Source: an uncultured Erysipelotrichaceae bacterium
GTDB lineage: Bacteria > Bacillota_I > Bacilli_A > Erysipelotrichales > Erysipelotrichaceae
NCBI GenBank assembly: GCA_902793635.1
Contig: CADBEA010000001.1
Span: 62,001 to 126,000 of the forward strand
Length of the DNA stretch: 64,000 bases
Reading direction: 5' to 3'
The translations under genes were made by a program, and so were the position numbers. This document shows, one piece after another, positions 1 through 64,000 of the stretch. The notes under the pieces were generated by a model that saw nothing but the letters and a program-made list of their open reading frames with translations, was not told the DNA's origin and made no database searches. Every line of letters starts with the position of its first letter. Position 1 is the first letter of the stretch.

Positions 1-2
1 AC

Positions 3-1253
3 ATTACGGAATGGATGGTCAGCATTGTCCGTAAGGAAGCGCTCAGACAGCTGACACCCGTCAGGACTTCAGCCGCATACAGTTCGTATTATGACAGTTC
101 TGATGAATATCCGACCCGTGAGGATGCCATGGCATTTGACGAAGATGAATGCCGTATCCGCATTCTGAAAGCACTGGATCAGATCACGGAACCGGAACGT
201 GCCGTTGTGGCGATGCGTTTCTTTGATCATATGTCCATTGACGAGATTGCCAAATCGCTGATGGTATCTCTGGATGAGGCAAGATCACTGCTGGTATCAG
301 GCAAAGCCGGGCTGAGGAACTCCGGAACGGCTGTCAGTACACTGATGGCATTATGTGAAAGAGTGAACCCGGATACATATACAACCGAAGCAATCGTCAT
401 CGATGAACCGCGTGAGGTCGAAGAACTGCCGGCTGAAGCAGCTGCCGCAAAACCGGTTGTTGCTGAAACACCTGCCGCACCGGTACACGAACCGGAACAC
501 AGTGAACAGATCGTTCTGCCGGAGCCGGAGGAAACACCAACTCCGCAGGCTGCGGATGAACATCCGATCATTCTCGAAGTTCCTGAACCGGCACCGGAAA
601 CACCGGTGATTCCTGAACCGGAAGAGAACGAACTGCCGGAAATCGCAGTGGCTGAACCAGTCGCTATCCCTGAACCTGAACCGGTCATCAAGGAAGTTCA
701 GACAGCCGTTGAACAGCCGCGTGTCCTTGAGGAACCCGAGGAGGAAAGAAAGATGCCTGTCCGTAAGAAGAAAAAGTCTCATATTCTCCTGAAGAGTCTG
801 ATTGCGATTCTGCTGGGTGCAGCGGCAGGCCTTGGCCTGTACCTCTATCTGGTCATGAACAAGCCGAAACCGTACCAGCCGCAGACAAAGCCGCAGACTA
901 CGGAAAAGGAAGAGACAACGGATAAGCAGGAAGAGAAACCGGCCGAAACCAAGACAGAAGAGACAAAGACCGAAGAAACAAAACCGGCAGAAACACAGCC
1001 GGAAAGCCAACCGGCAGAAACCCAGCCGGCGGATAACGGTGTCATCGGTACCGCTGAGGTCATTGTTGACCAGCTGCGTATCAGAGCCGGATCCGGTACA
1101 GGTTTTGACGAACTGGATGTTGCTGAATACGGTGCTGTCTATGATGTATACGAAGTCAGAACGGATGCCCAGTACATGTGGTACCGCATCGGTGATGACA
1201 TGTGGATCGCTGACTCGGAAGGCGAATGGGTAACCTTCACGCCAAGCAACTGA
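3..1253 (+). CDS. Sigma-70-family factor fused to a membrane anchor and extracytoplasmic SH3-like domain (5' partial)
   Basis: The reading frame is already open at base 3 (codons for I-T-E-W precede the first Met at 15), so the start and most of sigma region 2 lie outside the window. From the Met at 15, residues about 41-100 resemble sigma region 4 (EPERAVVAMRFF, then an HTH with SIDEIAKSL). A long Pro/Glu-rich linker follows. A basic patch (RKKKKS) leads into one transmembrane helix at about 258-282, then a Thr/Lys/Glu-rich stalk, then an SH3b-like domain at about 342-412 (LRIRAGSG, YRIGDDMW). Predicted topology is cytoplasmic sigma part and outside SH3 part. I infer a membrane-tethered transcription factor that may sense the cell wall. 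Sigma factors normally lack such a tail, so either tethering or proteolytic release would be needed. A terminator follows directly. The sigma assignment rests mainly on region 4. Confidence 0.72.
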   Translation: MTEWMVSIVRKEALRQLTPVRTSAAYSSYYDSSDEYPTREDAMAFDEDECRIRILKALDQITEPERAVVAMRFFDHMSIDEIAKSLMVSLDEARSLLVSGKAGLRNSGTAVSTLMALCERVNPDTYTTEAIVIDEPREVEELPAEAAAAKPVVAETPAAPVHEPEHSEQIVLPEPEETPTPQAADEHPIILEVPEPAPETPVIPEPEENELPEIAVAEPVAIPEPEPVIKEVQTAVEQPRVLEEPEEERKMPVRKKKKSHILLKSLIAILLGAAAGLGLYLYLVMNKPKPYQPQTKPQTTEKEETTDKQEEKPAETKTEETKTEETKPAETQPESQPAETQPADNGVIGTAEVIVDQLRIRAGSGTGFDELDVAEYGAVYDVYEVRTDAQYMWYRIGDDMWIADSEGEWVTFTPSN

Positions 1254-1260
1254 TAACCTG

Positions 1261-1290
1261 AAAAAAGACTTCAGCAATGAAGTCTTTTTT
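1261..1290 (+). terminator. Rho-independent terminator after the sigma/SH3 gene
   Basis: A perfect stem, GACTTCA / TGAAGTC with loop GCAA, is flanked by A6 and T6. It starts 7 bases after the stop codon. The flanking A and T runs make it usable on either strand. Confidence 0.9.
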
Positions 1291-1306
1291 ACTATACTTG
1301 TCATGT

Positions 1307-1927
1307 ATGGACGATCTGCAGAAAATTCACGATGCCGCAAGAGAAGATCATGTTCCGATCATGAAGGATGACGGAATGGCTTTTCTGCTTGCCTATCTGA
1401 AAGAACATGAGAATATCAGGGATATTCTGGAATGCGGCACAGCGGTAGGTTATTCAGCAATCAATATGGCGGAAGTCCGCTGGGATATGACAGTCGACAC
1501 ATTGGAAATCGATCCGGAAATGTATGAGACAGCCTGCCGCAATGTCAAGGAACGCGGTCTGCAGGACCGAGTAAACTGCTATCTCTGTGATGCGGCGGAG
1601 TTTCAGACAGATAAGATCTATGATCTGATTTTCATTGATGCGGCAAAATCACAGTACCGACGCTATATGGAACATTTCTTCCGCAATACGATGCCGGGAA
1701 CGGTGTTTATCTTTGATAATCTGAATTTTCACGGTATTGTCGACGATCCGCAGCTTTCTGATAACCGCGGTACACTGCAGATGACAAGGAAGATCCGAAA
1801 CTTCCGGGAACATCTTCTGAATGACAGCCGTTTTGAAACAGTCTATTATCCGGATACCGGCGACGGCGTTGCGGTGGCAAAGCGAAAAAAAAGTTCCTCA
1901 TTTGAGGAACAGTCCGGTAAACAGTGA
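1307..1927 (+). CDS. trmR: TrmR-type class I SAM-dependent O-methyltransferase
   Basis: This 206-residue protein has the motifs of the small O-methyltransferase family: motif I ILECGTAVGYSA, an acidic post-I loop TLEIDPEM, LIFIDAAKSQYRRY, and FDNLNFHG. The order and spacing match the B. subtilis TrmR/YrrM group, which methylates 5-hydroxyuridine in the wobble position of tRNA. The assignment is from pattern similarity. I chose Met 1307 because the in-frame Met at 1277 lies in the loop of the preceding terminator and would add an unnatural hydrophobic leader. No ribosome binding site is visible before either. TATACT at 1293-1298 lies only 9 bases before the start, so a leaderless or very short-leader transcript is possible. 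The 3' end overlaps the convergent YvlD-like gene by 30 bases. Confidence 0.75.
   Translation: MDDLQKIHDAAREDHVPIMKDDGMAFLLAYLKEHENIRDILECGTAVGYSAINMAEVRWDMTVDTLEIDPEMYETACRNVKERGLQDRVNCYLCDAAEFQTDKIYDLIFIDAAKSQYRRYMEHFFRNTMPGTVFIFDNLNFHGIVDDPQLSDNRGTLQMTRKIRNFREHLLNDSRFETVYYPDTGDGVAVAKRKKSSSFEEQSGKQ
1885..1910 (-). terminator. Minus-strand terminator of the YvlD-like gene, inside the trmR 3' end
   Basis: On the minus strand the stem GTTCCTCA / TGAGGAAC is followed by eight T. The stem includes the stop codon of the minus-strand gene, and the whole terminator lies inside the last codons of the convergent methyltransferase gene. Confidence 0.8.
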
Positions 1928-2239
1928 ATTCAGAAAACTGATGACAATACTGAGGAATACAGCTGAACCGAAAGTTTTGATATGAGCACCGGATGTCATG
2001 GAAAAAGCCAGTGACAGTACAACACCATTGATAATGAATGTGAACAGTCCGAGTGTCAGCACCGTGATCGGAGCTCCGAGGAACATCAGAATCGGCTGTA
2101 CGGTATTCTGCAGCAGGGTCAGGATCAAAGCCAGAAAAATGATCGAGCCAATACCATTAAAGTTCACGTTTTTGGATAATTTATCAACAACCAGCAGAGA
2201 ACAGAAGGTAATACCGGCTGTTACAAGATAATCTGCCAT
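1898..2239 (-). CDS. YvlD / phage-holin-superfamily-IV small membrane protein
   Basis: This 113-residue, very hydrophobic protein has about four membrane helices. Family landmarks are the mid-protein segment NTVQPILMFLGAPITVLTLG and the following FTFIINGVVL. The pattern is typical of the YvlD/DUF360 family, often labelled phage holin family IV but usually chromosomal and not lytic. In Bacilli such proteins are linked to envelope stress. The start has a good ribosome binding site (AAAAAAGGAG, 8 bases before ATG). It lies downstream of the ydjIGH-like operon on the same strand, separated by a strong inverted repeat. No catalytic motif is seen. Confidence 0.8.
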   Translation of the reverse strand: MADYLVTAGITFCSLLVVDKLSKNVNFNGIGSIIFLALILTLLQNTVQPILMFLGAPITVLTLGLFTFIINGVVLSLAFSMTSGAHIKTFGSAVFLSIVISFLNSLFTGLFLK

Positions 2240-2260
2240 AATATCAATCTCCTTTTTTAA

Positions 2261-2283
2261 GAGGACACTCTGCGGTGTCCTCT
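2261..2283. terminator. Inverted repeat between the YdjH-like and YvlD-like genes
   Basis: A perfect 9-bp stem AGAGGACAC / GTGTCCTCT has a 5-base loop. On the minus strand it lacks a clear T tract, because the A-rich ribosome binding site of the next gene follows. It may be a weak terminator or an mRNA processing and stability element. Confidence 0.45.
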
Positions 2284-2311
2284 GTTTATATTATTCCTAT
2301 TGTCCTGAAAA

Positions 2312-3148
2312 TCAATGACGGAAACTGCCGCTGTGATGGGAGAATCCCCCGGAATTGACAGTTGTTCCGCCGCCCCTTCCGGAAGAGGAACTGCGAGGCA
2401 GAGGCGTATGCATTTCCGTGCGGTTGATAAACAGGTCCTGGACACGGTTAATATTGATGCCGTTTCTGGCAAAGTAGTTATGCGCTTCTGTCTTGATACC
2501 GGTGTTTTTGTTGCGGGCTTTCAGACCCAGGCAGGTCAGAAGAGCGGCAATCGGCGGCAGGCCGAAGGTCGCACCGATCTTCATACTGCGGCTGGCTGCT
2601 TCCTGTTCCTTTTTGTTCTGCTGATAGGCAGGGTCGTTGTTGGTGTCAAACGGTTCACCGTGGGATTCCAGATATGTCAGCATCGTATCAGACTGGCTCA
2701 GGAATTCACTGCATGCTGTATACCAGTCGGAGGAGGACAGGAAGTACTCGATCCGGCGGGCCATTTTCGTTTTGGCGTGATCCGTGAATGCAGTGTTGGC
2801 AGTATTGCCATGTGCGCACAGGTCATATTCGCCTTCGTTCATTGCGACCAGCAGAAGGATACCGTCATCACTGATGCCGAGATCTTCATTGTTGAAGACA
2901 TACTCCGAAGCATCGACGACATTGTTTGCAAAGCCGCGGTAGGTATCAATGAAGCGGATATAGACACCGCAGTTATGTACGTCGGAAATGCGCTGGGCAT
3001 AGGCATCCAGCTGTTCCAGCTGATAATCACTGATCAGTCCGGTTTCATCATCGACATGAACGTCATTGTCGGCGAATACCGGCAGCAGGAACATGCCGAG
3101 ACCAAGCGTGAGGATCAGTACAGTCAGAAGGCTTCTCAGTTTTTTCAT
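2312..3148 (-). CDS. TPM-domain membrane protein (YdjH-like)
   Basis: This 278-residue protein has an N-terminal signal sequence (MKKLRSLLTVLILTLGLGMF, cleavage near VFADN). An extracytoplasmic TPM domain follows at about 30-165 (TGLISDYQLEQLDAYAQRIS, DDGILLLVAMNEGEYDL). A membrane helix lies near 190-208, and the Ser/Gly-rich tail ends GGFSHHSGSFRH, a common TPM-protein ending. Its ATG overlaps the stop codon of the upstream zinc-ribbon gene, so translation is probably coupled. In B. subtilis the equivalent set ydjG-ydjH-ydjI follows pspA and takes part in membrane-stress response; the same three protein types occur here without pspA. TPM proteins elsewhere are reported as phosphatases or assembly factors, and I cannot choose between these here. 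Confidence 0.85.
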   Translation of the reverse strand: MKKLRSLLTVLILTLGLGMFLLPVFADNDVHVDDETGLISDYQLEQLDAYAQRISDVHNCGVYIRFIDTYRGFANNVVDASEYVFNNEDLGISDDGILLLVAMNEGEYDLCAHGNTANTAFTDHAKTKMARRIEYFLSSSDWYTACSEFLSQSDTMLTYLESHGEPFDTNNDPAYQQNKKEQEAASRSMKIGATFGLPPIAALLTCLGLKARNKNTGIKTEAHNYFARNGININRVQDLFINRTEMHTPLPRSSSSGRGGGTTVNSGGFSHHSGSFRH

Positions 3149-4236
3149 CAGAGTTTACCTCCCAGTAAGACAAAGAACAGAATGACGATACCGACTACCG
3201 TGATGATCAGGAACCAGCGGATCAGCTTCATGTTGTCCGTCGGCATGTCACCGACCATCCGGCCGGTCTGACCGTTCATCGCGAACAGATAATTCGTGTT
3301 GTTCCACTTCGTCGACAGCATCCATACCGGCAGCAATGCGTAGTGAACGCGGCCGCGGCGGATATTGATCTGCTGGCTCTCCGGGAAGACACCGGAATAA
3401 CCAATGATCGTTTTATGCAGTTCCGAGGTGGTACTGTTGCGCATGCGGTTTTCCGCACGCTTGGCATCCACTTCCGGCTCGACATCATAACGGTCAGCCA
3501 GATAACCCGGCAGATAAGCCATTTCAAAGGGAACCATTTCATCGTAGTCGAACGGTTCGATGGCATCCATGAATTCATCCGGCATTTTGCTGGAGGCATC
3601 GGCAGGTACTTTTTCAAAGGAAACAGAACCGCCGCGCAGCAGACGATAATGCTCGGTAATGGTCACAAGATCATCACCGCGCTGGGTGGAGTGTGTACGT
3701 TCCGCCCGGAAGGAAGCGTTAATGTCGACCCGGGCATCATAGAGCCAGAAGGGGACATAAACACCTTTGATTTCCTGAATATGATTGTTACGGGTAAAGG
3801 CATCCGGAAGCAGCGGCTTACCTTTGTAAAACTCCTTCAGTTTACTGACAGCCTGATCCTTTGTCAGCTTGAACGGAATGACATAGTCAGGCTTCAGGGC
3901 ACCGTGGAACTGAGCCGGGACGATCGTCGGGTTGCCGCAGTAGGGACAGCTGGTGGCAGCTGTGTTCTCATCACAGATCAGCTGGGCACCGCAGGAAGGG
4001 CAGCTGTAAGCACGCAGATGCTTCGCTTCTTCTTCCGTCCACTGCAGCGTTTCAATATCGGCGGTTTCCGTACCCTGTTCAACGGCTGCCGCATTGGCGG
4101 CGCCATATACTTCTTCTATTTCGGCATTGCTGAAGGTCGAACCGCAGAAGTCACATTTCAGCTTCTGCTCAGTCGCGTCCCAGTGCAGCGGACCGCCGCA
4201 GGAAGGACACTGATAGTTTGTAACCTGATCAGCCAT
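3148..4236 (-). CDS. TFIIB-type zinc-ribbon membrane protein (YdjG-like)
   Basis: This 362-residue protein has two zinc ribbons at the N terminus: CPSCGGPLHW...CDFCGS at about 6-30 and CPSCGAQLIC...CPYCGNP at about 68-95. A conserved middle region follows (YVIPFKLTKDQA, YVPFWLYDA) with a single C-terminal membrane helix (about 337-358). This is the YdjG architecture. I chose ATG 4236 because AAAGGTTGG lies 8 bases upstream; the frame extends to a TTG at 4248 that is less well placed. It is the second gene of the operon, after the SPFH gene and overlapping the TPM gene. A longer relative occurs at 58047-59684. Confidence 0.85.
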   Translation of the reverse strand: MADQVTNYQCPSCGGPLHWDATEQKLKCDFCGSTFSNAEIEEVYGAANAAAVEQGTETADIETLQWTEEEAKHLRAYSCPSCGAQLICDENTAATSCPYCGNPTIVPAQFHGALKPDYVIPFKLTKDQAVSKLKEFYKGKPLLPDAFTRNNHIQEIKGVYVPFWLYDARVDINASFRAERTHSTQRGDDLVTITEHYRLLRGGSVSFEKVPADASSKMPDEFMDAIEPFDYDEMVPFEMAYLPGYLADRYDVEPEVDAKRAENRMRNSTTSELHKTIIGYSGVFPESQQINIRRGRVHYALLPVWMLSTKWNNTNYLFAMNGQTGRMVGDMPTDNMKLIRWFLIITVVGIVILFFVLLGGKL

Positions 4237-4262
4237 AAATATCACCAACCTTTATCTTTAAG

Positions 4263-4295
4263 AAAGGACCCGGGCAGAAATGACCCGGATCCTTT
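4263..4295 (-). other. Intercistronic stem-loop in the ydjI-ydjG-like operon
   Basis: The arms AAAGGACCCGGG and CCCGGATCCTTT pair with one mismatch around a 9-base loop, between the SPFH stop and the zinc-ribbon start. There is no T run on the minus strand, so it is more likely an attenuator-like or stabilising hairpin than a full terminator. Confidence 0.5.
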
Positions 4296-4328
4296 GGAAA
4301 TCATTCAGAACCGGAAAGAAGCTCGTTA

Positions 4329-5522
4329 TTATTCCGGCTTTGGTTTTCCGCAGTTGCTGCAGAAGTTGCCTTCATTGACAGCGTTGCAGCTCGGGCAGAT
4401 CCATTTTGCAGAAACAGGTCTCGGTTCACCGCAGTTGCTGCAGAAATTGCCTGTGCTTTCAGCACCGCACTTCGGGCACTTCCATGCATCCGGTGCAGTT
4501 GTCTGAGCGGCTTTCGCGTTTGCAGCATTCTGATACATGGCGGTAACGTTGACGCCGCCAGCTGACTGGGCAGCATTCAGTCCGATGAAACCGGCAGCGG
4601 CGCCGTTCGGATTGTTGGCTGCGTCTCTCATAGCATCTGCTGTGGCAGCGGCCATGTTGGCAGCACCGAGTGTCGGGTCTGCATATGTGGCAGCAACCTG
4701 GAGCTGCTTGATTCTTTCTTCGTCATCAGCATTTGCCTTGATGGAGGACATGCCGAAGGAAACGATTTCAACACCGCGGAGCTGTGTCCATTTCTTGGAA
4801 AGCTCACCGTTCAGCAGTTCTGTCAGTTCAACTGTATGAGCCGGCAGCTGAGAATAACGGACGCCTTTCTCGCTGATCTTTGCGAATGCCGGCTGCAGAG
4901 CGGTCAGCAGTTCGGATCTCATCTGATCTTCCAGTTGAGAAACTTTGTAAACGTCAGAAACATTTGCACAGACATTTGTGTAGAACAGAATCGGGTCTAC
5001 AACTTTAATGCTGTATTCGCCGAAGCACTTGACGCTGACATCCAGGTCAATGTTGGCACGTGTATCGATCACTCTGAACGGAACCGGTGAAGCTGTGCCG
5101 TATTTCAGACCAGTGATTTCCTTTGTATTGAAGTAATAAACTCTCTGATCCGCTGCCGGCTGTCCGCCGAATGTGAAACGCTTGCCGATTTCCGCGAATA
5201 CATTCTTGATGCCTTCGCTCAGAGTACCCGTAAAGATAGACGGTTCTGTCTTGGAATCATATTTGTATTCACCTGGTTCAGCACAGAGGTCAACTACCTG
5301 ACCCTGTTCGACGATGACCATGCACTGTCCGTCTGCTACAGCAATTACAGAACCATCAGTTATGATGTTGTCACTGCCGAAGTTGCCGGAAATGCCTGAT
5401 GTTCTCTTGGTGCCTTTGATTACGATCGTGTCGTTCGGAATTGCTTCACAATAGAAATACTCTTTCCACTGATCAGCCAATGTTGATCCGGCTGCACCTA
5501 AAGCTGCTAAAACTAATCCCAT
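4329..5522 (-). CDS. SPFH/band-7 protein with C-terminal zinc ribbons (YdjI-like)
   Basis: This 397-residue protein begins with a short hydrophobic segment, then an SPFH domain (about 25-280: VIKGTKRTSG, PSIFTGTLSEG, VRYSQLPAHT). An Ala/Asn-rich linker follows, then two zinc ribbons at the end (WKCPKCGAESTGNFCSNCG and WICPSCNAVNEGNFCSNCG). SPFH proteins form membrane-associated scaffolds, and the YdjI type pairs with YdjG and YdjH. The start has GGAG 7 bases upstream and a strong sigma-A promoter. It is the first gene of the operon. The SPFH and zinc-ribbon calls are clear; the membrane-stress role is inferred from the B. subtilis operon. Confidence 0.87.
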   Translation of the reverse strand: MGLVLAALGAAGSTLADQWKEYFYCEAIPNDTIVIKGTKRTSGISGNFGSDNIITDGSVIAVADGQCMVIVEQGQVVDLCAEPGEYKYDSKTEPSIFTGTLSEGIKNVFAEIGKRFTFGGQPAADQRVYYFNTKEITGLKYGTASPVPFRVIDTRANIDLDVSVKCFGEYSIKVVDPILFYTNVCANVSDVYKVSQLEDQMRSELLTALQPAFAKISEKGVRYSQLPAHTVELTELLNGELSKKWTQLRGVEIVSFGMSSIKANADDEERIKQLQVAATYADPTLGAANMAAATADAMRDAANNPNGAAAGFIGLNAAQSAGGVNVTAMYQNAANAKAAQTTAPDAWKCPKCGAESTGNFCSNCGEPRPVSAKWICPSCNAVNEGNFCSNCGKPKPE

Positions 5523-5568
5523 TTTATTACTCTCCTTCGCTTTATATAATGCAATTTACGCTAATAAA

Positions 5569-5597
5569 ATCATAGCATTCACATGACCGGTGGTCAA
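5569..5597 (-). promoter_or_regulatory. Sigma-A promoter of the ydjI-ydjG-ydjH-like operon
   Basis: On the minus strand TTGACC (5597-5592) is followed by 17 bases and TATGAT (5574-5569). The small palindrome TGACC-GGT-GGTCA (5584-5596) covers the -35 box and could be an operator. The promoter is not of the extracytoplasmic sigma type (no AAC/CGT pair). Confidence 0.8.
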
Positions 5598-5624
5598 TGC
5601 GTTGAAACCAGAAAACCGGATATT

Positions 5625-5652
5625 AAAAAACCGTTTCCATCGGAAACGGTTC
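5625..5652 (-). terminator. Terminator of the clostripain-like gene
   Basis: The minus-strand stem AACCGTTTCC / GGAAACGGTT is followed by T6. It lies just after the stop codon of the protease gene. Confidence 0.9.
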
Positions 5653-5662
5653 TGTGAGTGAA

Positions 5663-8131
5663 TCAGTATGTCAGCATCGGTGTGCGGCGGGCAGAATCAT
5701 AGATATCCTGCAGTTCATATCCGAAGAGGATCTGTTCCGCCTTGACGCGCATGTCGGTCATTTCCAGACCGTCGCCGACCGTGATCGTATGGCCAATCTT
5801 GTAGGTGTTGGAATAATTGCCTTCCATATCATAGAAGTCGCAGATGAAGTCAATGGTATCGCTGGCCTTGAGGCAGACGACCTTTTCTTCCGAATTGCCG
5901 TTGACGTCTTCTTCAGCATATTCACCGTTCAGAGCGTCTTTTTCATTGATATAAGGAATCAGCTTGCCATCGGTCTGCAGATCGTCATAGACCATTTCCG
6001 CACCGAGAACGACGCCGTTTTCTTCTTCGCCGGAATATTCGACGATCAGGTGGGCACGCTGTCCGTTCAGCAGGCAGGGGATATAGCCGCGGGTGACCCA
6101 GGTGCCGTCTTCGGCCGGTTCACTGTACAGCATATAATACGGAACGATCTGATCATTGACAGCCGGCCACAGACCGTCATATTCCATGACAAGATCATTG
6201 TCTTCATCAAAGGTGAAGATATTGTCCAGACCGAGATCCAGATAACCGTTATCATCCTTGACCCAGACGTTCAGTTTGACATCCTGCACCAGACTCCAGT
6301 CTTCTGCGGACAGAGACAGGACCTTCTTGCCGTCTTTCTCTGTCAGGATCAGATCAGAACTGTCGAGATGACTTCTGCCGCCCATCAGGAGCTGGGAGAG
6401 AAGGCCAAAGGTGGAATTGTCGACGCCGGAATTGCCGCCCAGCAACTGGGTAATATCGATGACGTTGGAAGAGGAGCTGCCGCTTCCGCCGCCAAGGAGA
6501 CTGTTCAGATCGATCGTCGAGAACGGAGTGCCGTTGGATACCTGGCCGCCGCCCAGCAGATCGAAGATGGAAGAAGAAGTGTAGTTGTTGGCTGCCTGAC
6601 CGGAGGACTGCAGGGTTGCGAATGATTTGACAGCACCGGCATAATCACTGTTGAAGTCGATGTTGTCATAGATCTGGACCATGCCGCTGACTCGTCTGAT
6701 GTTCCGGTACGGGAAGTAAACACTGACACCGTAGGCGTTATTGATATTGCGGGTACGGTTGTATTTGACACATTTCTGAATTGCCTCGGCAAGTTCCTTT
6801 GACTCAGGCGTGTTCAGCATGGTGCAGAAGTGGACCATGTCAATCTGGTCGATCTTCTGAGATGCGGCGAATTCTCTTGTGGAGCTGCGGGCATCTGCCA
6901 CTGCCTGGTAATTGTTATTCTGAACGTTCTCCGTCAGCATCTTCGAGAACTTGGTCAGGGATGCCGGGACAGTGTTCTTGAATTCCGCCAGGTCAATGAT
7001 TGAAAGTGTGTACTTGTCACTGGCGGACACATAGTTGGACTGTCGGGTGGTGCAGAATGTATCGATGACGGTCTTGCCGAGTTCGACAGACGGGGTGGAA
7101 GTGTTTTTCGCCAGCTGGCTCAGCCAGTCAACGTGATACCAGCCGGTGCCCGGTTCGGTTTCTTCCGAAGCCAGCAGGTAGTCAGCGTATGGTTCGACAG
7201 CGATCGCGGTTTCCATATTGGCCATCAGGCAGGCATCGAAGCCGATGATGTCGAACTTGACGCCGCCCGCTTTCAGGCCGGCCGCGATACGGTCGACTGT
7301 CATGGAGCCGTTCGGATATACTTCGTCATAGCCATAACCGGCATACGATCCGCCGCCGTGATCCCACATGATCAGAATATAGCGGTTGGCCGGATAGTTC
7401 TTGGAACAGTACTGAATGAATTCCGCCAGTGTAGCGGCGTCAGTCATCGGCTTGCGTCCGAGATTGCCTTCCAGTTTCTGCAGGGAACGGTCGGAAACGC
7501 GCCAGATCTGATTGGTGTTGGACGATACGACAGAGTTCTTCCAGCGTTTTGTTCCGCCGGTTTCAACGATGATGTTCACTTTGTCGGAATGCGTGGCATA
7601 TGCCATCTCATTCAGATCGGACGTGCCCATGCCGTAATTGGTTTCCAGATCGGTACCGCACATGTAGACCATAACGGTTACCTGATCCTTGCCGTCGCCA
7701 AGCAGCTTCGTATACTTGTCACGTGAGCCGCTGGCTACCGTTGTGTCAGCCTGCGGTGTTGTGGCATTGGTATAGGTGACGTTGTTTGTCGTCTGGGTGC
7801 CGAAGTGATAACCGGTAGACGGTGCCGAAGGCGTCTGGGTTGTCTGCTGGGTCGGAGCCGGGGTCTGCGGCTGGGTGACAGGTGTCTGTGTATTGCCGCC
7901 ACCGAGAATGTTTCCGCCGCCGAAAACCAGCAGGGCCAGTACTGCCAGCAGGGAAAGCGAACCGCCGCCGCGTGTAATACCTCTTATCGGTTTCTTGTTT
8001 ATCGGTTTCTTGTCGGATGACTCCTTCTGGCTGTTGCCAACTGGGCCGGTATTAAGACCTTCTTCTCGCTTATGAACTTCACCGGTCTTGCCAGAGTCAT
8101 GGCGTTTTCTGCTATGTGGACCTTGTGACAT
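5663..8131 (-). CDS. Clostripain-family (C11) cysteine protease, membrane-anchored
   Basis: This 822-residue protein starts with a polar, basic N terminus, one membrane helix (LSLLAVLALLVFGGG, about 56-71) and a Gln/Thr/Pro-rich linker, so the bulk is probably outside the cell. The C11 peptidase core runs from about 145 to 480. The catalytic His is in WDHGGGSYAGYG (near 257) and the catalytic Cys in IGFDACLMANME (near 300). A Ser/Gly linker and a C-terminal beta-rich domain follow (about 600-822). Met 8131 has GGAGG 9 bases upstream; an in-frame Met at 8164 is less likely. It is a single gene with its own terminator. The substrate is unknown; family members cleave after Arg or Lys. Confidence 0.88.
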   Translation of the reverse strand: MSQGPHSRKRHDSGKTGEVHKREEGLNTGPVGNSQKESSDKKPINKKPIRGITRGGGSLSLLAVLALLVFGGGNILGGGNTQTPVTQPQTPAPTQQTTQTPSAPSTGYHFGTQTTNNVTYTNATTPQADTTVASGSRDKYTKLLGDGKDQVTVMVYMCGTDLETNYGMGTSDLNEMAYATHSDKVNIIVETGGTKRWKNSVVSSNTNQIWRVSDRSLQKLEGNLGRKPMTDAATLAEFIQYCSKNYPANRYILIMWDHGGGSYAGYGYDEVYPNGSMTVDRIAAGLKAGGVKFDIIGFDACLMANMETAIAVEPYADYLLASEETEPGTGWYHVDWLSQLAKNTSTPSVELGKTVIDTFCTTRQSNYVSASDKYTLSIIDLAEFKNTVPASLTKFSKMLTENVQNNNYQAVADARSSTREFAASQKIDQIDMVHFCTMLNTPESKELAEAIQKCVKYNRTRNINNAYGVSVYFPYRNIRRVSGMVQIYDNIDFNSDYAGAVKSFATLQSSGQAANNYTSSSIFDLLGGGQVSNGTPFSTIDLNSLLGGGSGSSSSNVIDITQLLGGNSGVDNSTFGLLSQLLMGGRSHLDSSDLILTEKDGKKVLSLSAEDWSLVQDVKLNVWVKDDNGYLDLGLDNIFTFDEDNDLVMEYDGLWPAVNDQIVPYYMLYSEPAEDGTWVTRGYIPCLLNGQRAHLIVEYSGEEENGVVLGAEMVYDDLQTDGKLIPYINEKDALNGEYAEEDVNGNSEEKVVCLKASDTIDFICDFYDMEGNYSNTYKIGHTITVGDGLEMTDMRVKAEQILFGYELQDIYDSARRTPMLTY

Positions 8132-8162
8132 ATTATTTTCCTCCAGATACTTTGCTAAAAAC

Positions 8163-8168
8163 ATTATA
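8163..8168 (-). promoter_or_regulatory. Extended -10 element of the clostripain-like gene
   Basis: On the minus strand TGC precedes TATAAT (8168-8163), an extended -10 element, about 32 bases before the start codon. No good -35 box is seen. Confidence 0.6.
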
Positions 8169-8204
8169 GCAAATTGTAATCATAAAAATGTGTTCATAAT
8201 TAAC

Positions 8205-8233
8205 TTGAAATAATAGAAAGATAGTGCTATCAT
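8205..8233 (+). promoter_or_regulatory. Promoter of tRNA-Asn
   Basis: TTGAAA (8205-8210), a 17-base spacer and TATCAT (8228-8233) lie 10 bases before the tRNA 5' end. Confidence 0.78.
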
Positions 8234-8242
8234 AATTTCGCT

Positions 8243-8318
8243 GCCTTAATAGCTCAGTCGGTAGAGCACCTGGCTGTTAACCAGGGTGTCACAGGTTCGA
8301 GTCCTGTTTAAGGCGCCA
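8243..8318 (+). tRNA. tRNA-Asn (GTT)
   Basis: This 76-base cloverleaf has acceptor arms GCCTTAA / TTAAGGC, D arm with AGCTCAGTCGGTAGAGC, and anticodon stem CCTGG / CCAGG around CTGTTAA, giving anticodon GTT at 8276-8278. The T loop is GGTTCGAGTCC, the discriminator is G, and CCA is encoded. It reads asparagine codons AAC and AAT. Confidence 0.97.
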
Positions 8319-8350
8319 TATATGTGAAAAGACAACTTTAGATGTCGTAT

Positions 8351-8385
8351 GACAACTTTGTTGTCTTTTTCTTTTGTTTTTTTTT
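8351..8385 (+). terminator. Terminator after tRNA-Asn
   Basis: GACAAC-TTT-GTTGTC is followed by a long T-rich tract. A nearly identical GACAAC half-site 20 bases upstream (8332-8337) offers an alternative pairing. Confidence 0.82.
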
Positions 8386-8404
8386 GCCAGGCAAGCGGAA
8401 GCTA

Positions 8405-8533
8405 ATGAATGTTTATATGTGTAGTTACTTTATGAAATCTTCAAAGCCCAAACAGCAGCGGGAGATGATGCAGTGCTTCAATGCAATCATCAATGCGATT
8501 GATGAAATAACTGATCCTGTTGCAATTGCATAA
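8405..8533 (+). CDS. Possible 42-residue peptide
   Basis: This is a short frame with Lys/Gln-rich and amphipathic composition (KPKQQREMMQ, then FNAIINAIDEI). The ribosome binding site is weak (GCGGAAGCTA). Its main support is the well-formed plus-strand terminator 18 bases after its stop, which implies that something here is transcribed. I recognise no family, and it may be non-coding. Confidence 0.2.
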   Translation: MNVYMCSYFMKSSKPKQQREMMQCFNAIINAIDEITDPVAIA

Positions 8534-8550
8534 TGATAAACACTAGGGAA

Positions 8551-8582
8551 AAGAGGATCGGCAAAATGTCGGTCTTCTTTTT
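8551..8582 (+). terminator. Plus-strand terminator
   Basis: A 12-pair stem including G-U pairs, AAGAGGATCGGC / GTCGGTCTTCTT, has loop AAAAT and is followed by a T tract. It has no annotated long gene upstream, only the small frame at 8405 and the tRNA. Confidence 0.65.
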
Positions 8583-8630
8583 GATATCCGCGAACGGAAT
8601 AAACGCCGGTATGCTTTCTGTATTTTCCAA

Positions 8631-8660
8631 AACAAAAGGATTCCGGTTTTTCCGGAATCC
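8631..8660 (-). terminator. Terminator of hsp20
   Basis: The minus-strand stem GGATTCCGG / CCGGAATCC is followed by TTTTGTTTT. Confidence 0.85.
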
Positions 8661-8672
8661 CTGTCTGCTGAA

Positions 8673-9125
8673 TCAGCCTTCAATCATGATCGTATGTTTT
8701 TCGGGGATTTCATTCATCGGTTCCTTTTTCGGAACATTCAGTTTCAGTACACCATCCTCAAACTTCGCAGTGATGTCTGCTTCGGTGATATCCTCGCCGA
8801 CATAGAAACTTCTTTGCATCATTCCTGAATAACGCTCCTGCCGCATGTATCTGCCTTCCTTGTCATTGCCATTCTTTTCCAGGCCTTTGGCAGCGGTAAT
8901 ACTCAGATAGCCGTTGTTCAGCTCAACATGGATCTGATCCTTTTTAAACCCGGGCAGATCAATCTCCACTTCATAGTGATCTTCATGATCTCTGACATCG
9001 GTCAGCATTTCCCGATTGGCATGTCTGCCATAGAGCTTCCTGTCAATGTCATGAAACCTCGCAGGGAAAAAATCATCCATCCAGTCATCAAACAGATTGT
9101 CATTGAAAATTTCCGGTAACAACAT
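8673..9125 (-). CDS. Hsp20 / alpha-crystallin small heat-shock protein
   Basis: The protein has 150 residues. After an N-terminal arm (IFNDNLFDDWMDDFF) comes the alpha-crystallin domain at about 40-135, with VEIDLPGFKKDQI, the GYLSITAAKG strand, RSFYVGEDI and the signature FEDGVLKLNVPKKE. Small heat-shock proteins are ATP-independent holdases in the cytoplasm. I chose Met 9125 because GGAGGTGA is 5 bases from it; the Met at 9131 overlaps that site too closely. The promoter overlaps a CIRCE element, so HrcA repression and heat induction are expected. It is a single gene, with no groES or dnaK nearby. Confidence 0.92.
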   Translation of the reverse strand: MLLPEIFNDNLFDDWMDDFFPARFHDIDRKLYGRHANREMLTDVRDHEDHYEVEIDLPGFKKDQIHVELNNGYLSITAAKGLEKNGNDKEGRYMRQERYSGMMQRSFYVGEDITEADITAKFEDGVLKLNVPKKEPMNEIPEKHTIMIEG

Positions 9126-9237
9126 AGTCATTCACCTCCTGTTCATTCATCATGTTTATCGAAATAAACTATGTGCCGAACAAGGGAAGGAGGGTTTGGA
9201 TTCTTTTCGGGGATCTTCTCTTTTCCTTTGCAATTAT

Positions 9238-9266
9238 GTTCTAACTCACTTTTTTAGCACTGTCAA
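9238..9266 (-). promoter_or_regulatory. Sigma-A promoter of hsp20
   Basis: On the minus strand TTGACA (9266-9261), 17 bases and TAGAAC (9243-9238). The -35 box lies inside the CIRCE element. Confidence 0.8.
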
Positions 9267-9280
9267 TAGGAGAGTGCTAA
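9254..9280. promoter_or_regulatory. CIRCE element (HrcA operator)
   Basis: The sequence is TTAGCACTG, nine bases, GAGTGCTAA. It matches the CIRCE consensus TTAGCACTC-N9-GAGTGCTAA with one mismatch and overlaps the -35 box of hsp20. Confidence 0.93.
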
Positions 9281-9347
9281 ATTTTTTGCTTAAGGTTGCA
9301 GAGGATTATGAATAAGACCGGCTGCAAACGGAAGACCGGAAGGAGAG

Positions 9348-9905
9348 ATGCCCGGCGGATCTGAAAGACCCGGAATGCCGGAAGCTGAAGGCATGACGAT
9401 GCATGTGACAGAATACGCTGACGGTGAAGAAATGTATTCCTATGATTACGCGATGCTGGGGCAGAAGTACTGTATCGACCGGATCGGCGGGATTCATAAT
9501 GATCATTACGATTATGATATCTGCCGGATCGTATTCAATCCGGATCTGTATGAACTGCCGGTACTGTGGTACGGCGCTCCCGTAAGCGACGGCTTCATTG
9601 AAACTACCGAACAGTATCGGAATACCGCCTTCCTGTGGGATTCTGATTATCTCTCGCAAACGAGAGACATGGAATTTGAAGGTGAAACGTATCACTTCGA
9701 GGAACTCTGCGGCACCGCACTGAAGCGTATTCTCTTCAAAGACGGCGATCCTGTCATGGTTATTTATACGGATGATGATGGAAACCCCGCCGCTTCCGCC
9801 AACGGACATGTGTATGTTTACAGAATCACCGGTATCGATGACAGAGCGGATGAATCGCTGTTTGAGGTTGAACCGGGACTGGAAATGATAACTTACGGCC
9901 ATTAA
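9348..9905 (+). CDS. Hypothetical acidic protein
   Basis: This 185-residue, acidic, Tyr-rich protein has no signal peptide or membrane helix. The first 16 residues are Gly/Pro/Glu-rich, and the rest looks globular with alternating beta strands (VMVIYTDDDGNP, HVYVYRITGIDD). AGGAG lies very close to the ATG at 9348, so an internal Met at 9375 or 9393 could be the real start. A terminator follows. The frame is closed by a stop at 9309, so no extended N terminus exists unless a frameshift has occurred. I do not recognise the family. The CIRCE element upstream faces hsp20 but also lies about 70 bases from this gene. Confidence 0.6.
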   Translation: MPGGSERPGMPEAEGMTMHVTEYADGEEMYSYDYAMLGQKYCIDRIGGIHNDHYDYDICRIVFNPDLYELPVLWYGAPVSDGFIETTEQYRNTAFLWDSDYLSQTRDMEFEGETYHFEELCGTALKRILFKDGDPVMVIYTDDDGNPAASANGHVYVYRITGIDDRADESLFEVEPGLEMITYGH

Positions 9906-9944
9906 TTCCATGAATGTCATCTTCGGATGGCTTTTTCTTTATTT

Positions 9945-9970
9945 GAGCGTGGCGATCCGCCACGCTTTTT
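9945..9970 (+). terminator. Terminator after the hypothetical gene
   Basis: AGCGTGGCG-ATC-CGCCACGCT is followed by T5. Confidence 0.88.
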
Positions 9971-10060
9971 GATCGGGTGCTTTCTATATTGTTATTATTC
10001 AATAATTTGATACCATTCTAATGATTTGGATAGAACATTTTGAAGTGAATTTCGGATATT

Positions 10061-10423
10061 TTGAGGAAATGTAACAAAAGCAGCATCAATATATTTTTGA
10101 GCAATGTCCGCTATAAATACCTATACAAAGGTCTTGTGATTTGCAAAAAGTGTGGTCGGAAGATGACTTGTTATGTCGGAAAGGGAATGGGTGGTACAAA
10201 GTATTTGTACTATCGATGTGAGCACTGTAAGATCCTATTGCCTGAGAAGCGAATCACAGATGAATATCTATCTGATTTAAACATGTTGTTACAGGAAGAT
10301 GAGATGGCAGAAGTTTCATTTACAGAAATGGAGTTTTCTGAGAAGCGTACCACAAACTCAATTTCGAAAAAGTTTTTGTATAAAATTTTTAACACAAAAA
10401 TATTGTGCTCAAACAGCACATAA
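10061..10423 (+). pseudogene. Fragment of a serine recombinase (zinc beta-ribbon region)
   Basis: Residues about 17-65 show the recombinase zinc beta-ribbon: YLYKGLVICKKCGRKM, then YYRCEHCK and KRITDEYL. The catalytic resolvase domain and the recombinase domain are absent, and no partner frame is seen upstream. The stretch 9.98-10.42 kb is AT-rich compared with its surroundings. I read it as the decayed C-terminal part of a large serine integrase, a scar of a lost phage or transposon. The same frame reopens after the stop (10424-10558) and encodes 44 residues of unknown nature ending in AQREYPV. Confidence 0.65.
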
Positions 10424-10445
10424 GGTGAGCGTATTTTTCACCTTA
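10422..10445. repeat. Inverted repeat in the AT-rich scar
   Basis: TAAGGTGA and TCACCTTA are separated by 8 bases. They lie at the stop codon of the recombinase fragment. The function is unclear; it could be a weak terminator or a relic of an element end. Confidence 0.35.
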
Positions 10446-10606
10446 AGGCATTTTGTTCTGCGATCAGTGCGCTGGACCATGTTGAACTGATTTTAAAATG
10501 GATACAATCTCTGAAAAAGAAAAGCCATGCCGAAGCACAGCGGGAATATCCTGTCTGACAACCGGACCAAACGGTTTTCATTGCCGCTTACATCTGTATG
10601 TGGCTT

Positions 10607-11221
10607 TTAGTTTTCGGGCACGGTGTTATGCACTGCGGGATCTTCAAATGCTTTCATCACCGCGCGTACGGAGTCAAAGAGTTTCGGCTTCAGCTGCTTA
10701 ATCGGTTCAGGGGAGTCATAGATGATTGCCGAATAACAGGCTCCGTTGATCAGTTCAATGATCAGATACATCATGGTATGAACATCACGATAGGAGGCTG
10801 TCTGCTGCGCCTGCTTCAGAATATTATTGAATGTTTCCGACATCTCCGCACTGTTTTCAAGAATCGCCCAGCTCAGGTTTTTATGGATGAAGCGCAGAAG
10901 AATCCTGTCCGCCGCAAGTTTTTCAATGATTCTGTCTGCCACATAGATCACTTTGTTTTCAAAAGTGTCATTCTGATCCGGTAGACTGTTCAGAGCTTCG
11001 TGGAGGATTTCATATGATTTGGTGATGATGATGCGGTTGCGGATATCGTACTTGTCTTCAAAGTAAAAATAGAATGTGCCTTTTCCGATCCCGGCTCTTT
11101 TTGCGATATCGGCGATCGTTGTATTCTGAAAACCTTCCTCGGTAAACAGCGCAAAAGCCGCTTCCATCAGGGAGGTTCTTTTTCTCAGTTTGTTCAGAGC
11201 TGCCTTGCCGTCCGTTTTCAT
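10607..11221 (-). CDS. TetR/AcrR-family regulator of the MMPL operon
   Basis: The protein has 204 residues. The N-terminal HTH (about 15-60) has the classic TetR pattern: LMEAAFALFTEEGFQNTTI, then IAKRAGIGKGTFYFYFEDKYDI. The C-terminal ligand/dimer domain is helical (FENKVIYVADRIIEKLAA). I chose Met 11221, with GAGGACTT just upstream, over an upstream Met at 11269. It is divergent from the MMPL/heptad-repeat operon, and two related 13-bp palindromes lie in the shared region, so I infer it represses that operon and perhaps itself. TetR repressors next to MMPL or RND exporters usually respond to an exported or toxic compound. Confidence 0.88.
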   Translation of the reverse strand: MKTDGKAALNKLRKRTSLMEAAFALFTEEGFQNTTIADIAKRAGIGKGTFYFYFEDKYDIRNRIIITKSYEILHEALNSLPDQNDTFENKVIYVADRIIEKLAADRILLRFIHKNLSWAILENSAEMSETFNNILKQAQQTASYRDVHTMMYLIIELINGACYSAIIYDSPEPIKQLKPKLFDSVRAVMKAFEDPAVHNTVPEN

Positions 11222-11261
11222 AAGTCCTCTTTTTTTCTGTACAAATAATATCACAAAAAAC

Positions 11262-11289
11262 TTGACCAATAGTCGAAAAAGATTAGAAT
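11262..11289 (+). promoter_or_regulatory. Promoter of the MMPL operon
   Basis: TTGACC (11262-11267), a 16-base spacer and TAGAAT (11284-11289). The -35 box lies inside the first TetR-type operator. Confidence 0.75.
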
Positions 11290-11308
11290 AAAAGTCGACC
11301 GATGGTCG
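11263..11308. promoter_or_regulatory. Two TetR-type operators
   Basis: Operator 2 (11296-11308) is the perfect palindrome CGACC-GAT-GGTCG. Operator 1 (11263-11275), TGACC-AAT-AGTCG, is a degenerate copy. Their centres are 33 bases apart, about three helical turns. One covers the -35 box and the other lies just after the -10 box of the MMPL promoter. Confidence 0.72.
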
Positions 11309-11325
11309 AAAAAAGGAAGTGCAAT

Positions 11326-13383
11326 ATGAAAAAGATCAGTTCATTGATTGTAAAAAAGAGAATGATGATCCTGATCATCTCTCTGGTATTGCTGATTCCT
11401 TCCGTGTTTGGCTATATCAGTACAAAGATTAATTACGATCTTCTGACATACCTTCCGAAAGAGATCGACACAATGAAAGGGCAGGATATCCTCAAGGAGG
11501 ATTTCGGCACCGGCGCATTCTCGATGCTTGTCAGCGAGAATATGGAGCCGAAAGAGGTAAGTGCCCTGAAGGAAAAAATACAGGATGTTCCTCATGTCAA
11601 GGATGTCATCTGGTATGACAGTCTGCTTGACACGTCCGTTCCGATGGAGATGCTGCCGAAGGATTTATACGAGGCATTCAATCACGGGGATGCGACGCTG
11701 CTGATGATTCTGTACGATGACACATCCTCCGCCGAAGGCACCATGGATGCGGTGCGCGAAATCCGTAAGATCGCGGATGAAAGAGTGTTCCTGAGCGGTA
11801 TGACGGCAGTGCTTGTCGATACCCAGGCGCTTTCCGAAGCGGAGGCGCCGCTGTATGTATTGCTGGCGGTTGTGCTATGCGCAATCACCCTGATGCTTGC
11901 CATGGACAGCTGGTTGGTTCCGTTTGTCTTTCTGGCAAGTATCGGAATCGCGATTGTCTACAACCTCGGCTCCAATCTGTTCCTGGGCCAGATCTCCTAT
12001 GTCACAAAGGCACTGGCTGCGGTATTGCAGCTGGGCGTGACGATGGATTATTCAATCTTCTTATGGCACAGCTATGAAAAATATGCGGAAACCGAAGATA
12101 AGGAAAAAGCGATGGCGCATGCGATCGAAGACACGATGTCAAGCGTGATCGGCTCTTCCGTCACGACAATCGCAGGTTTTATCGCCTTATGCTTCATGAG
12201 CTTCACACTCGGTCTTGATCTTGGCATTGTCATGGCCAAGGGCGTACTGCTCGGTGTGGTCTGCTGTCTGACAGTCCTGCCGGCAATGATCCTTGTGTTT
12301 GACAAACCTTTGAGAAAAACAAAACACAAAGCCTTATTGCCTGACCTCAAAGGCATCGCAACATTCAGTATCGGTCATGAAAAGATTGTATTGATACTCT
12401 GCGCATTGTTATTGATCCCGGTTGTCCACGGATACCGCAACACACCGGTTTATTACAACCTGGACAGTTCACTTCCAAGAGACCTTGCTTCCATTCAGGC
12501 AAATGAAAAGCTGAAGGAAGAATTCAACATGAACTCCACGCATATGCTTCTGATGGATGCAGGTGTTGAAGAAAAGAAGGTCATGGAAATGGCGGATGAA
12601 ATGAAAAAGGAAGACGGTGTGAAATTCGTGCTCGGACTCAACACGGTCAAAGGACCGCTGATTCCCGAAGAATTCGTACCGGAAAAACTGAAAGACGCAC
12701 TGATCAGTGACAATTATCAGCTGCTGCTGATCGGATCGGAATATGAGGTGGCTTCCGAAGCGGTGAACAATCAGGTCGCAAAGCTGACTGAAATCGCCAA
12801 AGCCTATGATTCGGAATCGATGCTGATTGGGGAAGCTCCATGCACAAAAGATCTGATTGAAATCACCGATTATGACTTCAACACCGTCAGTACCGTATCC
12901 ATCGGCGTGATCTTCCTGATCATCGCGATTGTGTTCCGCTCGGTTTCCCTGCCGGCACTGCTTGTGGCAGTCATTGAGTTCGGGATCATGATCAATATGG
13001 GAATTCCCGCATATACGGGATCGAAGATTCCGTTTATCGCTTCCATTGTCATCGGCACCATCCAGCTTGGTTCAACCGTCGACTATGCGATTCTGATCAC
13101 AACAAAATACAGACGCAGCCGCACAGCCGGTGTTCCGGTGAGGAAAGCTGTCACGGATGCGGTCAATGAAAGCGCGAAATCCGTCATGGTCAGCGCACTG
13201 GCATTCTTCGCTTCGACATTCGGTGTCGGCATGTACTCCAACATCGATATGATCAGCTCACTATGCACACTGATGTCCAGAGGCGCTTTGATCTCAATGC
13301 TGTGCGTACTGCTGGTGCTGCCGGCAGTGCTGGTGGCATTTGACGGAATCATTACAAAAACAACGCTTGCGCAAAAGGTTTAA
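11326..13383 (+). CDS. MMPL/RND-superfamily transporter
   Basis: The 685-residue protein has two halves, each with one membrane helix, a large extracytoplasmic loop and five more helices. The first helix is MMILIISLVLLIPSVFGY; a block of helices runs at about 180-325, a second leading helix lies near 357-375, and a second block at about 525-670. Typical MMPL segments are LGVTMDYSIFL and LGSTVDYAIL, which carry the proton-relay Asp. The start at 11326 has AAAGGAAG upstream; an in-frame Met at 11302 lies inside an operator and is rejected. The gene is followed 15 bases later by the LxxG-repeat gene, a common pairing. The likely role is proton-driven export of lipid or another hydrophobic substrate. 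Confidence 0.92.
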   Translation: MKKISSLIVKKRMMILIISLVLLIPSVFGYISTKINYDLLTYLPKEIDTMKGQDILKEDFGTGAFSMLVSENMEPKEVSALKEKIQDVPHVKDVIWYDSLLDTSVPMEMLPKDLYEAFNHGDATLLMILYDDTSSAEGTMDAVREIRKIADERVFLSGMTAVLVDTQALSEAEAPLYVLLAVVLCAITLMLAMDSWLVPFVFLASIGIAIVYNLGSNLFLGQISYVTKALAAVLQLGVTMDYSIFLWHSYEKYAETEDKEKAMAHAIEDTMSSVIGSSVTTIAGFIALCFMSFTLGLDLGIVMAKGVLLGVVCCLTVLPAMILVFDKPLRKTKHKALLPDLKGIATFSIGHEKIVLILCALLLIPVVHGYRNTPVYYNLDSSLPRDLASIQANEKLKEEFNMNSTHMLLMDAGVEEKKVMEMADEMKKEDGVKFVLGLNTVKGPLIPEEFVPEKLKDALISDNYQLLLIGSEYEVASEAVNNQVAKLTEIAKAYDSESMLIGEAPCTKDLIEITDYDFNTVSTVSIGVIFLIIAIVFRSVSLPALLVAVIEFGIMINMGIPAYTGSKIPFIASIVIGTIQLGSTVDYAILITTKYRRSRTAGVPVRKAVTDAVNESAKSVMVSALAFFASTFGVGMYSNIDMISSLCTLMSRGALISMLCVLLVLPAVLVAFDGIITKTTLAQKV

Positions 13384-13398
13384 GGGAGGAAACAGATT

Positions 13399-16062
13399 AT
13401 GAAAAAGTATATCGGATGTCTGCTTGCATGCTGTATGATCGCTGCAGTCCCTGACGTGACAGCGGTACATGCGGAAGACGAAACAGACGAAACAGGCGAA
13501 ACAGAAAAGAATGAAACAGTTTATATCATCACCGACGGATCCGGAAAACCGGATGATGTGGTGGTCAGCGAATGGCTGAAAAACGTGAAGAAAGCGGATG
13601 TGCTCAAAGATGTCACATCGCTTGAGAATATTGAAAATGTGAGCGGTGAGGAAACCTTCACCCAGAACGGAGATGAGCTGACATGGCAGAGCGGCGGCAA
13701 TGATATTTATTATCAGGGCACAACCGATGAAGAACTACCGGTTGCTGTCAATGTCACCTATGAACTGGACGGAAAGACAGTCACCCCCGAAGAAATCAAA
13801 GGACAGAGCGGTCATGTGAAAATCCGCTTTGATTATGAAAACAGAACTGAGACAACAGTCAGTCTGAACGGAAAACAGATTCAGACAAAGATGCCCTTCG
13901 CAGTCATCAGCGGCATGCAGCTGCCGGCGGAACATTTCTCTGAGATCACTGTTACAAACGGCAAAGTGGTCAATGACGGAAAGAATTCATATGTCATCGG
14001 CATGGCATTCCCCGGTCTGATTGACGCACTGGCGCTTTCTGAAAATGATGAGCTTTATAAAAAGCTCGAAGACATCGATATCCCCGAATCCATTGAAGTG
14101 GAGGCGGACGCAAAGGACTTTGATCTCTCACTGATCATGAGCCTGGCCACCAGCGATATCAGTTCCCTTTATGAAGGAAATCAGCTGGATACATCCTTTA
14201 CACAGGATATCAGAAAGCTTTCCGAAGCCACTGATCAGCTTGTCAGCGGCACAAAGCAGCTCAAGGATGGCAGCACAGCCCTCAAAGACGGTTCCGGCGC
14301 GCTTCTCGAAGGCACCGGCACACTGAAAGCGGGAACACTTTCACTCAAAGACGGTCTGTTTACCATCAATAACGGTTCTCTGACTCTCAAAGACGGCACT
14401 GCTTCTCTTTCCGCCGGCGCAGGCACACTGAAAGATGGCACGGCACAGTTTGAAACAGGTATCAACGGTGCGGTTGACGGAATTGCCCGTCTGAAGACAG
14501 GCAGTGATTCTCTGAAAGACGGAACCGCCTCCCTCAAGGCAGGCGCCGAAGAACTGTCCGCAGGTTCAGAGTCCGTTAATACCGGAGCGAAACAGCTTTC
14601 CGAAGGAACCGGCGCACTCAGCGAAAACAGCGCAAAACTGCATGAGGGTGCTGAAAGCCTTTCCGCCGGTGCGGATTCCATGGCGGCGGGAATCGAAAAG
14701 CTTTCCGGCGGTATTTCCCAGGTTGATAACGGCCTTGCCCAGGTGCAGAACGGTGCCGGTGAATTCAGTGAAAAACTGAGCGGCGGCATTGATCAGCTGA
14801 GTGCAGGCATCTCTGATGCGGGCACCGGCGCTTCACAGATCAAGGCAGGTCTTGAGAATGCATATACAGGCGCGGAAAGTCTTGAAACAAATCTCACGGA
14901 ACTTTCTGCCGGAGCTCAGGCTTTGAGTCAGTCAATGAGTGACAATTCAGCTGCGCTCAGCGGTGCGGCTATGGCAGATACAGCAGATCTGGGTGATGCG
15001 AAAACACAGATCGCGGCTGCCAGAGAAAGCATTGAGGCGCTTGTCGCAGCAGGCACACTGACACAGGAACAGGCTGACCCAATCCTGGCATCACTCAATA
15101 GTGCAAACGGCAGTCTGGATCACGCATCAGCAGTGAATTCCGCATCCTCCCAGAGTATCGCCGACGCGATGAGCGGCTTTGTTACCGCGGCATCTACAAT
15201 CAACAGCGGTGCTTCACAGCTGAGCACCGGTGCCGGTGATCTCAAGGACGGTATATCAACGCTGAGCACAGGCATGGATTCACTGAGCGCAGGCATTGAT
15301 GCGCTGTCAAAAGGCGCTGAGTCAATGAAGACTTCCGCCGGTGAAGGCCTTACACAGCTGACAAGCGGTCTTGATCAGCTGAAGCAGGGAACCGCCTCAC
15401 TCAATGATGAGGAAAGCGGAGTCGGCTTATTAAAGAGCGGCGCGTCACAGCTGCAGGCCGGTACAAAAGAGATGGCGGCCGGAACGGAACAGCTTTCCGC
15501 AGGTGCAGGAACACTGGATGCAGGTGCGAAACAGCTGGCAGCCGGTACCGGTACATTGAATGAAGGCGCAAAGAGTCTTTCCGAAGGTGCGAAGGCGCTG
15601 GATGATGGTGCCGGTGCGCTGAACAGCGGCATCGGTGAACTCGATGCCAACACAGACAAACTGAAAACCGGTGCGCAATCCCTTTCTGCCGGAGCTGTAC
15701 AGCTTGCGGATGGCGCGGATGCAGTGGCTGCAGGCGCAAAGAGCCTTTCCGATGGAATCACTCAGGCTTATAACGGCGCGGACGCACTGAACACAGGCGC
15801 TGAAACACTCTATGACGGAGCGGACAGACTGGATCAGGGCATCGGCACACTCGATGAAGGTGTGAGCACGTTATTGAGCGGTATGGATCAGTTCAAGGCG
15901 GAAGGAATCGACAGACTCACTGAAATATTCGGTGACGAAATGGATGATGTGATTGAAAGACTGCGTCTGATCGCAGACGGTGAAAACACTTATACAAACT
16001 TCGCCGGTGCGGATGATGACGCAAAGACATCCACAAAATTCATCTTCAAGATGGAATTCTGA
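13399..16062 (+). CDS. Secreted LxxG heptad-repeat protein (YhgE/Pip-associated type)
   Basis: The 887-residue protein has a signal peptide (cleavage near VTAVHAED), a globular N-terminal domain (about 30-270), and a very long run of xxxLxxG heptads (about 275-840; units such as LKDGTAS and LSAGAGT). The ending STKFIFKMEF is typical of proteins encoded beside MMPL transporters. The repeats predict a long coiled or beta-helical rod. There is no C-terminal membrane block, unlike YhgE/Pip itself, so it probably works outside the membrane with the transporter just upstream. GGGAGG precedes the ATG. It shares the TetR-controlled promoter. The DNA of this gene is internally repetitive, but the frame is intact. 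Confidence 0.88.
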   Translation: MKKYIGCLLACCMIAAVPDVTAVHAEDETDETGETEKNETVYIITDGSGKPDDVVVSEWLKNVKKADVLKDVTSLENIENVSGEETFTQNGDELTWQSGGNDIYYQGTTDEELPVAVNVTYELDGKTVTPEEIKGQSGHVKIRFDYENRTETTVSLNGKQIQTKMPFAVISGMQLPAEHFSEITVTNGKVVNDGKNSYVIGMAFPGLIDALALSENDELYKKLEDIDIPESIEVEADAKDFDLSLIMSLATSDISSLYEGNQLDTSFTQDIRKLSEATDQLVSGTKQLKDGSTALKDGSGALLEGTGTLKAGTLSLKDGLFTINNGSLTLKDGTASLSAGAGTLKDGTAQFETGINGAVDGIARLKTGSDSLKDGTASLKAGAEELSAGSESVNTGAKQLSEGTGALSENSAKLHEGAESLSAGADSMAAGIEKLSGGISQVDNGLAQVQNGAGEFSEKLSGGIDQLSAGISDAGTGASQIKAGLENAYTGAESLETNLTELSAGAQALSQSMSDNSAALSGAAMADTADLGDAKTQIAAARESIEALVAAGTLTQEQADPILASLNSANGSLDHASAVNSASSQSIADAMSGFVTAASTINSGASQLSTGAGDLKDGISTLSTGMDSLSAGIDALSKGAESMKTSAGEGLTQLTSGLDQLKQGTASLNDEESGVGLLKSGASQLQAGTKEMAAGTEQLSAGAGTLDAGAKQLAAGTGTLNEGAKSLSEGAKALDDGAGALNSGIGELDANTDKLKTGAQSLSAGAVQLADGADAVAAGAKSLSDGITQAYNGADALNTGAETLYDGADRLDQGIGTLDEGVSTLLSGMDQFKAEGIDRLTEIFGDEMDDVIERLRLIADGENTYTNFAGADDDAKTSTKFIFKMEF

Positions 16063-16137
16063 AAAAAGGAATCTTAAGCATCTTTGAAACAGATCTGTAC
16101 GCATGTACGGATGCTGATATGAAAGATGTGAATGAAA

Positions 16138-16185
16138 GTACGGTTTAATTAATCTTCCCGTCAGGGTCGTATAACCGTGCTTTTT
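16138..16185 (+). terminator. Weak terminator after the MMPL operon
   Basis: GTACGGTT pairs with AACCGTGC (one G-U) around a 27-base loop and is followed by T5. It is a long-loop, lower-quality structure. Confidence 0.45.
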
Positions 16186-16223
16186 GTTATTCACAATGGA
16201 GAAGAAAACACAATGTTACCTGA

Positions 16224-16503
16224 ATGATGAAAATTCGAAAAAACATCGTTAAGCGACGAAGAAGTTGAGAGCGTCAATGGCGGCGTTATTCACCTGCATC
16301 ATGCCACCGATAAATTTGAGGTAATTGATGATGAAACCGGTGATGTCCTGGGTACGTTTGACTACGATAATCTGGAAGGCGCCCAGCAATATGCAAGGGA
16401 GATCGGCGTAGAAGACAGGCTGGTTGCTACGACATACGTATTTGAATTGCGAAGAGAATATGAAGCAAAACAAGTGCTGAAAAAGTTGTTAGGCGAGGAA
16501 TGA
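16224..16503 (+). pseudogene. Frameshifted double-glycine leader peptide gene
   Basis: From 16231 the frame encodes KFEKTSLSDEEVESVNGG, a double-glycine leader, followed by about 72 residues that include KFEVIDDETGDVLGTF and a basic C terminus. This frame has no start codon and is closed by TGA at 16228. Two tandem ATGs at 16224 and 16227 lie in a different frame and run into A4 at 16230-16233. Deleting one A there would give MMKFEKTSLSDEEV and restore an intact gene, so I infer a one-base insertion or a slippery-site control. Leaders of this kind direct small peptides to ABC peptidase exporters. An ABC-ATPase relic lies 1 kb away. The remainder of 16063-16668 holds only terminators. Confidence 0.55.
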
Positions 16504-16524
16504 TATTTCAGGCAGTAACAATTG

Positions 16525-16555
16525 GCTGAGCCAGATATGAAGGCTCAGCTTTTTT
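16525..16555 (+). terminator. Terminator after the broken peptide gene
   Basis: GCTGAGCC / GGCTCAGC with a 9-base loop is followed by T6. It lies 22 bases after the peptide stop codon, which supports that the locus was a real transcription unit. Confidence 0.88.
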
Positions 16556-16630
16556 GTCGTATTCTGTCAGGGAGATGATCCGCAGAAGAAGTGTGCGGCT
16601 GGCCCGGATACAATGCAGTTGATGATCATA

Positions 16631-16662
16631 GAAAGAAAAAGTTCACTGCTGTGAACTTTTCC
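16631..16662 (-). terminator. Terminator of the FRG-domain gene
   Basis: GTTCAC-TGCT-GTGAAC is flanked by A5 and T4. On the minus strand the stem is followed by T5. Confidence 0.82.
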
Positions 16663-16667
16663 GTTGT

Positions 16668-17492
16668 TTATTCTTTGTTCATCACATAGTACCGGCGCAT
16701 CAGCCACTGGGAAAGACCGTCGAGACCGGGATAGATGATACGCTCATTGAGGTTCATCTGATCAAGCATGTCACGGACTCGCCAGATGATATCCTTGTCA
16801 ATAATGTATTTGATGGTGTTTTCTGTGTTTTTTTCCAGCCACTGCTCGATCGTGCATGTGCCGTCGGCGCTTTCGATTCCGGGAGGAACGATCGTGAAGC
16901 TGGCGTACTGGTTGATAATGCGCTGGTCGATCGAAGGCGGCTCCATCAGTACCATGGCGTGATCCTTCATATCCAGATCATATTCTCTGAGTGAACTGGT
17001 GACTTTCTGCAGCATCTCCACGGTAAACATGTGGGCGTTGCTGTTTTTCAGTTCGCGCTGGTATTTTTCCGGCAGGCGTTCGTTCAGTTCTTTTCCGTCA
17101 ATTTTCCAGAGCAGGGCATCTCTTGTCCCGAGCTTGACCGGTTCCGCGCTAGTCGCGAAATGCAGACCGATCAGCGGTGAATATGTCCAGTCCAGCATAC
17201 GGGTGGGAAGACCGTGATGCTGGCCGATGATCAGCTGCCGCCAGACCGAATCCTTCAGAGCCGGGTCTTCGTATGACGCATATTTCGTGAAGCTGCGCAG
17301 GATCGTTTCCTCCAGCGCGTTTTTCTTTGCCATGCAGTTGCGGTACAGGCTTGTGGCAAGATGCCACTGGGCATTGGAAAGACCTTTGTAAAGCATGCGT
17401 GAGCGGTACCTGCCCATCTCTTTGCTGTAGTCCTGATCAAAGATGATCGGACTGAGTTCCTCAATGGATGTAATGGTTTTGACTGTAATCAT
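16668..17492 (-). CDS. FRG-domain protein
   Basis: The 274-residue cytoplasmic protein has an FRG domain (about 20-230). Landmarks are LYKGLSNAQWHLATSLYR at 34-51, where the F-R-G core reads Y-K-G, then QHHGLPTRMLDWTYSPLIGLHFA near 91-113 and DALLWKID. The domain is frequent in mobile and defence-linked genes, but its activity is unknown to me. It is a single gene with its own terminator, flanked upstream by a small ABC-ATPase relic. I see no toxin or restriction partner next to it, so a defence role is only a possibility. Confidence 0.82.
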   Translation of the reverse strand: MITVKTITSIEELSPIIFDQDYSKEMGRYRSRMLYKGLSNAQWHLATSLYRNCMAKKNALEETILRSFTKYASYEDPALKDSVWRQLIIGQHHGLPTRMLDWTYSPLIGLHFATSAEPVKLGTRDALLWKIDGKELNERLPEKYQRELKNSNAHMFTVEMLQKVTSSLREYDLDMKDHAMVLMEPPSIDQRIINQYASFTIVPPGIESADGTCTIEQWLEKNTENTIKYIIDKDIIWRVRDMLDQMNLNERIIYPGLDGLSQWLMRRYYVMNKE

Positions 17493-17522
17493 AGTTCTGT
17501 ATCTCTTTCTTCTTTAGGAATT

Positions 17523-17639
17523 CTATTCTTCAGTTGTCCTGGCGATGAAAAGATCTGCCAGGCTCTTCTCAGTCCTATTCTCACTTTCATTGTCAAGGGA
17601 GCCTGTTGCTTCGTCAAGAAGGAGAATCAGCGTTTTCAT
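17523..17639 (-). pseudogene. Relic of an ABC transporter ATPase (Walker B region)
   Basis: A 38-codon frame encodes MKTLILLLDEATGSLDNESE and then EKSLADLFIARTTEE before a stop. LILLLDEATGSLD is the Walker B and D-loop of an ABC exporter. Walker A, signature and membrane parts are absent. It ends where the usual IAHRLST would follow. It lies between the FRG and GPH genes and is too short to be functional. Confidence 0.65.
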
Positions 17640-17662
17640 TGACTTTGTTTCAGTTGAAAAAA

Positions 17663-17676
17663 CGTATTGTGATACG
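17663..17676. promoter_or_regulatory. Possible operator before the GPH transporter
   Basis: CGTAT-TGTG-ATACG is an inverted repeat in the region between TTGAAA (17654-17659) and an ATAGAA-like -10 element. It lies about 36 bases before the transporter gene. No regulator gene is adjacent. Confidence 0.4.
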
Positions 17677-17711
17677 ATAGAAATAACATAAACTTCTCAG
17701 GAGGGATGATT

Positions 17712-19202
17712 GTGCCACAGGATAATGAACAAAGCTATATCAGTCGGACCAGCGGACTGAAAGCGAAAGATTACATTGGCTATGCCATGGTCGATATGGC
17801 AGGCTGTCTTGTTTTTGCGCTGGTAACCACACTGCTTCAGAAATTCTATACGGATATTTTCCATCTGAGCCCGCTGTTTATCATGATCATGTTCATTGTT
17901 GCCAGAATATGGGACGGTATCAATGACCCGATCATGGGCCGTATCTGCGATACAGTGGAACCCGGTCCGCTTGGCCGCTACCGGAAATGGATCCTGTATG
18001 CCGCACTTCCTCTTGCGGTATCCGCTGTTCTGATGTTCCTGAAACTGCCGGGCATCGGTGAGGAAGGGCATTACACAGCCACATGCGTTTATGCCACATG
18101 CACATATATCTTCTTCGGCATGGCGTATACGGTGCTGCAGATTCCTTACGGATCGCTCGCTTCCGTCGTTACGACAGATGCGAATGAGCGTTCCAAGCTT
18201 TCGGTTTTCCGTTCCATCGGTGCCGCCCTTGGCTCCATTCCGGTTCTGCTGATTGCCAGTTTTGCCTATGCTGACCGTCTGGATGCGGCCGGCAATCCGG
18301 TCATCGGTGAAAACGGAAAAGTCATTACCGATATGCAGTATGGTCCGGTTATCAAAGGCGTCATTATCATGGCCATCATTTCATGTGTGATGTTGCTGAT
18401 CAGCTTCACATTAAATAAAGAACGCGTGAAGACAAAGCCGCAGCCAAGAGAAAAAGGCGCTGCGAAGAAAGCAATCACGATGCTGTTCCACAACCGTGCC
18501 TTTGTCGCGATCACGATGGTATCAATGCTGCTGCTTGCCGGCCAGATGTTCACCCAGAGTTTCTACACCTATCTGTTCGATGATTATTTCCATGCCAACT
18601 GGATGAACCTGGCGACTCAGGCATGTACATATTCACCGATGATCATCTTCATGTTCTTCCTGCCGAAGCTGACCGGGAAAAAAGGCAAAAAGGAAGTCAC
18701 TGCCGTTGGTATGACCGTCGCTGCACTGGCGAATCTTGTCCTGTTCTTCCTGCGCGGCATGGATCCTTCAAAACTGCTGTGGATCTTCCTGGCCATGAAC
18801 TTCATCAGCGGCTGCGGTCTGACGACTCTGGTCATGCAGTTATGGGCAATGGTCGCTGACGCAATCGACGATATCGAGGTCAAGACCGGAAGCCGTGATG
18901 ACGGCACTGCGTATTCCGTGTTCAATCTGTTCCGCAAGGTAGGACAGGTACTGGCTGCCATCTGTGTCAACGGCGCGCTGCTCGGCATGCATTATAAATA
19001 TGAAAAAGGCGCGGTGCAGACACTGGCCAATCTGAAAATCATGTATGATCTCGGAACCCTGATTCCGGCTGTCATGTTCGGTATCATGGCAGTCCTGCTG
19101 TTTGTTTCCTACCCGCTTTCCAAGGAAAAAACAGAAGAGCTCCAGGCTCAGAAAGAGCTGAAGCTCAGGGAATCATACGAAAACAAGGAAATCGAAATCT
19201 AA
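17712..19202 (+). CDS. GPH-family (MFS) sugar:cation symporter
   Basis: The 496-residue protein has about twelve membrane helices. The N-terminal motif DYIGYAMVDMAGCLVFALV and the segment VARIWDGINDPIMGRICD are diagnostic of glycoside-pentoside-hexuronide:cation symporters; GRYRKWIL is the conserved loop after it. I prefer GTG 17712 because GGAGG lies 8 bases upstream, while the ATG at 17706 sits almost on top of it. The stop overlaps by 4 bases the stop of the convergent GH31 gene. Pairing with GH31 suggests uptake of an alpha-glycoside such as an isoprimeverose- or maltose-like sugar. The exact substrate is not visible. Confidence 0.9.
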   Translation: MPQDNEQSYISRTSGLKAKDYIGYAMVDMAGCLVFALVTTLLQKFYTDIFHLSPLFIMIMFIVARIWDGINDPIMGRICDTVEPGPLGRYRKWILYAALPLAVSAVLMFLKLPGIGEEGHYTATCVYATCTYIFFGMAYTVLQIPYGSLASVVTTDANERSKLSVFRSIGAALGSIPVLLIASFAYADRLDAAGNPVIGENGKVITDMQYGPVIKGVIIMAIISCVMLLISFTLNKERVKTKPQPREKGAAKKAITMLFHNRAFVAITMVSMLLLAGQMFTQSFYTYLFDDYFHANWMNLATQACTYSPMIIFMFFLPKLTGKKGKKEVTAVGMTVAALANLVLFFLRGMDPSKLLWIFLAMNFISGCGLTTLVMQLWAMVADAIDDIEVKTGSRDDGTAYSVFNLFRKVGQVLAAICVNGALLGMHYKYEKGAVQTLANLKIMYDLGTLIPAVMFGIMAVLLFVSYPLSKEKTEELQAQKELKLRESYENKEIEI

Positions 19203-21211
19203 GCTTTTTCAAACCATACAGGCAGATCACAGGGGGCACAGGCAATTTCAAGTTCCGTACCTCCTTTTATCATGTCTCCCTCGCCGCGCAGCTTCCAATC
19301 ACTGAAAGCCGGCAGCCGGACATGAACAGAATCTTTTCCTTCATCAAAGACAGGACATGCCAGGATGGTATCGCCGCACATAAAGCAGTCCGCTTCGCTG
19401 TCATAACCGGGTTCTTTCAGAAAAACCGGCCAGATCAGTGGGAGATTGTCAGCTGCACGTCGCTTCATCTGTTTATAAAGATACGGCACCAGTTTTTCCC
19501 GCAGGTCAAACAGTTTTCTGACTTCCGGCATCAGATCTTCATACAGCCACGGCATGTTGGACGGTTCCTCCGGCTTCCAGGAATGCAGGACAAAACGCGG
19601 AGTGAATACAGCATACTGCAGCCAGCGCAGAAACAGTTCCCTGCCGGGTCTTGGACCGGCAAAACCGCCGATGTCCTGGCCGAAGAAGGCAAAGCCGGAA
19701 AGCGACATGGTCATTGCCTGGTAATGATTAAAGCGCAGATCCCGGAAGTCCGTGTAATTGTCACCGGTCCATGTCGTCGCGATGCGCTGGGTGCCGGGCA
19801 TGGCGCAGCGGGAAATCATAAATGGTTCCTCGCCATGATACGCCGCTTCCTGCAGACAGATTTCTCGGCCGGCCCGTGCCATCAGATAGGAGAACAGAGG
19901 ACGGATCAGACGGGCGGGTACTTCTTTTCCGAAGCCAAAGGCATAAACGTCTTTGTCCCAGACGTCATATTCATTGTTGTCGTTCCAGAGATTCTGATAG
20001 CCATAGCGGATCAGACTTTCTTTTACACAGGCCTGCCAGAACGCATAGGCACCGGGATTTGTGAAGTCCAGATAGCTGGCCATGCCGCCCCAGAAGGGGA
20101 ACACAGCCGGAGTTCCGTCTTTGTAATGCAGGAACCAGCCGTTTTCGGCAATTGTCTGGTATAAGGGGTGCACGGATAAGAAAGCCGGTTTGATATTCGG
20201 CATGATTTCCAGACCGTGGCCACGGAAGAAACCGGCAAGGTTTTCCGGTGAAGGAATCTTGTCTTTGTTCCAGTGGAATACACACCGGTAATCACCGATC
20301 TGCGTATAGCCGCTGGAAAGATAGAAACCGCGGGCTCTGATCCCGTTGTCTTCACACTGTTGCACGAAACCGCGCAGTCTTTCTTCCGCGTCCGGCGCGT
20401 CGGTGTATTCCATCGTGCTGCCGCAATAGGAAAACGCCCATCTTGGCACCGGCGCGATGCCGCCGGTCATTGCGTTGAAGCGCTGAATGATTTCAATCGG
20501 CGAACCGGTGATCAGATAGAAAACCATGTTTTCTTCTTCATAGCGGATGGAGTTGAAAGGTTCGAAATAATTGTCGTGTTCTTCGCCGAAGTTCACCCGG
20601 CCGCTGCTGTATGTGTCGTAGTACAGGCCGTAGGAACCGGCATTGTTGACACAGATATAAAAGGGAAAATGCTTGTACAGCGGATCGGAATACTCCGCTT
20701 TGAAGCCCATGGCATCAGCCGTGCCGAGTTCAAAACTGCGGCCGTTCTTGTTTACATGACCGCTTTTGTCACCCAGGCCGAAGATCTTCTGGTCCGGAGT
20801 ACGCATGGTAAAGTGCACCGATCCATCACCGAGTTCACCGGCAAAGTTATAAGCCAGTCCGTTGCGGTCCTGATACACGATCCCTTTCTCATTCGTCGCA
20901 GTGATCCGGAAGTTCAGCAGTTCGATGCGGAAGCGCAGACCATACAGTTCAAAAGTAACAGTACCGTCTTCTTCATGAAGATCAGGGGACAGTGTAACAA
21001 AGCCTTCCTGGGAAAGCTTACTGCGGCCGGATCGGGGACAGGTACCGGCAGGATCCACGCTCCAGGTCGGCAGGAGGTTCTCTTTGTCACGGATCAGAGA
21101 AACCCGCAGGATATGTTCAAAGAAATCCAGACGCATGGTGATGCCATCTGCTTCATATTCCGCGAACGTTCCGCCGGTATTCTTCAATTGGAATTCATGA
21201 TGGAATTTCAT
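19199..21211 (-). CDS. Glycoside hydrolase family 31 (alpha-glucosidase/alpha-xylosidase type)
   Basis: The 670-residue protein has an N-terminal beta-sandwich and a TIM barrel. The nucleophile Asp is in NLWNDNNEYD (near 411) and the acid/base Asp in TTWTGDNYTD (near 482). RCAMPGTQR and MSLSGFAFFGQDIGGF are further GH31 landmarks. There is no signal peptide, so it acts in the cytoplasm. The start at 21211 overlaps the stop of the carboxylesterase gene as ATGA, so the two are translationally coupled. It likely removes alpha-linked glucose or xylose from sugars imported by the neighbouring GPH symporter, possibly after the esterase has removed acyl groups. The family call is firm; the substrate is open. 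Confidence 0.93.
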   Translation of the reverse strand: MKFHHEFQLKNTGGTFAEYEADGITMRLDFFEHILRVSLIRDKENLLPTWSVDPAGTCPRSGRSKLSQEGFVTLSPDLHEEDGTVTFELYGLRFRIELLNFRITATNEKGIVYQDRNGLAYNFAGELGDGSVHFTMRTPDQKIFGLGDKSGHVNKNGRSFELGTADAMGFKAEYSDPLYKHFPFYICVNNAGSYGLYYDTYSSGRVNFGEEHDNYFEPFNSIRYEEENMVFYLITGSPIEIIQRFNAMTGGIAPVPRWAFSYCGSTMEYTDAPDAEERLRGFVQQCEDNGIRARGFYLSSGYTQIGDYRCVFHWNKDKIPSPENLAGFFRGHGLEIMPNIKPAFLSVHPLYQTIAENGWFLHYKDGTPAVFPFWGGMASYLDFTNPGAYAFWQACVKESLIRYGYQNLWNDNNEYDVWDKDVYAFGFGKEVPARLIRPLFSYLMARAGREICLQEAAYHGEEPFMISRCAMPGTQRIATTWTGDNYTDFRDLRFNHYQAMTMSLSGFAFFGQDIGGFAGPRPGRELFLRWLQYAVFTPRFVLHSWKPEEPSNMPWLYEDLMPEVRKLFDLREKLVPYLYKQMKRRAADNLPLIWPVFLKEPGYDSEADCFMCGDTILACPVFDEGKDSVHVRLPAFSDWKLRGEGDMIKGGTELEIACAPCDLPVWFEKA

Positions 21212-22557
21212 GCCTTTGGATTTCCTTTCCGGATCATATTCGCACACAGTTTCGGATAGGAGACTTTGCCCATCGCGGTCTTTTCATTTGTGATATGCAG
21301 GACATGAAGCTTACCGTTGCGGCAGGGTTGCCAGTCCGGTCTGCCGTCGCCGTTGGGGTTGCCGGTTTTCGCAAAAGCCGCGAAATAGTCCATCAGCTGC
21401 CGGGATATTTCTTTGTCCCGTTCTGTATATGGCCGCCATGACTGTTCCAGTCTGCCGAAGATATAGCGCAGATCACTCGAATGGAAGGCACCGTTATGAT
21501 CACCCGGGGCATCCTGATCAAAATAGTAAATATATGCATCGTTGTTTCTGCCGTACTGACAGCCGATATGTGCCATCAATGGCGCGTACATATCATTGTT
21601 GGTGAAGCCGATCATACAGTCGGTTCTGATCGGATCATTGATCAGTTCATCGACCGGCTTTTGCAGAAGGACACCGTCGATGACCGGCATTGTATTGTAG
21701 AGCGTGTCTTTCCGTTCGCTCTTCATTTCCTGGGCAGCTGCTAGAACACCTGCCGGATCAAGACGGCGCAGTTCTTTCAGCGTGGAACAGCCGGCTTTCG
21801 CCATCAGCTGAAGCCAGTATTCTCTTGTGTCTTCGGCTTTGCGCGGCAGGGCGAATTTAGGGAACAGACCGGCCCCGGAGATCATGAAGACGCGTTTGAA
21901 CAAACCGCTGTTTACATGATTCAGACAGAGGTACTGTATGGCAATGGCACCGGCACTTTGTCCGAACAGTGTGACATTGCCCGGATCACCGCCAAAATTC
22001 GAGATGAATTTCTTGACCCATAATAATGCGGTTCGCTGATCATCCAGTCCGAAATTGCCGTCCCGGCCGTATTCCCTTTGAATCTCCAAATGGGTCAGAT
22101 AACCGAAGACGCCAACCCGGTAATTGACAAAGACGGTAATGATGCCGCGCTTTGCCAGTTCATAGCCGCGGAACGGTTCTTCCTGATTGGAACCGGAGTT
22201 GAAGCCGCCGCCATGCAGGAAAACCGCGACCGGACAGTTCTCGGCGTTCAATGGTGTAAAAATATTCAGATTCAGACAGTCCTCATCATAGCTGAACGAC
22301 AGTCCTTTCCGGAATTCTTTGTGGTAGAACAGACGCTCGGGATTATCCAGCTGGGGAAAGAACTGCCGGTACTGCGGACAGGAGTTGCCAAAAGATGTCG
22401 CATCTATCATGCTGTCATATTTTTCAATCATCCGTGCATAGCGAAAACGTTCCGCCCTGGCATATGGAATGCCGAGAAACTGACGGCATCCTTCGGTTTC
22501 AATGCCGGTTACATGAATCGCAGGTGTATGAATCTCAATCTGTTTCTTCTCTGTCAT
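21208..22557 (-). CDS. Type-B carboxylesterase
   Basis: The 449-residue alpha/beta hydrolase has a type-B carboxylesterase signature: FLGIPYA, YDEDCLNLNIFTP, the oxyanion motif FLHGGGF and the nucleophile Ser in TLFGQSAGA (near 199). No signal peptide is present. I chose Met 22557 with AAAGGA 8 bases upstream; the frame extends 44 codons further but that part is basic and unlike the family. The stop codon overlaps the GH31 start. The pairing suggests it deacylates a substituted oligosaccharide. Bacterial members accept many esters, so that is inference. Confidence 0.9.
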   Translation of the reverse strand: MTEKKQIEIHTPAIHVTGIETEGCRQFLGIPYARAERFRYARMIEKYDSMIDATSFGNSCPQYRQFFPQLDNPERLFYHKEFRKGLSFSYDEDCLNLNIFTPLNAENCPVAVFLHGGGFNSGSNQEEPFRGYELAKRGIITVFVNYRVGVFGYLTHLEIQREYGRDGNFGLDDQRTALLWVKKFISNFGGDPGNVTLFGQSAGAIAIQYLCLNHVNSGLFKRVFMISGAGLFPKFALPRKAEDTREYWLQLMAKAGCSTLKELRRLDPAGVLAAAQEMKSERKDTLYNTMPVIDGVLLQKPVDELINDPIRTDCMIGFTNNDMYAPLMAHIGCQYGRNNDAYIYYFDQDAPGDHNGAFHSSDLRYIFGRLEQSWRPYTERDKEISRQLMDYFAAFAKTGNPNGDGRPDWQPCRNGKLHVLHITNEKTAMGKVSYPKLCANMIRKGNPKA

Positions 22558-22590
22558 ATGATATTTGTCCTTTGTGGTTGCTGCAGTTTC

Positions 22591-22596
22591 ATTATA
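22591..22596 (-). promoter_or_regulatory. -10 element of the carboxylesterase-GH31 operon
   Basis: Minus-strand TATAAT (22596-22591), 33 bases before the start codon. A poor -35 box (TGTCAA) lies 16 bases upstream. Confidence 0.5.
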
Positions 22597-22702
22597 TATT
22601 CTGTTCTTTCGATTGACACCGGATCTCTGATGCTTTTCTGTTCCGCCAGCTGCCGGATATATCTTTTTTATTATCGTGAAAATCTCCATGTCAGCGCAGG
22701 GT

Positions 22703-22711
22703 TGTTATAAT
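22703..22711 (+). promoter_or_regulatory. Extended -10 element before the DUF5058 operon
   Basis: TG-T-TATAAT lies 53 bases before the ATG. No good -35 box is seen, as is common with extended -10 promoters. Confidence 0.55.
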
Positions 22712-22764
22712 GAATTCATCAGTTGTTTACATGCAGATAATGAGTGATCAGAAGGGAGACAGGT

Positions 22765-23505
22765 ATGATTGCACAGTTAAACAGTATTTCGCTGTATGTG
22801 ATCTGCGGCAGTATCGTCGCGTTTGTGGCGGCCGTATGTATCGTCTTCATGGTCCGTGCCTATAAAGCAGGAATTGCGATCGGCATGGATCCGGCAAAAC
22901 TGAAACGGACATTGACATCCAGCGTGACATTTTCCGTGCTTCCAAGTATTGGGATTCTGCTGGGAGTCATCGCTTTAAGCGGAAGCCTTGGAACCCCGTG
23001 GCCGTGGCTGAGACTGTCCGTCATCGGCGCGCTACATTATGAAACACAGGTTGCCCAGGCAGCAGCGGAACAGGTCGGACTGCATACCCTCAGTGCCGCG
23101 GAAATGACACCGCAGGCATTCGCAACGATTGCCTTACTGATGAGTGTGTGCATTATGTGGGGAATGATCCTGTCATTCTTTTTCAACAAAGGCTACCTGA
23201 AAAAACTGGGCGGTCAGAAAAAAGAGAAGACAGACAGTAAGCCCGGCTTTGGTGACATGGCGATGACAGCCATGTTTATCGGTCTGGTTTCCACGTATAT
23301 CGGCAGTTACATCGGCGGCTTTGTCTCCGGGGAAGGATTGTTTACCTTTAAGGGTGATCTCACACCGGTCATTGTCGCACTGGTATCAGGTTTGTTTATG
23401 TCCGGATTTATATATCTGGCAGAGAAGAAGAATATGGTATGGCTGGAAAGCTTCAGTATCGCCGGCAGTATGCTGGCGGGAATGATCGCAGCCATTCTGT
23501 TATAG
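22765..23505 (+). CDS. DUF5058-family membrane protein
   Basis: The 246-residue protein has about six membrane helices. Landmarks are LYVICGSIVAFVAAVCIVFM, LPSIGILLGVIALSGSLGTPWPWLRLS and the C-terminal IAGSMLAGMIAAILL. This matches my memory of the DUF5058 family, whose function is unknown. GGGAG lies 9 bases before ATG 22765. It is the first gene of a three-gene operon with a second polytopic membrane protein and an M20 metallopeptidase. I infer that the two membrane proteins form a transporter for a peptide or amidated substrate that the peptidase then splits. Confidence 0.78.
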   Translation: MIAQLNSISLYVICGSIVAFVAAVCIVFMVRAYKAGIAIGMDPAKLKRTLTSSVTFSVLPSIGILLGVIALSGSLGTPWPWLRLSVIGALHYETQVAQAAAEQVGLHTLSAAEMTPQAFATIALLMSVCIMWGMILSFFFNKGYLKKLGGQKKEKTDSKPGFGDMAMTAMFIGLVSTYIGSYIGGFVSGEGLFTFKGDLTPVIVALVSGLFMSGFIYLAEKKNMVWLESFSIAGSMLAGMIAAILL

Positions 23506-23516
23506 CGGAGGTATGA

Positions 23517-24197
23517 ATGATGGATAAGAATACATATCTTGAACAGTATGACAGAACGACACATGTCCTGGGAAGGGCTGCTTCATTGATTACACTGGTC
23601 ATGCTGGTAGGCGCGCCGTTTCTGATCGGCTTCCTTCTCGGCGCACTGCCGGATCTTTCCGCTGCGGTGAAAGGATTTCTTTCAGTCGGTATTATCTGGA
23701 CGGTATCCAGTGTCGTGGAGTTTCTTGTCTACACACCGATGCTTGGTGCCGGCGGCGGTTATCTTGCCTTTATTACCGGCAATCTCATCAATATGAAAAT
23801 ACCGTGTGCGATGAATGCCCGGGAAATTGCCGGAACACAGGCAGGCACGCCGGAGAACGAGATCATTTCCACGCTTTCCATCGCCGCTTCTTCTCTGACA
23901 ACGATCACGGTTCTTGCGGTTGGTGTATTGCTGCTGGTGCCGCTGCAGCCGATCCTGCAGAGTGAAGCGCTGCAGCCGGGATTCGCCAATGTGGTTCCTG
24001 CTTTGTTCGGTGCCATGGCATATCAGTATTTCCGAAGGAACATCAGGCTTGCGGTTGTTCCTTTGACCATTATGACGCTTCTGTTCATCCTGGTTCCTTC
24101 TTTGATTTCCCAGACCAGTCTGCTGATCCTGCCGTCCGGTGCGATTGCCATCGGACTGGCATACCTGTCCTGGCGTAAGAAAGGAGCGGAATCATGA
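23517..24197 (+). CDS. Polytopic membrane protein, partner of DUF5058
   Basis: The 226-residue protein has six or so membrane helices. Notable are the polar segments LGAGGGYLAFITGN and NAREIAGTQAGTPENEIISTL, which look like an ion- or substrate-binding re-entrant loop. It starts 11 bases after the DUF5058 stop and its stop overlaps the peptidase start (ATGA). I recognise no named family. Tight coupling suggests a two-component membrane transporter with the upstream gene. Confidence 0.72.
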   Translation: MMDKNTYLEQYDRTTHVLGRAASLITLVMLVGAPFLIGFLLGALPDLSAAVKGFLSVGIIWTVSSVVEFLVYTPMLGAGGGYLAFITGNLINMKIPCAMNAREIAGTQAGTPENEIISTLSIAASSLTTITVLAVGVLLLVPLQPILQSEALQPGFANVVPALFGAMAYQYFRRNIRLAVVPLTIMTLLFILVPSLISQTSLLILPSGAIAIGLAYLSWRKKGAES

Positions 24198-25633
24198 AAC
24201 TGATAGGAATGCTGTTGCTGGTGCTTCTTTGTGTTCTGCTTGTCCTGCTTGTGATCGCGGTCATACGGACATTGCTGCTGCCGGGAAAGGTGTCAGCCTA
24301 CAAAGCTCCGCCGGAAGACGAGCGCTCCCTTGGCTATGCGAAGAAACTGTCTGAAATGATACAGTGCGATACGACTTCGCATGACAGCGTTTATGACTAT
24401 GAACGCTTTGCAAAGTTTCACGCTTTGCTGAAGAAACTGTTTCCGCTTGTCCATGAACATCTGGAAAAAACCGATCTGGACGGCAACCTGCTCTTTTACT
24501 GGCGGGGAACGCATCATGACAGACCGATCGTACTGATGAGCCATCAGGATGTCGTGCCTGCCGAAGGCGAATGGATCCATGAACCGTTCTCAGGAGACAT
24601 TGCCGATGGAAAGGTATGGGGGAGAGGCGCTTCCGATACCAAATGTTCTGTTTTCGGCTTTTTCCAGGCTGTCGAAGAACTGCTGCAGGAAGGCATCACA
24701 CCAAATCAGGACATTTACCTTTCCTCCTCCTGTACGGAAGAATGGGCCGGGGACGGCTGTCCGAAAATCGTAGCCGAACTTGAGAGACGGGGCGTCAGAC
24801 CGTACCTTGTATGCGATGAAGGCGGTGGTATCATCACTGATCCGATCGGCGGGATTCACGGCAACTTTGCCATGGTAGGTGTCTTTGAAAAAGGAAAGGC
24901 GGATGTCCGTTTCACAGCTTTCAGCAACGGCGGTCATGCCTCGGCTCCGAAAAAAGGCTCACCGATCGCCAGACTTGCGGCATTTGTCAACAGTGTGGAA
25001 ACCCATGACCCGTTTAAAAAGAAAATGGCACCGGAAGTGAAGTCCATGTTTGAAGAACTGGCTCTCTATGCAAACTTTCCGCTGAAACTGGTATTCTCCA
25101 ATCTCTGGCTGTTCGGTCCGGTACTTGCCATGGCTATGCCTGCCATCTCCGCCCAGGGTGCAGCCATGCTGAAGACAACGATCGCCTTCACCATGCAGTC
25201 AGGTTCCGATGCATATAATGTGATGCCGCAGGAAGCGACCCTTGGTGCCAACATGCGCTTTATTCCTCATCAGGGAATGAACGAAAGTCTTGATCTTATC
25301 CGGAAAAGAGCCGAGAAGTACGGCCTGAACACAGAAGTCTTCCATGCGGTGGATGTTTCCAAGGCGACAGATATTCACGGCGAGGCATTTGCCTATGTCA
25401 CTGACAGAATCAAGGAAACATTCCCTGATCTGCCGGTCAGTCCGTATGTCATGACCGGTGCCACTGATGCCCGTTTCTATCAGGACATCTGTGACAACAT
25501 TGTCCGTTTCGCGCCGGTGATCTACGGACCGGAACAGATGGCGGGAATGCACGGGCTCAACGAGAATATCGAATATAACTGTCTGAGCGGCTGCGTGGAC
25601 TTCTACAAAAACATGATCCGCAAAGCAGAATAA
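24194..25633 (+). CDS. M20-family metallopeptidase with N-terminal membrane anchor
   Basis: The 479-residue protein begins with a Leu/Val-rich membrane helix (residues 5-28). The M20 catalytic domain follows with zinc and catalytic residues: His in LMSHQDVVP (near 116), Asp in GRGASDTK (near 147), Glu-Glu in CTEEW (near 181) and His in MHGLNE near the end. The dimerisation domain lies at about 225-350 (SNGGHASAPKKGSP). The architecture resembles carboxypeptidase S/PM20D1. It overlaps the upstream membrane gene by 4 bases. The likely role is hydrolysis of a dipeptide or N-acyl amino acid. Confidence 0.88.
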   Translation: MKLIGMLLLVLLCVLLVLLVIAVIRTLLLPGKVSAYKAPPEDERSLGYAKKLSEMIQCDTTSHDSVYDYERFAKFHALLKKLFPLVHEHLEKTDLDGNLLFYWRGTHHDRPIVLMSHQDVVPAEGEWIHEPFSGDIADGKVWGRGASDTKCSVFGFFQAVEELLQEGITPNQDIYLSSSCTEEWAGDGCPKIVAELERRGVRPYLVCDEGGGIITDPIGGIHGNFAMVGVFEKGKADVRFTAFSNGGHASAPKKGSPIARLAAFVNSVETHDPFKKKMAPEVKSMFEELALYANFPLKLVFSNLWLFGPVLAMAMPAISAQGAAMLKTTIAFTMQSGSDAYNVMPQEATLGANMRFIPHQGMNESLDLIRKRAEKYGLNTEVFHAVDVSKATDIHGEAFAYVTDRIKETFPDLPVSPYVMTGATDARFYQDICDNIVRFAPVIYGPEQMAGMHGLNENIEYNCLSGCVDFYKNMIRKAE

Positions 25634-25874
25634 ACTGCTTTCCGGATGATGAAGCAGGCAAGTTCCAAAAGACATCCATTCCTCTCAAATAATCCGGAAA
25701 ATGTTCTGCTTCAGACGGTTTAAAACAATCACAAAGTTGGCACTTGCATCATGTATGATTTGAAGACACTATGATTTGCTATTTAAAAAAATGGTATACC
25801 CTGGCGAGTTCCATCAAAAGGCAAAACCATCCGTGAACAGTATCCCGTGTACAGTATTAAAAGGGGGTGTACAG

Positions 25875-26099
25875 ATGGATAAAGCAGTACTCGAATCTCT
25901 GAAAGGAAAGGGGAGAGAAGAACGACAGGCATTTTTCAAAGATCACAAATCCGAACTGGTCGATATGATGCTTTCAGCCGTTAACGGCGGTGCCAGACAA
26001 CGGGAAAAGGAAAACCCGAATTCAGAAAATCCGGACCCCAACGGAAATTACTGGGCATCCTTTGTCTATATATGCAATGATGAACAATTCTGCCGCTGA
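25875..26099 (+). CDS. Small double-glycine-leader peptide with two C-terminal cysteines
   Basis: The 74-residue protein has a charged leader (KGKGREERQAFFKDHKSE) ending in MMLSAVNGG at 31-39, a typical double-glycine cleavage site. The predicted 35-residue product is Asn/Pro-rich (NPNSENPDPNGN), then aromatic, and ends ICNDEQFCR with Cys67 and Cys73. GGGGGTG lies 7 bases before the ATG, and a strong terminator follows. This fits a secreted bacteriocin, signalling peptide or RiPP precursor, perhaps with a disulfide or thioether ring. No modification enzyme or peptidase-ABC exporter is adjacent, and the nearest ABC pieces in the window are relics. Function is inference; that it is expressed as a peptide gene is well supported. 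Confidence 0.7.
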   Translation: MDKAVLESLKGKGREERQAFFKDHKSELVDMMLSAVNGGARQREKENPNSENPDPNGNYWASFVYICNDEQFCR

Positions 26100-26157
26100 T
26101 AACTGAGGCGGACAGTTTCAGAAACAAAATCCCGAATGAACTGATAATGGTTCACAT

Positions 26158-26214
26158 GTAAAACCCCTGTAACAGGAAGGCTACGTATGCTTCTGACCTG
26201 TGCCAGGGGTTTTA
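26158..26214 (+). terminator. Long terminator hairpin after the peptide gene
   Basis: The outer stem ACCCCTG / CAGGGGT encloses ACAGG / CCTGT and an inner GAAG-GC / GC-TTC stem; TTTTATC follows. It is longer than an ordinary terminator. Confidence 0.8.
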
Positions 26215-26357
26215 TCCGTTCTGTAGTACATTCAGTTCTTTTCATAATGACTTCCTGTCCGGCATCGGTAAGAATCTGCTGCGTTTTTCAGCATTTTTTT
26301 AATCTTTGATGACGTTTTTCCGACGCATAGAAGAAATTGCGAAAAAACCACATTAAT

Positions 26358-26371
26358 TGTGCAAACGCACA
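26358..26371. promoter_or_regulatory. Upstream palindromic operator
   Basis: TGTGC-AAAC-GCACA lies 10 bases upstream of the -35 box. It is identical to the downstream copy except for one central base. Confidence 0.75.
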
Positions 26372-26380
26372 GGATTGTTG

Positions 26381-26409
26381 TTGTGAAATATGCCGTTCAA
26401 ATGTAGAAT
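26381..26409 (+). promoter_or_regulatory. Sigma-A promoter of the GH32-like operon
   Basis: TTGTGA (26381-26386), a 17-base spacer and TAGAAT (26404-26409), between the two operators. Confidence 0.78.
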
Positions 26410-26425
26410 TGTAGTATGCATATAC

Positions 26426-26439
26426 TGTGCAAATGCACA
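26426..26439. promoter_or_regulatory. Downstream palindromic operator
   Basis: TGTGC-AAAT-GCACA starts 17 bases after the -10 box, so it covers the start of the transcript. The centre is 68 bases from that of the upstream copy. Confidence 0.75.
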
Positions 26440-26584
26440 CTATTTCTTATTGTTTTTCAGCAAAGACCAACGAAAACTACAGCAGAATAATGTTCAGAAT
26501 TGAAATCATCAGATGCTGCTGAAAGGCCTTACTTTATAGCGGCAAAGCAAACTACATATCGATTGCTACGAAGGGGAGAGGTTT

Positions 26585-28075
26585 ATGCACAAAAAAGGAT
26601 CAATAATTCTTGCGGCATCGGTATTACTGTTGGGCATATGCGGTGTGGGATGCTCAAATCAGAGCGGAAGTTCCTCTGAATCAGAAGGAGGAACCGCAGT
26701 GATTTTCCCGCGTGCGGATTTTGCCCTCGTCGGTGATACGATGCCTTTCTTTGATGAAGGGAAGATGAATATCTTCTATCTGGCAGATCAGCGTGACGGC
26801 AGAACGGGATACCATCCTTTCGCGCTGTATACGACGGAAGACTATACCACCTATGAAGACATGGGAATCGTAATTCCGTACGGGGAAAACGGGCAGGCTC
26901 AGGATAATGCCCTGGGTACCGGCTGTGTCATCAAAGATCAGAACGGACTGTATCATGCGTTCTTTACCGGACACAACGATTACCGGCAGCCGATGGAAGC
27001 GATCATGCATGCGACAAGCACGGATATGCTGAACTGGAAAAAGATTCCGGAAGATACATTCATTGCCAACGAAAACTATTCGACATCCGACTTCCGTGAC
27101 CCCTATGTGTTCTTTGTTCCGGAAGAAAATCAGTACTGGATGCTGGTTGTCACAAGAACAAAGGAAACCGGTGTCATCGTGAAATATGTGTCGAAGGATC
27201 TGAGCAAATGGGAAGACAAGGGAATCTTCTTCTCAGACGACCTGGGCTACGGTACGAATATGGAATGTCCGACACTGCTTCAGTACAAAGGTAAATGGTA
27301 TCTTTCATTCTCTGATCAGTGGCCTGACAGAGTTGTTCATTATCGCATATCAGAATCGATTAACGGTCCTTTCCGGATTCCTGAAAACGAAACGTTTGAC
27401 AGCAACGGATTCTACGCCGGAAGAATGGAAACGGACGGAGAGAATCTGTACATGGTCGGCTGGAACGGCACCAAGATCGACCATGACGATGAAAATGAGT
27501 ATGACTGGGCAGGCAACATGGTAGTTCATCAGATGCGGCAGAGAGAGGACGGCACTCTTGTTCCTGTCCCAAATGAAAAACTGGTTGCCAATATGAAACA
27601 CAAACTGAATTTGAAACCTGTCGTAATGACAGATTCCGTAAAATCGTCCGGCAGCGGTTATCAGTTTGGCGGTGAAGAATATGAACTGGTTCAGTTCGAG
27701 GCATTCGAGGGCTCGGGACGTATCGAAGCAGAAATCACGGGATACAAGGAAGGCGATAAATTCGGCATAGCCTTCGCACCGGATATTGATAACGTAGGAA
27801 CCTTGAACCTTCTCTTCAATCTTGAGGAGAATACGATCGAGTTCTATAACACTGACCGGCTGATGGACGGATATCCGCAGTCAGCAGTCAACTTTGATTT
27901 CAAGAATGCGGATTCACTGAAAATCAACGTCTTCACGGATGGCGGTGTGGTATGTATGTACGTCAACGATGAAGTTGTATTAACGGCAAGAATGTACCGT
28001 TCCAGCGGTACGAACTGGCAGCTGTTCAGTGTGAATTCAGCTGTGAAGTTTGAAAATGTAGGCATTTACGATTAA
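26585..28075 (+). CDS. GH32-like beta-propeller lipoprotein
   Basis: The 496-residue protein has a lipoprotein signal (LLLGICGVGC, Cys23) and a Ser/Gly linker. The five-bladed propeller at about 40-340 has GH32-type motifs: GDTMPFFDEGKMNIFYL at the position of the nucleophile motif, DFRDPYVFF (RDP) and NMECPTLL (EC-P, acid/base Glu). The C-terminal beta-sandwich at about 350-496 (YELVQFEAFEGSGRIEAEI) looks like the GH32 C-terminal or CBM66 type. The usual WMNDPNG is not present as such, but the Asp of GDTMPF may serve. I infer a surface fructanase- or fructan-binding-type protein. It heads an operon with the giant repeat protein 26 bases downstream. Confidence 0.8.
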   Translation: MHKKGSIILAASVLLLGICGVGCSNQSGSSSESEGGTAVIFPRADFALVGDTMPFFDEGKMNIFYLADQRDGRTGYHPFALYTTEDYTTYEDMGIVIPYGENGQAQDNALGTGCVIKDQNGLYHAFFTGHNDYRQPMEAIMHATSTDMLNWKKIPEDTFIANENYSTSDFRDPYVFFVPEENQYWMLVVTRTKETGVIVKYVSKDLSKWEDKGIFFSDDLGYGTNMECPTLLQYKGKWYLSFSDQWPDRVVHYRISESINGPFRIPENETFDSNGFYAGRMETDGENLYMVGWNGTKIDHDDENEYDWAGNMVVHQMRQREDGTLVPVPNEKLVANMKHKLNLKPVVMTDSVKSSGSGYQFGGEEYELVQFEAFEGSGRIEAEITGYKEGDKFGIAFAPDIDNVGTLNLLFNLEENTIEFYNTDRLMDGYPQSAVNFDFKNADSLKINVFTDGGVVCMYVNDEVVLTARMYRSSGTNWQLFSVNSAVKFENVGIYD

Positions 28076-28101
28076 GTGTCTGCTGGAGGAGGCTTTGGAA
28101 G

Positions 28102-31100
28102 ATGACGAAGGAAGAAGAGAAGAAAAAGAATAAACTGCTCGCGTGGCTATTGGGACTTTCTCCTAAAGCAAAGGGACTTGCCGCGCTGGCCGCAGTGCTG
28201 CTGATTGCACTGTGTGTCGGTGTGTCAGCACTGTTCGGCAACAGTGTCGGCGGCGGTACAGAACTGATCGAAAAGTTCTGGCCGGATGCATTTGTAGTCA
28301 AAGCGGTGGAAGAACCGCCCTTTGAGGATGACCCGAGCCGTACCAACAACGCGTTCAATGTTATTGATTTCGGCAAACAGGGCAATAATGGCTGGATCTT
28401 CAGAGCGGGTGATTACAAACATCCGGAAAGATCACAATGGCTGACGATGTTCGACGGCCAGAAATATGCCTGCCCGGGTGCGATGGGATTTGAAATCAAG
28501 AATAACTTTGTGCATACCGCCAACAACGTTTCACCGATCCTGGAATGGCGGGCTGCGGAAGACGGACGTGTCAATATCACAGTCAGTTATGTCAAGAACG
28601 TAAACGGCGATGCCAATCCGAGTTATCCGGATGGTGTGCAGCTGCTTGTATACAAAGGCAAAGAGCTTCTGAAACTGGAAAACGTACCAATCAGTACGGA
28701 AACGGAAAACTTTGCCCAGATCAAAATCGAGAAGCTTCCGGTCAAGGAACTGGAGAGTCTTTACTTTGTCGTCAACCCAAGGTCAAACAATGCCTATGAT
28801 GGCGGCAGCCTGTATGTTGCCATCAACGATGTCGACTATAAACAGCCGGAACCGGAACTTCTGCCAAGAACAGACAACAACGCTGACAGCGTTGACGACT
28901 TCGGCAGACAGGGCAGCAACGGCTGGCTGTATATGTACGGAAACGACCCGGGTGACTGCAAGCCGGTATCACATCTGTACAAAGAAGAATACATCAATAA
29001 CACTTCACCATCACTGACCATCAAGAAGGACTTCATCCATCCATCTCTGAACCACAGAGCGGTTCTCGGCTGGGTGCCGGCAGTGAACGGTTATGTTGAC
29101 CTCAGAATCCGCTATACCAAGTTCGAACAGAATGACGGCATGCCTGATTTCCCGGATGGCACGAAACTGCTGGTATACAAGAACGGCGATCTGCTGCACG
29201 AAGAAGACGTGGCGGTTCCCGATAAGGGAGAGAACATGATCCGTTACCGTGTGCCGATGATGTATGTCACACCGTCCGACCGTATTTATGTCATGATCGA
29301 CGCCGGCGGAAACTCCTCCTATGACGGCGGCATGCTGGACGTAACGGTCGTTGATATCAACGGAACGACAGACGAATATTCACAGCCGGTAATCTACGGT
29401 GACGTACGGCAGAATATTGCCAATGTACTGACAGACTTCGGTCCGCAGGGCAGCAACGGCTGGTATTTCCAGAGCGGCTACTGCGACGATCCGTTCAATG
29501 CCAGAAACATCACACCGTTTGATCGTGCACAGGACAGATACTTCCAGCCAAGCTGGCTGGAGATCAAGCGTGACTATGTCAACACAGGCACGCATGACAG
29601 TTCCGCGATCATCAAGTGGAAAGTCGCGCAGAACGGCACAGTCTCCGTCCGCGCATCCTATACGAAGATGCTGAACGAAGATTCCAACCCGTCCTGGCCG
29701 GACGGCACCAGAGTCACGCTGTATTACAACAATACCGTGCTGGCGCAGCAGACATTCGCACCGGACGTCTATAATCAGGTCACCAAGAGACTGGATGTGC
29801 CTTCCCTGAACGTAAGACAGGGCGACTTCATCACGATGGTCATCTGCGGTATTGACAACAACGCATACGACGGCGGCAAGTTTGAGTTTGCCATCGACAG
29901 CCTCAGCGGCCTGGTCGGCAATACGGAAAGAAATGTTCCCGCGACATATAACGGCAAGCGTGTCAATTTCGCTTCCACACTGGACGATTTCAGCAGCACG
30001 CAGGGATACAATGGCTGGTATTACCAGTTCGGTTATCATGCAGATCCGTTCTTCGCGGTCAATATTGAAAACTACAACAGCAATGAAGATAAATACTTCA
30101 CCAGTGACGGTGTAGAAATCAAGAAGGATTACATTGTGCCGGCTGCCAACGGCAAATCGGCCAATGTGAAATGGGTCGTCGCTGAAGACGGTAAGATCAA
30201 TATCGATCTGCTGTATACCAAGCTTCTGAACCAGGACGCAAACCCGTCCTATCCGGATGGTGTGACAGTATATCTGTTCAAGAATAATGAGGTTCTGAAA
30301 CAGCAGTACTTCGGTCCTTCCACAACGCAGGAAGTCACCGGTGATCTCTCCACCTACGGTGTCAGCGTAAATGCCGGCGACTGCATCACGATGATCGTCG
30401 ATCCGGGTGAGAATCCTGCCTATGACGGCGGCAAATATCTGTTCGTGATCGAAGATGCCAACAAGGTGCCGGTTGTCAAAGTCAGCGACAACGACAATGA
30501 CACTTCTCTCAAGGATCTTGCGTCCATGGATCAGGGAACAGACGGCTGGTGGTTCCTGGAAGGAACATCACCATCCAATGCCAAGGTTCTGACAAAACAG
30601 CTCAGCAACGGACATTACGGATCAAGAAGAACCGAAGGTCTTGAAATGGGCAAAGACTTTGTCCATACCGGCGCTGCCTATGATCCGATCTATCAGTTCC
30701 TGCCGGGTGAAGACGGCAATATCGATATTTCCGGACGTTATGTCAAGTTCGGACATGAATCCAGCAATCCTTCCGAACCGGACGGCGTAACCGTCAAGAT
30801 CTGGAAGAACGGCACACTGCTGATTTCCCAGAAGGTTAACGTCAGACAGGGTGACGGAAATGACAATGTACTTCCGTTTAATTTTGAAAAGATGGCTGTC
30901 AAGCGCGGTGACAAGATCAGTTTCCAGATCTGTGCTGACGGCAACTACGCATGGGATGGCGGACGTCTGGAAGTTGCGATCGAACCGACACCTGAAATCG
31001 ATCTGAAACCAGGCGATGACAACGAGACAGTTCTCAACGATCTTTCTTCGATCGCCCAGGGAACAGACGGCTGGTACTTCATGGAAGGAACCTCTCTCAG

Positions 31101-34056
31101 CAATGCAAAGCCGCTGACCAAGATGAACGATGACAGTTCAGCATATCTCTCCAAGAAAGAAGACGGCCTGGAAGTGAAGAAAGACTTCGTTCATACCGGT
31201 CCGACACTGAATCCGATCTACCGCTGGGTCGTCAAGGAAGACGGTAAAGTCGATGTGATCGGCAGATATGTCAAGTTCGGATACAATCCGGGCGAAGTCA
31301 GTGATCCTTCTGTACTTGACGGCGTCACGGTTTATATCTATCAGAACGATAAGGAACTGAAGAGCGAGAAAGTCACGATCAAAGCGAACGAAGACAATAC
31401 GTTCCGCTTCGAAATGGATGAACTCGATGTCAAGGCGAACGATATTATTTCCTTCCGGATTTCCCCGAACAGCAACAACGCATGGGATGCCGGCAAGCTG
31501 TCTGTCGCAATCATGCCGACACCTGATATCGAAATGAAGCCGGGTGACGACAACAAGACAGTTCTCAGTGAGATTTCATCGATAGAACAGGGAACAGACG
31601 GCTGGTACTTCATGGAAGGAACTTCTCTTGATGATGCCAAGTATCTGACAAAGAAGAACAATGACGGTTCCGCATATGTTTCCTTAAGAGATGACGGAGT
31701 GGAAGTCAAGAAAGACTATGTCCATCCAGGCGCTGACATGAATCCTCTCTATCGGTGGGTTGTCGCGGAAGATGGAAACATTGACATCACCGGTGATTAT
31801 GTCAAGTTCGGACATGATGATGGCAATCCTGACTGGCCGGACGGCATAACACTGTATATCTACCAGAACGATACGGAAATCGAGAACCATAAAGTTGAAG
31901 TTAAGAAGGGTGAAGACAATACGGTTCACTTCAGCATCAAAGAACTGGAAGTGAAGGAAAACGATGTAATCACCTTCCGGATCTGCCCCGACAGCAACAA
32001 CGCATGGGATGCCGGCAGACTGGCTGTGACCATCATACCGACGGAACCATACGTGGAAATCGCCAACCTGAAGGAAGACTTCAATGGAACACCTGGAACA
32101 AATGGCTGGTACTACGGTATGGCGGACTATGATGGCGGAAACTTTGCAGAACTGCCATATGATGGAACGAACAACAGATATATGAACGTCAACAGCGAAG
32201 GCGCTCAGGTGAAACCGGAACTGAAACCTGACTTTGTCGAACCAGGCAGCGGCAGAAATGCGGCTTACAAGTGGGTTGCCACACAAGACGGAGACATCAA
32301 GGTGACTGGTGAATATGTCAAGTTTGCCAATCCGGAAGGAACCGGAACAGCCTTCAGGATCCGTCTGAACGGTGAGGAAAAAGCCTTCATCGGCATGCAG
32401 GGTACTTCCGATACGGAAAGAAAGCAATCCTTTGAAGTGGCACTGACTGTTAAGCAAGGTGATGAACTGATGTTCCTGGTCGATCCGGAACAGGGAGATG
32501 ACGCTTATGACGGCGGCAGAATCACGGCTGTTATCAGTGCGAAAGAATCCGAACCGGCAGATGAATACACAGTAGAGTATAAATATGACGGTGAGTATCC
32601 GGACGAAGTCAAAGAAACATTGCCGACTGACGATACGACGTATGCAGACAAAGAAGAAATAACAGCTAAAACACCGGATCCATCCAGCATTGAAGTTGAA
32701 GGAGACGGCAATCCGGGCAAATGGACATTTAATGACTGGACACGTACCGAAGATGAAAATGTGGTTACGTTTACAGGCACATGGACATTTACGCCATACA
32801 CAGTAATTGCCAACCTGAAGAATGACTTCAGCGGAACACCTGGAACAAATGGCTGGTATTACGGCATGGCAGGTTATTTAGGTGATAACTTTGAGGCCCT
32901 GCCATATGATGGAACGAATAACAGATATATGAACGTCAACGGCGAAGGTGCTCAGGTGAAACCGGAACTGAAACCTGACTTTGTCGAACCTGGCAGCGGC
33001 AGAAATGCGGCATATAAGTGGGTCGCCACCCAGTCTGGAACTGTCAAAGTAATCGGTGAATATGTCAAGTTCGCCAATCCGGAAGGAACCGGAACATGCT
33101 TCAGGATCCGTCTGAATGGTGAGGAAAAGAAATTCATTGGTATGCAGGGAACTTCCGATACAGAAAGAAAAGCAACCTTTAATGAAACGATTGAAATCAA
33201 CGAAGGTGATGTGCTGATGTTCCTTGTCGATCCCGAAGGTGATGATGCCTGGGACAGCGGCAGATTGACAGTCAGCATCTGCTCTGAATCTTCTGCACCG
33301 GAGCCAGAACCGGAACCGGAAACAAAATATACTGTTACTTATGTATATGATGGTGACTATCCGGAAGCAGCAACACCACCAACGGACAGCACTGAATATT
33401 CCGACAAGAACGAAATAACAGCTATACCACAGGATCCCGCCAGTTTTGCGGGCGAAGTAGATGGTGTGCCTGGTACATGGACATTTGATGGCTGGACACG
33501 TACCGAAGATGAAAATGTGGTTACGTTTACAGGTACGTGGACATTTACGCCATACACAGTTCTTGCGGATCTTGCAAATGACTTTGGTGGAACAAATGGC
33601 TGGTCCTACGGCATGGCAGACTATGATGGCGGAAACTTTGCAGAACTGCCATATGATGGAACGAACAACAGATATATGAACGTCAATGACATAGGCGAGT
33701 TTGTAAAACCAGAACTGAAACCTGACTTTGTCGAACCTGGCAGCGGCAGAAATGCGGCATATAAGTGGGTCGCTTCTGTAGAGGGTGAAATCAGAATCAT
33801 TGGCTCATATACCAAGTATGCGTATAACGAAGATGGAACGACCGGAACATGTTTCAGAGTCACAAGAATCGGTGATGCCGATGCAAGTGTATTCATAAAC
33901 ATGAAAGGTGAAGGTTCGGCATCGGACAGAACGGAAAACTTTGATATCACACTTACCGTTTCAGCCGGAGACGAAATCATGTTCCACGTCGATCCCGAAG
34001 GCAATGATGCCTGGGACGGCGGAAAAATCACCGCTACGATTTACGAAGTTAAATAA
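28102..34056 (+). CDS. Giant ten-repeat surface protein with an N-terminal membrane anchor
   Basis: The 1984-residue protein has a charged N terminus and one membrane helix (about 25-46), then ten copies of a beta-sandwich-like unit that start near residues 84, 260, 440, 622, 800, 976, 1152, 1318, 1568 and 1821. Each unit opens with a G-x-NGW(Y/F)(Y/F) or G-TDGW motif, has a KKDFVHTG-like strand, W-x-edG, YvKf, PDGvtv, and closes with NnA(Y/W)D-GG-L-V-I. Similar units occur attached to clostridial glycosidases, which suggests glycan binding. Copies 8-9 and 9-10 are separated by SHIRT-like linkers (TVTYVYDGDYPE, GTWTFDGWTR). There is no LPXTG signal. GGAGG precedes the ATG. I infer a very long, membrane-tethered adhesin or substrate scaffold working with the GH32-like lipoprotein. 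Confidence 0.85.
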   Translation: MTKEEEKKKNKLLAWLLGLSPKAKGLAALAAVLLIALCVGVSALFGNSVGGGTELIEKFWPDAFVVKAVEEPPFEDDPSRTNNAFNVIDFGKQGNNGWIFRAGDYKHPERSQWLTMFDGQKYACPGAMGFEIKNNFVHTANNVSPILEWRAAEDGRVNITVSYVKNVNGDANPSYPDGVQLLVYKGKELLKLENVPISTETENFAQIKIEKLPVKELESLYFVVNPRSNNAYDGGSLYVAINDVDYKQPEPELLPRTDNNADSVDDFGRQGSNGWLYMYGNDPGDCKPVSHLYKEEYINNTSPSLTIKKDFIHPSLNHRAVLGWVPAVNGYVDLRIRYTKFEQNDGMPDFPDGTKLLVYKNGDLLHEEDVAVPDKGENMIRYRVPMMYVTPSDRIYVMIDAGGNSSYDGGMLDVTVVDINGTTDEYSQPVIYGDVRQNIANVLTDFGPQGSNGWYFQSGYCDDPFNARNITPFDRAQDRYFQPSWLEIKRDYVNTGTHDSSAIIKWKVAQNGTVSVRASYTKMLNEDSNPSWPDGTRVTLYYNNTVLAQQTFAPDVYNQVTKRLDVPSLNVRQGDFITMVICGIDNNAYDGGKFEFAIDSLSGLVGNTERNVPATYNGKRVNFASTLDDFSSTQGYNGWYYQFGYHADPFFAVNIENYNSNEDKYFTSDGVEIKKDYIVPAANGKSANVKWVVAEDGKINIDLLYTKLLNQDANPSYPDGVTVYLFKNNEVLKQQYFGPSTTQEVTGDLSTYGVSVNAGDCITMIVDPGENPAYDGGKYLFVIEDANKVPVVKVSDNDNDTSLKDLASMDQGTDGWWFLEGTSPSNAKVLTKQLSNGHYGSRRTEGLEMGKDFVHTGAAYDPIYQFLPGEDGNIDISGRYVKFGHESSNPSEPDGVTVKIWKNGTLLISQKVNVRQGDGNDNVLPFNFEKMAVKRGDKISFQICADGNYAWDGGRLEVAIEPTPEIDLKPGDDNETVLNDLSSIAQGTDGWYFMEGTSLSNAKPLTKMNDDSSAYLSKKEDGLEVKKDFVHTGPTLNPIYRWVVKEDGKVDVIGRYVKFGYNPGEVSDPSVLDGVTVYIYQNDKELKSEKVTIKANEDNTFRFEMDELDVKANDIISFRISPNSNNAWDAGKLSVAIMPTPDIEMKPGDDNKTVLSEISSIEQGTDGWYFMEGTSLDDAKYLTKKNNDGSAYVSLRDDGVEVKKDYVHPGADMNPLYRWVVAEDGNIDITGDYVKFGHDDGNPDWPDGITLYIYQNDTEIENHKVEVKKGEDNTVHFSIKELEVKENDVITFRICPDSNNAWDAGRLAVTIIPTEPYVEIANLKEDFNGTPGTNGWYYGMADYDGGNFAELPYDGTNNRYMNVNSEGAQVKPELKPDFVEPGSGRNAAYKWVATQDGDIKVTGEYVKFANPEGTGTAFRIRLNGEEKAFIGMQGTSDTERKQSFEVALTVKQGDELMFLVDPEQGDDAYDGGRITAVISAKESEPADEYTVEYKYDGEYPDEVKETLPTDDTTYADKEEITAKTPDPSSIEVEGDGNPGKWTFNDWTRTEDENVVTFTGTWTFTPYTVIANLKNDFSGTPGTNGWYYGMAGYLGDNFEALPYDGTNNRYMNVNGEGAQVKPELKPDFVEPGSGRNAAYKWVATQSGTVKVIGEYVKFANPEGTGTCFRIRLNGEEKKFIGMQGTSDTERKATFNETIEINEGDVLMFLVDPEGDDAWDSGRLTVSICSESSAPEPEPEPETKYTVTYVYDGDYPEAATPPTDSTEYSDKNEITAIPQDPASFAGEVDGVPGTWTFDGWTRTEDENVVTFTGTWTFTPYTVLADLANDFGGTNGWSYGMADYDGGNFAELPYDGTNNRYMNVNDIGEFVKPELKPDFVEPGSGRNAAYKWVASVEGEIRIIGSYTKYAYNEDGTTGTCFRVTRIGDADASVFINMKGEGSASDRTENFDITLTVSAGDEIMFHVDPEGNDAWDGGKITATIYEVK
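32055..34050 (+). repeat. Near-identical DNA repeats in the giant gene's 3' third
   Basis: Repeats 8, 9 and 10 (starting near 32055, 32803 and 33562) share long nearly exact DNA stretches, for example around GCCATATGATGGAACGAA and AACCTGACTTTGTCGAACC. The two linkers (about 32560-32800 and 33328-33560) also share the end GGACACGTACCGAAGATG. Copies 1-7 are more diverged. This indicates recent internal duplication and a likely site of copy-number change. Confidence 0.8.
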
Positions 34057-34081
34057 GTCAGACGAATTTCTGATAAATGTA

Positions 34082-34117
34082 AAAGCAGAGGAGGATACAC
34101 ATTTCCTCCTCTGCTTT
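34082..34117 (+). terminator. Terminator after the giant gene
   Basis: AAAGCAGAGGAGGA pairs perfectly with TCCTCCTCTGCTTT; the tail TTTAAATA is short in T. Confidence 0.75.
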
Positions 34118-34131
34118 AAATATGTATACCA

Positions 34132-34155
34132 AAGGACCGGAGTTACCCGGTCCTT
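34132..34155 (-). terminator. Terminator of the hypA operon
   Basis: On the minus strand GGACCGG / CCGGTCC with a short loop is followed by TTTGGT. The T tract is weak. Confidence 0.55.
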
Positions 34156-34158
34156 CCT

Positions 34159-34506
34159 TCATTCTTCAAAGCCGATTTCTTTCAAAGTAAACTGCTGGCC
34201 GCCCAGTATCTTTTTATACCGTGAGCCGCATTTGGGACAGACACCTTCGTTCTGCATGACATTATAAAGGGCATTGCAGTCACGGCACAGAGCTTCGCCT
34301 CTGACCCGGATCATCTTCAGCTCACATCCTTCGAATACCGGCCGGTTTTCAATGACGACCGGGAAGTATTTCTCAAAGAAGATGGGCAGATAGCCGGAGA
34401 GTTCTCCAACTTCCAAAGTGATGTAGGAAAGGTGTTCGATGCCGTTGTCTTTCGCAGTCTGCTCAGCCAGTTCCACGGCTTTGTACAGGACACTGATCTC
34501 GTGCAT
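34159..34506 (-). CDS. hypA: HypA nickel metallochaperone
   Basis: The 115-residue protein begins MHEISVL with the nickel-binding His2. The zinc site is Cys74-x2-Cys77 (CRDC) and Cys90-x2-Cys93 (CPKC). HypA delivers nickel to [NiFe]-hydrogenase, and in some bacteria to urease. The gene starts 3 bases after the stop of the iron-sulfur flavoprotein gene, so the two are co-transcribed. No hydrogenase or other hyp gene is in the window, so the nickel client must be elsewhere or the chaperone has another partner. Confidence 0.93.
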   Translation of the reverse strand: MHEISVLYKAVELAEQTAKDNGIEHLSYITLEVGELSGYLPIFFEKYFPVVIENRPVFEGCELKMIRVRGEALCRDCNALYNVMQNEGVCPKCGSRYKKILGGQQFTLKEIGFEE

Positions 34507-34509
34507 GAA

Positions 34510-37248
34510 TTATGCCTTGATCTTCTTGTTCAGGATACGGACGACTTTCTTCGCTTCTTCCTTCAGGACAGTCGGTACAAGCTGCTCATACGGCACACCC
34601 CACGCATCGGAAGTCCGCTCGAGATGAATCGCGTCAAATTTGCACTGCAGGGTGCAGAGGCCGCAGCCAATGCAGAGTTTGGGATCGACCTTGGCGGCGC
34701 CGCAGGACAGACATCTCGCAGTTTCTTTTTTAACCTGTTCTTCCGTGAAGGTGCATCTTTCATCATTAAAGGTTCTGATCTTTTCCGGATCTTTGCCGGG
34801 AACCTGTCTTTCGCCTCTGTCATAGGAAGCGATGACCAGATTATCCTTGTCAATGTAATGGAAGTTGTCTCTTCTGACTCTGCCCAGCGTCAGGGAATGG
34901 CCTTCCCAGACGTATCTGTGCAGGGATTCAGCACCTTCCTTACCAGCCGCGATCGCATAGATGGCAAAACTTGGTCCGCTGTAAACGTCGCCGCCGACGA
35001 AGACATCTTCCTGAGCTGTCTGATAGGTCCAGGCATCCGCTTTGGCTGTTTTGTTGCGGTTGAGTTCAACTTTCTCACCATCGAGGAGATTGCCCCATTC
35101 GATGGACTGGCCGATGGCGGAAAGAACAAAGTCAGCATCCAGTGTAATGGTGTCGTTTTCGTCATACTGCGGTGCGAATCTGCCTTCCGCGTCCTTGACT
35201 GCCGTGCAGGCCTTGAAAGTAATGCCTGTGACTCTGCTGTCTTTGGCAAGGATCTCTTTGGGACCCCAGCCGCACTTCAGTTCAATGCCTTCTTCCAGTG
35301 CTTCCATGACTTCGTCTTCGGCAGCCGGCATTTCATTCCGCTGTTCCAGGCACAGCATTGTGACATGTTCAGCACCGAACCGGACGGCGGTTCTTGCCAC
35401 GTCGACAGCGACATTGCCGCCGCCGACTACCACGACGTTGCCATGGAGTTTTTCCATCTTTTCAAAGGAGACATTCCTGAGGAAATCGATACCGGAGATG
35501 ACACCTTCCGCATCTTCGTTTTCAATACCGAGTTTTCTGCCGCCCTGGGCACCGATTGCCACATAGAAGCCGGCATAGCCCTGTTTTCTCAGTTCGTCGA
35601 GTGTCACGTCTTTGCCGACTTCACAGTCACAGACAATATTGACGCCGAGTTTTCTCACAACATCGATCTCCGCTTCGACAACCTTTCTGTCAAGACGGAA
35701 GGAAGGCATTCCGAAAGTCATCATACCGCCAGGTCTCTTTTCCTTTTCAAAGACGGTAACGTCATGACCCCAGACTGCCAGATAGTAGGCTGCCGAGAGG
35801 CCGGCCGGACCGGAACCGATGACGGCGACTTTCTTGCCTTCGTTGAATCGCTTTTCCGGGACATATCTGTTTTCGTCTTTCAGTTCCAGATCAGCGATGA
35901 ATTTCTTTACTTCATCAATAGCTACAGGTGAATCGATATCACCTCTGGTGCATACCTGTTCACAGAATCTTGCGCAGACTCTTCCGCACATGGCCGGGAA
36001 CGGGTTCTCTTTCTTGATCAGTGCCAGCGCTTCACGGTATCTGCCTTCGTTGGCCATCTTCAGATAACCCTGAACAGCGATATGGGCCGGACAGTTGGTC
36101 TTGCATGGTGCCGTGCCGGTTTCCGGTACGACATTCAGACGTTCTCTCAGAAATGCCTCGCCGGTCCATTTCTTCGGCGGCATGAAGACAAAGTCACTGG
36201 CGACTTCTGCCTGTTTGATTTCGATCGGTTTTTTCGTGCACAGTTTCTCGCCGAGTTTGACCGCATTCTGCGGACATACCTCGACACAGCCGCCGCAGGC
36301 AACACAGTTCGCCGGATCGACGGATGCCGTGTAATTGGACTTGGAAAGATCCGGGGAAGAAGTCCACCAGGATGTTCTTAACGCCATACAGGTATCCCAC
36401 GGACAATTGCAGATGAAGATCGAATGATCCGGACCGTCGATATTGGACAGCTGATGCACATAGCCCAGTTCTTCCGCCCGCTTGATCTTTTCTTCCGCTT
36501 CCTGCCGGGTCAGTCTTCTCGCTTTGCCCATGCGGATGCAGGATTCGGCGTAGTTGCCGAGGTTGATGCACCATTCACCTTCGAGGTCTGCCGTGCCTTC
36601 ACCGACCATTCTTCTCAGCTTGCGGCATTCACATGGCGCGACGCCGATCGAGTCACCGGCTTTATCAAGCCAGTAGCTGACTTCCTCGTAACTGACTTTT
36701 CGCGGATTGTCGGTGATCGCGCTTTCGACTGGAATCGCCCTCATCAAAGCCGATCCCATGAAGGTGGCACCGGAAATCTTCTTCTGCAGATCGAGAACAT
36801 AGTTCAGGAATGCCGGTGCGGTTTCCGGATAGGCATCGGTTCTTTCCTTGGTCATGACGGTGCTTTCCATGGAGCCCGGTGCGAATACCGGCAGCATCAC
36901 CCTGTCTTCCTCACCTGGGGCGCTGCAGTATTCCAGCAGGCCGATATAACAGAGGTCGTTGACCATCCGGGCAGTGTCTTCAATGGTCATCTTTTCCGTT
37001 TCGGCCAGTTCACCAATCGTGTACTGATGGCGCAGTTTCATCTTCAGGGCAAAATCCACCTGTTCGTCACTCAGCTGGCGGTCAAAGAAAATGTATTCCC
37101 ATGACTTTTCATCAGGCAGCGGGTTCAGCATGTTGATATGCCGGACCAGCCGGATCAGATTCTTACGTGGCTTCTGACTCTTGTTTTTTTCGTACTCTTC
37201 AAGGCACTTTTTCTCGCCTTCCGTCAGATCATGTTTGGTCTGAAACAT
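34510..37248 (-). CDS. Multidomain 4Fe-4S/FAD pyridine-nucleotide oxidoreductase (GltD/NfnB-like)
   Basis: The 912-residue protein has an N-terminal winged-helix-like region (about 1-130) and a Cys-containing domain (APCECRKLRR, FICNCPWDTC). A ferredoxin-type motif follows at about 300 (CVACGGCVEVCP). Next comes the GltD-type module: CKTNCPAH and MCGRVCARFCEQVC iron-sulfur sites, the FAD motif VAVIGSGPAGLSAAYYLA, the NAD(P) motif VVVVGGGNVAVDVARTA and VFVGGDVYSGP. A second ferredoxin motif (CIGCGLCTLQCKFDAI) lies near the C terminus. Met 37248 has GGAGG upstream; an extension to 37356 is rejected. It likely moves electrons between NAD(P)H and ferredoxin or a partner enzyme. Linkage with hypA hints at a hydrogenase-connected redox role. 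Confidence 0.88.
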   Translation of the reverse strand: MFQTKHDLTEGEKKCLEEYEKNKSQKPRKNLIRLVRHINMLNPLPDEKSWEYIFFDRQLSDEQVDFALKMKLRHQYTIGELAETEKMTIEDTARMVNDLCYIGLLEYCSAPGEEDRVMLPVFAPGSMESTVMTKERTDAYPETAPAFLNYVLDLQKKISGATFMGSALMRAIPVESAITDNPRKVSYEEVSYWLDKAGDSIGVAPCECRKLRRMVGEGTADLEGEWCINLGNYAESCIRMGKARRLTRQEAEEKIKRAEELGYVHQLSNIDGPDHSIFICNCPWDTCMALRTSWWTSSPDLSKSNYTASVDPANCVACGGCVEVCPQNAVKLGEKLCTKKPIEIKQAEVASDFVFMPPKKWTGEAFLRERLNVVPETGTAPCKTNCPAHIAVQGYLKMANEGRYREALALIKKENPFPAMCGRVCARFCEQVCTRGDIDSPVAIDEVKKFIADLELKDENRYVPEKRFNEGKKVAVIGSGPAGLSAAYYLAVWGHDVTVFEKEKRPGGMMTFGMPSFRLDRKVVEAEIDVVRKLGVNIVCDCEVGKDVTLDELRKQGYAGFYVAIGAQGGRKLGIENEDAEGVISGIDFLRNVSFEKMEKLHGNVVVVGGGNVAVDVARTAVRFGAEHVTMLCLEQRNEMPAAEDEVMEALEEGIELKCGWGPKEILAKDSRVTGITFKACTAVKDAEGRFAPQYDENDTITLDADFVLSAIGQSIEWGNLLDGEKVELNRNKTAKADAWTYQTAQEDVFVGGDVYSGPSFAIYAIAAGKEGAESLHRYVWEGHSLTLGRVRRDNFHYIDKDNLVIASYDRGERQVPGKDPEKIRTFNDERCTFTEEQVKKETARCLSCGAAKVDPKLCIGCGLCTLQCKFDAIHLERTSDAWGVPYEQLVPTVLKEEAKKVVRILNKKIKA

Positions 37249-37347
37249 AGTATTATTCCTCCACACACATATACTTCTAATCAAATTATATTCAGCCGTT
37301 CTTTCTCCGCTTGTATCAAAAACAAAAAGTGAGACAATAATAGAGAA

Positions 37348-37914
37348 ATGTCTCATAAGGATAACCGGGAAATCATTTTGGAAGCATTTAACGAACTGAG
37401 CACGAAGAGTGATTTTGAATCGATCACCGTTTTTCAGATTGCCCGGAAAGCAGGTGTTTCCCGGGCGACGTTCTACCGCTGGTTCAAGGATAAATACGAC
37501 GTCATGAATTATAATTATTCATCCCTGGTCGACGGATACATGAACAGTCCGGATGTCACGACGATGGAAGACCTGTTTGTCCTGCTGCTGGAAGCGGCTG
37601 AAAGGAACCGGGAGAAGATGGTGCCGCTGTTTAAAAGCGAAGGCGTCAATTCCTTCTATTCCTTTATCCGTAATTACAGTTTCACAGCCGCGAAGAACAT
37701 CTATGAATACGGTGATGTTCATGGCGGCGACACCAAAAGAAAGGTCATGAGTGAACAGGAAGCTCTGCAGCTGCGTATCTTCGCAAGCGGAGCCGCCAGT
37801 TTTTACAAGGACTGGATCCATGGCAGTTATACGCTTTCCGCAAAAGAAGCAGCGAAAGCGATGGCGGAAATCCTTCCTTCGTATCTGAAAGGGGACATTT
37901 TCGCGCGGGGCTGA
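37348..37914 (+). CDS. TetR/AcrR-family regulator
   Basis: The 188-residue protein has an N-terminal HTH (IILEAFNELSTKSDFESITV, then IARKAGVSRATFYRWFKDKYDV). The C-terminal half is of the TetR_C type with a conserved aromatic pattern (NSFYSFIRNYSF, FYKDWIHG). It is divergent from the hypA operon with 99 bases between the starts. It may control that operon, although no clear palindrome is seen between them. The ribosome binding site is weak (TAGAGAA), and TTGTAT at 37311 may be its -35 box. The gene can equally be co-transcribed with the Pr6Pr-like gene 64 bases downstream. Confidence 0.85.
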   Translation: MSHKDNREIILEAFNELSTKSDFESITVFQIARKAGVSRATFYRWFKDKYDVMNYNYSSLVDGYMNSPDVTTMEDLFVLLLEAAERNREKMVPLFKSEGVNSFYSFIRNYSFTAAKNIYEYGDVHGGDTKRKVMSEQEALQLRIFASGAASFYKDWIHGSYTLSAKEAAKAMAEILPSYLKGDIFARG

Positions 37915-37978
37915 AGCCACTGCTCTGCGTGATATACATGAGAATGCGGCATGCGGAGCGTGCCGGGAGGTTTTATAA

Positions 37979-38536
37979 ATGTTGCTGACAAGCGTACTTT
38001 TACTGATCATCGTCTGTGAGATCTGGGGTATTACAGCGGTGGAAAGAAAACATCTGCTGAAATCAATGATCTACTATACACAACTTTCCAATGTGGCGGC
38101 TCTTTTTTCCGCGGCATGCCTGCTGTTATTCGGCCCGCAGGAATGGGTCGTCAGTTTCCGGTATCTTGCTGTATGCATGCTGGTCATGACCTGTCTGGTG
38201 ACGGTTTTTGTCCTGCAGCCGCTGCTGAAAAACAGCCAGCTTCTGCTGTGGTCACGGTCCGGTTTCTTTCTGCATCTGGTGTGTCCTTTTCTGAATGTCA
38301 TTTCCTATATATTCCTGGAAACACCGGCGAAGGGAGCAGCTCTGTATCTGCCGCCGGCTGTCACTCTGCTGTATGGCATCATTATGCTGTATATGAATTA
38401 TATTGAGAAAATTGACGGACCCTATCCGTTTCTGCGGATCCGCAATCAGACCAGGACAGCGACGGTAATGTGGATCCTGGTGCTGCTCGCGGCTGTGACG
38501 GCGATCAGCACGGCGGTTCTTCACGCGGCCGGATAA
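37979..38536 (+). CDS. Pr6Pr-like six-helix membrane protein
   Basis: The 185-residue protein has six predicted membrane helices. Conserved polar landmarks are YYTQLSNVAALF in helix 2 and HLVCPFLNVISYIFLE in helix 4, plus NYIEKIDGPYPFLRI in a loop. These match the Pr6Pr (probably AIG1/FAR-17a-related) family in Bacillota as I remember it. Function is unknown; relatives in eukaryotes are serine hydrolases of the membrane. GGGAGG lies 8 bases before the ATG. It follows the TetR gene and precedes an EamA exporter gene. Confidence 0.68.
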   Translation: MLLTSVLLLIIVCEIWGITAVERKHLLKSMIYYTQLSNVAALFSAACLLLFGPQEWVVSFRYLAVCMLVMTCLVTVFVLQPLLKNSQLLLWSRSGFFLHLVCPFLNVISYIFLETPAKGAALYLPPAVTLLYGIIMLYMNYIEKIDGPYPFLRIRNQTRTATVMWILVLLAAVTAISTAVLHAAG

Positions 38537-38584
38537 AGTCCAGGTGTCCTTGTCATAATTCTCAGCGAATTTTGTATTACAATA

Positions 38585-39466
38585 ATGAACATGAACCGGT
38601 CATGGAAACACTATTTCGCCCTGATGATTTCCGTCTGTCTGTGGGGATCTTCGTTTATTGCCGATAAAATAGCCCTGCAGTCTTTTTCTCCGCTTTTTCT
38701 GTGCCTGATTCGTTTTATGATCTCTACTGCCGTACTGCTGGTTTTCCGGCTTGGCCGTAAGGATTTCCGCTATCCGGATCCCGAGGATATGAAGAAAATC
38801 GCCGCGGCGGCGTTCCTAGGCATTTCGGTATATTATGCGATCGAAAACACGGCTGTGAATATGACATCCGCGGCGGATGCGAGTGTGATTTCCGCAGCCT
38901 ATCCGCTGCTGACGATCCTGACCGGCATTGTCTTCTATCATTTCCGGCCGGCCCGCAATCAGATCGTTGGCATTCTGATGGCATGCGTCGGCGTGCTGAT
39001 CCTGACCGTCAGTTCTTCCCGGGAAAACAGTTCCCTGATCGGCAATCTGATGCTGGTGTTCAATGGCTTTCTCTGGGCTTTGTACAATTATCTGACCGGC
39101 CGGATCTCACGGAACTGTGACAACTTCAGCGTGACCTACCTGCAGATCCTGATCGGAACCGTCTGCTTTATACCGATGCTGTTTCTGGAAACCTGCACGA
39201 TCGGAACCATCACACTGACTTCCGTTCTGGCGGTTTTATATCTTGCGGTATGCTGTTCGCTGGCGGCGCTGCTGTTATACAATTACGGACTGCGGAATAC
39301 CGATCCGGCCACGACGGCCGCATTGATGAACCTGATGCCGGTTGCCGGGGTAGTTCTGTCAGCGCTGATTCTTAAGGAAACAATTACGATCCGCCATATT
39401 CTCGGCGGAGTGATCATCATCGTCGGTGTGTTTGTCTCGGAACACAAAGGCAGGAAAAAACAATAG
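38585..39466 (+). CDS. EamA/DMT-family transporter (first copy)
   Basis: The 293-residue protein has ten predicted helices in two EamA repeats: helix 1 ISVCLWGSSFIADKIAL, and the repeat-2 start LMLVFNGFLWALYNYL. The end of each repeat has the typical GxxLIxxGV pattern (HILGGVIIIVGVFVSE). DMT transporters export amino acids, nucleotides or other small metabolites; the substrate cannot be read. No good ribosome binding site is seen before the ATG, and the second Met two codons later is an alternative. A terminator follows. Confidence 0.88.
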   Translation: MNMNRSWKHYFALMISVCLWGSSFIADKIALQSFSPLFLCLIRFMISTAVLLVFRLGRKDFRYPDPEDMKKIAAAAFLGISVYYAIENTAVNMTSAADASVISAAYPLLTILTGIVFYHFRPARNQIVGILMACVGVLILTVSSSRENSSLIGNLMLVFNGFLWALYNYLTGRISRNCDNFSVTYLQILIGTVCFIPMLFLETCTIGTITLTSVLAVLYLAVCCSLAALLLYNYGLRNTDPATTAALMNLMPVAGVVLSALILKETITIRHILGGVIIIVGVFVSEHKGRKKQ

Positions 39467-39510
39467 TGCCCGGCTTTGTCCGCGAAACCGGCAGCTGAAT
39501 CAGAATGCGT

Positions 39511-39547
39511 GAGACTGTTATGGAGATCCCGGAAACAGTCTCTTTTT
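39511..39547 (+). terminator. Terminator after the first EamA gene
   Basis: GAGACTGTT / AACAGTCTC with a 14-base loop is followed by T5. Confidence 0.85.
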
Positions 39548-39586
39548 CATGTAAATTGTATTATTCAGTCAAAGACAGGCCGGCAA

Positions 39587-39595
39587 TGCTATAAT
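39587..39595 (+). promoter_or_regulatory. Extended -10 element of the second EamA gene
   Basis: TG-C-TATAAT lies 35 bases before ATG 39630. Confidence 0.65.
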
Positions 39596-39629
39596 GTCAA
39601 AAATACAGGAAAGAGCAGGGAACCGTATT

Positions 39630-40502
39630 ATGGAAAATGCCGTCGCACCGGAAAAGAGAATCAGAAACAGAGCCATTCTCATGGTACTGGCTGCTTCGCT
39701 GTGCTTTGCGACCGGCGGTCTGTTCATGAAACTGATTCCCTGGAACGCACTGGCCATCAACGGTGCCAGAAATCTGATCGCGTCGTTTGTCATCGGTATT
39801 TATATTCTGATGACACATCATAAACTGAAGTTTAATCCGACCGTTCTGATCGGCGCGGTATCCATGGCCGGTGTGACTACCTGCTATGCCATTGCCAACA
39901 AACTGACAACAGCCGGCAACACGATCATTCTCCAATATACGGCACCGGTCTGGATCATGGTCATGGTATACCTGTTTTTCGGGAAGAAGCCGTCCAGAAC
40001 AGGAATCATTTCGCTGCTGATCGTTTTCGCCGGGATTCTCTGTTTCTTCTTTGAGGGACTTTCGACCGGCCGCTGGCTGGGTGATCTGATCGCGCTGCTG
40101 TCGGGAATTTTCTATGCCGGGGTGTTCATGCTGAACAGTTTTGAAAAAGGCGATGCGCTGTCATCCGTCTTCTTCGGTCAGCTGCTGTGCGGGATATTTC
40201 TTACTCCGCTGGTTTTGCAGGAAACGGATTTCTCCATGCCGGTTCTGCTTGCGGTTTTCTTTCTCGGTGCCGTGCAGGTCGGCCTTGCCTATATTTTCTT
40301 CACCACCGGCACAAAGTATATCGATCCTCTGACCGCCTCGATTATCAATGCTCTGGAGCCGATCCTCAATCCGATTCTCGTTGCGATATTCTATGGTGAA
40401 AAACTTGGCGTGCTTTCTCTTGCCGGTGCGGCAATCGTGCTTTGCGGCATCATGTACTACAACATTAAGGAGGCACTGGAAAACAGAGAAAAGACAGTCT
40501 GA
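39630..40502 (+). CDS. EamA/DMT-family transporter (second copy)
   Basis: The 290-residue protein has ten helices and two EamA repeats (ILMVLAASLCFATGGLFMKL and GDLIALLSGIFYAGVFML). It is not a close copy of the neighbour, so this is not a recent duplication. I chose Met 39630 (AGGGA about 11 bases upstream); the frame is open to an earlier ATG at 39594 that overlaps the -10 element. It has its own promoter and terminator. The substrate is unknown. Confidence 0.88.
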   Translation: MENAVAPEKRIRNRAILMVLAASLCFATGGLFMKLIPWNALAINGARNLIASFVIGIYILMTHHKLKFNPTVLIGAVSMAGVTTCYAIANKLTTAGNTIILQYTAPVWIMVMVYLFFGKKPSRTGIISLLIVFAGILCFFFEGLSTGRWLGDLIALLSGIFYAGVFMLNSFEKGDALSSVFFGQLLCGIFLTPLVLQETDFSMPVLLAVFFLGAVQVGLAYIFFTTGTKYIDPLTASIINALEPILNPILVAIFYGEKLGVLSLAGAAIVLCGIMYYNIKEALENREKTV

Positions 40503-40538
40503 AGCGTGCAATCATTCAATGCTGGCAGAAAACCAAAT

Positions 40539-40568
40539 AAGGACCGGCTTATACATAGCGGTCCTTTT
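40539..40568 (+). terminator. Terminator after the second EamA gene
   Basis: AAGGACCG / CGGTCCTT with a 12-base loop is followed by TTTTAC. Confidence 0.8.
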
Positions 40569-40607
40569 ACATTCGTGGCTCTGAACTTCAGCCGGGCAGA
40601 TCGATAA

Positions 40608-41357
40608 TCAGTTATTTTTTTCCTGGTTCAATTCCTGGGCAATCACGTCATTGAACATCAGAAAAGAGAAGGTGTCCGACAGTACGGTATTGGTCGTGCC
40701 CGCCAGCGGCAGAGTGGGCAGACAGAACACTTCATCGAAATTATGACGCAGAGGATGTTTGGAATTCGTCGTGACAAGAACAAAATATGGTTTGACGACA
40801 TTTTCTTTGCGGAAATTGCGGAGAAATTCCTGATATGAATTGCCGCTGATTGCGGAATATATGATCACCATATCATTTTCTGAATAATGAAACGGCATCA
40901 GATCTGTCTGCGGCATCATGGAACAGATTTCGTCATTCAGTGACAATGCGATCAGAAGTTCTTCGGCCGGCAGACGGGAAAGATTCGCACCCATAAGGAT
41001 CACTTTCCGGCTGTGTTTCATTTTTCTGATCAGCCGACGGACCGCTTCTTTATCGACCGATTTTTCTGTCTGAATGAGCAGACTGGCATATTTCTCGCTG
41101 TTGGAATCGCCAACTGGATTTTCTTTCATCTCTTTGAGATCCTGAGCCAGCTGATACTGCAGTTCGGCGAAACCGTTGAATCCCAGTTTCTTGGCGAAAC
41201 GGGTCAGGGCAGGTTTCGTGACGCGGGTATTATCAGAGACTTCTGTAATACTGCGGGTTGCGAATTCTTCCGGAAATTTTCTGATACGTTCATAAATTTG
41301 TCTGTCCGTCTTGGAAAAAGAACTGACCGACGCGTCCATTAGTTCAAGAGTATTCAT
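40608..41357 (-). CDS. RpiR/MurR-family regulator
   Basis: The 249-residue protein has an N-terminal HTH_6 domain (residues 1-77; FSKTDRQIYERI, ITEVSDNTRVTKPALTRFAKKLGF). The SIS sugar-phosphate domain runs from about 105 to 235 (KVILMGANLSRLPAEEL, VIIYSAISGNSYQEFLR). RpiR proteins bind phosphosugars. It is divergent from the PTS-ChbG-GH1 operon, so I infer that it controls that operon with a phosphorylated beta-glucoside or aminosugar as effector. GGAG precedes the ATG. A 12-bp palindrome lies 45 bases upstream. Confidence 0.88.
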   Translation of the reverse strand: MNTLELMDASVSSFSKTDRQIYERIRKFPEEFATRSITEVSDNTRVTKPALTRFAKKLGFNGFAELQYQLAQDLKEMKENPVGDSNSEKYASLLIQTEKSVDKEAVRRLIRKMKHSRKVILMGANLSRLPAEELLIALSLNDEICSMMPQTDLMPFHYSENDMVIIYSAISGNSYQEFLRNFRKENVVKPYFVLVTTNSKHPLRHNFDEVFCLPTLPLAGTTNTVLSDTFSFLMFNDVIAQELNQEKNN

Positions 41358-41381
41358 AATTCCAGGCTCCTATCTGGAATC

Positions 41382-41387
41382 ATTATA
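41382..41387 (-). promoter_or_regulatory. Extended -10 element of the rpiR-type gene
   Basis: On the minus strand TGT precedes TATAAT (41387-41382). The GAAATG/CATTTC palindrome lies near the -35 position. Confidence 0.62.
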
Positions 41388-41401
41388 ACAAAAACGAAAC
41401 T

Positions 41402-41413
41402 GAAATGCATTTC
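41402..41413. promoter_or_regulatory. Palindrome, possible RpiR operator
   Basis: GAAATG-CATTTC is a perfect 12-bp palindrome. A second TTTCA-like half-site follows at about 41429. It lies between the divergent promoters. Confidence 0.5.
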
Positions 41414-41449
41414 GAAAATAAAATATGTTTCAAAAACATAAATATGATA

Positions 41450-41478
41450 TTGACACATATTTTGCAAAAGGGTATATT
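41450..41478 (+). promoter_or_regulatory. Sigma-A promoter of the PTS operon
   Basis: TTGACA (41450-41455), a 17-base spacer and TATATT (41473-41478). Confidence 0.88.
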
Positions 41479-41491
41479 GTGGGTGTGAGTT

Positions 41492-41505
41492 AAAAAGCGC
41501 TTTCA
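41492..41505. promoter_or_regulatory. cre site (CcpA operator)
   Basis: AAAAAGCGCTTTCA matches the cre consensus TGAAAGCGCTTTCA in 12 of 14 positions. It lies just downstream of the start of transcription, where CcpA blocks expression when preferred sugars are present. Confidence 0.75.
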
Positions 41506-41552
41506 CAGAGAACGTCTGATCAACGTTGTGAAAAAAGAGGAGAGAGTTAGAA

Positions 41553-42821
41553 ATGGAGAAGTTCTTAGATAAACTGATTGCGATTTCCAGTAAATTTGCC
41601 CAGAACAGTGTGCTCAATATTATCCAGGGTGCATTCATGATGCTGATGCCGATTACCATGATCGGCGGCTTCACAGCTTTATTCAACGGTATCGGTATTG
41701 ATGCTTACCAGGCATTCATTGCTTCCGCCGGTATCAAAAATGTATTAAACGTCATCTATCAGTGGACGATCGGCATGTTCGGCGTCTATGTATCATTCCT
41801 TGTCGCCCTGCAGTTCGCTAGAGTTCACAAGTGCTCCAAGTCTGACATCGCTGTCGGTCTTGTGTCTATGGTATGCTTCCTGATCGTTACACCGTATGTG
41901 CTTCCGGAAGATCCGTATGGAGCAGCTTCTCTGCCGGTCAGCTGGCTTGGTGCTTCCGGTCTGTTCACAGGCATTATCATTGCCTTCATCGTCGGTTACA
42001 TCTTCAAGTTCTGCCAGAAGTATAACATTGTCATCAAGCTTCCGGAACAGGTTCCGCCGATGGTATCCGCCCAGTTCACCAGCATTATCCCGGGTGCGAT
42101 TTCCATGATTCTGTTCGGCATTCTCAATGCTGTATTCGCCGGCACATCCCTGGGCTCTTTCCACCAGCTGATCTACTCGATCGTTTCCACACCGCTGAAT
42201 GCTGTTGGTTCCAACGTCTTCGGTTTCTGGATCCTGATGGTTGTCCTCTATGGCCTCTGGTTCTGCGGTATTCACGGCGGCATGACCTGCGGTCCGATCA
42301 TCATGATGCTGTTCATGCAGTTGCAGATGGAAAACATGACGGCCTATCAGGCTGGTCAGCCGCTGCCGCACATGTTCATCGGTGACGCTCTGTCCTTTGG
42401 CTCCGGGTCCATTCCGATGATTATCGCTGCCCTGATCTTCTGCAAGTCCGAATCCGGAAAATCCATTTCCAGACTGGGCTTCCTGCCGGCTCTGTTCGGT
42501 GTTGACGAACCTATCTACTTCGGTATGCCGATGATCCTGAACCCGATCTTCTTCATTCCATGGGTTCTGATCGCTCCGACCGTATCCGTATTTGGAACAC
42601 ACCTTCTGAAACTGGTCGGTCTGCTTGGCTACTCCAACGGCACCGGCGGTCAGAACGCTGCCAACCTGCCGTTCTTCGTCGGCAATACGATGAACTATGG
42701 TATCAGCGGTCTCATCTGGGGCTGTGTCCTGTTCGCAATCATCGTTCTTGCCTATGTGCCGTTCGTTAAAGCATATGACAAGCAGATGCTTGCTCAGGAA
42801 GCAAAATCTGTAACTGAATAA
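41553..42821 (+). CDS. PTS EIIC permease, cellobiose/chitobiose (lactose) family
   Basis: The 422-residue polytopic protein has EIIC signatures of the lactose/cellobiose family: MEKFLDKLIAISSKFAQN at the start, NIIQGAFMMLMPITMIGG, GIHGGMTCG, the substrate-site region FGVDEPIYFGMP and LPFFVGNTMNYGISG. It imports and phosphorylates a beta-glucoside or aminosugar disaccharide together with EIIA and EIIB, which are not encoded here. GGAGAG lies upstream of the ATG. It is first in an operon with a ChbG-like deacetylase and a GH1 enzyme, which fits chitobiose- or cellobiose-type use. Confidence 0.93.
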   Translation: MEKFLDKLIAISSKFAQNSVLNIIQGAFMMLMPITMIGGFTALFNGIGIDAYQAFIASAGIKNVLNVIYQWTIGMFGVYVSFLVALQFARVHKCSKSDIAVGLVSMVCFLIVTPYVLPEDPYGAASLPVSWLGASGLFTGIIIAFIVGYIFKFCQKYNIVIKLPEQVPPMVSAQFTSIIPGAISMILFGILNAVFAGTSLGSFHQLIYSIVSTPLNAVGSNVFGFWILMVVLYGLWFCGIHGGMTCGPIIMMLFMQLQMENMTAYQAGQPLPHMFIGDALSFGSGSIPMIIAALIFCKSESGKSISRLGFLPALFGVDEPIYFGMPMILNPIFFIPWVLIAPTVSVFGTHLLKLVGLLGYSNGTGGQNAANLPFFVGNTMNYGISGLIWGCVLFAIIVLAYVPFVKAYDKQMLAQEAKSVTE

Positions 42822-42887
42822 AGCAATATCCAGGGAGGAGGCAGTAAACCTCCTCTCTTTTCCAAAAAAGAAAGAGAGAGGCGATAT

Positions 42888-43679
42888 ATGAGATTATTAG
42901 TACAAAGCGATGACTATGGAATTACCAGAGCAGTATCTCTTGGCTGCATTCACGGCATCCGAAACGGAGTTGTCAGAAATACCGGCATGTTCGCCAACAT
43001 GCCATGGATCGCGGAATGTGTCGACTGGATCCGCCCGTATCTGGATCAGATTGCCTTCGGCATTGATCTGAACGCATCGACCGGACCTTCGATTCTCGGT
43101 CATGAAAAACTCCCGACCCTGACGCATGAAGACGGCACGTTCCTGGGCTCAAAGGAAAACAGAGCCCTGGATACCGACGAGAACGATCATGATCATCTGG
43201 CGGCGCACAGAGATGAGCTCTATGCGGAATTCAAAGCCCAGATCGAAAGATATATCGAACTGATCGGTCATAAACCGGACTATATTCATAACCACGCTTA
43301 TGGCACAAAGACAACGGACGAAGTGACAAGAACACTGGCGAAAGAATACGGCGTGCTCTGCTCGGTCGCTTTCATGGACAGAGAAGAAGTGAAAGAAGCC
43401 GGCATGGGCTGGTATGTATGGGGTGGACCGGAAGCGCAGCTGAAGGAAGACCCGATCACCTATATCACCGAAGACAAAGGCGGGATCCTGAATCAGGAAT
43501 ACGGCTATATCGTTTCCCACTGCGGCTATGCGGATGCCGATCTCTTCGAACTGACAAGTTTCACGCTCTGCCGCCCCAAAGACCTTGAGGCAATGACCAG
43601 TGAGGCGGTAAAAAACTGGGTAAAGGAAAACAATATTGAACTTGCCTCGTTCAAAGACCTGCCGAAAGAGTGGCTCTGA
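42888..43679 (+). CDS. ChbG/YdjC-family carbohydrate deacetylase-like protein
   Basis: The 263-residue protein shows the ChbG/YdjC fold: the metal-binding SDDYG at 7-11, RNGVVRNTGMFANMPW, and the His pair in YIHNHAYGT near 127-134. ChbG removes an acetyl group from chitobiose-phosphate so that the sugar can be used. Oddly, the usual GLHLNL motif reads FGIDLNAS here, so one expected metal-binding His is Asp. The enzyme may have altered metal or substrate use. The gene lies between the PTS permease and the GH1 gene, and its stop overlaps the GH1 start by one base (TGATG). Confidence 0.82.
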   Translation: MRLLVQSDDYGITRAVSLGCIHGIRNGVVRNTGMFANMPWIAECVDWIRPYLDQIAFGIDLNASTGPSILGHEKLPTLTHEDGTFLGSKENRALDTDENDHDHLAAHRDELYAEFKAQIERYIELIGHKPDYIHNHAYGTKTTDEVTRTLAKEYGVLCSVAFMDREEVKEAGMGWYVWGGPEAQLKEDPITYITEDKGGILNQEYGYIVSHCGYADADLFELTSFTLCRPKDLEAMTSEAVKNWVKENNIELASFKDLPKEWL

Positions 43680-45058
43680 TGCTGTTTCCAAAGAATTTCT
43701 TCTGGGGTGCGTCCACCAGCGCGTTCCAGATCGAAGGCGCATACAACATCGACGGAAAAGGCCTTGCGACAACTGATGTAAGACCGGTGCCGGAAGGTAT
43801 TGCCGATACCAGGATTGCCTGTGATCATTATCATCATTGGCGGGAAGACGTCGATCTGATGGCGGAACTGGGACTGAAGACTTACCGCATGGGCTTTTCG
43901 TGGAGCCGCATCATGCCGGATGAGACGCTGGTTCCCAATGAAAAAGGTCTGGCTTTCTATGATCAGCTGATCGATTATCTGCTGGAAAAGGGTATCGAGC
44001 CGCTTGTTACCCTGTATCACTTCGAATGCCCGCAGGCGCTCGTGGATGCTTTCGGCGGCTGGCAGAGCCGCAAGATGATCGATGCCTATGCAGCCTATGC
44101 GGAGGTCTGTTTCCGCCATTTCAAAGGCAGAATCACCAAATGGGTCACTGTCAACGAACAGTTCATCGCTTCCGCCGCACCCGGCATGGCCATGGCATAT
44201 ATTGAAGATCCCTTTGAAAGATCGAAGAAGATCTGGCAGATCAGCTATCATATTTCTCTGGCTGAACATAAAGCCTTCTCATTGCTGAAGAAAATCGATC
44301 CCGAAGCTCTGATCGGTCCGGTCTGTTCCATTCAGGTTGTTTATCCCCTTTCTTCAAAACCTGAGGATATCCGGGCTGCCATGGAAGCTGAGGAGATGAT
44401 GGAATTCTGTCTGCTCGATATGAGTGTGTACGGCGAATACTCCCCGTTTGCCCGTACCTGGCTGCAGGAAAGAAACCTTCTGCCCGCCGCAGAGGAAGAG
44501 GATGTGCAGATCCTTCATGCCTCCCGGCCGGATTTCATCGGTATCAACTATTACTTCAGTGTCTGCGCGGAGTATGCCGAGAAACCGTTTGACTTTGATA
44601 CCTCTTTCTTCTGGGCAGCGGATGACTGCCGCATCGTTGCCAATCCGCATCTGGCGAAAACAGAATGGATGAACATGGGAACGGATCCGCTTGGTCTCTA
44701 TGACGGCATGGTCAAAATCTACAACCGTTACCGGCTGCCGATGATCGTCACGGAAAACGGCATGGCGGTCAGCGAAGCGCTGGATGAGGAAGGAAAGATC
44801 CATGACGATTATCGGATCGGTTATCTTTCCGATCATATCCGGCAGGTCGGCCGTCTCTGTGAGGAAGGCTATCCGGTCTTCGGCTACTGTCCGTGGAGTT
44901 TCATGGATGTCCTTTCTTCCCATCAGGGATTTGCCAAGCGGTACGGCCTGGTCTTCATTGACCGGACCGATACCGATGTCAAAGAATGCCAGCGGTATAA
45001 AAAAGACAGTTTCGAATGGTACCGCAAGGTCATAGAAACAAACGGTGAAGAACTGTAA
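43679..45058 (+). CDS. GH1 6-phospho-beta-glucosidase
   Basis: The 459-residue TIM-barrel enzyme has the GH1 N-terminal signature (FFWGASTSAFQIEGAYNIDG). The acid/base Glu is in WVTVNEQF (near 159) and the nucleophile Glu in IVTENGMA (near 359); WSFMDVLS is the conserved C-terminal aromatic region. I start at ATG 43679, which overlaps the ChbG stop codon as TGATG. Encoded behind a PTS permease, it very likely acts on phosphorylated disaccharides in the cytoplasm. A terminator follows. Confidence 0.92.
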   Translation: MLFPKNFFWGASTSAFQIEGAYNIDGKGLATTDVRPVPEGIADTRIACDHYHHWREDVDLMAELGLKTYRMGFSWSRIMPDETLVPNEKGLAFYDQLIDYLLEKGIEPLVTLYHFECPQALVDAFGGWQSRKMIDAYAAYAEVCFRHFKGRITKWVTVNEQFIASAAPGMAMAYIEDPFERSKKIWQISYHISLAEHKAFSLLKKIDPEALIGPVCSIQVVYPLSSKPEDIRAAMEAEEMMEFCLLDMSVYGEYSPFARTWLQERNLLPAAEEEDVQILHASRPDFIGINYYFSVCAEYAEKPFDFDTSFFWAADDCRIVANPHLAKTEWMNMGTDPLGLYDGMVKIYNRYRLPMIVTENGMAVSEALDEEGKIHDDYRIGYLSDHIRQVGRLCEEGYPVFGYCPWSFMDVLSSHQGFAKRYGLVFIDRTDTDVKECQRYKKDSFEWYRKVIETNGEEL

Positions 45059-45086
45059 AAACTTCAGTTTTGAACTGAAGTTTTTT
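45057..45086 (+). terminator. Terminator of the PTS-GH1 operon
   Basis: AACTTCAGTT / AACTGAAGTT around a TTG loop, followed by a T tract. The flanking A run makes it bidirectional, which also serves the convergent Rrf2 gene. Confidence 0.9.
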
Positions 45087-45106
45087 GCTTTAGTCATGAA
45101 TCATTC

Positions 45107-45505
45107 CTACGGCAGCAGATCACTGAGATGCCGGCTGTAGAAAAAATCATATGTCATCCTGTCGTACTCTTTCCAGAGCGGAAGGGTCCGGCAGTATTCC
45201 GCCCGCGGACAGGGTTCAGCACATTTCATCAGACAGGCAACGGCTGCCAGTGAACCCTCCATCCGTTCGAGAATTTCGCCGATTGTATAATCTTCCGGCT
45301 TCCGGGTCAGTTTGTAGCCGCCGCCTTTGCCGCTGACGCCGGTGAGAAAGCCGGCAGCCACCAGCTCCTTCACGATGATTTCCAGATATTTCTTGGATAT
45401 GGCCTGCCGTTCAGCAATGTCCTTTAACGGCAGATATCTGCCATTTCCGTTTTCCGCAATATCCGCCATGACCCTGAGGGCATATCTTCCTTTTGTTGTA
45501 ATCAT
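45107..45505 (-). CDS. Rrf2-family regulator (CymR/IscR type)
   Basis: The 132-residue protein has an Rrf2 winged helix (MITTKGRYALRVMADIAENG, IAERQAISKKYLEIIVKELV, GVSGKGGGYKLTRKPEDYTI). It has a Cys-rich segment (ACLMKCAEPC, EYC) near 92-107 that could hold an iron-sulfur cluster, as in IscR. Met 45505 has AGAAGGA upstream; the frame is open for another 73 codons, but these lie over the divergent leader peptide and are rejected. It is divergent from the leader peptide-cysK unit. CymR, which senses the cysteine pool in complex with CysK in Bacillales, is the obvious functional model. That role is inference. Confidence 0.87.
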   Translation of the reverse strand: MITTKGRYALRVMADIAENGNGRYLPLKDIAERQAISKKYLEIIVKELVAAGFLTGVSGKGGGYKLTRKPEDYTIGEILERMEGSLAAVACLMKCAEPCPRAEYCRTLPLWKEYDRMTYDFFYSRHLSDLLP

Positions 45506-45530
45506 AATAAGTCCTTCTGTTCTTTTGCCT

Positions 45531-45560
45531 ATCATACCGCAAGGTGAATAAAGATGGCAA
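45531..45560 (-). promoter_or_regulatory. Sigma-A promoter of the rrf2 gene
   Basis: Minus-strand TTGCCA (45560-45555), an 18-base spacer and TATGAT (45536-45531). The spacer contains the octamer GGTGAATA (plus strand, 45543-45550). Confidence 0.78.
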
Positions 45561-45575
45561 AGGAAATATTGCCTA

Positions 45576-45604
45576 TTGACATAGTAGGTGAATAGTTTTA
45601 TATT
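45576..45604 (+). promoter_or_regulatory. Sigma-A promoter of the leader peptide-cysK unit
   Basis: TTGACA (45576-45581), a 17-base spacer and TATATT (45599-45604). The octamer GGTGAATA recurs in the spacer (45587-45594), so one regulator may bind both divergent promoters. Confidence 0.88.
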
Positions 45605-45630
45605 GTTGACTAGTAAAAGGAGAGCAGAAG

Positions 45631-45738
45631 ATGAAACGCATAACACTGAACAGTACAAATAAACAGATGATGTGTTGTCGAGTACTGTGTTCCCGGGCAT
45701 GTTGTATGGCTGGGGTGTTCGCATGCGCTCCTCAGTAA
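45631..45738 (+). CDS. Cysteine-rich 35-residue leader peptide upstream of cysK
   Basis: The small frame starts with ATG 45631 behind AAAAGGAG and ends at TAA 45736-45738. It encodes MKRITLNSTNKQMMCCRVLC, then SRACCMAGVFACAPQ. Cys occurs at 15, 16, 20, 24, 25 and 32, including two tandem TGT-TGT pairs. It follows a strong promoter, and a terminator at 45772 lies between it and cysK. This is the classic layout of transcription attenuation by a leader peptide: ribosomes stalled at Cys codons when charged tRNA-Cys is scarce would alter RNA folding so that cysK is read. A real secreted Cys-rich peptide is less likely, because there is no signal or leader motif. Confidence 0.7.
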   Translation: MKRITLNSTNKQMMCCRVLCSRACCMAGVFACAPQ

Positions 45739-45771
45739 TGATTCATTGGAAATCAAGCCTGTCAATGTCCC

Positions 45772-45805
45772 GGTATTAATAAAATGATTCCGGGTTTTTC
45801 TTTGG
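45772..45805 (+). terminator. Intrinsic terminator between the Cys leader and cysK
   Basis: CCCGG / CCGGG (extended by A-T pairs) around an AT-rich loop, followed by TTTTTCTTT. It stands between the leader peptide stop and the cysK ATG and would reduce read-through into cysK unless prevented. Confidence 0.72.
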
Positions 45806-45920
45806 ATGAAAACTTACGCTGAAACAGCAGACAGGATACAGGGGAAAGAAAGAGCGGATGCAAAAAAGGATTACTGCTGAATGAACTGCAAAGAACAAAA
45901 GAAAGAGAAAGGTAAATAAC

Positions 45921-46856
45921 ATGACGAAAATTTATAAAGGAACACTGGATCTGATCGGCAACACACCGCTGGTTGAAGTAACAAACATCGAAAAAGAACT
46001 GGATCTTAAGGCAACATTGCTTGTCAAACTGGAATATCTGAATCCGGCCGGAAGCGTCAAGGACAGAATCGCCAAAGCGATGATCGAAGACGCGGAGGAG
46101 AAGGGACTTCTGAAGGAAGGGTCTGTCATTATTGAACCGACATCCGGAAATACCGGTATCGGTCTGGCAGCAATCGCGGCCGCGAAAGGATACCGTATTA
46201 TTCTGACCATGCCGGAAACAATGAGCGTGGAAAGAAGAAATATTCTGAAGGCATATGGTGCCGAAGTGGTTCTGACCGAAGGTGCCAAGGGCATGAAAGG
46301 TGCCATTGCCAAAGCGGAGGAACTTGCGGCAGAAATCGAAAACAGCTTTATTCCCGGACAGTTCATCAATCCGGCTAACCCGGCGATCCATAAAGCGACG
46401 ACCGGCCCGGAGATCTGGAATGATACAGACGGAACAGTAGATATCTTCATTGCCGGTGTCGGCACCGGCGGAACCGTGACAGGTGTGGGAGAATATCTCA
46501 AAGAACAGAAACCGGCTGTGAAAGTGGTCGCTGTCGAGCCGGAAAGTTCTCCTGTCCTTTCCGAAGGAAAAGCCGGTGCGCATAAAATTCAGGGTATCGG
46601 TGCCGGATTTGTTCCGAAGGTGCTGAACACGGGTGTCTATGACGAGATCTACAAAGCATCTAACGAAGACGCTTTCGCAGCCGCGAAGCATCTTGCCCGC
46701 AAGGAAGGCATTTCCGTGGGTATCTCGTCCGGTGCTGCCCTGCATGCGGCAATTCTCTATGCCCAGAAGCCGGAAAATGAAGGAAAGGTGATCGTTGCAC
46801 TGCTGCCGGACAGCGGTGACAGGTATTATTCAACGCCACTGTTCACCGAGCAGTAA
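45921..46856 (+). CDS. cysK: Cysteine synthase A (O-acetylserine sulfhydrylase)
   Basis: The 311-residue PLP enzyme makes cysteine from O-acetylserine and sulfide. The PLP Lys47 is in [11 protein letters not shown]; the substrate loop is [12 protein letters not shown]; the phosphate cradle is [10 protein letters not shown]; and [10 protein letters not shown] lies near the C terminus. Length and motifs are those of CysK/CysM. AGAAAGG lies upstream. The gene lies behind a Cys-codon leader and terminator and is divergent from an Rrf2 regulator. In Bacillales CysK also acts as co-regulator of CymR, so the pair here may do both jobs. Confidence 0.95.
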
Positions 46857-46876
46857 TAACGAATTGTTTATAAAGC

Positions 46877-46905
46877 AAGGCCGCATTTCAGCATGCGGCC
46901 TTTTT
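46877..46905 (+). terminator. Terminator after cysK
   Basis: AAGGCCGCAT / ATGCGGCCTT with loop TTCAGC is followed by T5. Confidence 0.92.
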
Positions 46906-46990
46906 GTTAAGAAAAACCCCCGGATAGTCCGGGGAGTCCAAATAAGGTTAACCGATGAGTCTCTGCCAGCGGAGCCTATAATGTAGATGC

Positions 46991-47501
46991 GGTCTGCCAA
47001 CTGCAAATACAAAATAGGAGGACAAATGACAGAGACACATACATTATCGCACACAACGTGGAATTGTAAGTATCACGATGTATTCGCACCGAAGTATCGA
47101 AGAAAGGTGTTCTACGGAGAAAAAAGACTGGAGATAGGAGTAGTATTGAGGACACTGTGCAAGTGGAAGGGGGTGAATATACTGGAAGCAGAAGTATGCC
47201 CTGATCATGTGCACATGCTTGTCGAAATACCGCCGAAGTACAGTGTTTCGCAGTTCATGGGATATCTGAAAGGAAAAAGCAGCCTGATGATATACGAGAA
47301 ATGGGGAAACATGAAGTACAAGTATAGGAACAGAGAGTTCTGGTGCCGTGGATACTATGTAGACACGGTTGGAAAGAATACAAAGAAGATCCAGGAATAC
47401 ATAGCGCATCAGCTGGAAGAAGATAAAGCGGCTGATCAGTTGACGCTGGATCTCGGCGACCCGTTTAACGGGAAAAAGTAGCGGTTTGCGTGTGGCAGAC
47501 C
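46991..47501. repeat. Inverted repeat flanking the tnpA gene
   Basis: GGTCTGCCA (46991-46999) and TGGCAGACC (47493-47501) are perfect inverted copies on either side of tnpA, inside the element. They could pair in the transcript or in single-stranded DNA. Confidence 0.6.
47026..47481 (+). CDS. tnpA: IS200-family Y1 transposase TnpA
   Basis: The 151-residue protein has the HUH motif (HVH at 61-63 in CPDHVHMLVEIP), the conserved FMGYLKGKSS and the catalytic Tyr125 in KIQEYIAHQ. Length and motifs are those of a complete IS200 transposase, which nicks and rejoins single-stranded DNA. Met 47026 has TAGGAGG 5 bases upstream; the frame's earlier ATG at 46987 is rejected. The gene seems intact, so the element may be active. 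Confidence 0.93.
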   Translation: MTETHTLSHTTWNCKYHDVFAPKYRRKVFYGEKRLEIGVVLRTLCKWKGVNILEAEVCPDHVHMLVEIPPKYSVSQFMGYLKGKSSLMIYEKWGNMKYKYRNREFWCRGYYVDTVGKNTKKIQEYIAHQLEEDKAADQLTLDLGDPFNGKK

Positions 47502-47562
47502 GTACATGCGCCTCTGGGCGCGGCCAGTAATAGGAGGGCTTAATGCCCGTATTGTGAAAAAC

Positions 47563-47581
47563 CACCGGCTCAGCCGGTGGA
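47563..47581 (-). terminator. Right-end hairpin of the IS, also terminator of the merR-type gene
   Basis: On the minus strand CCACCGGC / GCCGGTGG is followed by T5 directly after the MerR stop. The structure therefore seems to serve as both the element end and a terminator. Confidence 0.68.
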
Positions 47582-47588
47582 TGGTTAT

Positions 47589-48065
47589 TCAGTCTTCTTT
47601 CGCGACGCCTTCCCGGAAGTCATCGACAATTTTATTGAATTCGATGATACGCTGATCCACTTCCTGTTCAGGCAGTTTCTTATAGTAGTTGATATCACCG
47701 CGCTTTTCAGCTTCCTGGAAATACCAGCATTTGTAGTCAACGATCTTCAGCATGTCTTCCAGTTCCCCAATCTGTTCCAGAAGGCTCTCGCGCTGCTCAT
47801 TGAACATGACATAACGTTCATGAATGGTATCGTTTCCCTGCAGATAGAGAGACATGAATTCGCGGATCTTTCTGATCGGCATGCCGCTTCGTTTCAGAAC
47901 GGTGATCGTATAGAGCGGTTCGAAATCTTCCTTTGTAAAAAGACGGGTGCCGGATTCACTGCGTTTTACAAAGCTCAGCAGTCCTTCCTTGTCGTAGTAG
48001 CGCAGGGTGTGGGCGCTGATGCCGGTACGGGCGGCAACGTCTCCGATTGTGTAATATTTTTCCAT
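47589..48065 (-). CDS. MerR-family regulator
   Basis: The 158-residue protein has the MerR winged helix (MEKYYTIGDVAARTGISAHTLRYYDKEGLL), then the dimerisation coiled coil (about 75-120). The ligand part is short, with single Cys residues only (YKCWYF), so it is not a classic metal sensor. It resembles the YfmP/AdhR/NmlR sort in context. It is divergent from the MBL-fold gene, and the promoter between them has the typical 19-base spacer with a central palindrome. The same element recurs before the aldo/keto reductase gene at 53972. I infer it activates both genes in response to a reactive carbonyl or a similar stress. Confidence 0.88.
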   Translation of the reverse strand: MEKYYTIGDVAARTGISAHTLRYYDKEGLLSFVKRSESGTRLFTKEDFEPLYTITVLKRSGMPIRKIREFMSLYLQGNDTIHERYVMFNEQRESLLEQIGELEDMLKIVDYKCWYFQEAEKRGDINYYKKLPEQEVDQRIIEFNKIVDDFREGVAKED

Positions 48066-48082
48066 TATTTGTAATTTCCTTC

Positions 48083-48113
48083 TTGACTTCGAGTATACTC
48101 TAACATCTATTGT
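48083..48113 (+). promoter_or_regulatory. MerR-type promoter of the MBL-fold gene
   Basis: TTGACT (48083-48088), a 19-base spacer and TATTGT (48108-48113). The spacer has the perfect palindrome GAGTA-TACTC. A 19-base spacer with an operator inside it is the hallmark of MerR-activated promoters. Confidence 0.85.
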
Positions 48114-48143
48114 GTGATTGCAAAAGAGAAAGAAGGTAGAAAA

Positions 48144-48935
48144 ATGACACAGGCAAAAGCAGAAAGAATCGCAATGAATAAAGAAGCATTCGCTAAAATC
48201 GACACAACGAAGGTATACTGGCTGGGTGGCGGCGGCGCCATGATCAACAGCCGCGGCACCGTGATTTTAATTGATCCTCTTCTGAAAGGTTTTGATATGA
48301 AGATTCTGACAGACGCGCCGCTGCTTCCGGAGGATGTACCGCATGCGGACGCAGTTATCATCACCCACTGCGACAATGACCATTTCAGCAAGCCGACGCT
48401 TACGGAAATCAAGGACAGAGTCGATGAAGTGCACACAACGCATTATGTGGCAGAACTCTGCAAGGAAATCGGTATCGACGCCAAGGGACATGACATTCAT
48501 GATTCCTTCATGATCAATGACGTGAAGATCACTCTGACACCGGCTGACCATGCCTGGCAGAATATGTCCCCGAAGCATTCCGCCATCAGACACTTTGAAA
48601 TGGAAGACTTCTGCGGCTTCCGTGTTGAAACAAAGGACGGCGTCATCTGGATGCCGGGCTATTCCCGCCTGATGGAAGAACAGCTGCATCAGGACGCGAT
48701 GGATCTGATCCTGCTGGATATCTCGGATTCGAGATGGCATATCGGTCTGGATGGTGTTAAGAAGATGACCGATGCCTATCCGGAAACACCGCTGCTTCCG
48801 ATCCACTGGGGCTGCGTTGACGCGCCGGAATGGAAGGAATTCAACGGAGATCCGGAAGTTGTAAGGGAAATGATCGTCAATCCGGATAGACTGCATGTTG
48901 TCGCCGTCGGCGAAGCTTACGAACTGAAGAAATAA
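48144..48935 (+). CDS. MBL-fold metallohydrolase (UlaG-like)
   Basis: The 263-residue protein has a metallo-beta-lactamase fold: KVYWLGGGGAMINSRGTVILID, the metal motif ITHCDNDHFSK, then ADHAW and PIHWGC. The usual HxHxDH reads HCDNDH here, with Asp in the position of the second His. I start at Met 48144, with GAAGGT upstream. It is divergent from the MerR gene and has the MerR-type promoter. The substrate is unknown; the stress-type control suggests detoxification. A bidirectional terminator follows. Confidence 0.85.
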   Translation: MTQAKAERIAMNKEAFAKIDTTKVYWLGGGGAMINSRGTVILIDPLLKGFDMKILTDAPLLPEDVPHADAVIITHCDNDHFSKPTLTEIKDRVDEVHTTHYVAELCKEIGIDAKGHDIHDSFMINDVKITLTPADHAWQNMSPKHSAIRHFEMEDFCGFRVETKDGVIWMPGYSRLMEEQLHQDAMDLILLDISDSRWHIGLDGVKKMTDAYPETPLLPIHWGCVDAPEWKEFNGDPEVVREMIVNPDRLHVVAVGEAYELKK

Positions 48936-48942
48936 CAGAGAA

Positions 48943-48984
48943 AAAGACCAGGATGCACAGACTGATGTGCGGCTGGTCTTTTTT
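48943..48984. terminator. Bidirectional terminator between the MBL-fold gene and pyk
   Basis: AAAGACCAG / CTGGTCTTT with a 21-base loop. T6 follows on the plus strand and T5 on the minus strand. Confidence 0.85.
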
Positions 48985-49007
48985 GATTCAGATATATTGA
49001 TGGATAC

Positions 49008-50423
49008 TCAGATCGTTTCGACCTTGATCAGGTTGGCGCCGCCGGAACGTCCGGCAACACCGGCACCGGTAATGACGACCTTGTCGCCGTCTTCCAGATT
49101 CATGGTGTCGATCGCTGTTTTTCTTGCCATGTAGAAGAGAACTTCGGTGGATGGCAGCACTTCGCACATCTTCGGTGTGACAGCCCAGGAGAGGGCGAGC
49201 GAACGCCAGGTCTTTTCATTTGTCGTCAGACCGATGATATCGACAGGACTGCGGAAACGGGCTACCATCTTGGCAATCCGGCCGGACATCGTGCAGGCAA
49301 CGATCGCCTTCGCATTGACATCCATTGCCATCGTGCATGTCGCATGGGAGATGGCATCCATGTCATTGTGGATATCAAAGCCGCTGCGGTAGAAATTCTT
49401 CTTGTAGTCAATTGAGTTTTCCGCTGCTTCGGCGATCTTGGCCATTGCCTTGACAGCCAGTACCGGATAGGCACCGGCAGCTGTTTCACCCGACAGCATG
49501 ACGGCGCTTGTTCCGTCATAGACGGCATTGGCGACGTCGGATGTCTCGGCTCTTGTCGGACGCGGATTGTGGATCATGGATTCCAGCATTTCGGTGGCGG
49601 TGATAACGCGCTTGCCGAGCATGCGGCAGCGGTAGATCATATCTTTCTGCATTGCCGGCAGAAGTTCGAAAGCAACTTCGACACCCATGTCACCACGGGC
49701 CACCATAACGCCGTCGCATACCGTGCAGATCGCGTCGATGTTGTCATAACCGGACTGGTTTTCGATCTTGGCGATCAGTTCCACGGTGTTGTCCTTGCCG
49801 AGTGACTTCAGCAGATTGTGGACGTCGACGAGATCCTGTTTGACAGAAACGAACGAGCAGGCGATGAAATCGACGTCGTTCTCGACACCGAAGGTGATAT
49901 CGGATTTATCCTGTTCGGAAAGATAAACCTGCTGCAGATGCTTGCCGGGGAAACTCATGGACTTGCGGTTGGACAGTTCGCCGCCGGCGATGACCGTTGT
50001 TTCGATTTCTGTACCATTGGTGGAAACGACTTCCAGTTCGAGCAGGGCGTTGTTCAGCAGGATCCTGTCGCCCGGCTCCAGCTCGTTGGCAAGATTCTTA
50101 TAACTGACGGAAACAATGTTCTTGTCACCTTCAATATCTTCGGTCGTAAGAGTGAATTTTTTGCCTTCTTCCAGCATGATCTTGCCTTTTTTAAAGGTTC
50201 CGATACGGAATTCCGGTCCTTTTGTATCAAGCATGATGGCAATCGGCAGACCGAGTTCTTTTCTGACTTTTTTGATCCGGTTGATTCTTTCAAGATGCTC
50301 TTCGTGAGTGCCGTGGGAAAAATTCAGCCGGGCGACGTTCATACCGTTCAGACACAGCTCGCGGAGAACTTCTTCAGACTCGCTGGCCGGGCCGATCGTG
50401 CATACGATTTTTGTTTTACGCAT
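49008..50423 (-). CDS. pyk: Pyruvate kinase
   Basis: The 471-residue enzyme makes pyruvate and ATP from phosphoenolpyruvate in glycolysis. Landmarks are KIVCTIGPASES at the start, LNFSHGTHEEH, MLDTKGPEFRIG, the active-site AKIENQSGYDNIDAI, VARGDMGVEV and ATEMLESMIHNPRPTRAETSDVANAV. It is of the usual bacterial length without the extra C-terminal PEP-utiliser-like domain of Bacillus. Met 50423 has AAAGGAG 9 bases upstream. It is a single gene; TATAAT at 50457-50452 is probably its -10 box. Confidence 0.96.
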   Translation of the reverse strand: MRKTKIVCTIGPASESEEVLRELCLNGMNVARLNFSHGTHEEHLERINRIKKVRKELGLPIAIMLDTKGPEFRIGTFKKGKIMLEEGKKFTLTTEDIEGDKNIVSVSYKNLANELEPGDRILLNNALLELEVVSTNGTEIETTVIAGGELSNRKSMSFPGKHLQQVYLSEQDKSDITFGVENDVDFIACSFVSVKQDLVDVHNLLKSLGKDNTVELIAKIENQSGYDNIDAICTVCDGVMVARGDMGVEVAFELLPAMQKDMIYRCRMLGKRVITATEMLESMIHNPRPTRAETSDVANAVYDGTSAVMLSGETAAGAYPVLAVKAMAKIAEAAENSIDYKKNFYRSGFDIHNDMDAISHATCTMAMDVNAKAIVACTMSGRIAKMVARFRSPVDIIGLTTNEKTWRSLALSWAVTPKMCEVLPSTEVLFYMARKTAIDTMNLEDGDKVVITGAGVAGRSGGANLIKVETI

Positions 50424-50451
50424 ATTATTAATGCTCCTTTTCAACACATTG

Positions 50452-50457
50452 ATTATA
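50452..50457 (-). promoter_or_regulatory. -10 element of pyk
   Basis: Minus-strand TATAAT, 28 bases before the start codon. No strong -35 box is seen. Confidence 0.55.
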
Positions 50458-50534
50458 CATAAGTATCGCGGCTGAAAACATGAGAATAATGTGAAAGTTA
50501 TCTGCCGGACAGATAAAAATGCTGGTATGCCGGT

Positions 50535-50562
50535 AAAAAACTCCGGGAATAACCCGGAGCAG
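50535..50562 (-). terminator. Terminator of the two-epimerase operon
   Basis: Minus-strand CTCCGGG / CCCGGAG is followed by T6. Confidence 0.9.
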
Positions 50563-50569
50563 AATTGAT

Positions 50570-52096
50570 TCAGTCGACGTCCAGTTCTGAGACTTCTTTA
50601 GGATATTCCCTGAGTTCGTCACTTTCATGCAGCGGATTCCAGACCTGGGCAAAGAAAGGATCGACTTTGGCGCGCTGACCGTAATTCCAGCTTTTGCGTT
50701 CACATTCCGGACACCAGTGGCCGCCTTCAAGAATGAGACGGGGGCTGGCATCAAAAGTGTGGCCGAAGGCACAGCGGCAGGACAGTCTGGTCTTCCAGTC
50801 ACCCTTGACCATCGACGTGCTCAGCAGCGCGCCGCCGCGGAATTCCACAGCTTTTTCCATATCTTCATATGTAAGTTCTTCTTCCGGTTTCGTCTCGTCA
50901 TATCCGTGATCGATCGGCACAACGGTTTCCCAGTCAGTGAAGTGTTCCATCTCGCTGGCTTTTTCCGGGAGAGCTTCCCATGCTTTGCGGCTTCCCCAGT
51001 AGGCGTCAATATGATCTTCCATATTGCTGTCGAGCCAGTGCTTGGTGCCGTGTTCGGAATTCAGAGCATCTTTGAAAGTGCTCTTGATAATGCCTCCCAT
51101 CATCTTTTCGCCGCCGGGAAGAGCACAGAGTTTCTTGCCAAAAGAAGCAGCCGGTCCGAGTTCCTTCAGATACGCATCGACGAAGTACTGGATACTGTCA
51201 CTGCGGAAGTGAAGATAATTCTCCAGTTTGTCGGAATCCAGATAATACTGGCCATGGAAATTTCTGGTAGCCGTGTATTTATTGTCAATCACACAGTCGA
51301 GATCCTGTATGCCTATTTCGCCGTACATACGTCTGTACATCTCATAGGTGTCAATACGGCAGGATTCACCGCCGCCGATATTGTAAATATGGCCCCAGAA
51401 CGTCGCGTCAAGTGTATTGCCGGCATCAAAAGCACAGAGGTTGCGCATTGCTGTGCCGCTGTCACGGTCAGATACATATTCCAGCACGTTATCCAGACAG
51501 TTATGGAACTGGATGGCGTCACGGATCTTTGCCATGGCTTCACCGATGATGCCGGTCTGACGCAGACTGACCCAGTATTTCAGGCCGCTTTCAATTACAT
51601 AGCGTTCCGCTGCGATTTTGGAGACAGCATAGTAGTCAAACATGCTTGGCTTGATCGGGTCACCGACTCTGCCCCAGTGGATCGGCGGCATGCGGTCACC
51701 TGTTTCGGCAACCGTTCCAATATAAACGAATTTATAGGTTTCCGTCTTGCCGCAGGCATGGATTGCGTCGATCAGATTGCGGGTGGAGCCATAGTTGTTT
51801 TCCATGGCTTTTTTCGGATAATAGTCGGCTGCCGGTGATACGAAAGCAGCGATGTGCAGGCACATGTCGCTTGCTTCTACGCAGGCGGTTACATCTTCTT
51901 TGTTCAGCAGGTCGCCGAAGCGTACCCGGATGCCGGGTGTGCCGATCCAGCGTTCGAACAGTTTTCTGTTTTTATCACTGTCCCGGACGAGGATCAGAAG
52001 GTCATAGAGTCTGCCGAGATCCGGAAGCATCTTCTGAAAACTCGCATAACCCATGCCGCCGCCGGCACCGGTCATGAATACAACAGGACGTGCCAT
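50570..52096 (-). CDS. NAD-dependent epimerase/dehydratase with C-terminal zinc-ribbon-like domain
   Basis: The 508-residue protein has an extended short-chain dehydrogenase fold at about 1-330: the NAD motif FMTGAGGGMGYASF, IAAFVSP and the catalytic YYAVSK. The C-terminal part (about 420-508) has an added domain with CRCAFGHTF and HWCPECERKSW, which suggests a Cys/His metal site. This domain is not usual in epimerases. The gene starts 2 bases after the stop of the upstream epimerase gene, so they form an operon. Substrate is unknown; a nucleotide sugar or a steroid-like substrate are both possible for this fold. Confidence 0.82.
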   Translation of the reverse strand: MARPVVFMTGAGGGMGYASFQKMLPDLGRLYDLLILVRDSDKNRKLFERWIGTPGIRVRFGDLLNKEDVTACVEASDMCLHIAAFVSPAADYYPKKAMENNYGSTRNLIDAIHACGKTETYKFVYIGTVAETGDRMPPIHWGRVGDPIKPSMFDYYAVSKIAAERYVIESGLKYWVSLRQTGIIGEAMAKIRDAIQFHNCLDNVLEYVSDRDSGTAMRNLCAFDAGNTLDATFWGHIYNIGGGESCRIDTYEMYRRMYGEIGIQDLDCVIDNKYTATRNFHGQYYLDSDKLENYLHFRSDSIQYFVDAYLKELGPAASFGKKLCALPGGEKMMGGIIKSTFKDALNSEHGTKHWLDSNMEDHIDAYWGSRKAWEALPEKASEMEHFTDWETVVPIDHGYDETKPEEELTYEDMEKAVEFRGGALLSTSMVKGDWKTRLSCRCAFGHTFDASPRLILEGGHWCPECERKSWNYGQRAKVDPFFAQVWNPLHESDELREYPKEVSELDVD

Positions 52097-52098
52097 GC

Positions 52099-53112
52099 TT
52101 ATTCACCTTTCATGCCGAGAACGTTCTTCTTATTGACGATGATGTCGCGGCACAGAAGAATGGAATCGCCGATGGCACTGTCAATATCATCTTCTGTGAC
52201 ACCGAGTTCAGCAGCGCCTTCGTTTTTAAAGATGAAGAGATTACTGCACATGATGTCTGTGAATTTGACCATGTTCAGACCGCCCTGGATACCGTTGGCT
52301 TCCTGTTCCTTCATGATGTTCTTGCCGCCGTAGGCATACATCCAGTTCGGAATCGTAATGATCTTCTTGTCCGGCACAGACAGATACTTATGGACGATAC
52401 GCAGCATTTCTTTCCATGTCATATTGTAATAGCCGATTGGATAGCATCTGCCGCCTTTTGTCCGCTCCAGAGCACCGGCAATTGCCTGCCCGACCTGATG
52501 AACAGTGACCATGGCAGTGCCACCTTTCGGGTACATGGTTACGGCCGGCATACTCATGATCTGTTCCACAAGGAATACCCATACCGGCTTACGTCCGGGC
52601 TGGGTTCCGAAGATATACGGCAGTTCCAGAACAGCAACAGATAGGTCGTCCGATGCGTAGTTCATGGCGACAGTTTCTTGATCGATGCGGCTGCGGATAT
52701 ACGGATGCCATTTGGTCAGTTCCTTTTCCGGCCATTTTTTAGCTGCATAGGAGAAGTAGGAGCCGAGGATCACAGCATGCTTTACGCCGCATTCTTTGCA
52801 CAGGCGCAGAAGCCGGTCAACCGGATCGATATTGTATTTTTTATACAGGTCATAAATAGGTGCCGGTCCTTCTACACGTTCATCCACGCCGGCTGCGAAA
52901 ACAAATCCGTCACAGCCTTCCAGACAGGCACGCAGTTCGTCATCACTCATTTCCAGATAATTGCCAAGAGTCAGCTTCATTTCTTCCGGAAGAACAGCAC
53001 CTTCGGGAAGCGGCGGAAGAGCGATGCTGGATACTTGGTGGCCGCGGCTGATCAGTTCTTTTGCGGCTTCGGAACCAAGCAGTCCGGTGCCGCCGATCAT
53101 AAAGATTTTCAT
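52099..53112 (-). CDS. NAD-dependent epimerase/reductase
   Basis: The 337-residue protein has the Rossmann motif MKIFMIGGTGLLGSEAAKEL, GFVFAAGVDE, and SYFSYAAKKWP in place of the canonical YxxxK region, so the active site may be atypical. RLLRLCKECGVKHAVILGS is a usual extended-SDR strand. Met 53112 has AAGGAG 8 bases upstream. It is first in the two-gene operon under a promoter with a TetR-type palindrome. I infer that the two proteins act in one pathway on the same small molecule. Confidence 0.82.
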   Translation of the reverse strand: MKIFMIGGTGLLGSEAAKELISRGHQVSSIALPPLPEGAVLPEEMKLTLGNYLEMSDDELRACLEGCDGFVFAAGVDERVEGPAPIYDLYKKYNIDPVDRLLRLCKECGVKHAVILGSYFSYAAKKWPEKELTKWHPYIRSRIDQETVAMNYASDDLSVAVLELPYIFGTQPGRKPVWVFLVEQIMSMPAVTMYPKGGTAMVTVHQVGQAIAGALERTKGGRCYPIGYYNMTWKEMLRIVHKYLSVPDKKIITIPNWMYAYGGKNIMKEQEANGIQGGLNMVKFTDIMCSNLFIFKNEGAAELGVTEDDIDSAIGDSILLCRDIIVNKKNVLGMKGE

Positions 53113-53159
53113 TATGTTTACTCCTTCCGGCTTGACACAGCAAGCCATGATTCACTAGC

Positions 53160-53188
53160 ATATTATCAACACAGTGTTGCTTTTACAA
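53160..53188 (-). promoter_or_regulatory. Promoter of the epimerase operon with a TetR-type operator in the spacer
   Basis: On the minus strand TTGTAA (53188-53183), a 17-base spacer and TAATAT (53165-53160). The spacer contains the palindrome CAACAC-A-GTGTTG (53167-53179). A second cluster of GTGTTG/CAACA half-sites lies at 53207-53222 near the tetR start. Confidence 0.78.
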
Positions 53189-53259
53189 TCAGCAGATGTT
53201 TTTCCGGTGTTGCGTTGTCAACAGATACGGAAAGAGTGTTGAAATAATGGAGAACGGAT

Positions 53260-53817
53260 ATGAAAACGGAAAACCGGAGAGTGCGGATGACAAAGACTCT
53301 GATTCGGACGGCAATGATCGAACTGATGCAGGAAAAGTCTTTTTCTTCCATCACGATCAAGGAGCTTTGCGACAGAGCGGATATCAATCGCACGACGTTT
53401 TACAAACATTACAGTGATCAGACAGCGGTTCTTTTAGAAATCGAGGCAGAACTGGTAAACAGAACGATGGAATATATGAAGGATGTCAGCCGCGATGCTG
53501 CAACGATCGATTTCATTGAAGCGTTCCTGAAATATGTACGGGAAAACAGCACTCTGTTCCGGCTGCTTTTCTGCAGCGGCGGTGAACACGAAAAACAGAT
53601 GCTTTCCTATATGCAGAGCGTTCTGGCGCAGCTGCGTCCGAATCTTCCGGAATATGGTTCAAAGAAGCAGGAAAAATATGTGCTGAACTTTCTGATGTAC
53701 GGTTCTTTTCATGTTCTACTGACATGGATCGAACAGAATTTTGACCTGCCGGAGAAAGAAGTCGCGGAATTGATTTATACAATGTGCGACAGTATCAGCA
53801 CCGGTATTGCAGAATAA
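53260..53817 (+). CDS. TetR/AcrR-family regulator
   Basis: The 185-residue protein has a TetR HTH (KTLIRTAMIELMQEKSFSSITI, LCDRADINRTTFYKHYSDQ) and a TetR_C_7/DhaS-like C-terminal domain (FIEAFLKYVRENSTLFRLLF, FLMYGSFHVLLTWIEQN). It is divergent from the two-epimerase operon, whose promoter holds a palindrome made of GTGTTG half-sites, so it probably represses that operon. GGAG lies 8 bases before the ATG. Confidence 0.88.
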   Translation: MKTENRRVRMTKTLIRTAMIELMQEKSFSSITIKELCDRADINRTTFYKHYSDQTAVLLEIEAELVNRTMEYMKDVSRDAATIDFIEAFLKYVRENSTLFRLLFCSGGEHEKQMLSYMQSVLAQLRPNLPEYGSKKQEKYVLNFLMYGSFHVLLTWIEQNFDLPEKEVAELIYTMCDSISTGIAE

Positions 53818-53909
53818 CAGACAGCACAGTAATAACAGCGCTGATACTCTGTGACGAAACTCTCTCTGAAATGATCCTGCCGGATAAACGGAAAATAATG
53901 AAAACCATC

Positions 53910-53940
53910 TTGACTTAGAGTACTCTCTAACATCTAGAAT
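53910..53940 (+). promoter_or_regulatory. MerR-type promoter of the aldo/keto reductase gene
   Basis: TTGACT (53910-53915), a 19-base spacer and TAGAAT (53935-53940). The spacer has the palindrome AGAGT-ACTCT and then CTCTAACATCTA, which is identical to the promoter at 48083. Confidence 0.85.
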
Positions 53941-53971
53941 TCGATTGAACAATATGGAAAGGGAAGAAAAA

Positions 53972-54967
53972 ATGAAATATACACAACTTGGCAACAGCGG
54001 TATTGAAGTATCGAGAATCTGTCTTGGCTGCATGGGCTTCGGAAAAGCGGAAGCGGGCTTCCACAAATGGACCCTGCCGTATGAAGACACAAAGAAGATC
54101 ATTGACTACGCGGTAGATCAGGGAATCACGTTCTTTGACACTGCCATGGCGTATCAGGGCGGCACCAGCGAAGAGTTTGTCGGCAAGGCGCTCAGGGATG
54201 TCAGGGACAGGGTTGTCATCGCGACCAAATACACGCCGCGGATGGGCGAAGCTCTGGAAAATTACAGCGGAACAGAATGGATCAACAAATGCATCAACGA
54301 TTCCCTTACAAGACTGGGAACAGACTATATCGATCTCTATATCATGCACAGCTGGGATTACAACACACCTGTTCTTGAATCCCTGCACGCTCTCAATGCC
54401 GCAAAAGAAGCAGGCAAGATCCGTGCCGTCGGCATTTCCAACTGCTGGTCATGGCAGCTTGCCAAAGCGAACGCTCTGGCGGAAAAGGAAGGCCTCGCAC
54501 CGTTTGTCTCCGTACAGAGCCATTACAATCTGCTGGCCAGGGAAGACGAAAGAGAACTGAGAAATCTCTGCCTTGAGGACAATATCGCCATGACACCGTA
54601 CAGTGCCCTGGCTTCCGGAAGACTTTCCAAAAAGCCCGGTGAAACATCGAAGCGTCTGGAACTGGATGCCTATGCGAAAACAAAATATGACGCGACAGCG
54701 GATCAGGACGCGAAGATCATTGAGCGTGTCTATGAGCTTTCCCAGAAAAAAGGTGTTTCGATGACCGAGATTTCCCTGGCATGGCTTTTGACAAAAGTCA
54801 CTTCACCGGTTGTCGGCACAACAAAGGTTTCCCATATCGACGGTGCTGTCGGAGCGGTGAATCTCGAACTCAGCGATGAAGAAATCAAATACCTGGAAGA
54901 ACCGTATGTGCCGCATGCTGTAGTCGGTGTGCTCGGCACTTCCGGCTGGAGAAAACAGGCGCAGTAA
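53972..54967 (+). CDS. Aldo/keto reductase
   Basis: The 331-residue TIM-barrel NADPH oxidoreductase has MKYTQLGNSGIEVSRICLG, the catalytic Asp/Tyr in FFDTAMAYQGG, Lys in VVIATKY, His in LYIMHSWDY, and WLLTKVTSPVVGTTK near the cofactor site. I chose Met 53972 with AAAGGGA upstream; an earlier Met at 53945 is less likely. Control by a MerR-type promoter, as for yeast-like and bacterial carbonyl detoxifiers such as those under AdhR, suggests a role in reducing reactive aldehydes. A terminator follows. Confidence 0.92.
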   Translation: MKYTQLGNSGIEVSRICLGCMGFGKAEAGFHKWTLPYEDTKKIIDYAVDQGITFFDTAMAYQGGTSEEFVGKALRDVRDRVVIATKYTPRMGEALENYSGTEWINKCINDSLTRLGTDYIDLYIMHSWDYNTPVLESLHALNAAKEAGKIRAVGISNCWSWQLAKANALAEKEGLAPFVSVQSHYNLLAREDERELRNLCLEDNIAMTPYSALASGRLSKKPGETSKRLELDAYAKTKYDATADQDAKIIERVYELSQKKGVSMTEISLAWLLTKVTSPVVGTTKVSHIDGAVGAVNLELSDEEIKYLEEPYVPHAVVGVLGTSGWRKQAQ

Positions 54968-54987
54968 AAAAACATAGTATACAGAAT

Positions 54988-55024
54988 AAAGAACCGGCAT
55001 GAAGTGAAGGTGCCGGTTCTTTTG
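54988..55024 (+). terminator. Terminator after the aldo/keto reductase gene
   Basis: AAAGAACCGGCA / TGCCGGTTCTTT around an 11-base loop; T4 overlaps the stem end. Confidence 0.88.
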
Positions 55025-55028
55025 CCTT

Positions 55029-55184
55029 TTATGATGAGGTTTCAGCAGAGTTGTCAGACGGATACCGGCTGATGGTTTCCTGAACCGTGTCGAGAAAGAG
55101 CTCCGCTGCTTCCGAGAAGATCTGATACTTCCGGTAGATCAGATGCGATCTTGTATGCAGAGCCGGACGCAGAGGGCTGATCAA
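55029..55184 (-). pseudogene. LysR-family C-terminal remnant
   Basis: The 51 codons encode SPLRPALHTRSHLIYRKYQI, then FSEAAELFLDTVQETI and a polar end, before TAA. This is the typical end of a LysR effector domain. The frame is closed upstream by TGA, and no HTH or other part is found in the neighbourhood. Confidence 0.6.
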
Positions 55185-55216
55185 TCAAACAGCCGGGCTT
55201 TTATCTGTGTCTGCTG

Positions 55217-55489
55217 TTATGCGTCGTTGGTCTGGATGTCATTCATATGGGCATAGGTGCCGCCCAGTTTCAGCAGATCTTCATGCGTGCCGCGTTCTTT
55301 CACTCTGCCTTTTTCAATGACCAGGATCTGAACGGCCGTGCGGATGGTGGAAAGGCGGTGGGCGATGGCGATGATGGTCCGCTTTCCGGCCAGATTTACC
55401 AGGGTCAGAGACAGCGTGGCGAAGATGGCCAGCATATACAGGCCTTTATAGCGGATCGCTTCTCTGCTCAGTTTCCACAGCATTTTCAT
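55217..55489 (-). pseudogene. Internally deleted ABC exporter (N and C ends fused in frame)
   Basis: The 90-residue frame begins MKMLWKLSREAIRYKGLYML with a first membrane helix, as in an ABC exporter. At residue 34 it passes directly to GKRTIIAIAHRLSTIR and ILVIEKGRVKERGTHEDLL, the H-loop and C terminus of the ATPase domain. The membrane domain, Walker A, signature and Walker B are missing. The frame is kept, which suggests one large deletion of about 1.5 kb in a normal exporter gene. It cannot be a working transporter. Confidence 0.78.
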
Positions 55490-55540
55490 ATCACTATCTT
55501 ATATGAACGGCCGGCTGCTTGTGTAGGATATGCATCCATG

Positions 55541-55566
55541 AAAAAAGGATGCCTTTTGGGCATCCT
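55541..55566 (-). terminator. Terminator of the GH3 gene
   Basis: Minus-strand AGGATGCC / GGCATCCT is followed by T6. Confidence 0.9.
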
Positions 55567-57892
55567 ATTTGATCCGCAGGATCAGTCTCAGAACATTGGC
55601 GGCCGTCCGCTGCAGTTCACCGCGGGTGATGCCTTCGGAAAGACCGAGCGTCTTGAGAAGAGTGCCGTCGGAACGGTAATGTTTCGCCATGTGTCTCATG
55701 TCACCGGGCATCAGGACGTCGACCTGGGCCCGCACCCGGTAGGCGTTGTTTTCCAGCAGGGGGAATTCCGGGCTTCTGGCTTTGCGCATCCACCAGTCGG
55801 TGATGACACAGCCGTCATAGTGCCATTCACCCCGCAGGACGGTGGTGACAAGGTCATAGTTGTAGTGGCTCCAGATGCCGTTGACTTTGTTGTAACTGGT
55901 CATGAGCACCAGCGGTGCGGCTTCTTTGACAACAATTTCAAAGTTACGGAGGTAGATCTCCCGCAGGGCTCTTTCCGAAAGCCGCGAGTCATGTGTGCTG
56001 CGCTTTGTCTCCTGATTGTTGCAGGCATAATGCTTGGGACAGGCGGCGTTGTTTCCGCTCTGAATGCCGCGCACGATCGCCGCGGCTGTTTTGCCGGACA
56101 GCAGCGGATCTTCGGAAAAGTATTCGAAGTTTCTGCCGCATAAAGGATTGCGGTGAATATTCATGCCGGGTGACAGCAGCACGTCGACTCCGTAGTGTGA
56201 CATCTCTTCCGAAATCTTATCGGCCAGAGCTTCGAGCAGTTCCGTGTTCCATGTGCAGGCAAGGGCTGTGCCGCAGGGAATCAGGGCACAGTATTTCCGC
56301 AGCCGGATACCGGAGGGACCGTCAGCGGTAACGACCGGTGATACACCTTTCTGGCGCAGGCTGGCAATGACACCGCCGAAAACACCGGCGTTGCCGGCCA
56401 CACCAAGCGGGCTTCCCATCATACCGTGACCGCGGCTCAGGGCTTCCAGTTCTTCATCGGAAAGACAGGCTATGAAATCATCAAGACTGGTTTTTCCGTC
56501 TCTGACATCATTAAGAGAACAGGAACCGTCCGGTTTTTGCGGGATTTCCTCAGGCAGGCGGCTGAGAATGCGCTTTTTCAGCTGCCGGCCGGGCGGCAGC
56601 AGGGGTTCGCACTGTTCCACGACGATTTCCTGATCGATCATGATCTCGCCGGCCGGCTGGTCATTTGCTGTAAAGGAATAGATACCCGGCTCCATGATGA
56701 AGCGATGATGGATTTCGTCATAGGAAGAAAGACATTTATCGTCACAGACAAGCGTCAGTGTTTCGCTTTCACCCGGTGCCAGCAGTTTTGTCTTGCCGTA
56801 CGCACACAGAACCCGCAGCGGTTTGTCCAGACGGCCAGCCGGTGCCGAACACCACAGAAGGACCGTTTCCTTGCCGGCAAGTCCACCGGTGTTGGTTACC
56901 GTGATTTCGGTTCTGGTAAGTTCATCCTTACGCTCTAAACGGAGCGGTGTGACAGTGAATGAGGTATAACTGAGGCCATAGCCGAAGGGATACAGAACCG
57001 TTTTGGGCCGGTGATCAAAGTAGCGGTAGCCGACATAGATGCCTTCCGCATAGTGATTGAATACATTGTGGCCGAAATTCTTACTGCTCGGGTAGTCTTT
57101 ATAATGCCGGGCAATGGTGTCACTGAGTTTTCCGCATGGATTGACTGTGCCGGTCAGGACATCCGCCGCGGCGTTGCCGCTTTCCTGGCCGCCCTGCCAG
57201 ACGATCATAAGGGAAGAGATCCGGCTGCCGTATCGTTCCGTCCAGGACAGATCGATGATACTGCCGATATTGAGCACAACAGAGACTTTCGAGAATACGG
57301 CTGTGACTCTTTCCAGCATGGACGTTTCCGCGTCGGTCAGGTAATAGCTGCCTTTTGTCAGAGTGTTCTCCCGGTCTTCACCGGCCGCCCGGCCGATCAC
57401 GAGGAGGGCTGTGTCCGCTGTCTCGGCGGCTTTCTTGACAAGTGCCATATCCAGCGGCATTTCGGGATGGTGGGTCGGCCAGTGTCCCCACCAGCCGTGA
57501 TCCGCTTTGTTGTTTTCTTCTTTCCGCCATTCTTCATAGGCATGCAGAACGTCATGGTTTAATGGTACGCCGGCATTCTGCAGGCCTTCGATCAGATTGA
57601 CATGATACGGGGCGTTGACATCGCCGCCGCTGCCGTAGCCGACATAAAACCAGTCAAGCTGACAGCGTCCGAAAACAGCTGTCTCTTTCTTTGTGTCCAG
57701 CGGCAGGGCACCGTTGTTTTTTAAAAGAACACAGCCTTCGGCACCGGCCTGGCGGATCAGTCCGGCGATGCCGGGTGTCTGATACTGTTCACCTTCAACT
57801 GTCATTTCCTCCTGCATCAGGCCGTTGCCCATGGCCCGGTCAATGACGCGCTGGGCCAGCTGTCCGAATTTCTTCTGCCATTTCTTCTTCAT
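55565..57892 (-). CDS. GH3 beta-glucosidase with permuted domain order
   Basis: The 775-residue enzyme has the GH3 (alpha/beta)6 and fibronectin-like domains first (about 35-430: AGAEGCVLLKNNGALPL, VVWQGGQESGNAAADVL with Ile-Val-Trp, LYPFGYGLSYTSF). The TIM barrel comes second (about 480-775: TADGPSGIR, SPGMNIHRNPLCGRNFEYFSEDP, KHYACNNQE). The nucleophile Asp is in CVITDWW (near 698). Classical GH3 enzymes have the reverse order; the permuted type is known from ruminal and gut Clostridia. No signal peptide is seen. Met 57892 has AGAGAAAT upstream, and a longer frame to 58063 overlaps the divergent gene and is rejected. Confidence 0.92.
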   Translation of the reverse strand: MKKKWQKKFGQLAQRVIDRAMGNGLMQEEMTVEGEQYQTPGIAGLIRQAGAEGCVLLKNNGALPLDTKKETAVFGRCQLDWFYVGYGSGGDVNAPYHVNLIEGLQNAGVPLNHDVLHAYEEWRKEENNKADHGWWGHWPTHHPEMPLDMALVKKAAETADTALLVIGRAAGEDRENTLTKGSYYLTDAETSMLERVTAVFSKVSVVLNIGSIIDLSWTERYGSRISSLMIVWQGGQESGNAAADVLTGTVNPCGKLSDTIARHYKDYPSSKNFGHNVFNHYAEGIYVGYRYFDHRPKTVLYPFGYGLSYTSFTVTPLRLERKDELTRTEITVTNTGGLAGKETVLLWCSAPAGRLDKPLRVLCAYGKTKLLAPGESETLTLVCDDKCLSSYDEIHHRFIMEPGIYSFTANDQPAGEIMIDQEIVVEQCEPLLPPGRQLKKRILSRLPEEIPQKPDGSCSLNDVRDGKTSLDDFIACLSDEELEALSRGHGMMGSPLGVAGNAGVFGGVIASLRQKGVSPVVTADGPSGIRLRKYCALIPCGTALACTWNTELLEALADKISEEMSHYGVDVLLSPGMNIHRNPLCGRNFEYFSEDPLLSGKTAAAIVRGIQSGNNAACPKHYACNNQETKRSTHDSRLSERALREIYLRNFEIVVKEAAPLVLMTSYNKVNGIWSHYNYDLVTTVLRGEWHYDGCVITDWWMRKARSPEFPLLENNAYRVRAQVDVLMPGDMRHMAKHYRSDGTLLKTLGLSEGITRGELQRTAANVLRLILRIK

Positions 57893-58046
57893 AGATTTCT
57901 CTTTTCCGTATCCAGTATAGCAAAGCGTCTGGATTCCGGTGTTCTTTGTTTTTGCCGGAAGGAATATGCCGGACTGATTCAGCCGGTAAAGCAGTATACT
58001 TGAATTACCGGAAACAAGGAGAACTCTGAACGGCAGGAGGTGTCTG

Positions 58047-59684
58047 ATGGAGGAACGGAACATAGCCGATATTTACTGTCCGTCCTGCGGCGCGGCGGCC
58101 CGTTATGATATCCGCCGGCAGCTTTATGTCTGCCGGTATTGCGGCGGCCAGGTCGGAATCGACGAAGCTCTTCAGCAGAAGAGAGGTTTTCGCACGCTTC
58201 AGCAGGAAAAGATCCGGGAAGAGGCCAGACAGTACAAACTGATCAAAGCGGAATGTCCCGGCTGCGGCGCGGAAATCGCGGTTGCTGAAAACGAAGCCCT
58301 CACCGACTGCGCGTTCTGCGGCAAATCACTTGTCAGAAGCAGCTATCTGAAGGCACCGGACATGCCGGAAATGATCATTCCGTTCCGTATCAGCGAGGAG
58401 GAAGCGCGTCAGCTGCTGAATGCCTGGTGTGAAAAGAACAGAAGAAAGCCGGAGGCACGGCATATTCTGGCCGGCATCACCCATCTGCAGGGTTATTACA
58501 TGCCGTATGAACTGATCCGCGGACCGATCAGCTGCCAGGTGAGCAGAATTGACGGCGGGAAAACGTACACCTGCGGCGGTTATATTGACGAAGTGTTTGT
58601 CAACTGCTCACGGCAGGTGGACAATCTGCTGCTGAACGGTATGGAGCCATATGAACTGGACGAACTGAAAGAGTTTGATTTTGCCTATACGGCTGGCCAG
58701 CGGATCAAAATCCGTGATATTGACGATGAAGCTCTGGCTCTCAGGATCGAACAGGAAGTCAGGGAATCCTATACACCGGAAGTCCGGAAAACCCTCGAAA
58801 CAAAAGCGATTGATATCGATGCGAATGTGAAATCGGTCATGCGGATGCCGCTGCTGCTGCCGGTGTACTATCTGCGGCTTGACGACTGTGTGGCAGCGGT
58901 GAACGGCCAGACCGGTAAAGTCAGTGTGCGGGCGGAGAAGGAATCGCATTATTACTTCCTGCCCTGGTGGCTGAAGGCGATCCTGGCAACGGCCGTGATC
59001 AGTGGCATAGTCTATGGCGGCCTGTGTCTGTTCGGCATGGCGGCAGGTGAAAGAATGTATCTGAGCGGACTGCTCGCTATCTTTTTCCTGATCGTTACCT
59101 TCTGCGCCTACAGTGACACGGACCATCCGGACTTCGCGGTGGAAGCGGGCCGGAAGATCTTCGTTTCCCAGGGCGGTGCCTGGCACCGGCAGAATGGTGT
59201 CCTTGTTCAGGATCCGCACGAGCGGAACCGGAATGTGACGGAGCCGGTCTTCTTTGCCGAGATCGAAGGCAGAAAAGAGCCGGTCATCCTGCGGTTCACG
59301 ACACCTTTGCGGCTGATCCGGATGGGACTGCTTGCCATTCTGGTGATTTTTCTGCCGGTGGTGATTGCCTTATTGCTGAACGGTTTTGATTTTCAGCGTC
59401 TGGATCTGGGCGGATCCGCTGCCTGGTTCTGTATCTTCGTGCCGGTTGTGCCGATCTATGTACTGAAATTCGGCGTGATCGAATTATACGAAAGGCCATT
59501 GATCTATTTGCTTCAGGAAGACGGAAAGAAGAAAAGATATCATGAGCCGGTCGACTGGAAGGAAGTCGGGACTACGGTTCTGGAGCTGCTGAAATATCTG
59601 TTCATACCGCCGGCCTGTCTTGCTGTCTGGCTTGCCATCGCGTCCTTCTGCGTGATCTGCTATCTGACGGCATTCGGTATGTAA
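58047..59684 (+). CDS. Long zinc-ribbon membrane protein (YdjG-related)
   Basis: The 545-residue protein has two N-terminal zinc ribbons: CPSCGAAARYDIRRQLYVCRYCGG at 11-34 in effect, and CPGCGAEIAV...CAFCGKS near 70-93. A conserved middle part (MIIPFRISEEEARQLL, YYMPYELIRG) is shared with the YdjG-like protein at 3148. It is longer, with two pairs of membrane helices (about 308-352 and 425-475) and a last one at about 505-540. AGGAGG lies 6 bases before the ATG. It is divergent from GH3. It is a paralog of YdjG without SPFH or TPM neighbours; the function is unknown. Confidence 0.8.
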   Translation: MEERNIADIYCPSCGAAARYDIRRQLYVCRYCGGQVGIDEALQQKRGFRTLQQEKIREEARQYKLIKAECPGCGAEIAVAENEALTDCAFCGKSLVRSSYLKAPDMPEMIIPFRISEEEARQLLNAWCEKNRRKPEARHILAGITHLQGYYMPYELIRGPISCQVSRIDGGKTYTCGGYIDEVFVNCSRQVDNLLLNGMEPYELDELKEFDFAYTAGQRIKIRDIDDEALALRIEQEVRESYTPEVRKTLETKAIDIDANVKSVMRMPLLLPVYYLRLDDCVAAVNGQTGKVSVRAEKESHYYFLPWWLKAILATAVISGIVYGGLCLFGMAAGERMYLSGLLAIFFLIVTFCAYSDTDHPDFAVEAGRKIFVSQGGAWHRQNGVLVQDPHERNRNVTEPVFFAEIEGRKEPVILRFTTPLRLIRMGLLAILVIFLPVVIALLLNGFDFQRLDLGGSAAWFCIFVPVVPIYVLKFGVIELYERPLIYLLQEDGKKKRYHEPVDWKEVGTTVLELLKYLFIPPACLAVWLAIASFCVICYLTAFGM

Positions 59685-59790
59685 ATCACCCGGATAAGGT
59701 TCCGGCAGAACATGTCCATGAAAACAGACAGAGTTGTTTTTGCCAAAAGAAACATGTATCATTTCCTCGACAAACGGAAAGGAGTCGGAT

Positions 59791-60123
59791 ATGACAGAGA
59801 AACACTGGCGTATATTTGCTGTGATAGCGGCGGTCGGCTGCCTTTCGGGTTTTTTTAAATGGCAGTATGCCACGGGCTATCTTCTGGGATGTTTTTTTTC
59901 GGTAGTGACCTATAAGATTCTGGAACATTTCTGTGACGATGCCATCCGCATGCGGAACCCGTCTGGTTCCATGGGACATTTTGTCCTCAACTTCGGAATC
60001 TGGGCCGCTGTTCTGATCGTTTCGGTATTTCTGGATCAGTACCTCAATGTAATTGCCTGCGCGATCGGACTGACAGCGGTGAAACTGTCGATTATCATCG
60101 GCTCTTTTCTGATCAAAGAATAA
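59791..60123 (+). CDS. Small four-helix membrane protein, possibly ATP synthase I-like
   Basis: The 110-residue protein has four predicted helices (FAVIAAVGCLSGFF, YLLGCFFSVVTYKILE, FGIWAAVLIVSVFL, LTAVKLSIIIGSFL). The layout resembles AtpI-type proteins, but it is not beside an atp operon. AAAGGAG precedes Met 59791. It is followed by a terminator. The family assignment is weak; the coding call is good. Confidence 0.65.
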   Translation: MTEKHWRIFAVIAAVGCLSGFFKWQYATGYLLGCFFSVVTYKILEHFCDDAIRMRNPSGSMGHFVLNFGIWAAVLIVSVFLDQYLNVIACAIGLTAVKLSIIIGSFLIKE

Positions 60124-60161
60124 CCATCCTGCAGAAAATGTATATATTGATAGCACAAAAG

Positions 60162-60185
60162 GCATGATGGAAATCATGTTTTTTG
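60162..60185 (+). terminator. Terminator before the bioY leader
   Basis: CATGAT-GGAA-ATCATG is followed by T6. Confidence 0.75.
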
Positions 60186-60201
60186 TTTACGATAGATGTG
60201 G

Positions 60202-60229
60202 GTAAACCAACAAACGAAAAATGGTTTAC
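60202..60229. promoter_or_regulatory. BirA operator upstream of bioY
   Basis: GTAAACC, 14 bases, GGTTTAC is a perfect inverted repeat of the BirA-box type and ends 13 bases before the bioY ATG. Biotinyl-AMP-loaded BirA would block expression there. Confidence 0.82.
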
Positions 60230-60242
60230 GAAGGAGAACTAT

Positions 60243-60797
60243 ATGAACACAAAAACAAAAGAACTCGCTTATATCGCTCTGATGACAGCGGTGATTTCCG
60301 TGCTGGCTCCGATTTCCCTGCCGATCGTCGGCGAGGTTCCGATTTCCCTGGCGACGCTGGCCGTCATGCTGGCGGGGGTGCTGCTGGGAAGTAGAAACGG
60401 AGCGGCCGCGGCAGCGCTGTATCTGGTACTTGGCGCCATCGGTGTGCCGGTCTTTGCCGGCTATACATCCGGCGCCGGGATTCTGTTCGGCGTAACAGGA
60501 GGATATCTGTTCGGTTATATTCCGCTGGCCTTTCTGAGCGGCTGGTTCTACGAAAGAGCAAAGCCGGAGAAAAAAATAATGGCTGCCTTTGCCGGAATGA
60601 TCCTCGGCACGGCAGTTCTCTATGCCCTTGGAACAGTCTGGTTCATTTACCTGACGCAGATGGATTTCAACGGCGCGATGATGGCCTGTGTCATTCCCTT
60701 TCTGCCGGGTGATTTTATCAAGATGATCGCCGTCACCGCCGTGGCTCCGCAGCTTGACAAGGCTGTCACCCTGCGTCCGGCAAAGACGTCCGCATAA
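60243..60797 (+). CDS. bioY: BioY biotin transporter (ECF substrate-binding component)
   Basis: The 184-residue protein has six helices and the BioY signatures ISLPIVGEVPISLATLAVML, LGAIGVPVFAGYTSG, GGYLFGYIPLAFLSGW and PFLPGDFIKMIAVTA. BioY captures biotin and works alone or with the ECF energy module, which is not in the window. AAGGAG lies 7 bases before ATG 60243. A BirA operator overlaps the start region, and a BirA with a DNA-binding domain is encoded 1.4 kb downstream. Confidence 0.95.
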   Translation: MNTKTKELAYIALMTAVISVLAPISLPIVGEVPISLATLAVMLAGVLLGSRNGAAAAALYLVLGAIGVPVFAGYTSGAGILFGVTGGYLFGYIPLAFLSGWFYERAKPEKKIMAAFAGMILGTAVLYALGTVWFIYLTQMDFNGAMMACVIPFLPGDFIKMIAVTAVAPQLDKAVTLRPAKTSA

Positions 60798-60814
60798 ACA
60801 GCAATACCGTCGGA

Positions 60815-60842
60815 AAAGGATGAACGCGAGTTCATCTTTTTC
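60815..60842 (+). terminator. Terminator after bioY
   Basis: GATGAAC-GCGA-GTTCATC is followed by T5. Confidence 0.88.
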
Positions 60843-60946
60843 ATTCACATAATGCATTAACTGTTAACATCCCTTCTATGAATGGTGGGAAAAATACACA
60901 ATACAATAACCTTAAGGATAAGCATTCATTTTGAAAGGGGTATTTT

Positions 60947-61306
60947 ATGGGTATTTACGGCTTGGGCATTATTGCCGCTTGCATGTTTGCGGGCTGTTTC
61001 CTGGGCAATCTGCTCGGTGCAGCACTGGGCCTTGGCAGCGACGTCGGCGGTGTCGGCTTTGCCATGGTCATCTTTATTCTGATTCAGGTATATCTGCAGA
61101 AATCCGGTAAGACTCTCGACAAGAAAACCGAGGGCGGTATCCAGTTTGTTTCTGCCATGTACATTCCGGTCGTCGTTGCGATGAGTATGAACCAGGATGT
61201 ATATTCCGCACTGGCTTCCGGCCTTGTTCCGCTGGTTGCCGGCCTGCTGGCGGTCGTTATTCCGCTGGCACTGATTCCGGTTCTGAAGAAACTGGCGAAG
61301 GACTAA
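60947..61306 (+). CDS. madL: MadL, malonate transporter subunit
   Basis: The 119-residue protein has four helices. MGIYGLGIIAACMFAGCFLG, LGLGSDVGGVGFAMVIFIL and SAMYIPVVVAMSMNQDV are MadL family landmarks. With MadM it makes a malonate:sodium symporter. AAAGGGG precedes the ATG. MadM follows 13 bases later. No malonate decarboxylase gene is in the window. Confidence 0.92.
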   Translation: MGIYGLGIIAACMFAGCFLGNLLGAALGLGSDVGGVGFAMVIFILIQVYLQKSGKTLDKKTEGGIQFVSAMYIPVVVAMSMNQDVYSALASGLVPLVAGLLAVVIPLALIPVLKKLAKD

Positions 61307-61319
61307 GGAGGAAGAAGCA

Positions 61320-62147
61320 ATGCAGATATTTGCTAAAATGGCGGCTGGCTACGGCCTTGTCGGCGCCTTCATTCTCGTAGCTGTTACGACATTTATCGGT
61401 TACAAACTTGCTGAAGTAATCGGCCAGAAGAGAATGGGCTCCGCTTTCGCGATCCTTCTCGCTCTGATCATTGCCTATATCGGCGGCACCATCGCCAACA
61501 AACAGCTGGATGCGGGCATCATCTCTTCCGCTTCCAAGGGAATCACGGACGTCGTATACGCTGTCGGCTCCGGTGATGAAATGAAGAAATACGCCATCTT
61601 CGGCGGCATCGGCATTCTCGGCGGCGGTATGATGCGTGACTTCGCCATCATTTCCACAGCCTGGGGTGTTGATCCGAAGAACCTTGTCAAGGCAGGACTT
61701 GCCGGCATTCTCTCACTGCTGATCGGTACAGTTCTTTCCTTTATTATCGGTGTTCTTGTTGGTCTGGCATTCGGTTATACGGATCCGGCTGAACTGGCTA
61801 CGATCGGCGGCGGTGTTGAAACGTTTGTCGTCGGCCCGGTCACCGGCGCGGCCTTCAATGTCAAATCCGAAGTTGTCGCTCTTTCCATCGCTGCCGGTGT
61901 TGTCAAATCCGTAGGCGCGATGATTATCGCACCGCTGATTGCCAAGAAGATCAAGCTGGACAGCCCGTCCGCAGCCATGATCTTCGGCGGTCTGATCGGC
62001 TCTACTTCCGGAACAGCAGGTGCTCTGGCAGCTGTTGATGAAAAACTCGTTCCGTATGGTGCGATGGTTGCCACGTTCTATACAGGTATCGGCTGCCTGC
62101 TGACACCGACAGTCTTTATGGCTGCTCTGCGTCTCTTCATTCACTGA
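61320..62147 (+). CDS. madM: MadM, malonate transporter subunit
   Basis: The 275-residue protein has eight or so helices with MadM signatures: GYKLAEVIGQKRMGSAFAI, FGGIGILGGGMMRDFAI, TIGGGVETFVVGPVTGAAFN and GLIGSTSGTAGALAAVD. It forms the main membrane part of the malonate transporter. AGGAGG lies 8 bases before the ATG. Malonate metabolism in some anaerobes uses a biotin enzyme, which gives a possible reason for the biotin genes next to it. Confidence 0.93.
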   Translation: MQIFAKMAAGYGLVGAFILVAVTTFIGYKLAEVIGQKRMGSAFAILLALIIAYIGGTIANKQLDAGIISSASKGITDVVYAVGSGDEMKKYAIFGGIGILGGGMMRDFAIISTAWGVDPKNLVKAGLAGILSLLIGTVLSFIIGVLVGLAFGYTDPAELATIGGGVETFVVGPVTGAAFNVKSEVVALSIAAGVVKSVGAMIIAPLIAKKIKLDSPSAAMIFGGLIGSTSGTAGALAAVDEKLVPYGAMVATFYTGIGCLLTPTVFMAALRLFIH

Positions 62148-62179
62148 TTCCCCGAAATCATCAGTGCAGAAATAGCAGT

Positions 62180-62229
62180 AAAAAAGACTTCCCGCCCGTC
62201 ACTGTTCAGTGACGGACGGGATCTTTTTT
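62180..62229. terminator. Bidirectional terminator between madM and birA
   Basis: CCCGCCCGTCACTG / CAGTGACGGACGGG (one mismatch) is followed by T6 on the plus strand and T6 on the minus strand. Confidence 0.92.
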
Positions 62230-62231
62230 CT

Positions 62232-63188
62232 TTACCAGTCTTTTACAGATACTTCTCCCGAAGCGAGAATGATTTTTACATTTGCGTCATCAAGGACGAC
62301 CAGATTGCCCTGATCGTTGATGGATTCGACGGTTCCGCTTCGTTTTTCGCCATTGATCTCGTAGACGATCACATGGCCGATCAGCAGGGAATAGCGGCGA
62401 TAGGCTTCCATCAGCTGCGGATCTTCAAGATGATCTGTCCAGTACAGAAGTCTTTGCCATAAAGCGGCAGCAAGACGGGAGCGGGAAAGGGAAGGATCAT
62501 TGATCGCTCCGGCAATATTCTCAATATCTTCCGGCAGTTCAGTTTTTCTGACATTAATACCGATGCCGATGATGATGGCGTCCAGATCTCCGGATTCAAA
62601 ATCAGAGATCGCTTCGGTCAGAATGCCGGCTATTTTTCGTTTGCCGATAAAGAGATCGTTGACCCATTTGATCTTTGGCCGGGCATGGGAAGTCTGCTGG
62701 ATCGCTTCAACCGCTGCGACGGCGGCCGCGACGGTGATTTTCAGCATTTCCTGCACGCGGGAATGCGGCTTGATGATCAAAGAAAGATACAAGCCGCAGT
62801 TCTCCGGCGAGAAAAAGGTATGTCCACGGCGTCCCCGGCCGGCTGTCTGATGATTGGCAATGACAAGCGTGCCATGGGCATCCGCAGCAGAAGCGATGCT
62901 TTTGGCGTAATTGTTGGTGGAGTCGATCGAATCGAAGACGTACAGAGGAAAGGATATTTCCGGACAGCAGGAACGTATGATGTCAGGATTCAGCAGATCG
63001 TTGTCCGGCAGATACCGGTATCCCCGGGACGAGGATTCGATCGCATGGCCTTCATTCTGCAGCGCGTGAATGGCTTTCCATACCGCCGCCCGCGACACGG
63101 CAAATTCCTGCGCAAGCGACTCGCCGGAAAAGAACGTATCCGTATGACTGCTCATTCTGATCAGCAGTTTACTTTTCAGACTCACCAT
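62232..63188 (-). CDS. birA: BirA, bifunctional biotin-protein ligase and repressor
   Basis: The 318-residue protein has an N-terminal winged helix (about 5-60: LAQEFAVSRAAVWKAIHALQ, IESSSRGYRYLP), a ligase domain with ADAHGTLVIANHQTAGRGRRGH (biotinyl-AMP loop) and KIKWVNDLFIGKRKIAGIL, and a C-terminal SH3-like domain (RSGTVESINDQGNLVV). The HTH makes it a class II BirA that can also repress genes such as bioY. Its ATG at 63188 lies inside the end of the LysR gene (20-base overlap), so they form an operon. Confidence 0.95.
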   Translation of the reverse strand: MVSLKSKLLIRMSSHTDTFFSGESLAQEFAVSRAAVWKAIHALQNEGHAIESSSRGYRYLPDNDLLNPDIIRSCCPEISFPLYVFDSIDSTNNYAKSIASAADAHGTLVIANHQTAGRGRRGHTFFSPENCGLYLSLIIKPHSRVQEMLKITVAAAVAAVEAIQQTSHARPKIKWVNDLFIGKRKIAGILTEAISDFESGDLDAIIIGIGINVRKTELPEDIENIAGAINDPSLSRSRLAAALWQRLLYWTDHLEDPQLMEAYRRYSLLIGHVIVYEINGEKRSGTVESINDQGNLVVLDDANVKIILASGEVSVKDW

Positions 63189-63999
63189 GTTCCTGTTTTG
63201 CCTTTTCAGCATAGGATAATGCGAACTCTTCGAAATGGTTGATCAGAAAGTCACGGAAGCGGATCGCCTGTTTGGAAAGATAACCGTCGGAATGCCAGGA
63301 AAGGTGAATATAGCGGGTGCATTTCGGCGAGCGGATCGGCATCAGGCGGATGCCTTTTTCCCGCACCTGACACCATGTGATTTCCGGAACGAAGGCAACG
63401 CCAAGACCGGCCTTGATAAACTCACGGATGGTGAAGGGACTGTCGCTCTCCAGGAAAATACTGGGTATAAAACCTGCTTCATAGCAGTAAGTGTCTGTAA
63501 TGGTTCGCAGATCTTTTCCGCTCTGCAGGGAAATGAAGCCGTACTTTGCAAAGTCAGCAAGTCTGACACTGTTCTGCGTAGCCTGCGGATAATTCTGGGG
63601 AATCGCCAGCAGCAGATCTTCTTTCAGCAGCGTTACCGTGTGATCGTTGTTAACGGGGGTGGTGGTGGAAAAGAAGTTGAAGTCGGTGGAAAAATCGCTG
63701 TAGTTGGAAGATGCCGGATTCTGCATGATCATGAAGTGCGTGTCCGGTGAAGTCTGATTGAATTCGCTGATGACGATCGGCAGGATCGAGGAAGCCGAGG
63801 AAATGGATACGGAGATCGTACGTTCCTCTTTTTTTGTTGCGTCATTCAGTTCATTTTCCATTGCTTTCAAAAGGACAAGGATCCGGTCAGCGTAGGTATG
63901 AACGATTTCACCATAATGATTCAAAGTGATGTTTCTTCCTGCCCGATCAAACAGTTTGACCTGCAGGCTTGCTTCGAGAGAGCTGATCGATCGGCTGAG
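63169..63999 (-). CDS. LysR-family regulator (5' partial)
   Basis: The minus-strand frame is open to the right edge: codons before a TTG at 63924 encode SRSISSLEASLQVKLFDRAG, a LysR HTH end, so the start lies outside the window. The linker helix and effector domain follow (TISVSISSASSILPIVIS, FIPSIFLESDSPFTIREFIKAGLGVAFVPE). It overlaps birA and lies close to madLM, convergent to it. A link with malonate use, as with MdcR-like LysR regulators, is possible but not shown. Confidence 0.88.
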   Translation of the reverse strand, partial: LSRSISSLEASLQVKLFDRAGRNITLNHYGEIVHTYADRILVLLKAMENELNDATKKEERTISVSISSASSILPIVISEFNQTSPDTHFMIMQNPASSNYSDFSTDFNFFSTTTPVNNDHTVTLLKEDLLLAIPQNYPQATQNSVRLADFAKYGFISLQSGKDLRTITDTYCYEAGFIPSIFLESDSPFTIREFIKAGLGVAFVPEITWCQVREKGIRLMPIRSPKCTRYIHLSWHSDGYLSKQAIRFRDFLINHFEEFALSYAEKAKQEHGESEK

Positions 64000-64000
64000 C

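Follow-up and report, generated by a model that had tools for sequence, protein, structure and literature searches.

Cysteine genes of Bacillota are, in the textbook view, controlled by CymR, by a T-box or by an S-box. The cysK gene in the stretch of DNA analysed here (the window; 64,000 nucleotides) is preceded by a short Cys-rich reading frame and a terminator, which raises the question of how this gene is controlled. A first-pass annotation of the sequence had read the order of these elements as that of ribosome-mediated attenuation. This reading is supported by a conserved layout and a covarying antiterminator, and we consider it highly probable, from sequence comparison and folding models, that cysK is controlled by a transcription attenuator which acts through the translating ribosome and responds to cysteine.

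Elements of the leader region

The promoter, the good ribosome binding site, the 35-codon frame with six Cys codons and the terminator followed by cysK, all described in the first-pass annotation, are present. They are listed here with the neighbouring regulator gene and the pairing segments.

45107..45505, minus strand: divergent gene for an Rrf2-family regulator, 132 aa, beginning MITTKGRYALRVM (Pfam PF02082, 107.9 bits; NCBIfam rrf2_super, 111.6 bits, above cut-off)
45572..45588, no strand: palindrome CCTATTGACATAGTAGG spanning the -35 box, putative Rrf2 binding site, identical in loci L012 and L013
45576..45604, plus strand: sigma-70-type promoter of the leader, TTGACA (45576-45581), 17 nt, TATATT (45599-45604), 11 of 12 consensus positions
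45617..45622, plus strand: Shine–Dalgarno sequence AAGGAG of the leader ORF, assigned by sequence, 8 nt 5' of the ATG at 45631
45631..45738, plus strand: leader peptide ORF MKRITLNSTNKQMMCCRVLCSRACCMAGVFACAPQ, 35 codons, six of them Cys, with homologous or analogous ORFs in relatives
45673..45678, plus strand: first TGT-TGT pair, proposed stall site; TGTTGTC columns invariant in an 8-sequence alignment
45693..45704, plus strand: antiterminator 5' strand CCGGGcAUGUUG, within the leader ORF, forming a duplex with 45763-45773; CCGGGC invariant, with covariation
45710..45714, plus strand: CUGGG, putative partner of 45692-45696 in a candidate protector hairpin when the ribosome is absent
45763..45773, plus strand: antiterminator 3' strand CAAUGUCCCGG, forming a duplex with 45693-45704 and overlapping the terminator 5' arm
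45769..45803, plus strand: intrinsic terminator, CCCGG (45769-45773) / CCGGG (45790-45794) and TTTTTCTTT, with counterparts in relatives' leaders
45921..46856, plus strand: cysK, cysteine synthase A, 311 aa (NCBIfam TIGR01139 equivalog, 450.6 bits, cut-off 351)

The Cys codons of the leader ORF lie at 45673, 45676, 45688, 45700, 45703 and 45724. Both TGT-TGT pairs noted in the first-pass annotation exist; however, relatives do not keep the second one, which reads TAC TGT in L013 and CGA TGT in L082 and forms part of the antiterminator. The idea that both pairs serve as stall sites was rejected for its lack of conservation. The first pair (45673-45678) is the likely stall site. When both strands of the window were searched for a Shine–Dalgarno sequence and ATG opening an ORF of 12-60 aa with CC and followed by a terminator, the Cys leader was the sole plausible match in the 64 kb. 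The other match with CC and a terminator, on the minus strand near 52.6 kb, was rejected as lying inside coding sequence, in a gene-like frame.

The terminator stem, CCCGG-N16-CCGGG (45769-45794), continues after one internal mismatch with four more pairs and has a folding energy of about -9.4 kcal/mol; a simple scanner missed this terminator, probably owing to the mismatch. An antiterminator that competes with it, as the first-pass annotation had envisaged, was found by folding: 45693-45704 pairs with 45763-45773, which includes the terminator 5' arm, so that the two structures are mutually exclusive. In the window this antiterminator is modest, consisting of 5 bp, a bulge and 6 bp including two G-U pairs. 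Its counterpart covaries across 36 divergent loci, as described below.

The effect of ribosome position was modelled by equilibrium folding with an assumed ribosome footprint (leading edge at +15 from the P site). For the window, the predicted terminator probability is 0.25-0.29 with the ribosome at the first Cys pair, compared with 0.95 with the ribosome at the stop codon or with none. In the stalled state before the terminator 3' arm has been made, the antiterminator is predicted with a probability of 1.0. In the full ribosome-free fold of the window alone, 45692-45696 pairs with 45710-45714 at P = 0.99; this candidate protector partner lies 3' of the antiterminator strand, whereas the protector in trp lies 5' of it.

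The ORF, the terminator, the complementary segment, their conservation and their covariation are given directly by sequence and computation, and from them we infer the following course of translation, stalling and read-through. A transcript starting near 45611 would carry the translated 35-codon leader ORF. With charged Cys-tRNA available, the ribosome would pass the Cys codons to the stop codon, the terminator at 45769-45803 would form, and cysK would not be transcribed. When Cys-tRNA is short, the ribosome would stall at the first TGT-TGT pair, leaving 45693-45704, just ahead of it, free to pair with 45763-45773, including the terminator 5' arm. With the terminator blocked by the antiterminator, the polymerase would continue into cysK.

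Cys leaders in related genomes

A search for cysK in the same genus covered 70 genomes, 54 of which gave a match, and further upstream regions were added; the compared loci (numbered with the prefix L) come mostly from draft MAGs. The leader pattern matched 30 times in 27 kb of same-genus cysK upstream sequence vs. once in 133 kb of flanking control sequence (both strands). Among triplet runs in these upstream regions, CCC was counted 19 times and any other amino acid at most twice. Of the same-genus species having cysK, about half carry a Cys-run leader with a terminator before it, and such leaders were also seen in several Clostridia and in one further genus of the family; the conserved Cys frame that the first-pass annotation had proposed to look for in relatives was thus found. 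Several same-genus cysK loci are without such a leader, e.g., L038, L043 and L045.

Examples of the leader peptides are MKRTKDMNMCCCMKSIRDKLRGLF (L028), MKHTGNFYMCCCKKTPGPAA (L037) and MNKQMVNQMCCCCNLNNVRMNAVTASGLL (L046), to which a different genus of the family adds MKHYTVMCCCCCCSVLNEPGPIC (L228). A second copy of cysK in the genome (contig C8 of G000, G000:C8; locus L063) has its own, different Cys leader, MISGLYYNACCRRIPSLPGTVQEQDVL, again with a terminator. The peptides range from 16 to 39 aa and have little in common across clusters outside the Cys run, and a terminator follows nearly every leader. Overall, 135 Cys codons are TGT and 41 are TGC, and the two are mixed within runs (e.g., TGTTGCTGT and TGCTGTTGT). 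Because TGT and TGC interchange in this way, the residue Cys, and not a particular codon, appears to be under selection. A genome-wide search with the pattern SD-ATG-(TGY)3 proved too unspecific: six matches were retrieved, and the three that were read closely were gene-internal or had no sulfur gene following.

An alignment of eight sequences, namely the window, L012, L013, L082 and L100 (Clostridiales), L084 and L093 (Mogibacterium) and L103 (Christensenellaceae), has TGTTGTC, CCGGGC and the terminator-arm CCCGG among its invariant columns. In most leaders, a segment 3' of the Cys run can pair with the terminator 5' arm, and often also with the bases adjoining this arm on its 5' side. The helices differ from locus to locus with pairing kept: CCCGG/CCGGG; CUCUCGG/CCGAGAG in L052; GGCGG/CCGCC in L022; GGCGA/UCGCC in L027; CAGGAAAC/GUUUCCUG in L041; CCUGGGAU/AUUCCAGG in L034; and ACUCCCGGGCA/UGCCCGGGAGU in L106. 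A swap test was carried out over 36 divergent loci, one representative per cluster, with kinship handled by this clustering only; the native mean was -17.9 kcal/mol vs. -12.9 kcal/mol (sd 0.55) for permuted pairings, and none of 50,000 permutations was as good. The segment downstream of the Cys run and the terminator 5' arm covary.

The window taken alone provides moderate evidence for the modelled antiterminator: 7 of 200 shuffles equal it (none of 200 for L082, and none of 200 for L100), and in the swap test its native arm comes 23rd among the 36. The case for the antiterminator of the window is carried by the comparison.

Counted from the first base of the last Cys codon, the complementary segment starts after a median of 14 nt, which is where the leading edge of a ribosome stalled at that codon would be expected. 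An antiterminator offset that grows with the length of the Cys run was also considered; it appeared as a weak trend only (rho 0.31, p 0.08) and was set aside. Over the whole set, the state folding predicts a median terminator probability of 0.34 with the ribosome stalled vs. 0.98 with the ribosome at the stop codon, and for L082, L084 and L100 the predicted values are 0.00 and 1.00, respectively. In these models, the stalled ribosome leaves the antiterminator strand free. In L031, L041, L044, L046, L052, L053, L056 and L058, the stalled state is still dominated by the terminator at equilibrium, so that for such loci one has to suppose that the helix made first prevails kinetically.

Several variants of the arrangement were observed. 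In the metY-cysK loci L015, L018, L106 and L115 (metY being named by sequence resemblance only), the leader stands before metY and cysK is the second gene. In L022, L023, L025 and L027, whose leaders stand upstream of cysK, a -10-like box precedes the leader ATG by about 4-7 nt and there is no Shine–Dalgarno sequence. These may be leaderless ORFs in Bacillota, judged from the promoter-like spacing, that are accompanied by a terminator and a complementary segment. Leaders before metY that end in RMC(C) or similar and have no terminator were seen in L019-L021, L026, L033, L110, L143, L155 and L156; in four of these (L019-L021, L155), inspection by eye indicates that the metY ribosome-binding site could pair with bases located at the Cys codons or 3' of them. 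The RMC(C) form suggests a putative translational control. In L119, L122 and L127 (Oscillospiraceae/Ruminococcaceae MAGs), Cys-run leaders are found with very strong terminators before cysK, and a simple duplex search gave no convincing antiterminator in these three. It is conceivable, and we propose it tentatively, that among Bacillota of the gut and rumen, Cys-run leaders are a widespread, fast-evolving control of cysK and metY-cysK, in the position held in other species by a Cys T-box or CymR. The same tentative proposal includes their occurrence in several forms: led by a Shine–Dalgarno sequence and with a terminator; apparently leaderless and with a terminator; and, before metY, terminator-less with RMC(C).

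Promoter control and other explanations

The cysK promoter could be controlled by the adjacent Rrf2 (CymR-like) repressor, with the Cys frame and terminator being incidental or a minor relic. In B. subtilis and S. aureus, CymR is the regulator of cysteine metabolism (PMC2940859), and the divergent Rrf2 gene is conserved beside cysK in L012, L013, L093 (73% identical) and L103 (67%), while at other loci an Rrf2 gene adjoins cysK without a Cys leader. In the window, a palindrome covers the -35 box. However, the regulator falls far short of the NCBIfam CymR equivalog cut-off (73.5 vs. 195 bits) and does not reach that for IscR either; by these profile scores, the product of 45107-45505 is classed as a general Rrf2 regulator. 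Moreover, promoter control leaves the Cys runs, the terminators and the covarying pairing unexplained at loci where the palindrome or the neighbour is absent, and it can coexist with attenuation, as at S. aureus ilv, where CodY acts alongside a Leu attenuator (PMC5794164). Rrf2 control as the whole explanation is thus very unlikely, whereas in the attenuation reading the divergent regulator may add a promoter-level control by binding the palindrome over the -35 box.

Palindromes like CCTATTGACATAGTAGG were also seen near cysK or metY promoters in L014, L020, L021, L041, L091 and L101. Regulators of the adjacent Rrf2 family probably bind at this recurrent palindrome.

The CysK protein of the window is closer to those of the aligned loci than to most same-genus CysK proteins, and these protein comparisons make it likely that the rrf2-leader-cysK cassette was transferred horizontally. 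An IS200-like (Y1_Tnp) transposase gene lies directly 3' of cysK (46987-47481, plus strand). The transposase and the resemblance of the cassette to the Mogibacterium and Christensenellaceae loci fit a mobile history.

A short Cys-rich ORF with a good Shine–Dalgarno sequence and its own terminator could also encode a functional small protein (e.g., metal- or redox-sensing), with cysK merely being the next gene. This is highly improbable, since the peptides diverge outside the Cys run and yet the nucleotides past the run match the terminator arm, a promoter scan found no separate cysK promoter 3' of the terminator, and at all loci examined, which were collected by their cysK, the leader stands before cysK or metY-cysK. 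The leader might, alternatively, act on translation or via Rho, as has been proposed for the terminator-less Cys leaders of Actinobacteria, and the leaders without a terminator before metY-cysK in L019-L021, L026 and L033 would agree with this. We give such a mode of action hardly any weight for the window, where, as in most loci, a terminator and a covarying antiterminator lie between the leader and cysK.

A known riboswitch or T-box in charge of the terminator can be practically dismissed: the cysK of C. perfringens is governed by Cys T-boxes (PMC2940859) and the genome has 12 T-boxes above cut-off, but neither the leader nor 15 related loci gave an Rfam match. Rfam searches that covered the window, its leader region and also 35 related loci gave neither a T-box nor a SAM element nor any other known family at cysK. 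The leader gave nothing at the gathering score and nothing meaningful at E values up to 5; in the covariance-model searches, no T-box (RF00230) was matched in the leader and no SAM (S-box) riboswitch (RF00162) in the window. Besides its 12 T-boxes over the Rfam cut-off, the genome has three below it and one borderline SAM element just under the cut-off (C35), none of which is at the window cysK.

Relation to known leaders and significance

Cys leaders comparable to that of the proposed attenuator are known from outside Bacillota. The uORFC-8-2 motif before cysS in Rhodobacterales, for which attenuation by Cys-tRNA shortage has been predicted (PMC8632094), likewise has tandem Cys codons in a short ORF, together with RNA stems and an intrinsic terminator. 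However, its gene is cysS and not cysK, its hosts are Alphaproteobacteria, and it forms a single conserved motif in which a stem contains the Cys codons, whereas the sequences here vary widely and keep only the Cys run, the antiterminator and the terminator. In Actinobacteria, Cys-run leader ORFs without terminators were predicted before cys/cbs operons and Rho was proposed (PMC1262725), and mycobacterial polycysteine ORFs have been reported as cysteine-responsive attenuators (Canestrari et al. 2020, as cited in PMC13236596). What these have in common with the present leaders is a short ORF that contains Cys-codon runs and lies upstream of sulfur-assimilation genes. The actinobacterial leaders are without a conserved terminator hairpin and the mycobacterial ORFs are leaderless, in contrast to the present leader with its Shine–Dalgarno sequence, intrinsic terminator and covarying antiterminator.

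Within Bacillota, the Leu-rich attenuator of S. aureus ilv-leu (PMC5794164) also combines a leader peptide with a terminator and antiterminator, and has a promoter-level layer in CodY as the present locus may have in its candidate Rrf2 regulator, but it senses Leu and not Cys and precedes other genes. A His leader before hisS*/hisZ in Bacilli (PMC2965389) is a classical Firmicutes leader peptide that replaces a T-box; it differs in its His codons and in its aminoacyl-tRNA synthetase genes. The Cys T-box of C. perfringens cysK-cysE (PMC2940859) shares the target gene, the signal of Cys-tRNA charging and the premature termination. It differs in that the RNA reads the tRNA directly, without a translated leader, and the Rfam T-box is absent here.

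A Cys leader of this kind had been called a new mechanism for the group. Leader-peptide attenuation itself is not new to Bacillota, given the His leaders (PMC2965389) and the Leu leader of S. aureus ilv (PMC5794164). What may be new is the Cys specificity at cysK: the literature searched, with subscription journals mostly outside the search, gave no description of such a leader before this gene in Bacillota. The arrangement is common to dozens of related and unrelated gut bacteria and appears to be undescribed in Bacillota. Its assignment to Bacillota is based on the named clostridial loci, and the many T-boxes of the genome agree with it.

A 2010 study noted that several clostridial cysK genes have no T-box and that other mechanisms may exist (PMC2940859). 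The Cys leader attenuator proposed here would be one non-T-box mechanism of the kind anticipated for clostridia. In this organism, leader-peptide attenuation would replace the T-box at cysK in a genome still rich in T-boxes, and the dozens of divergent leaders make the geometry of stall site and antiterminator directly testable.
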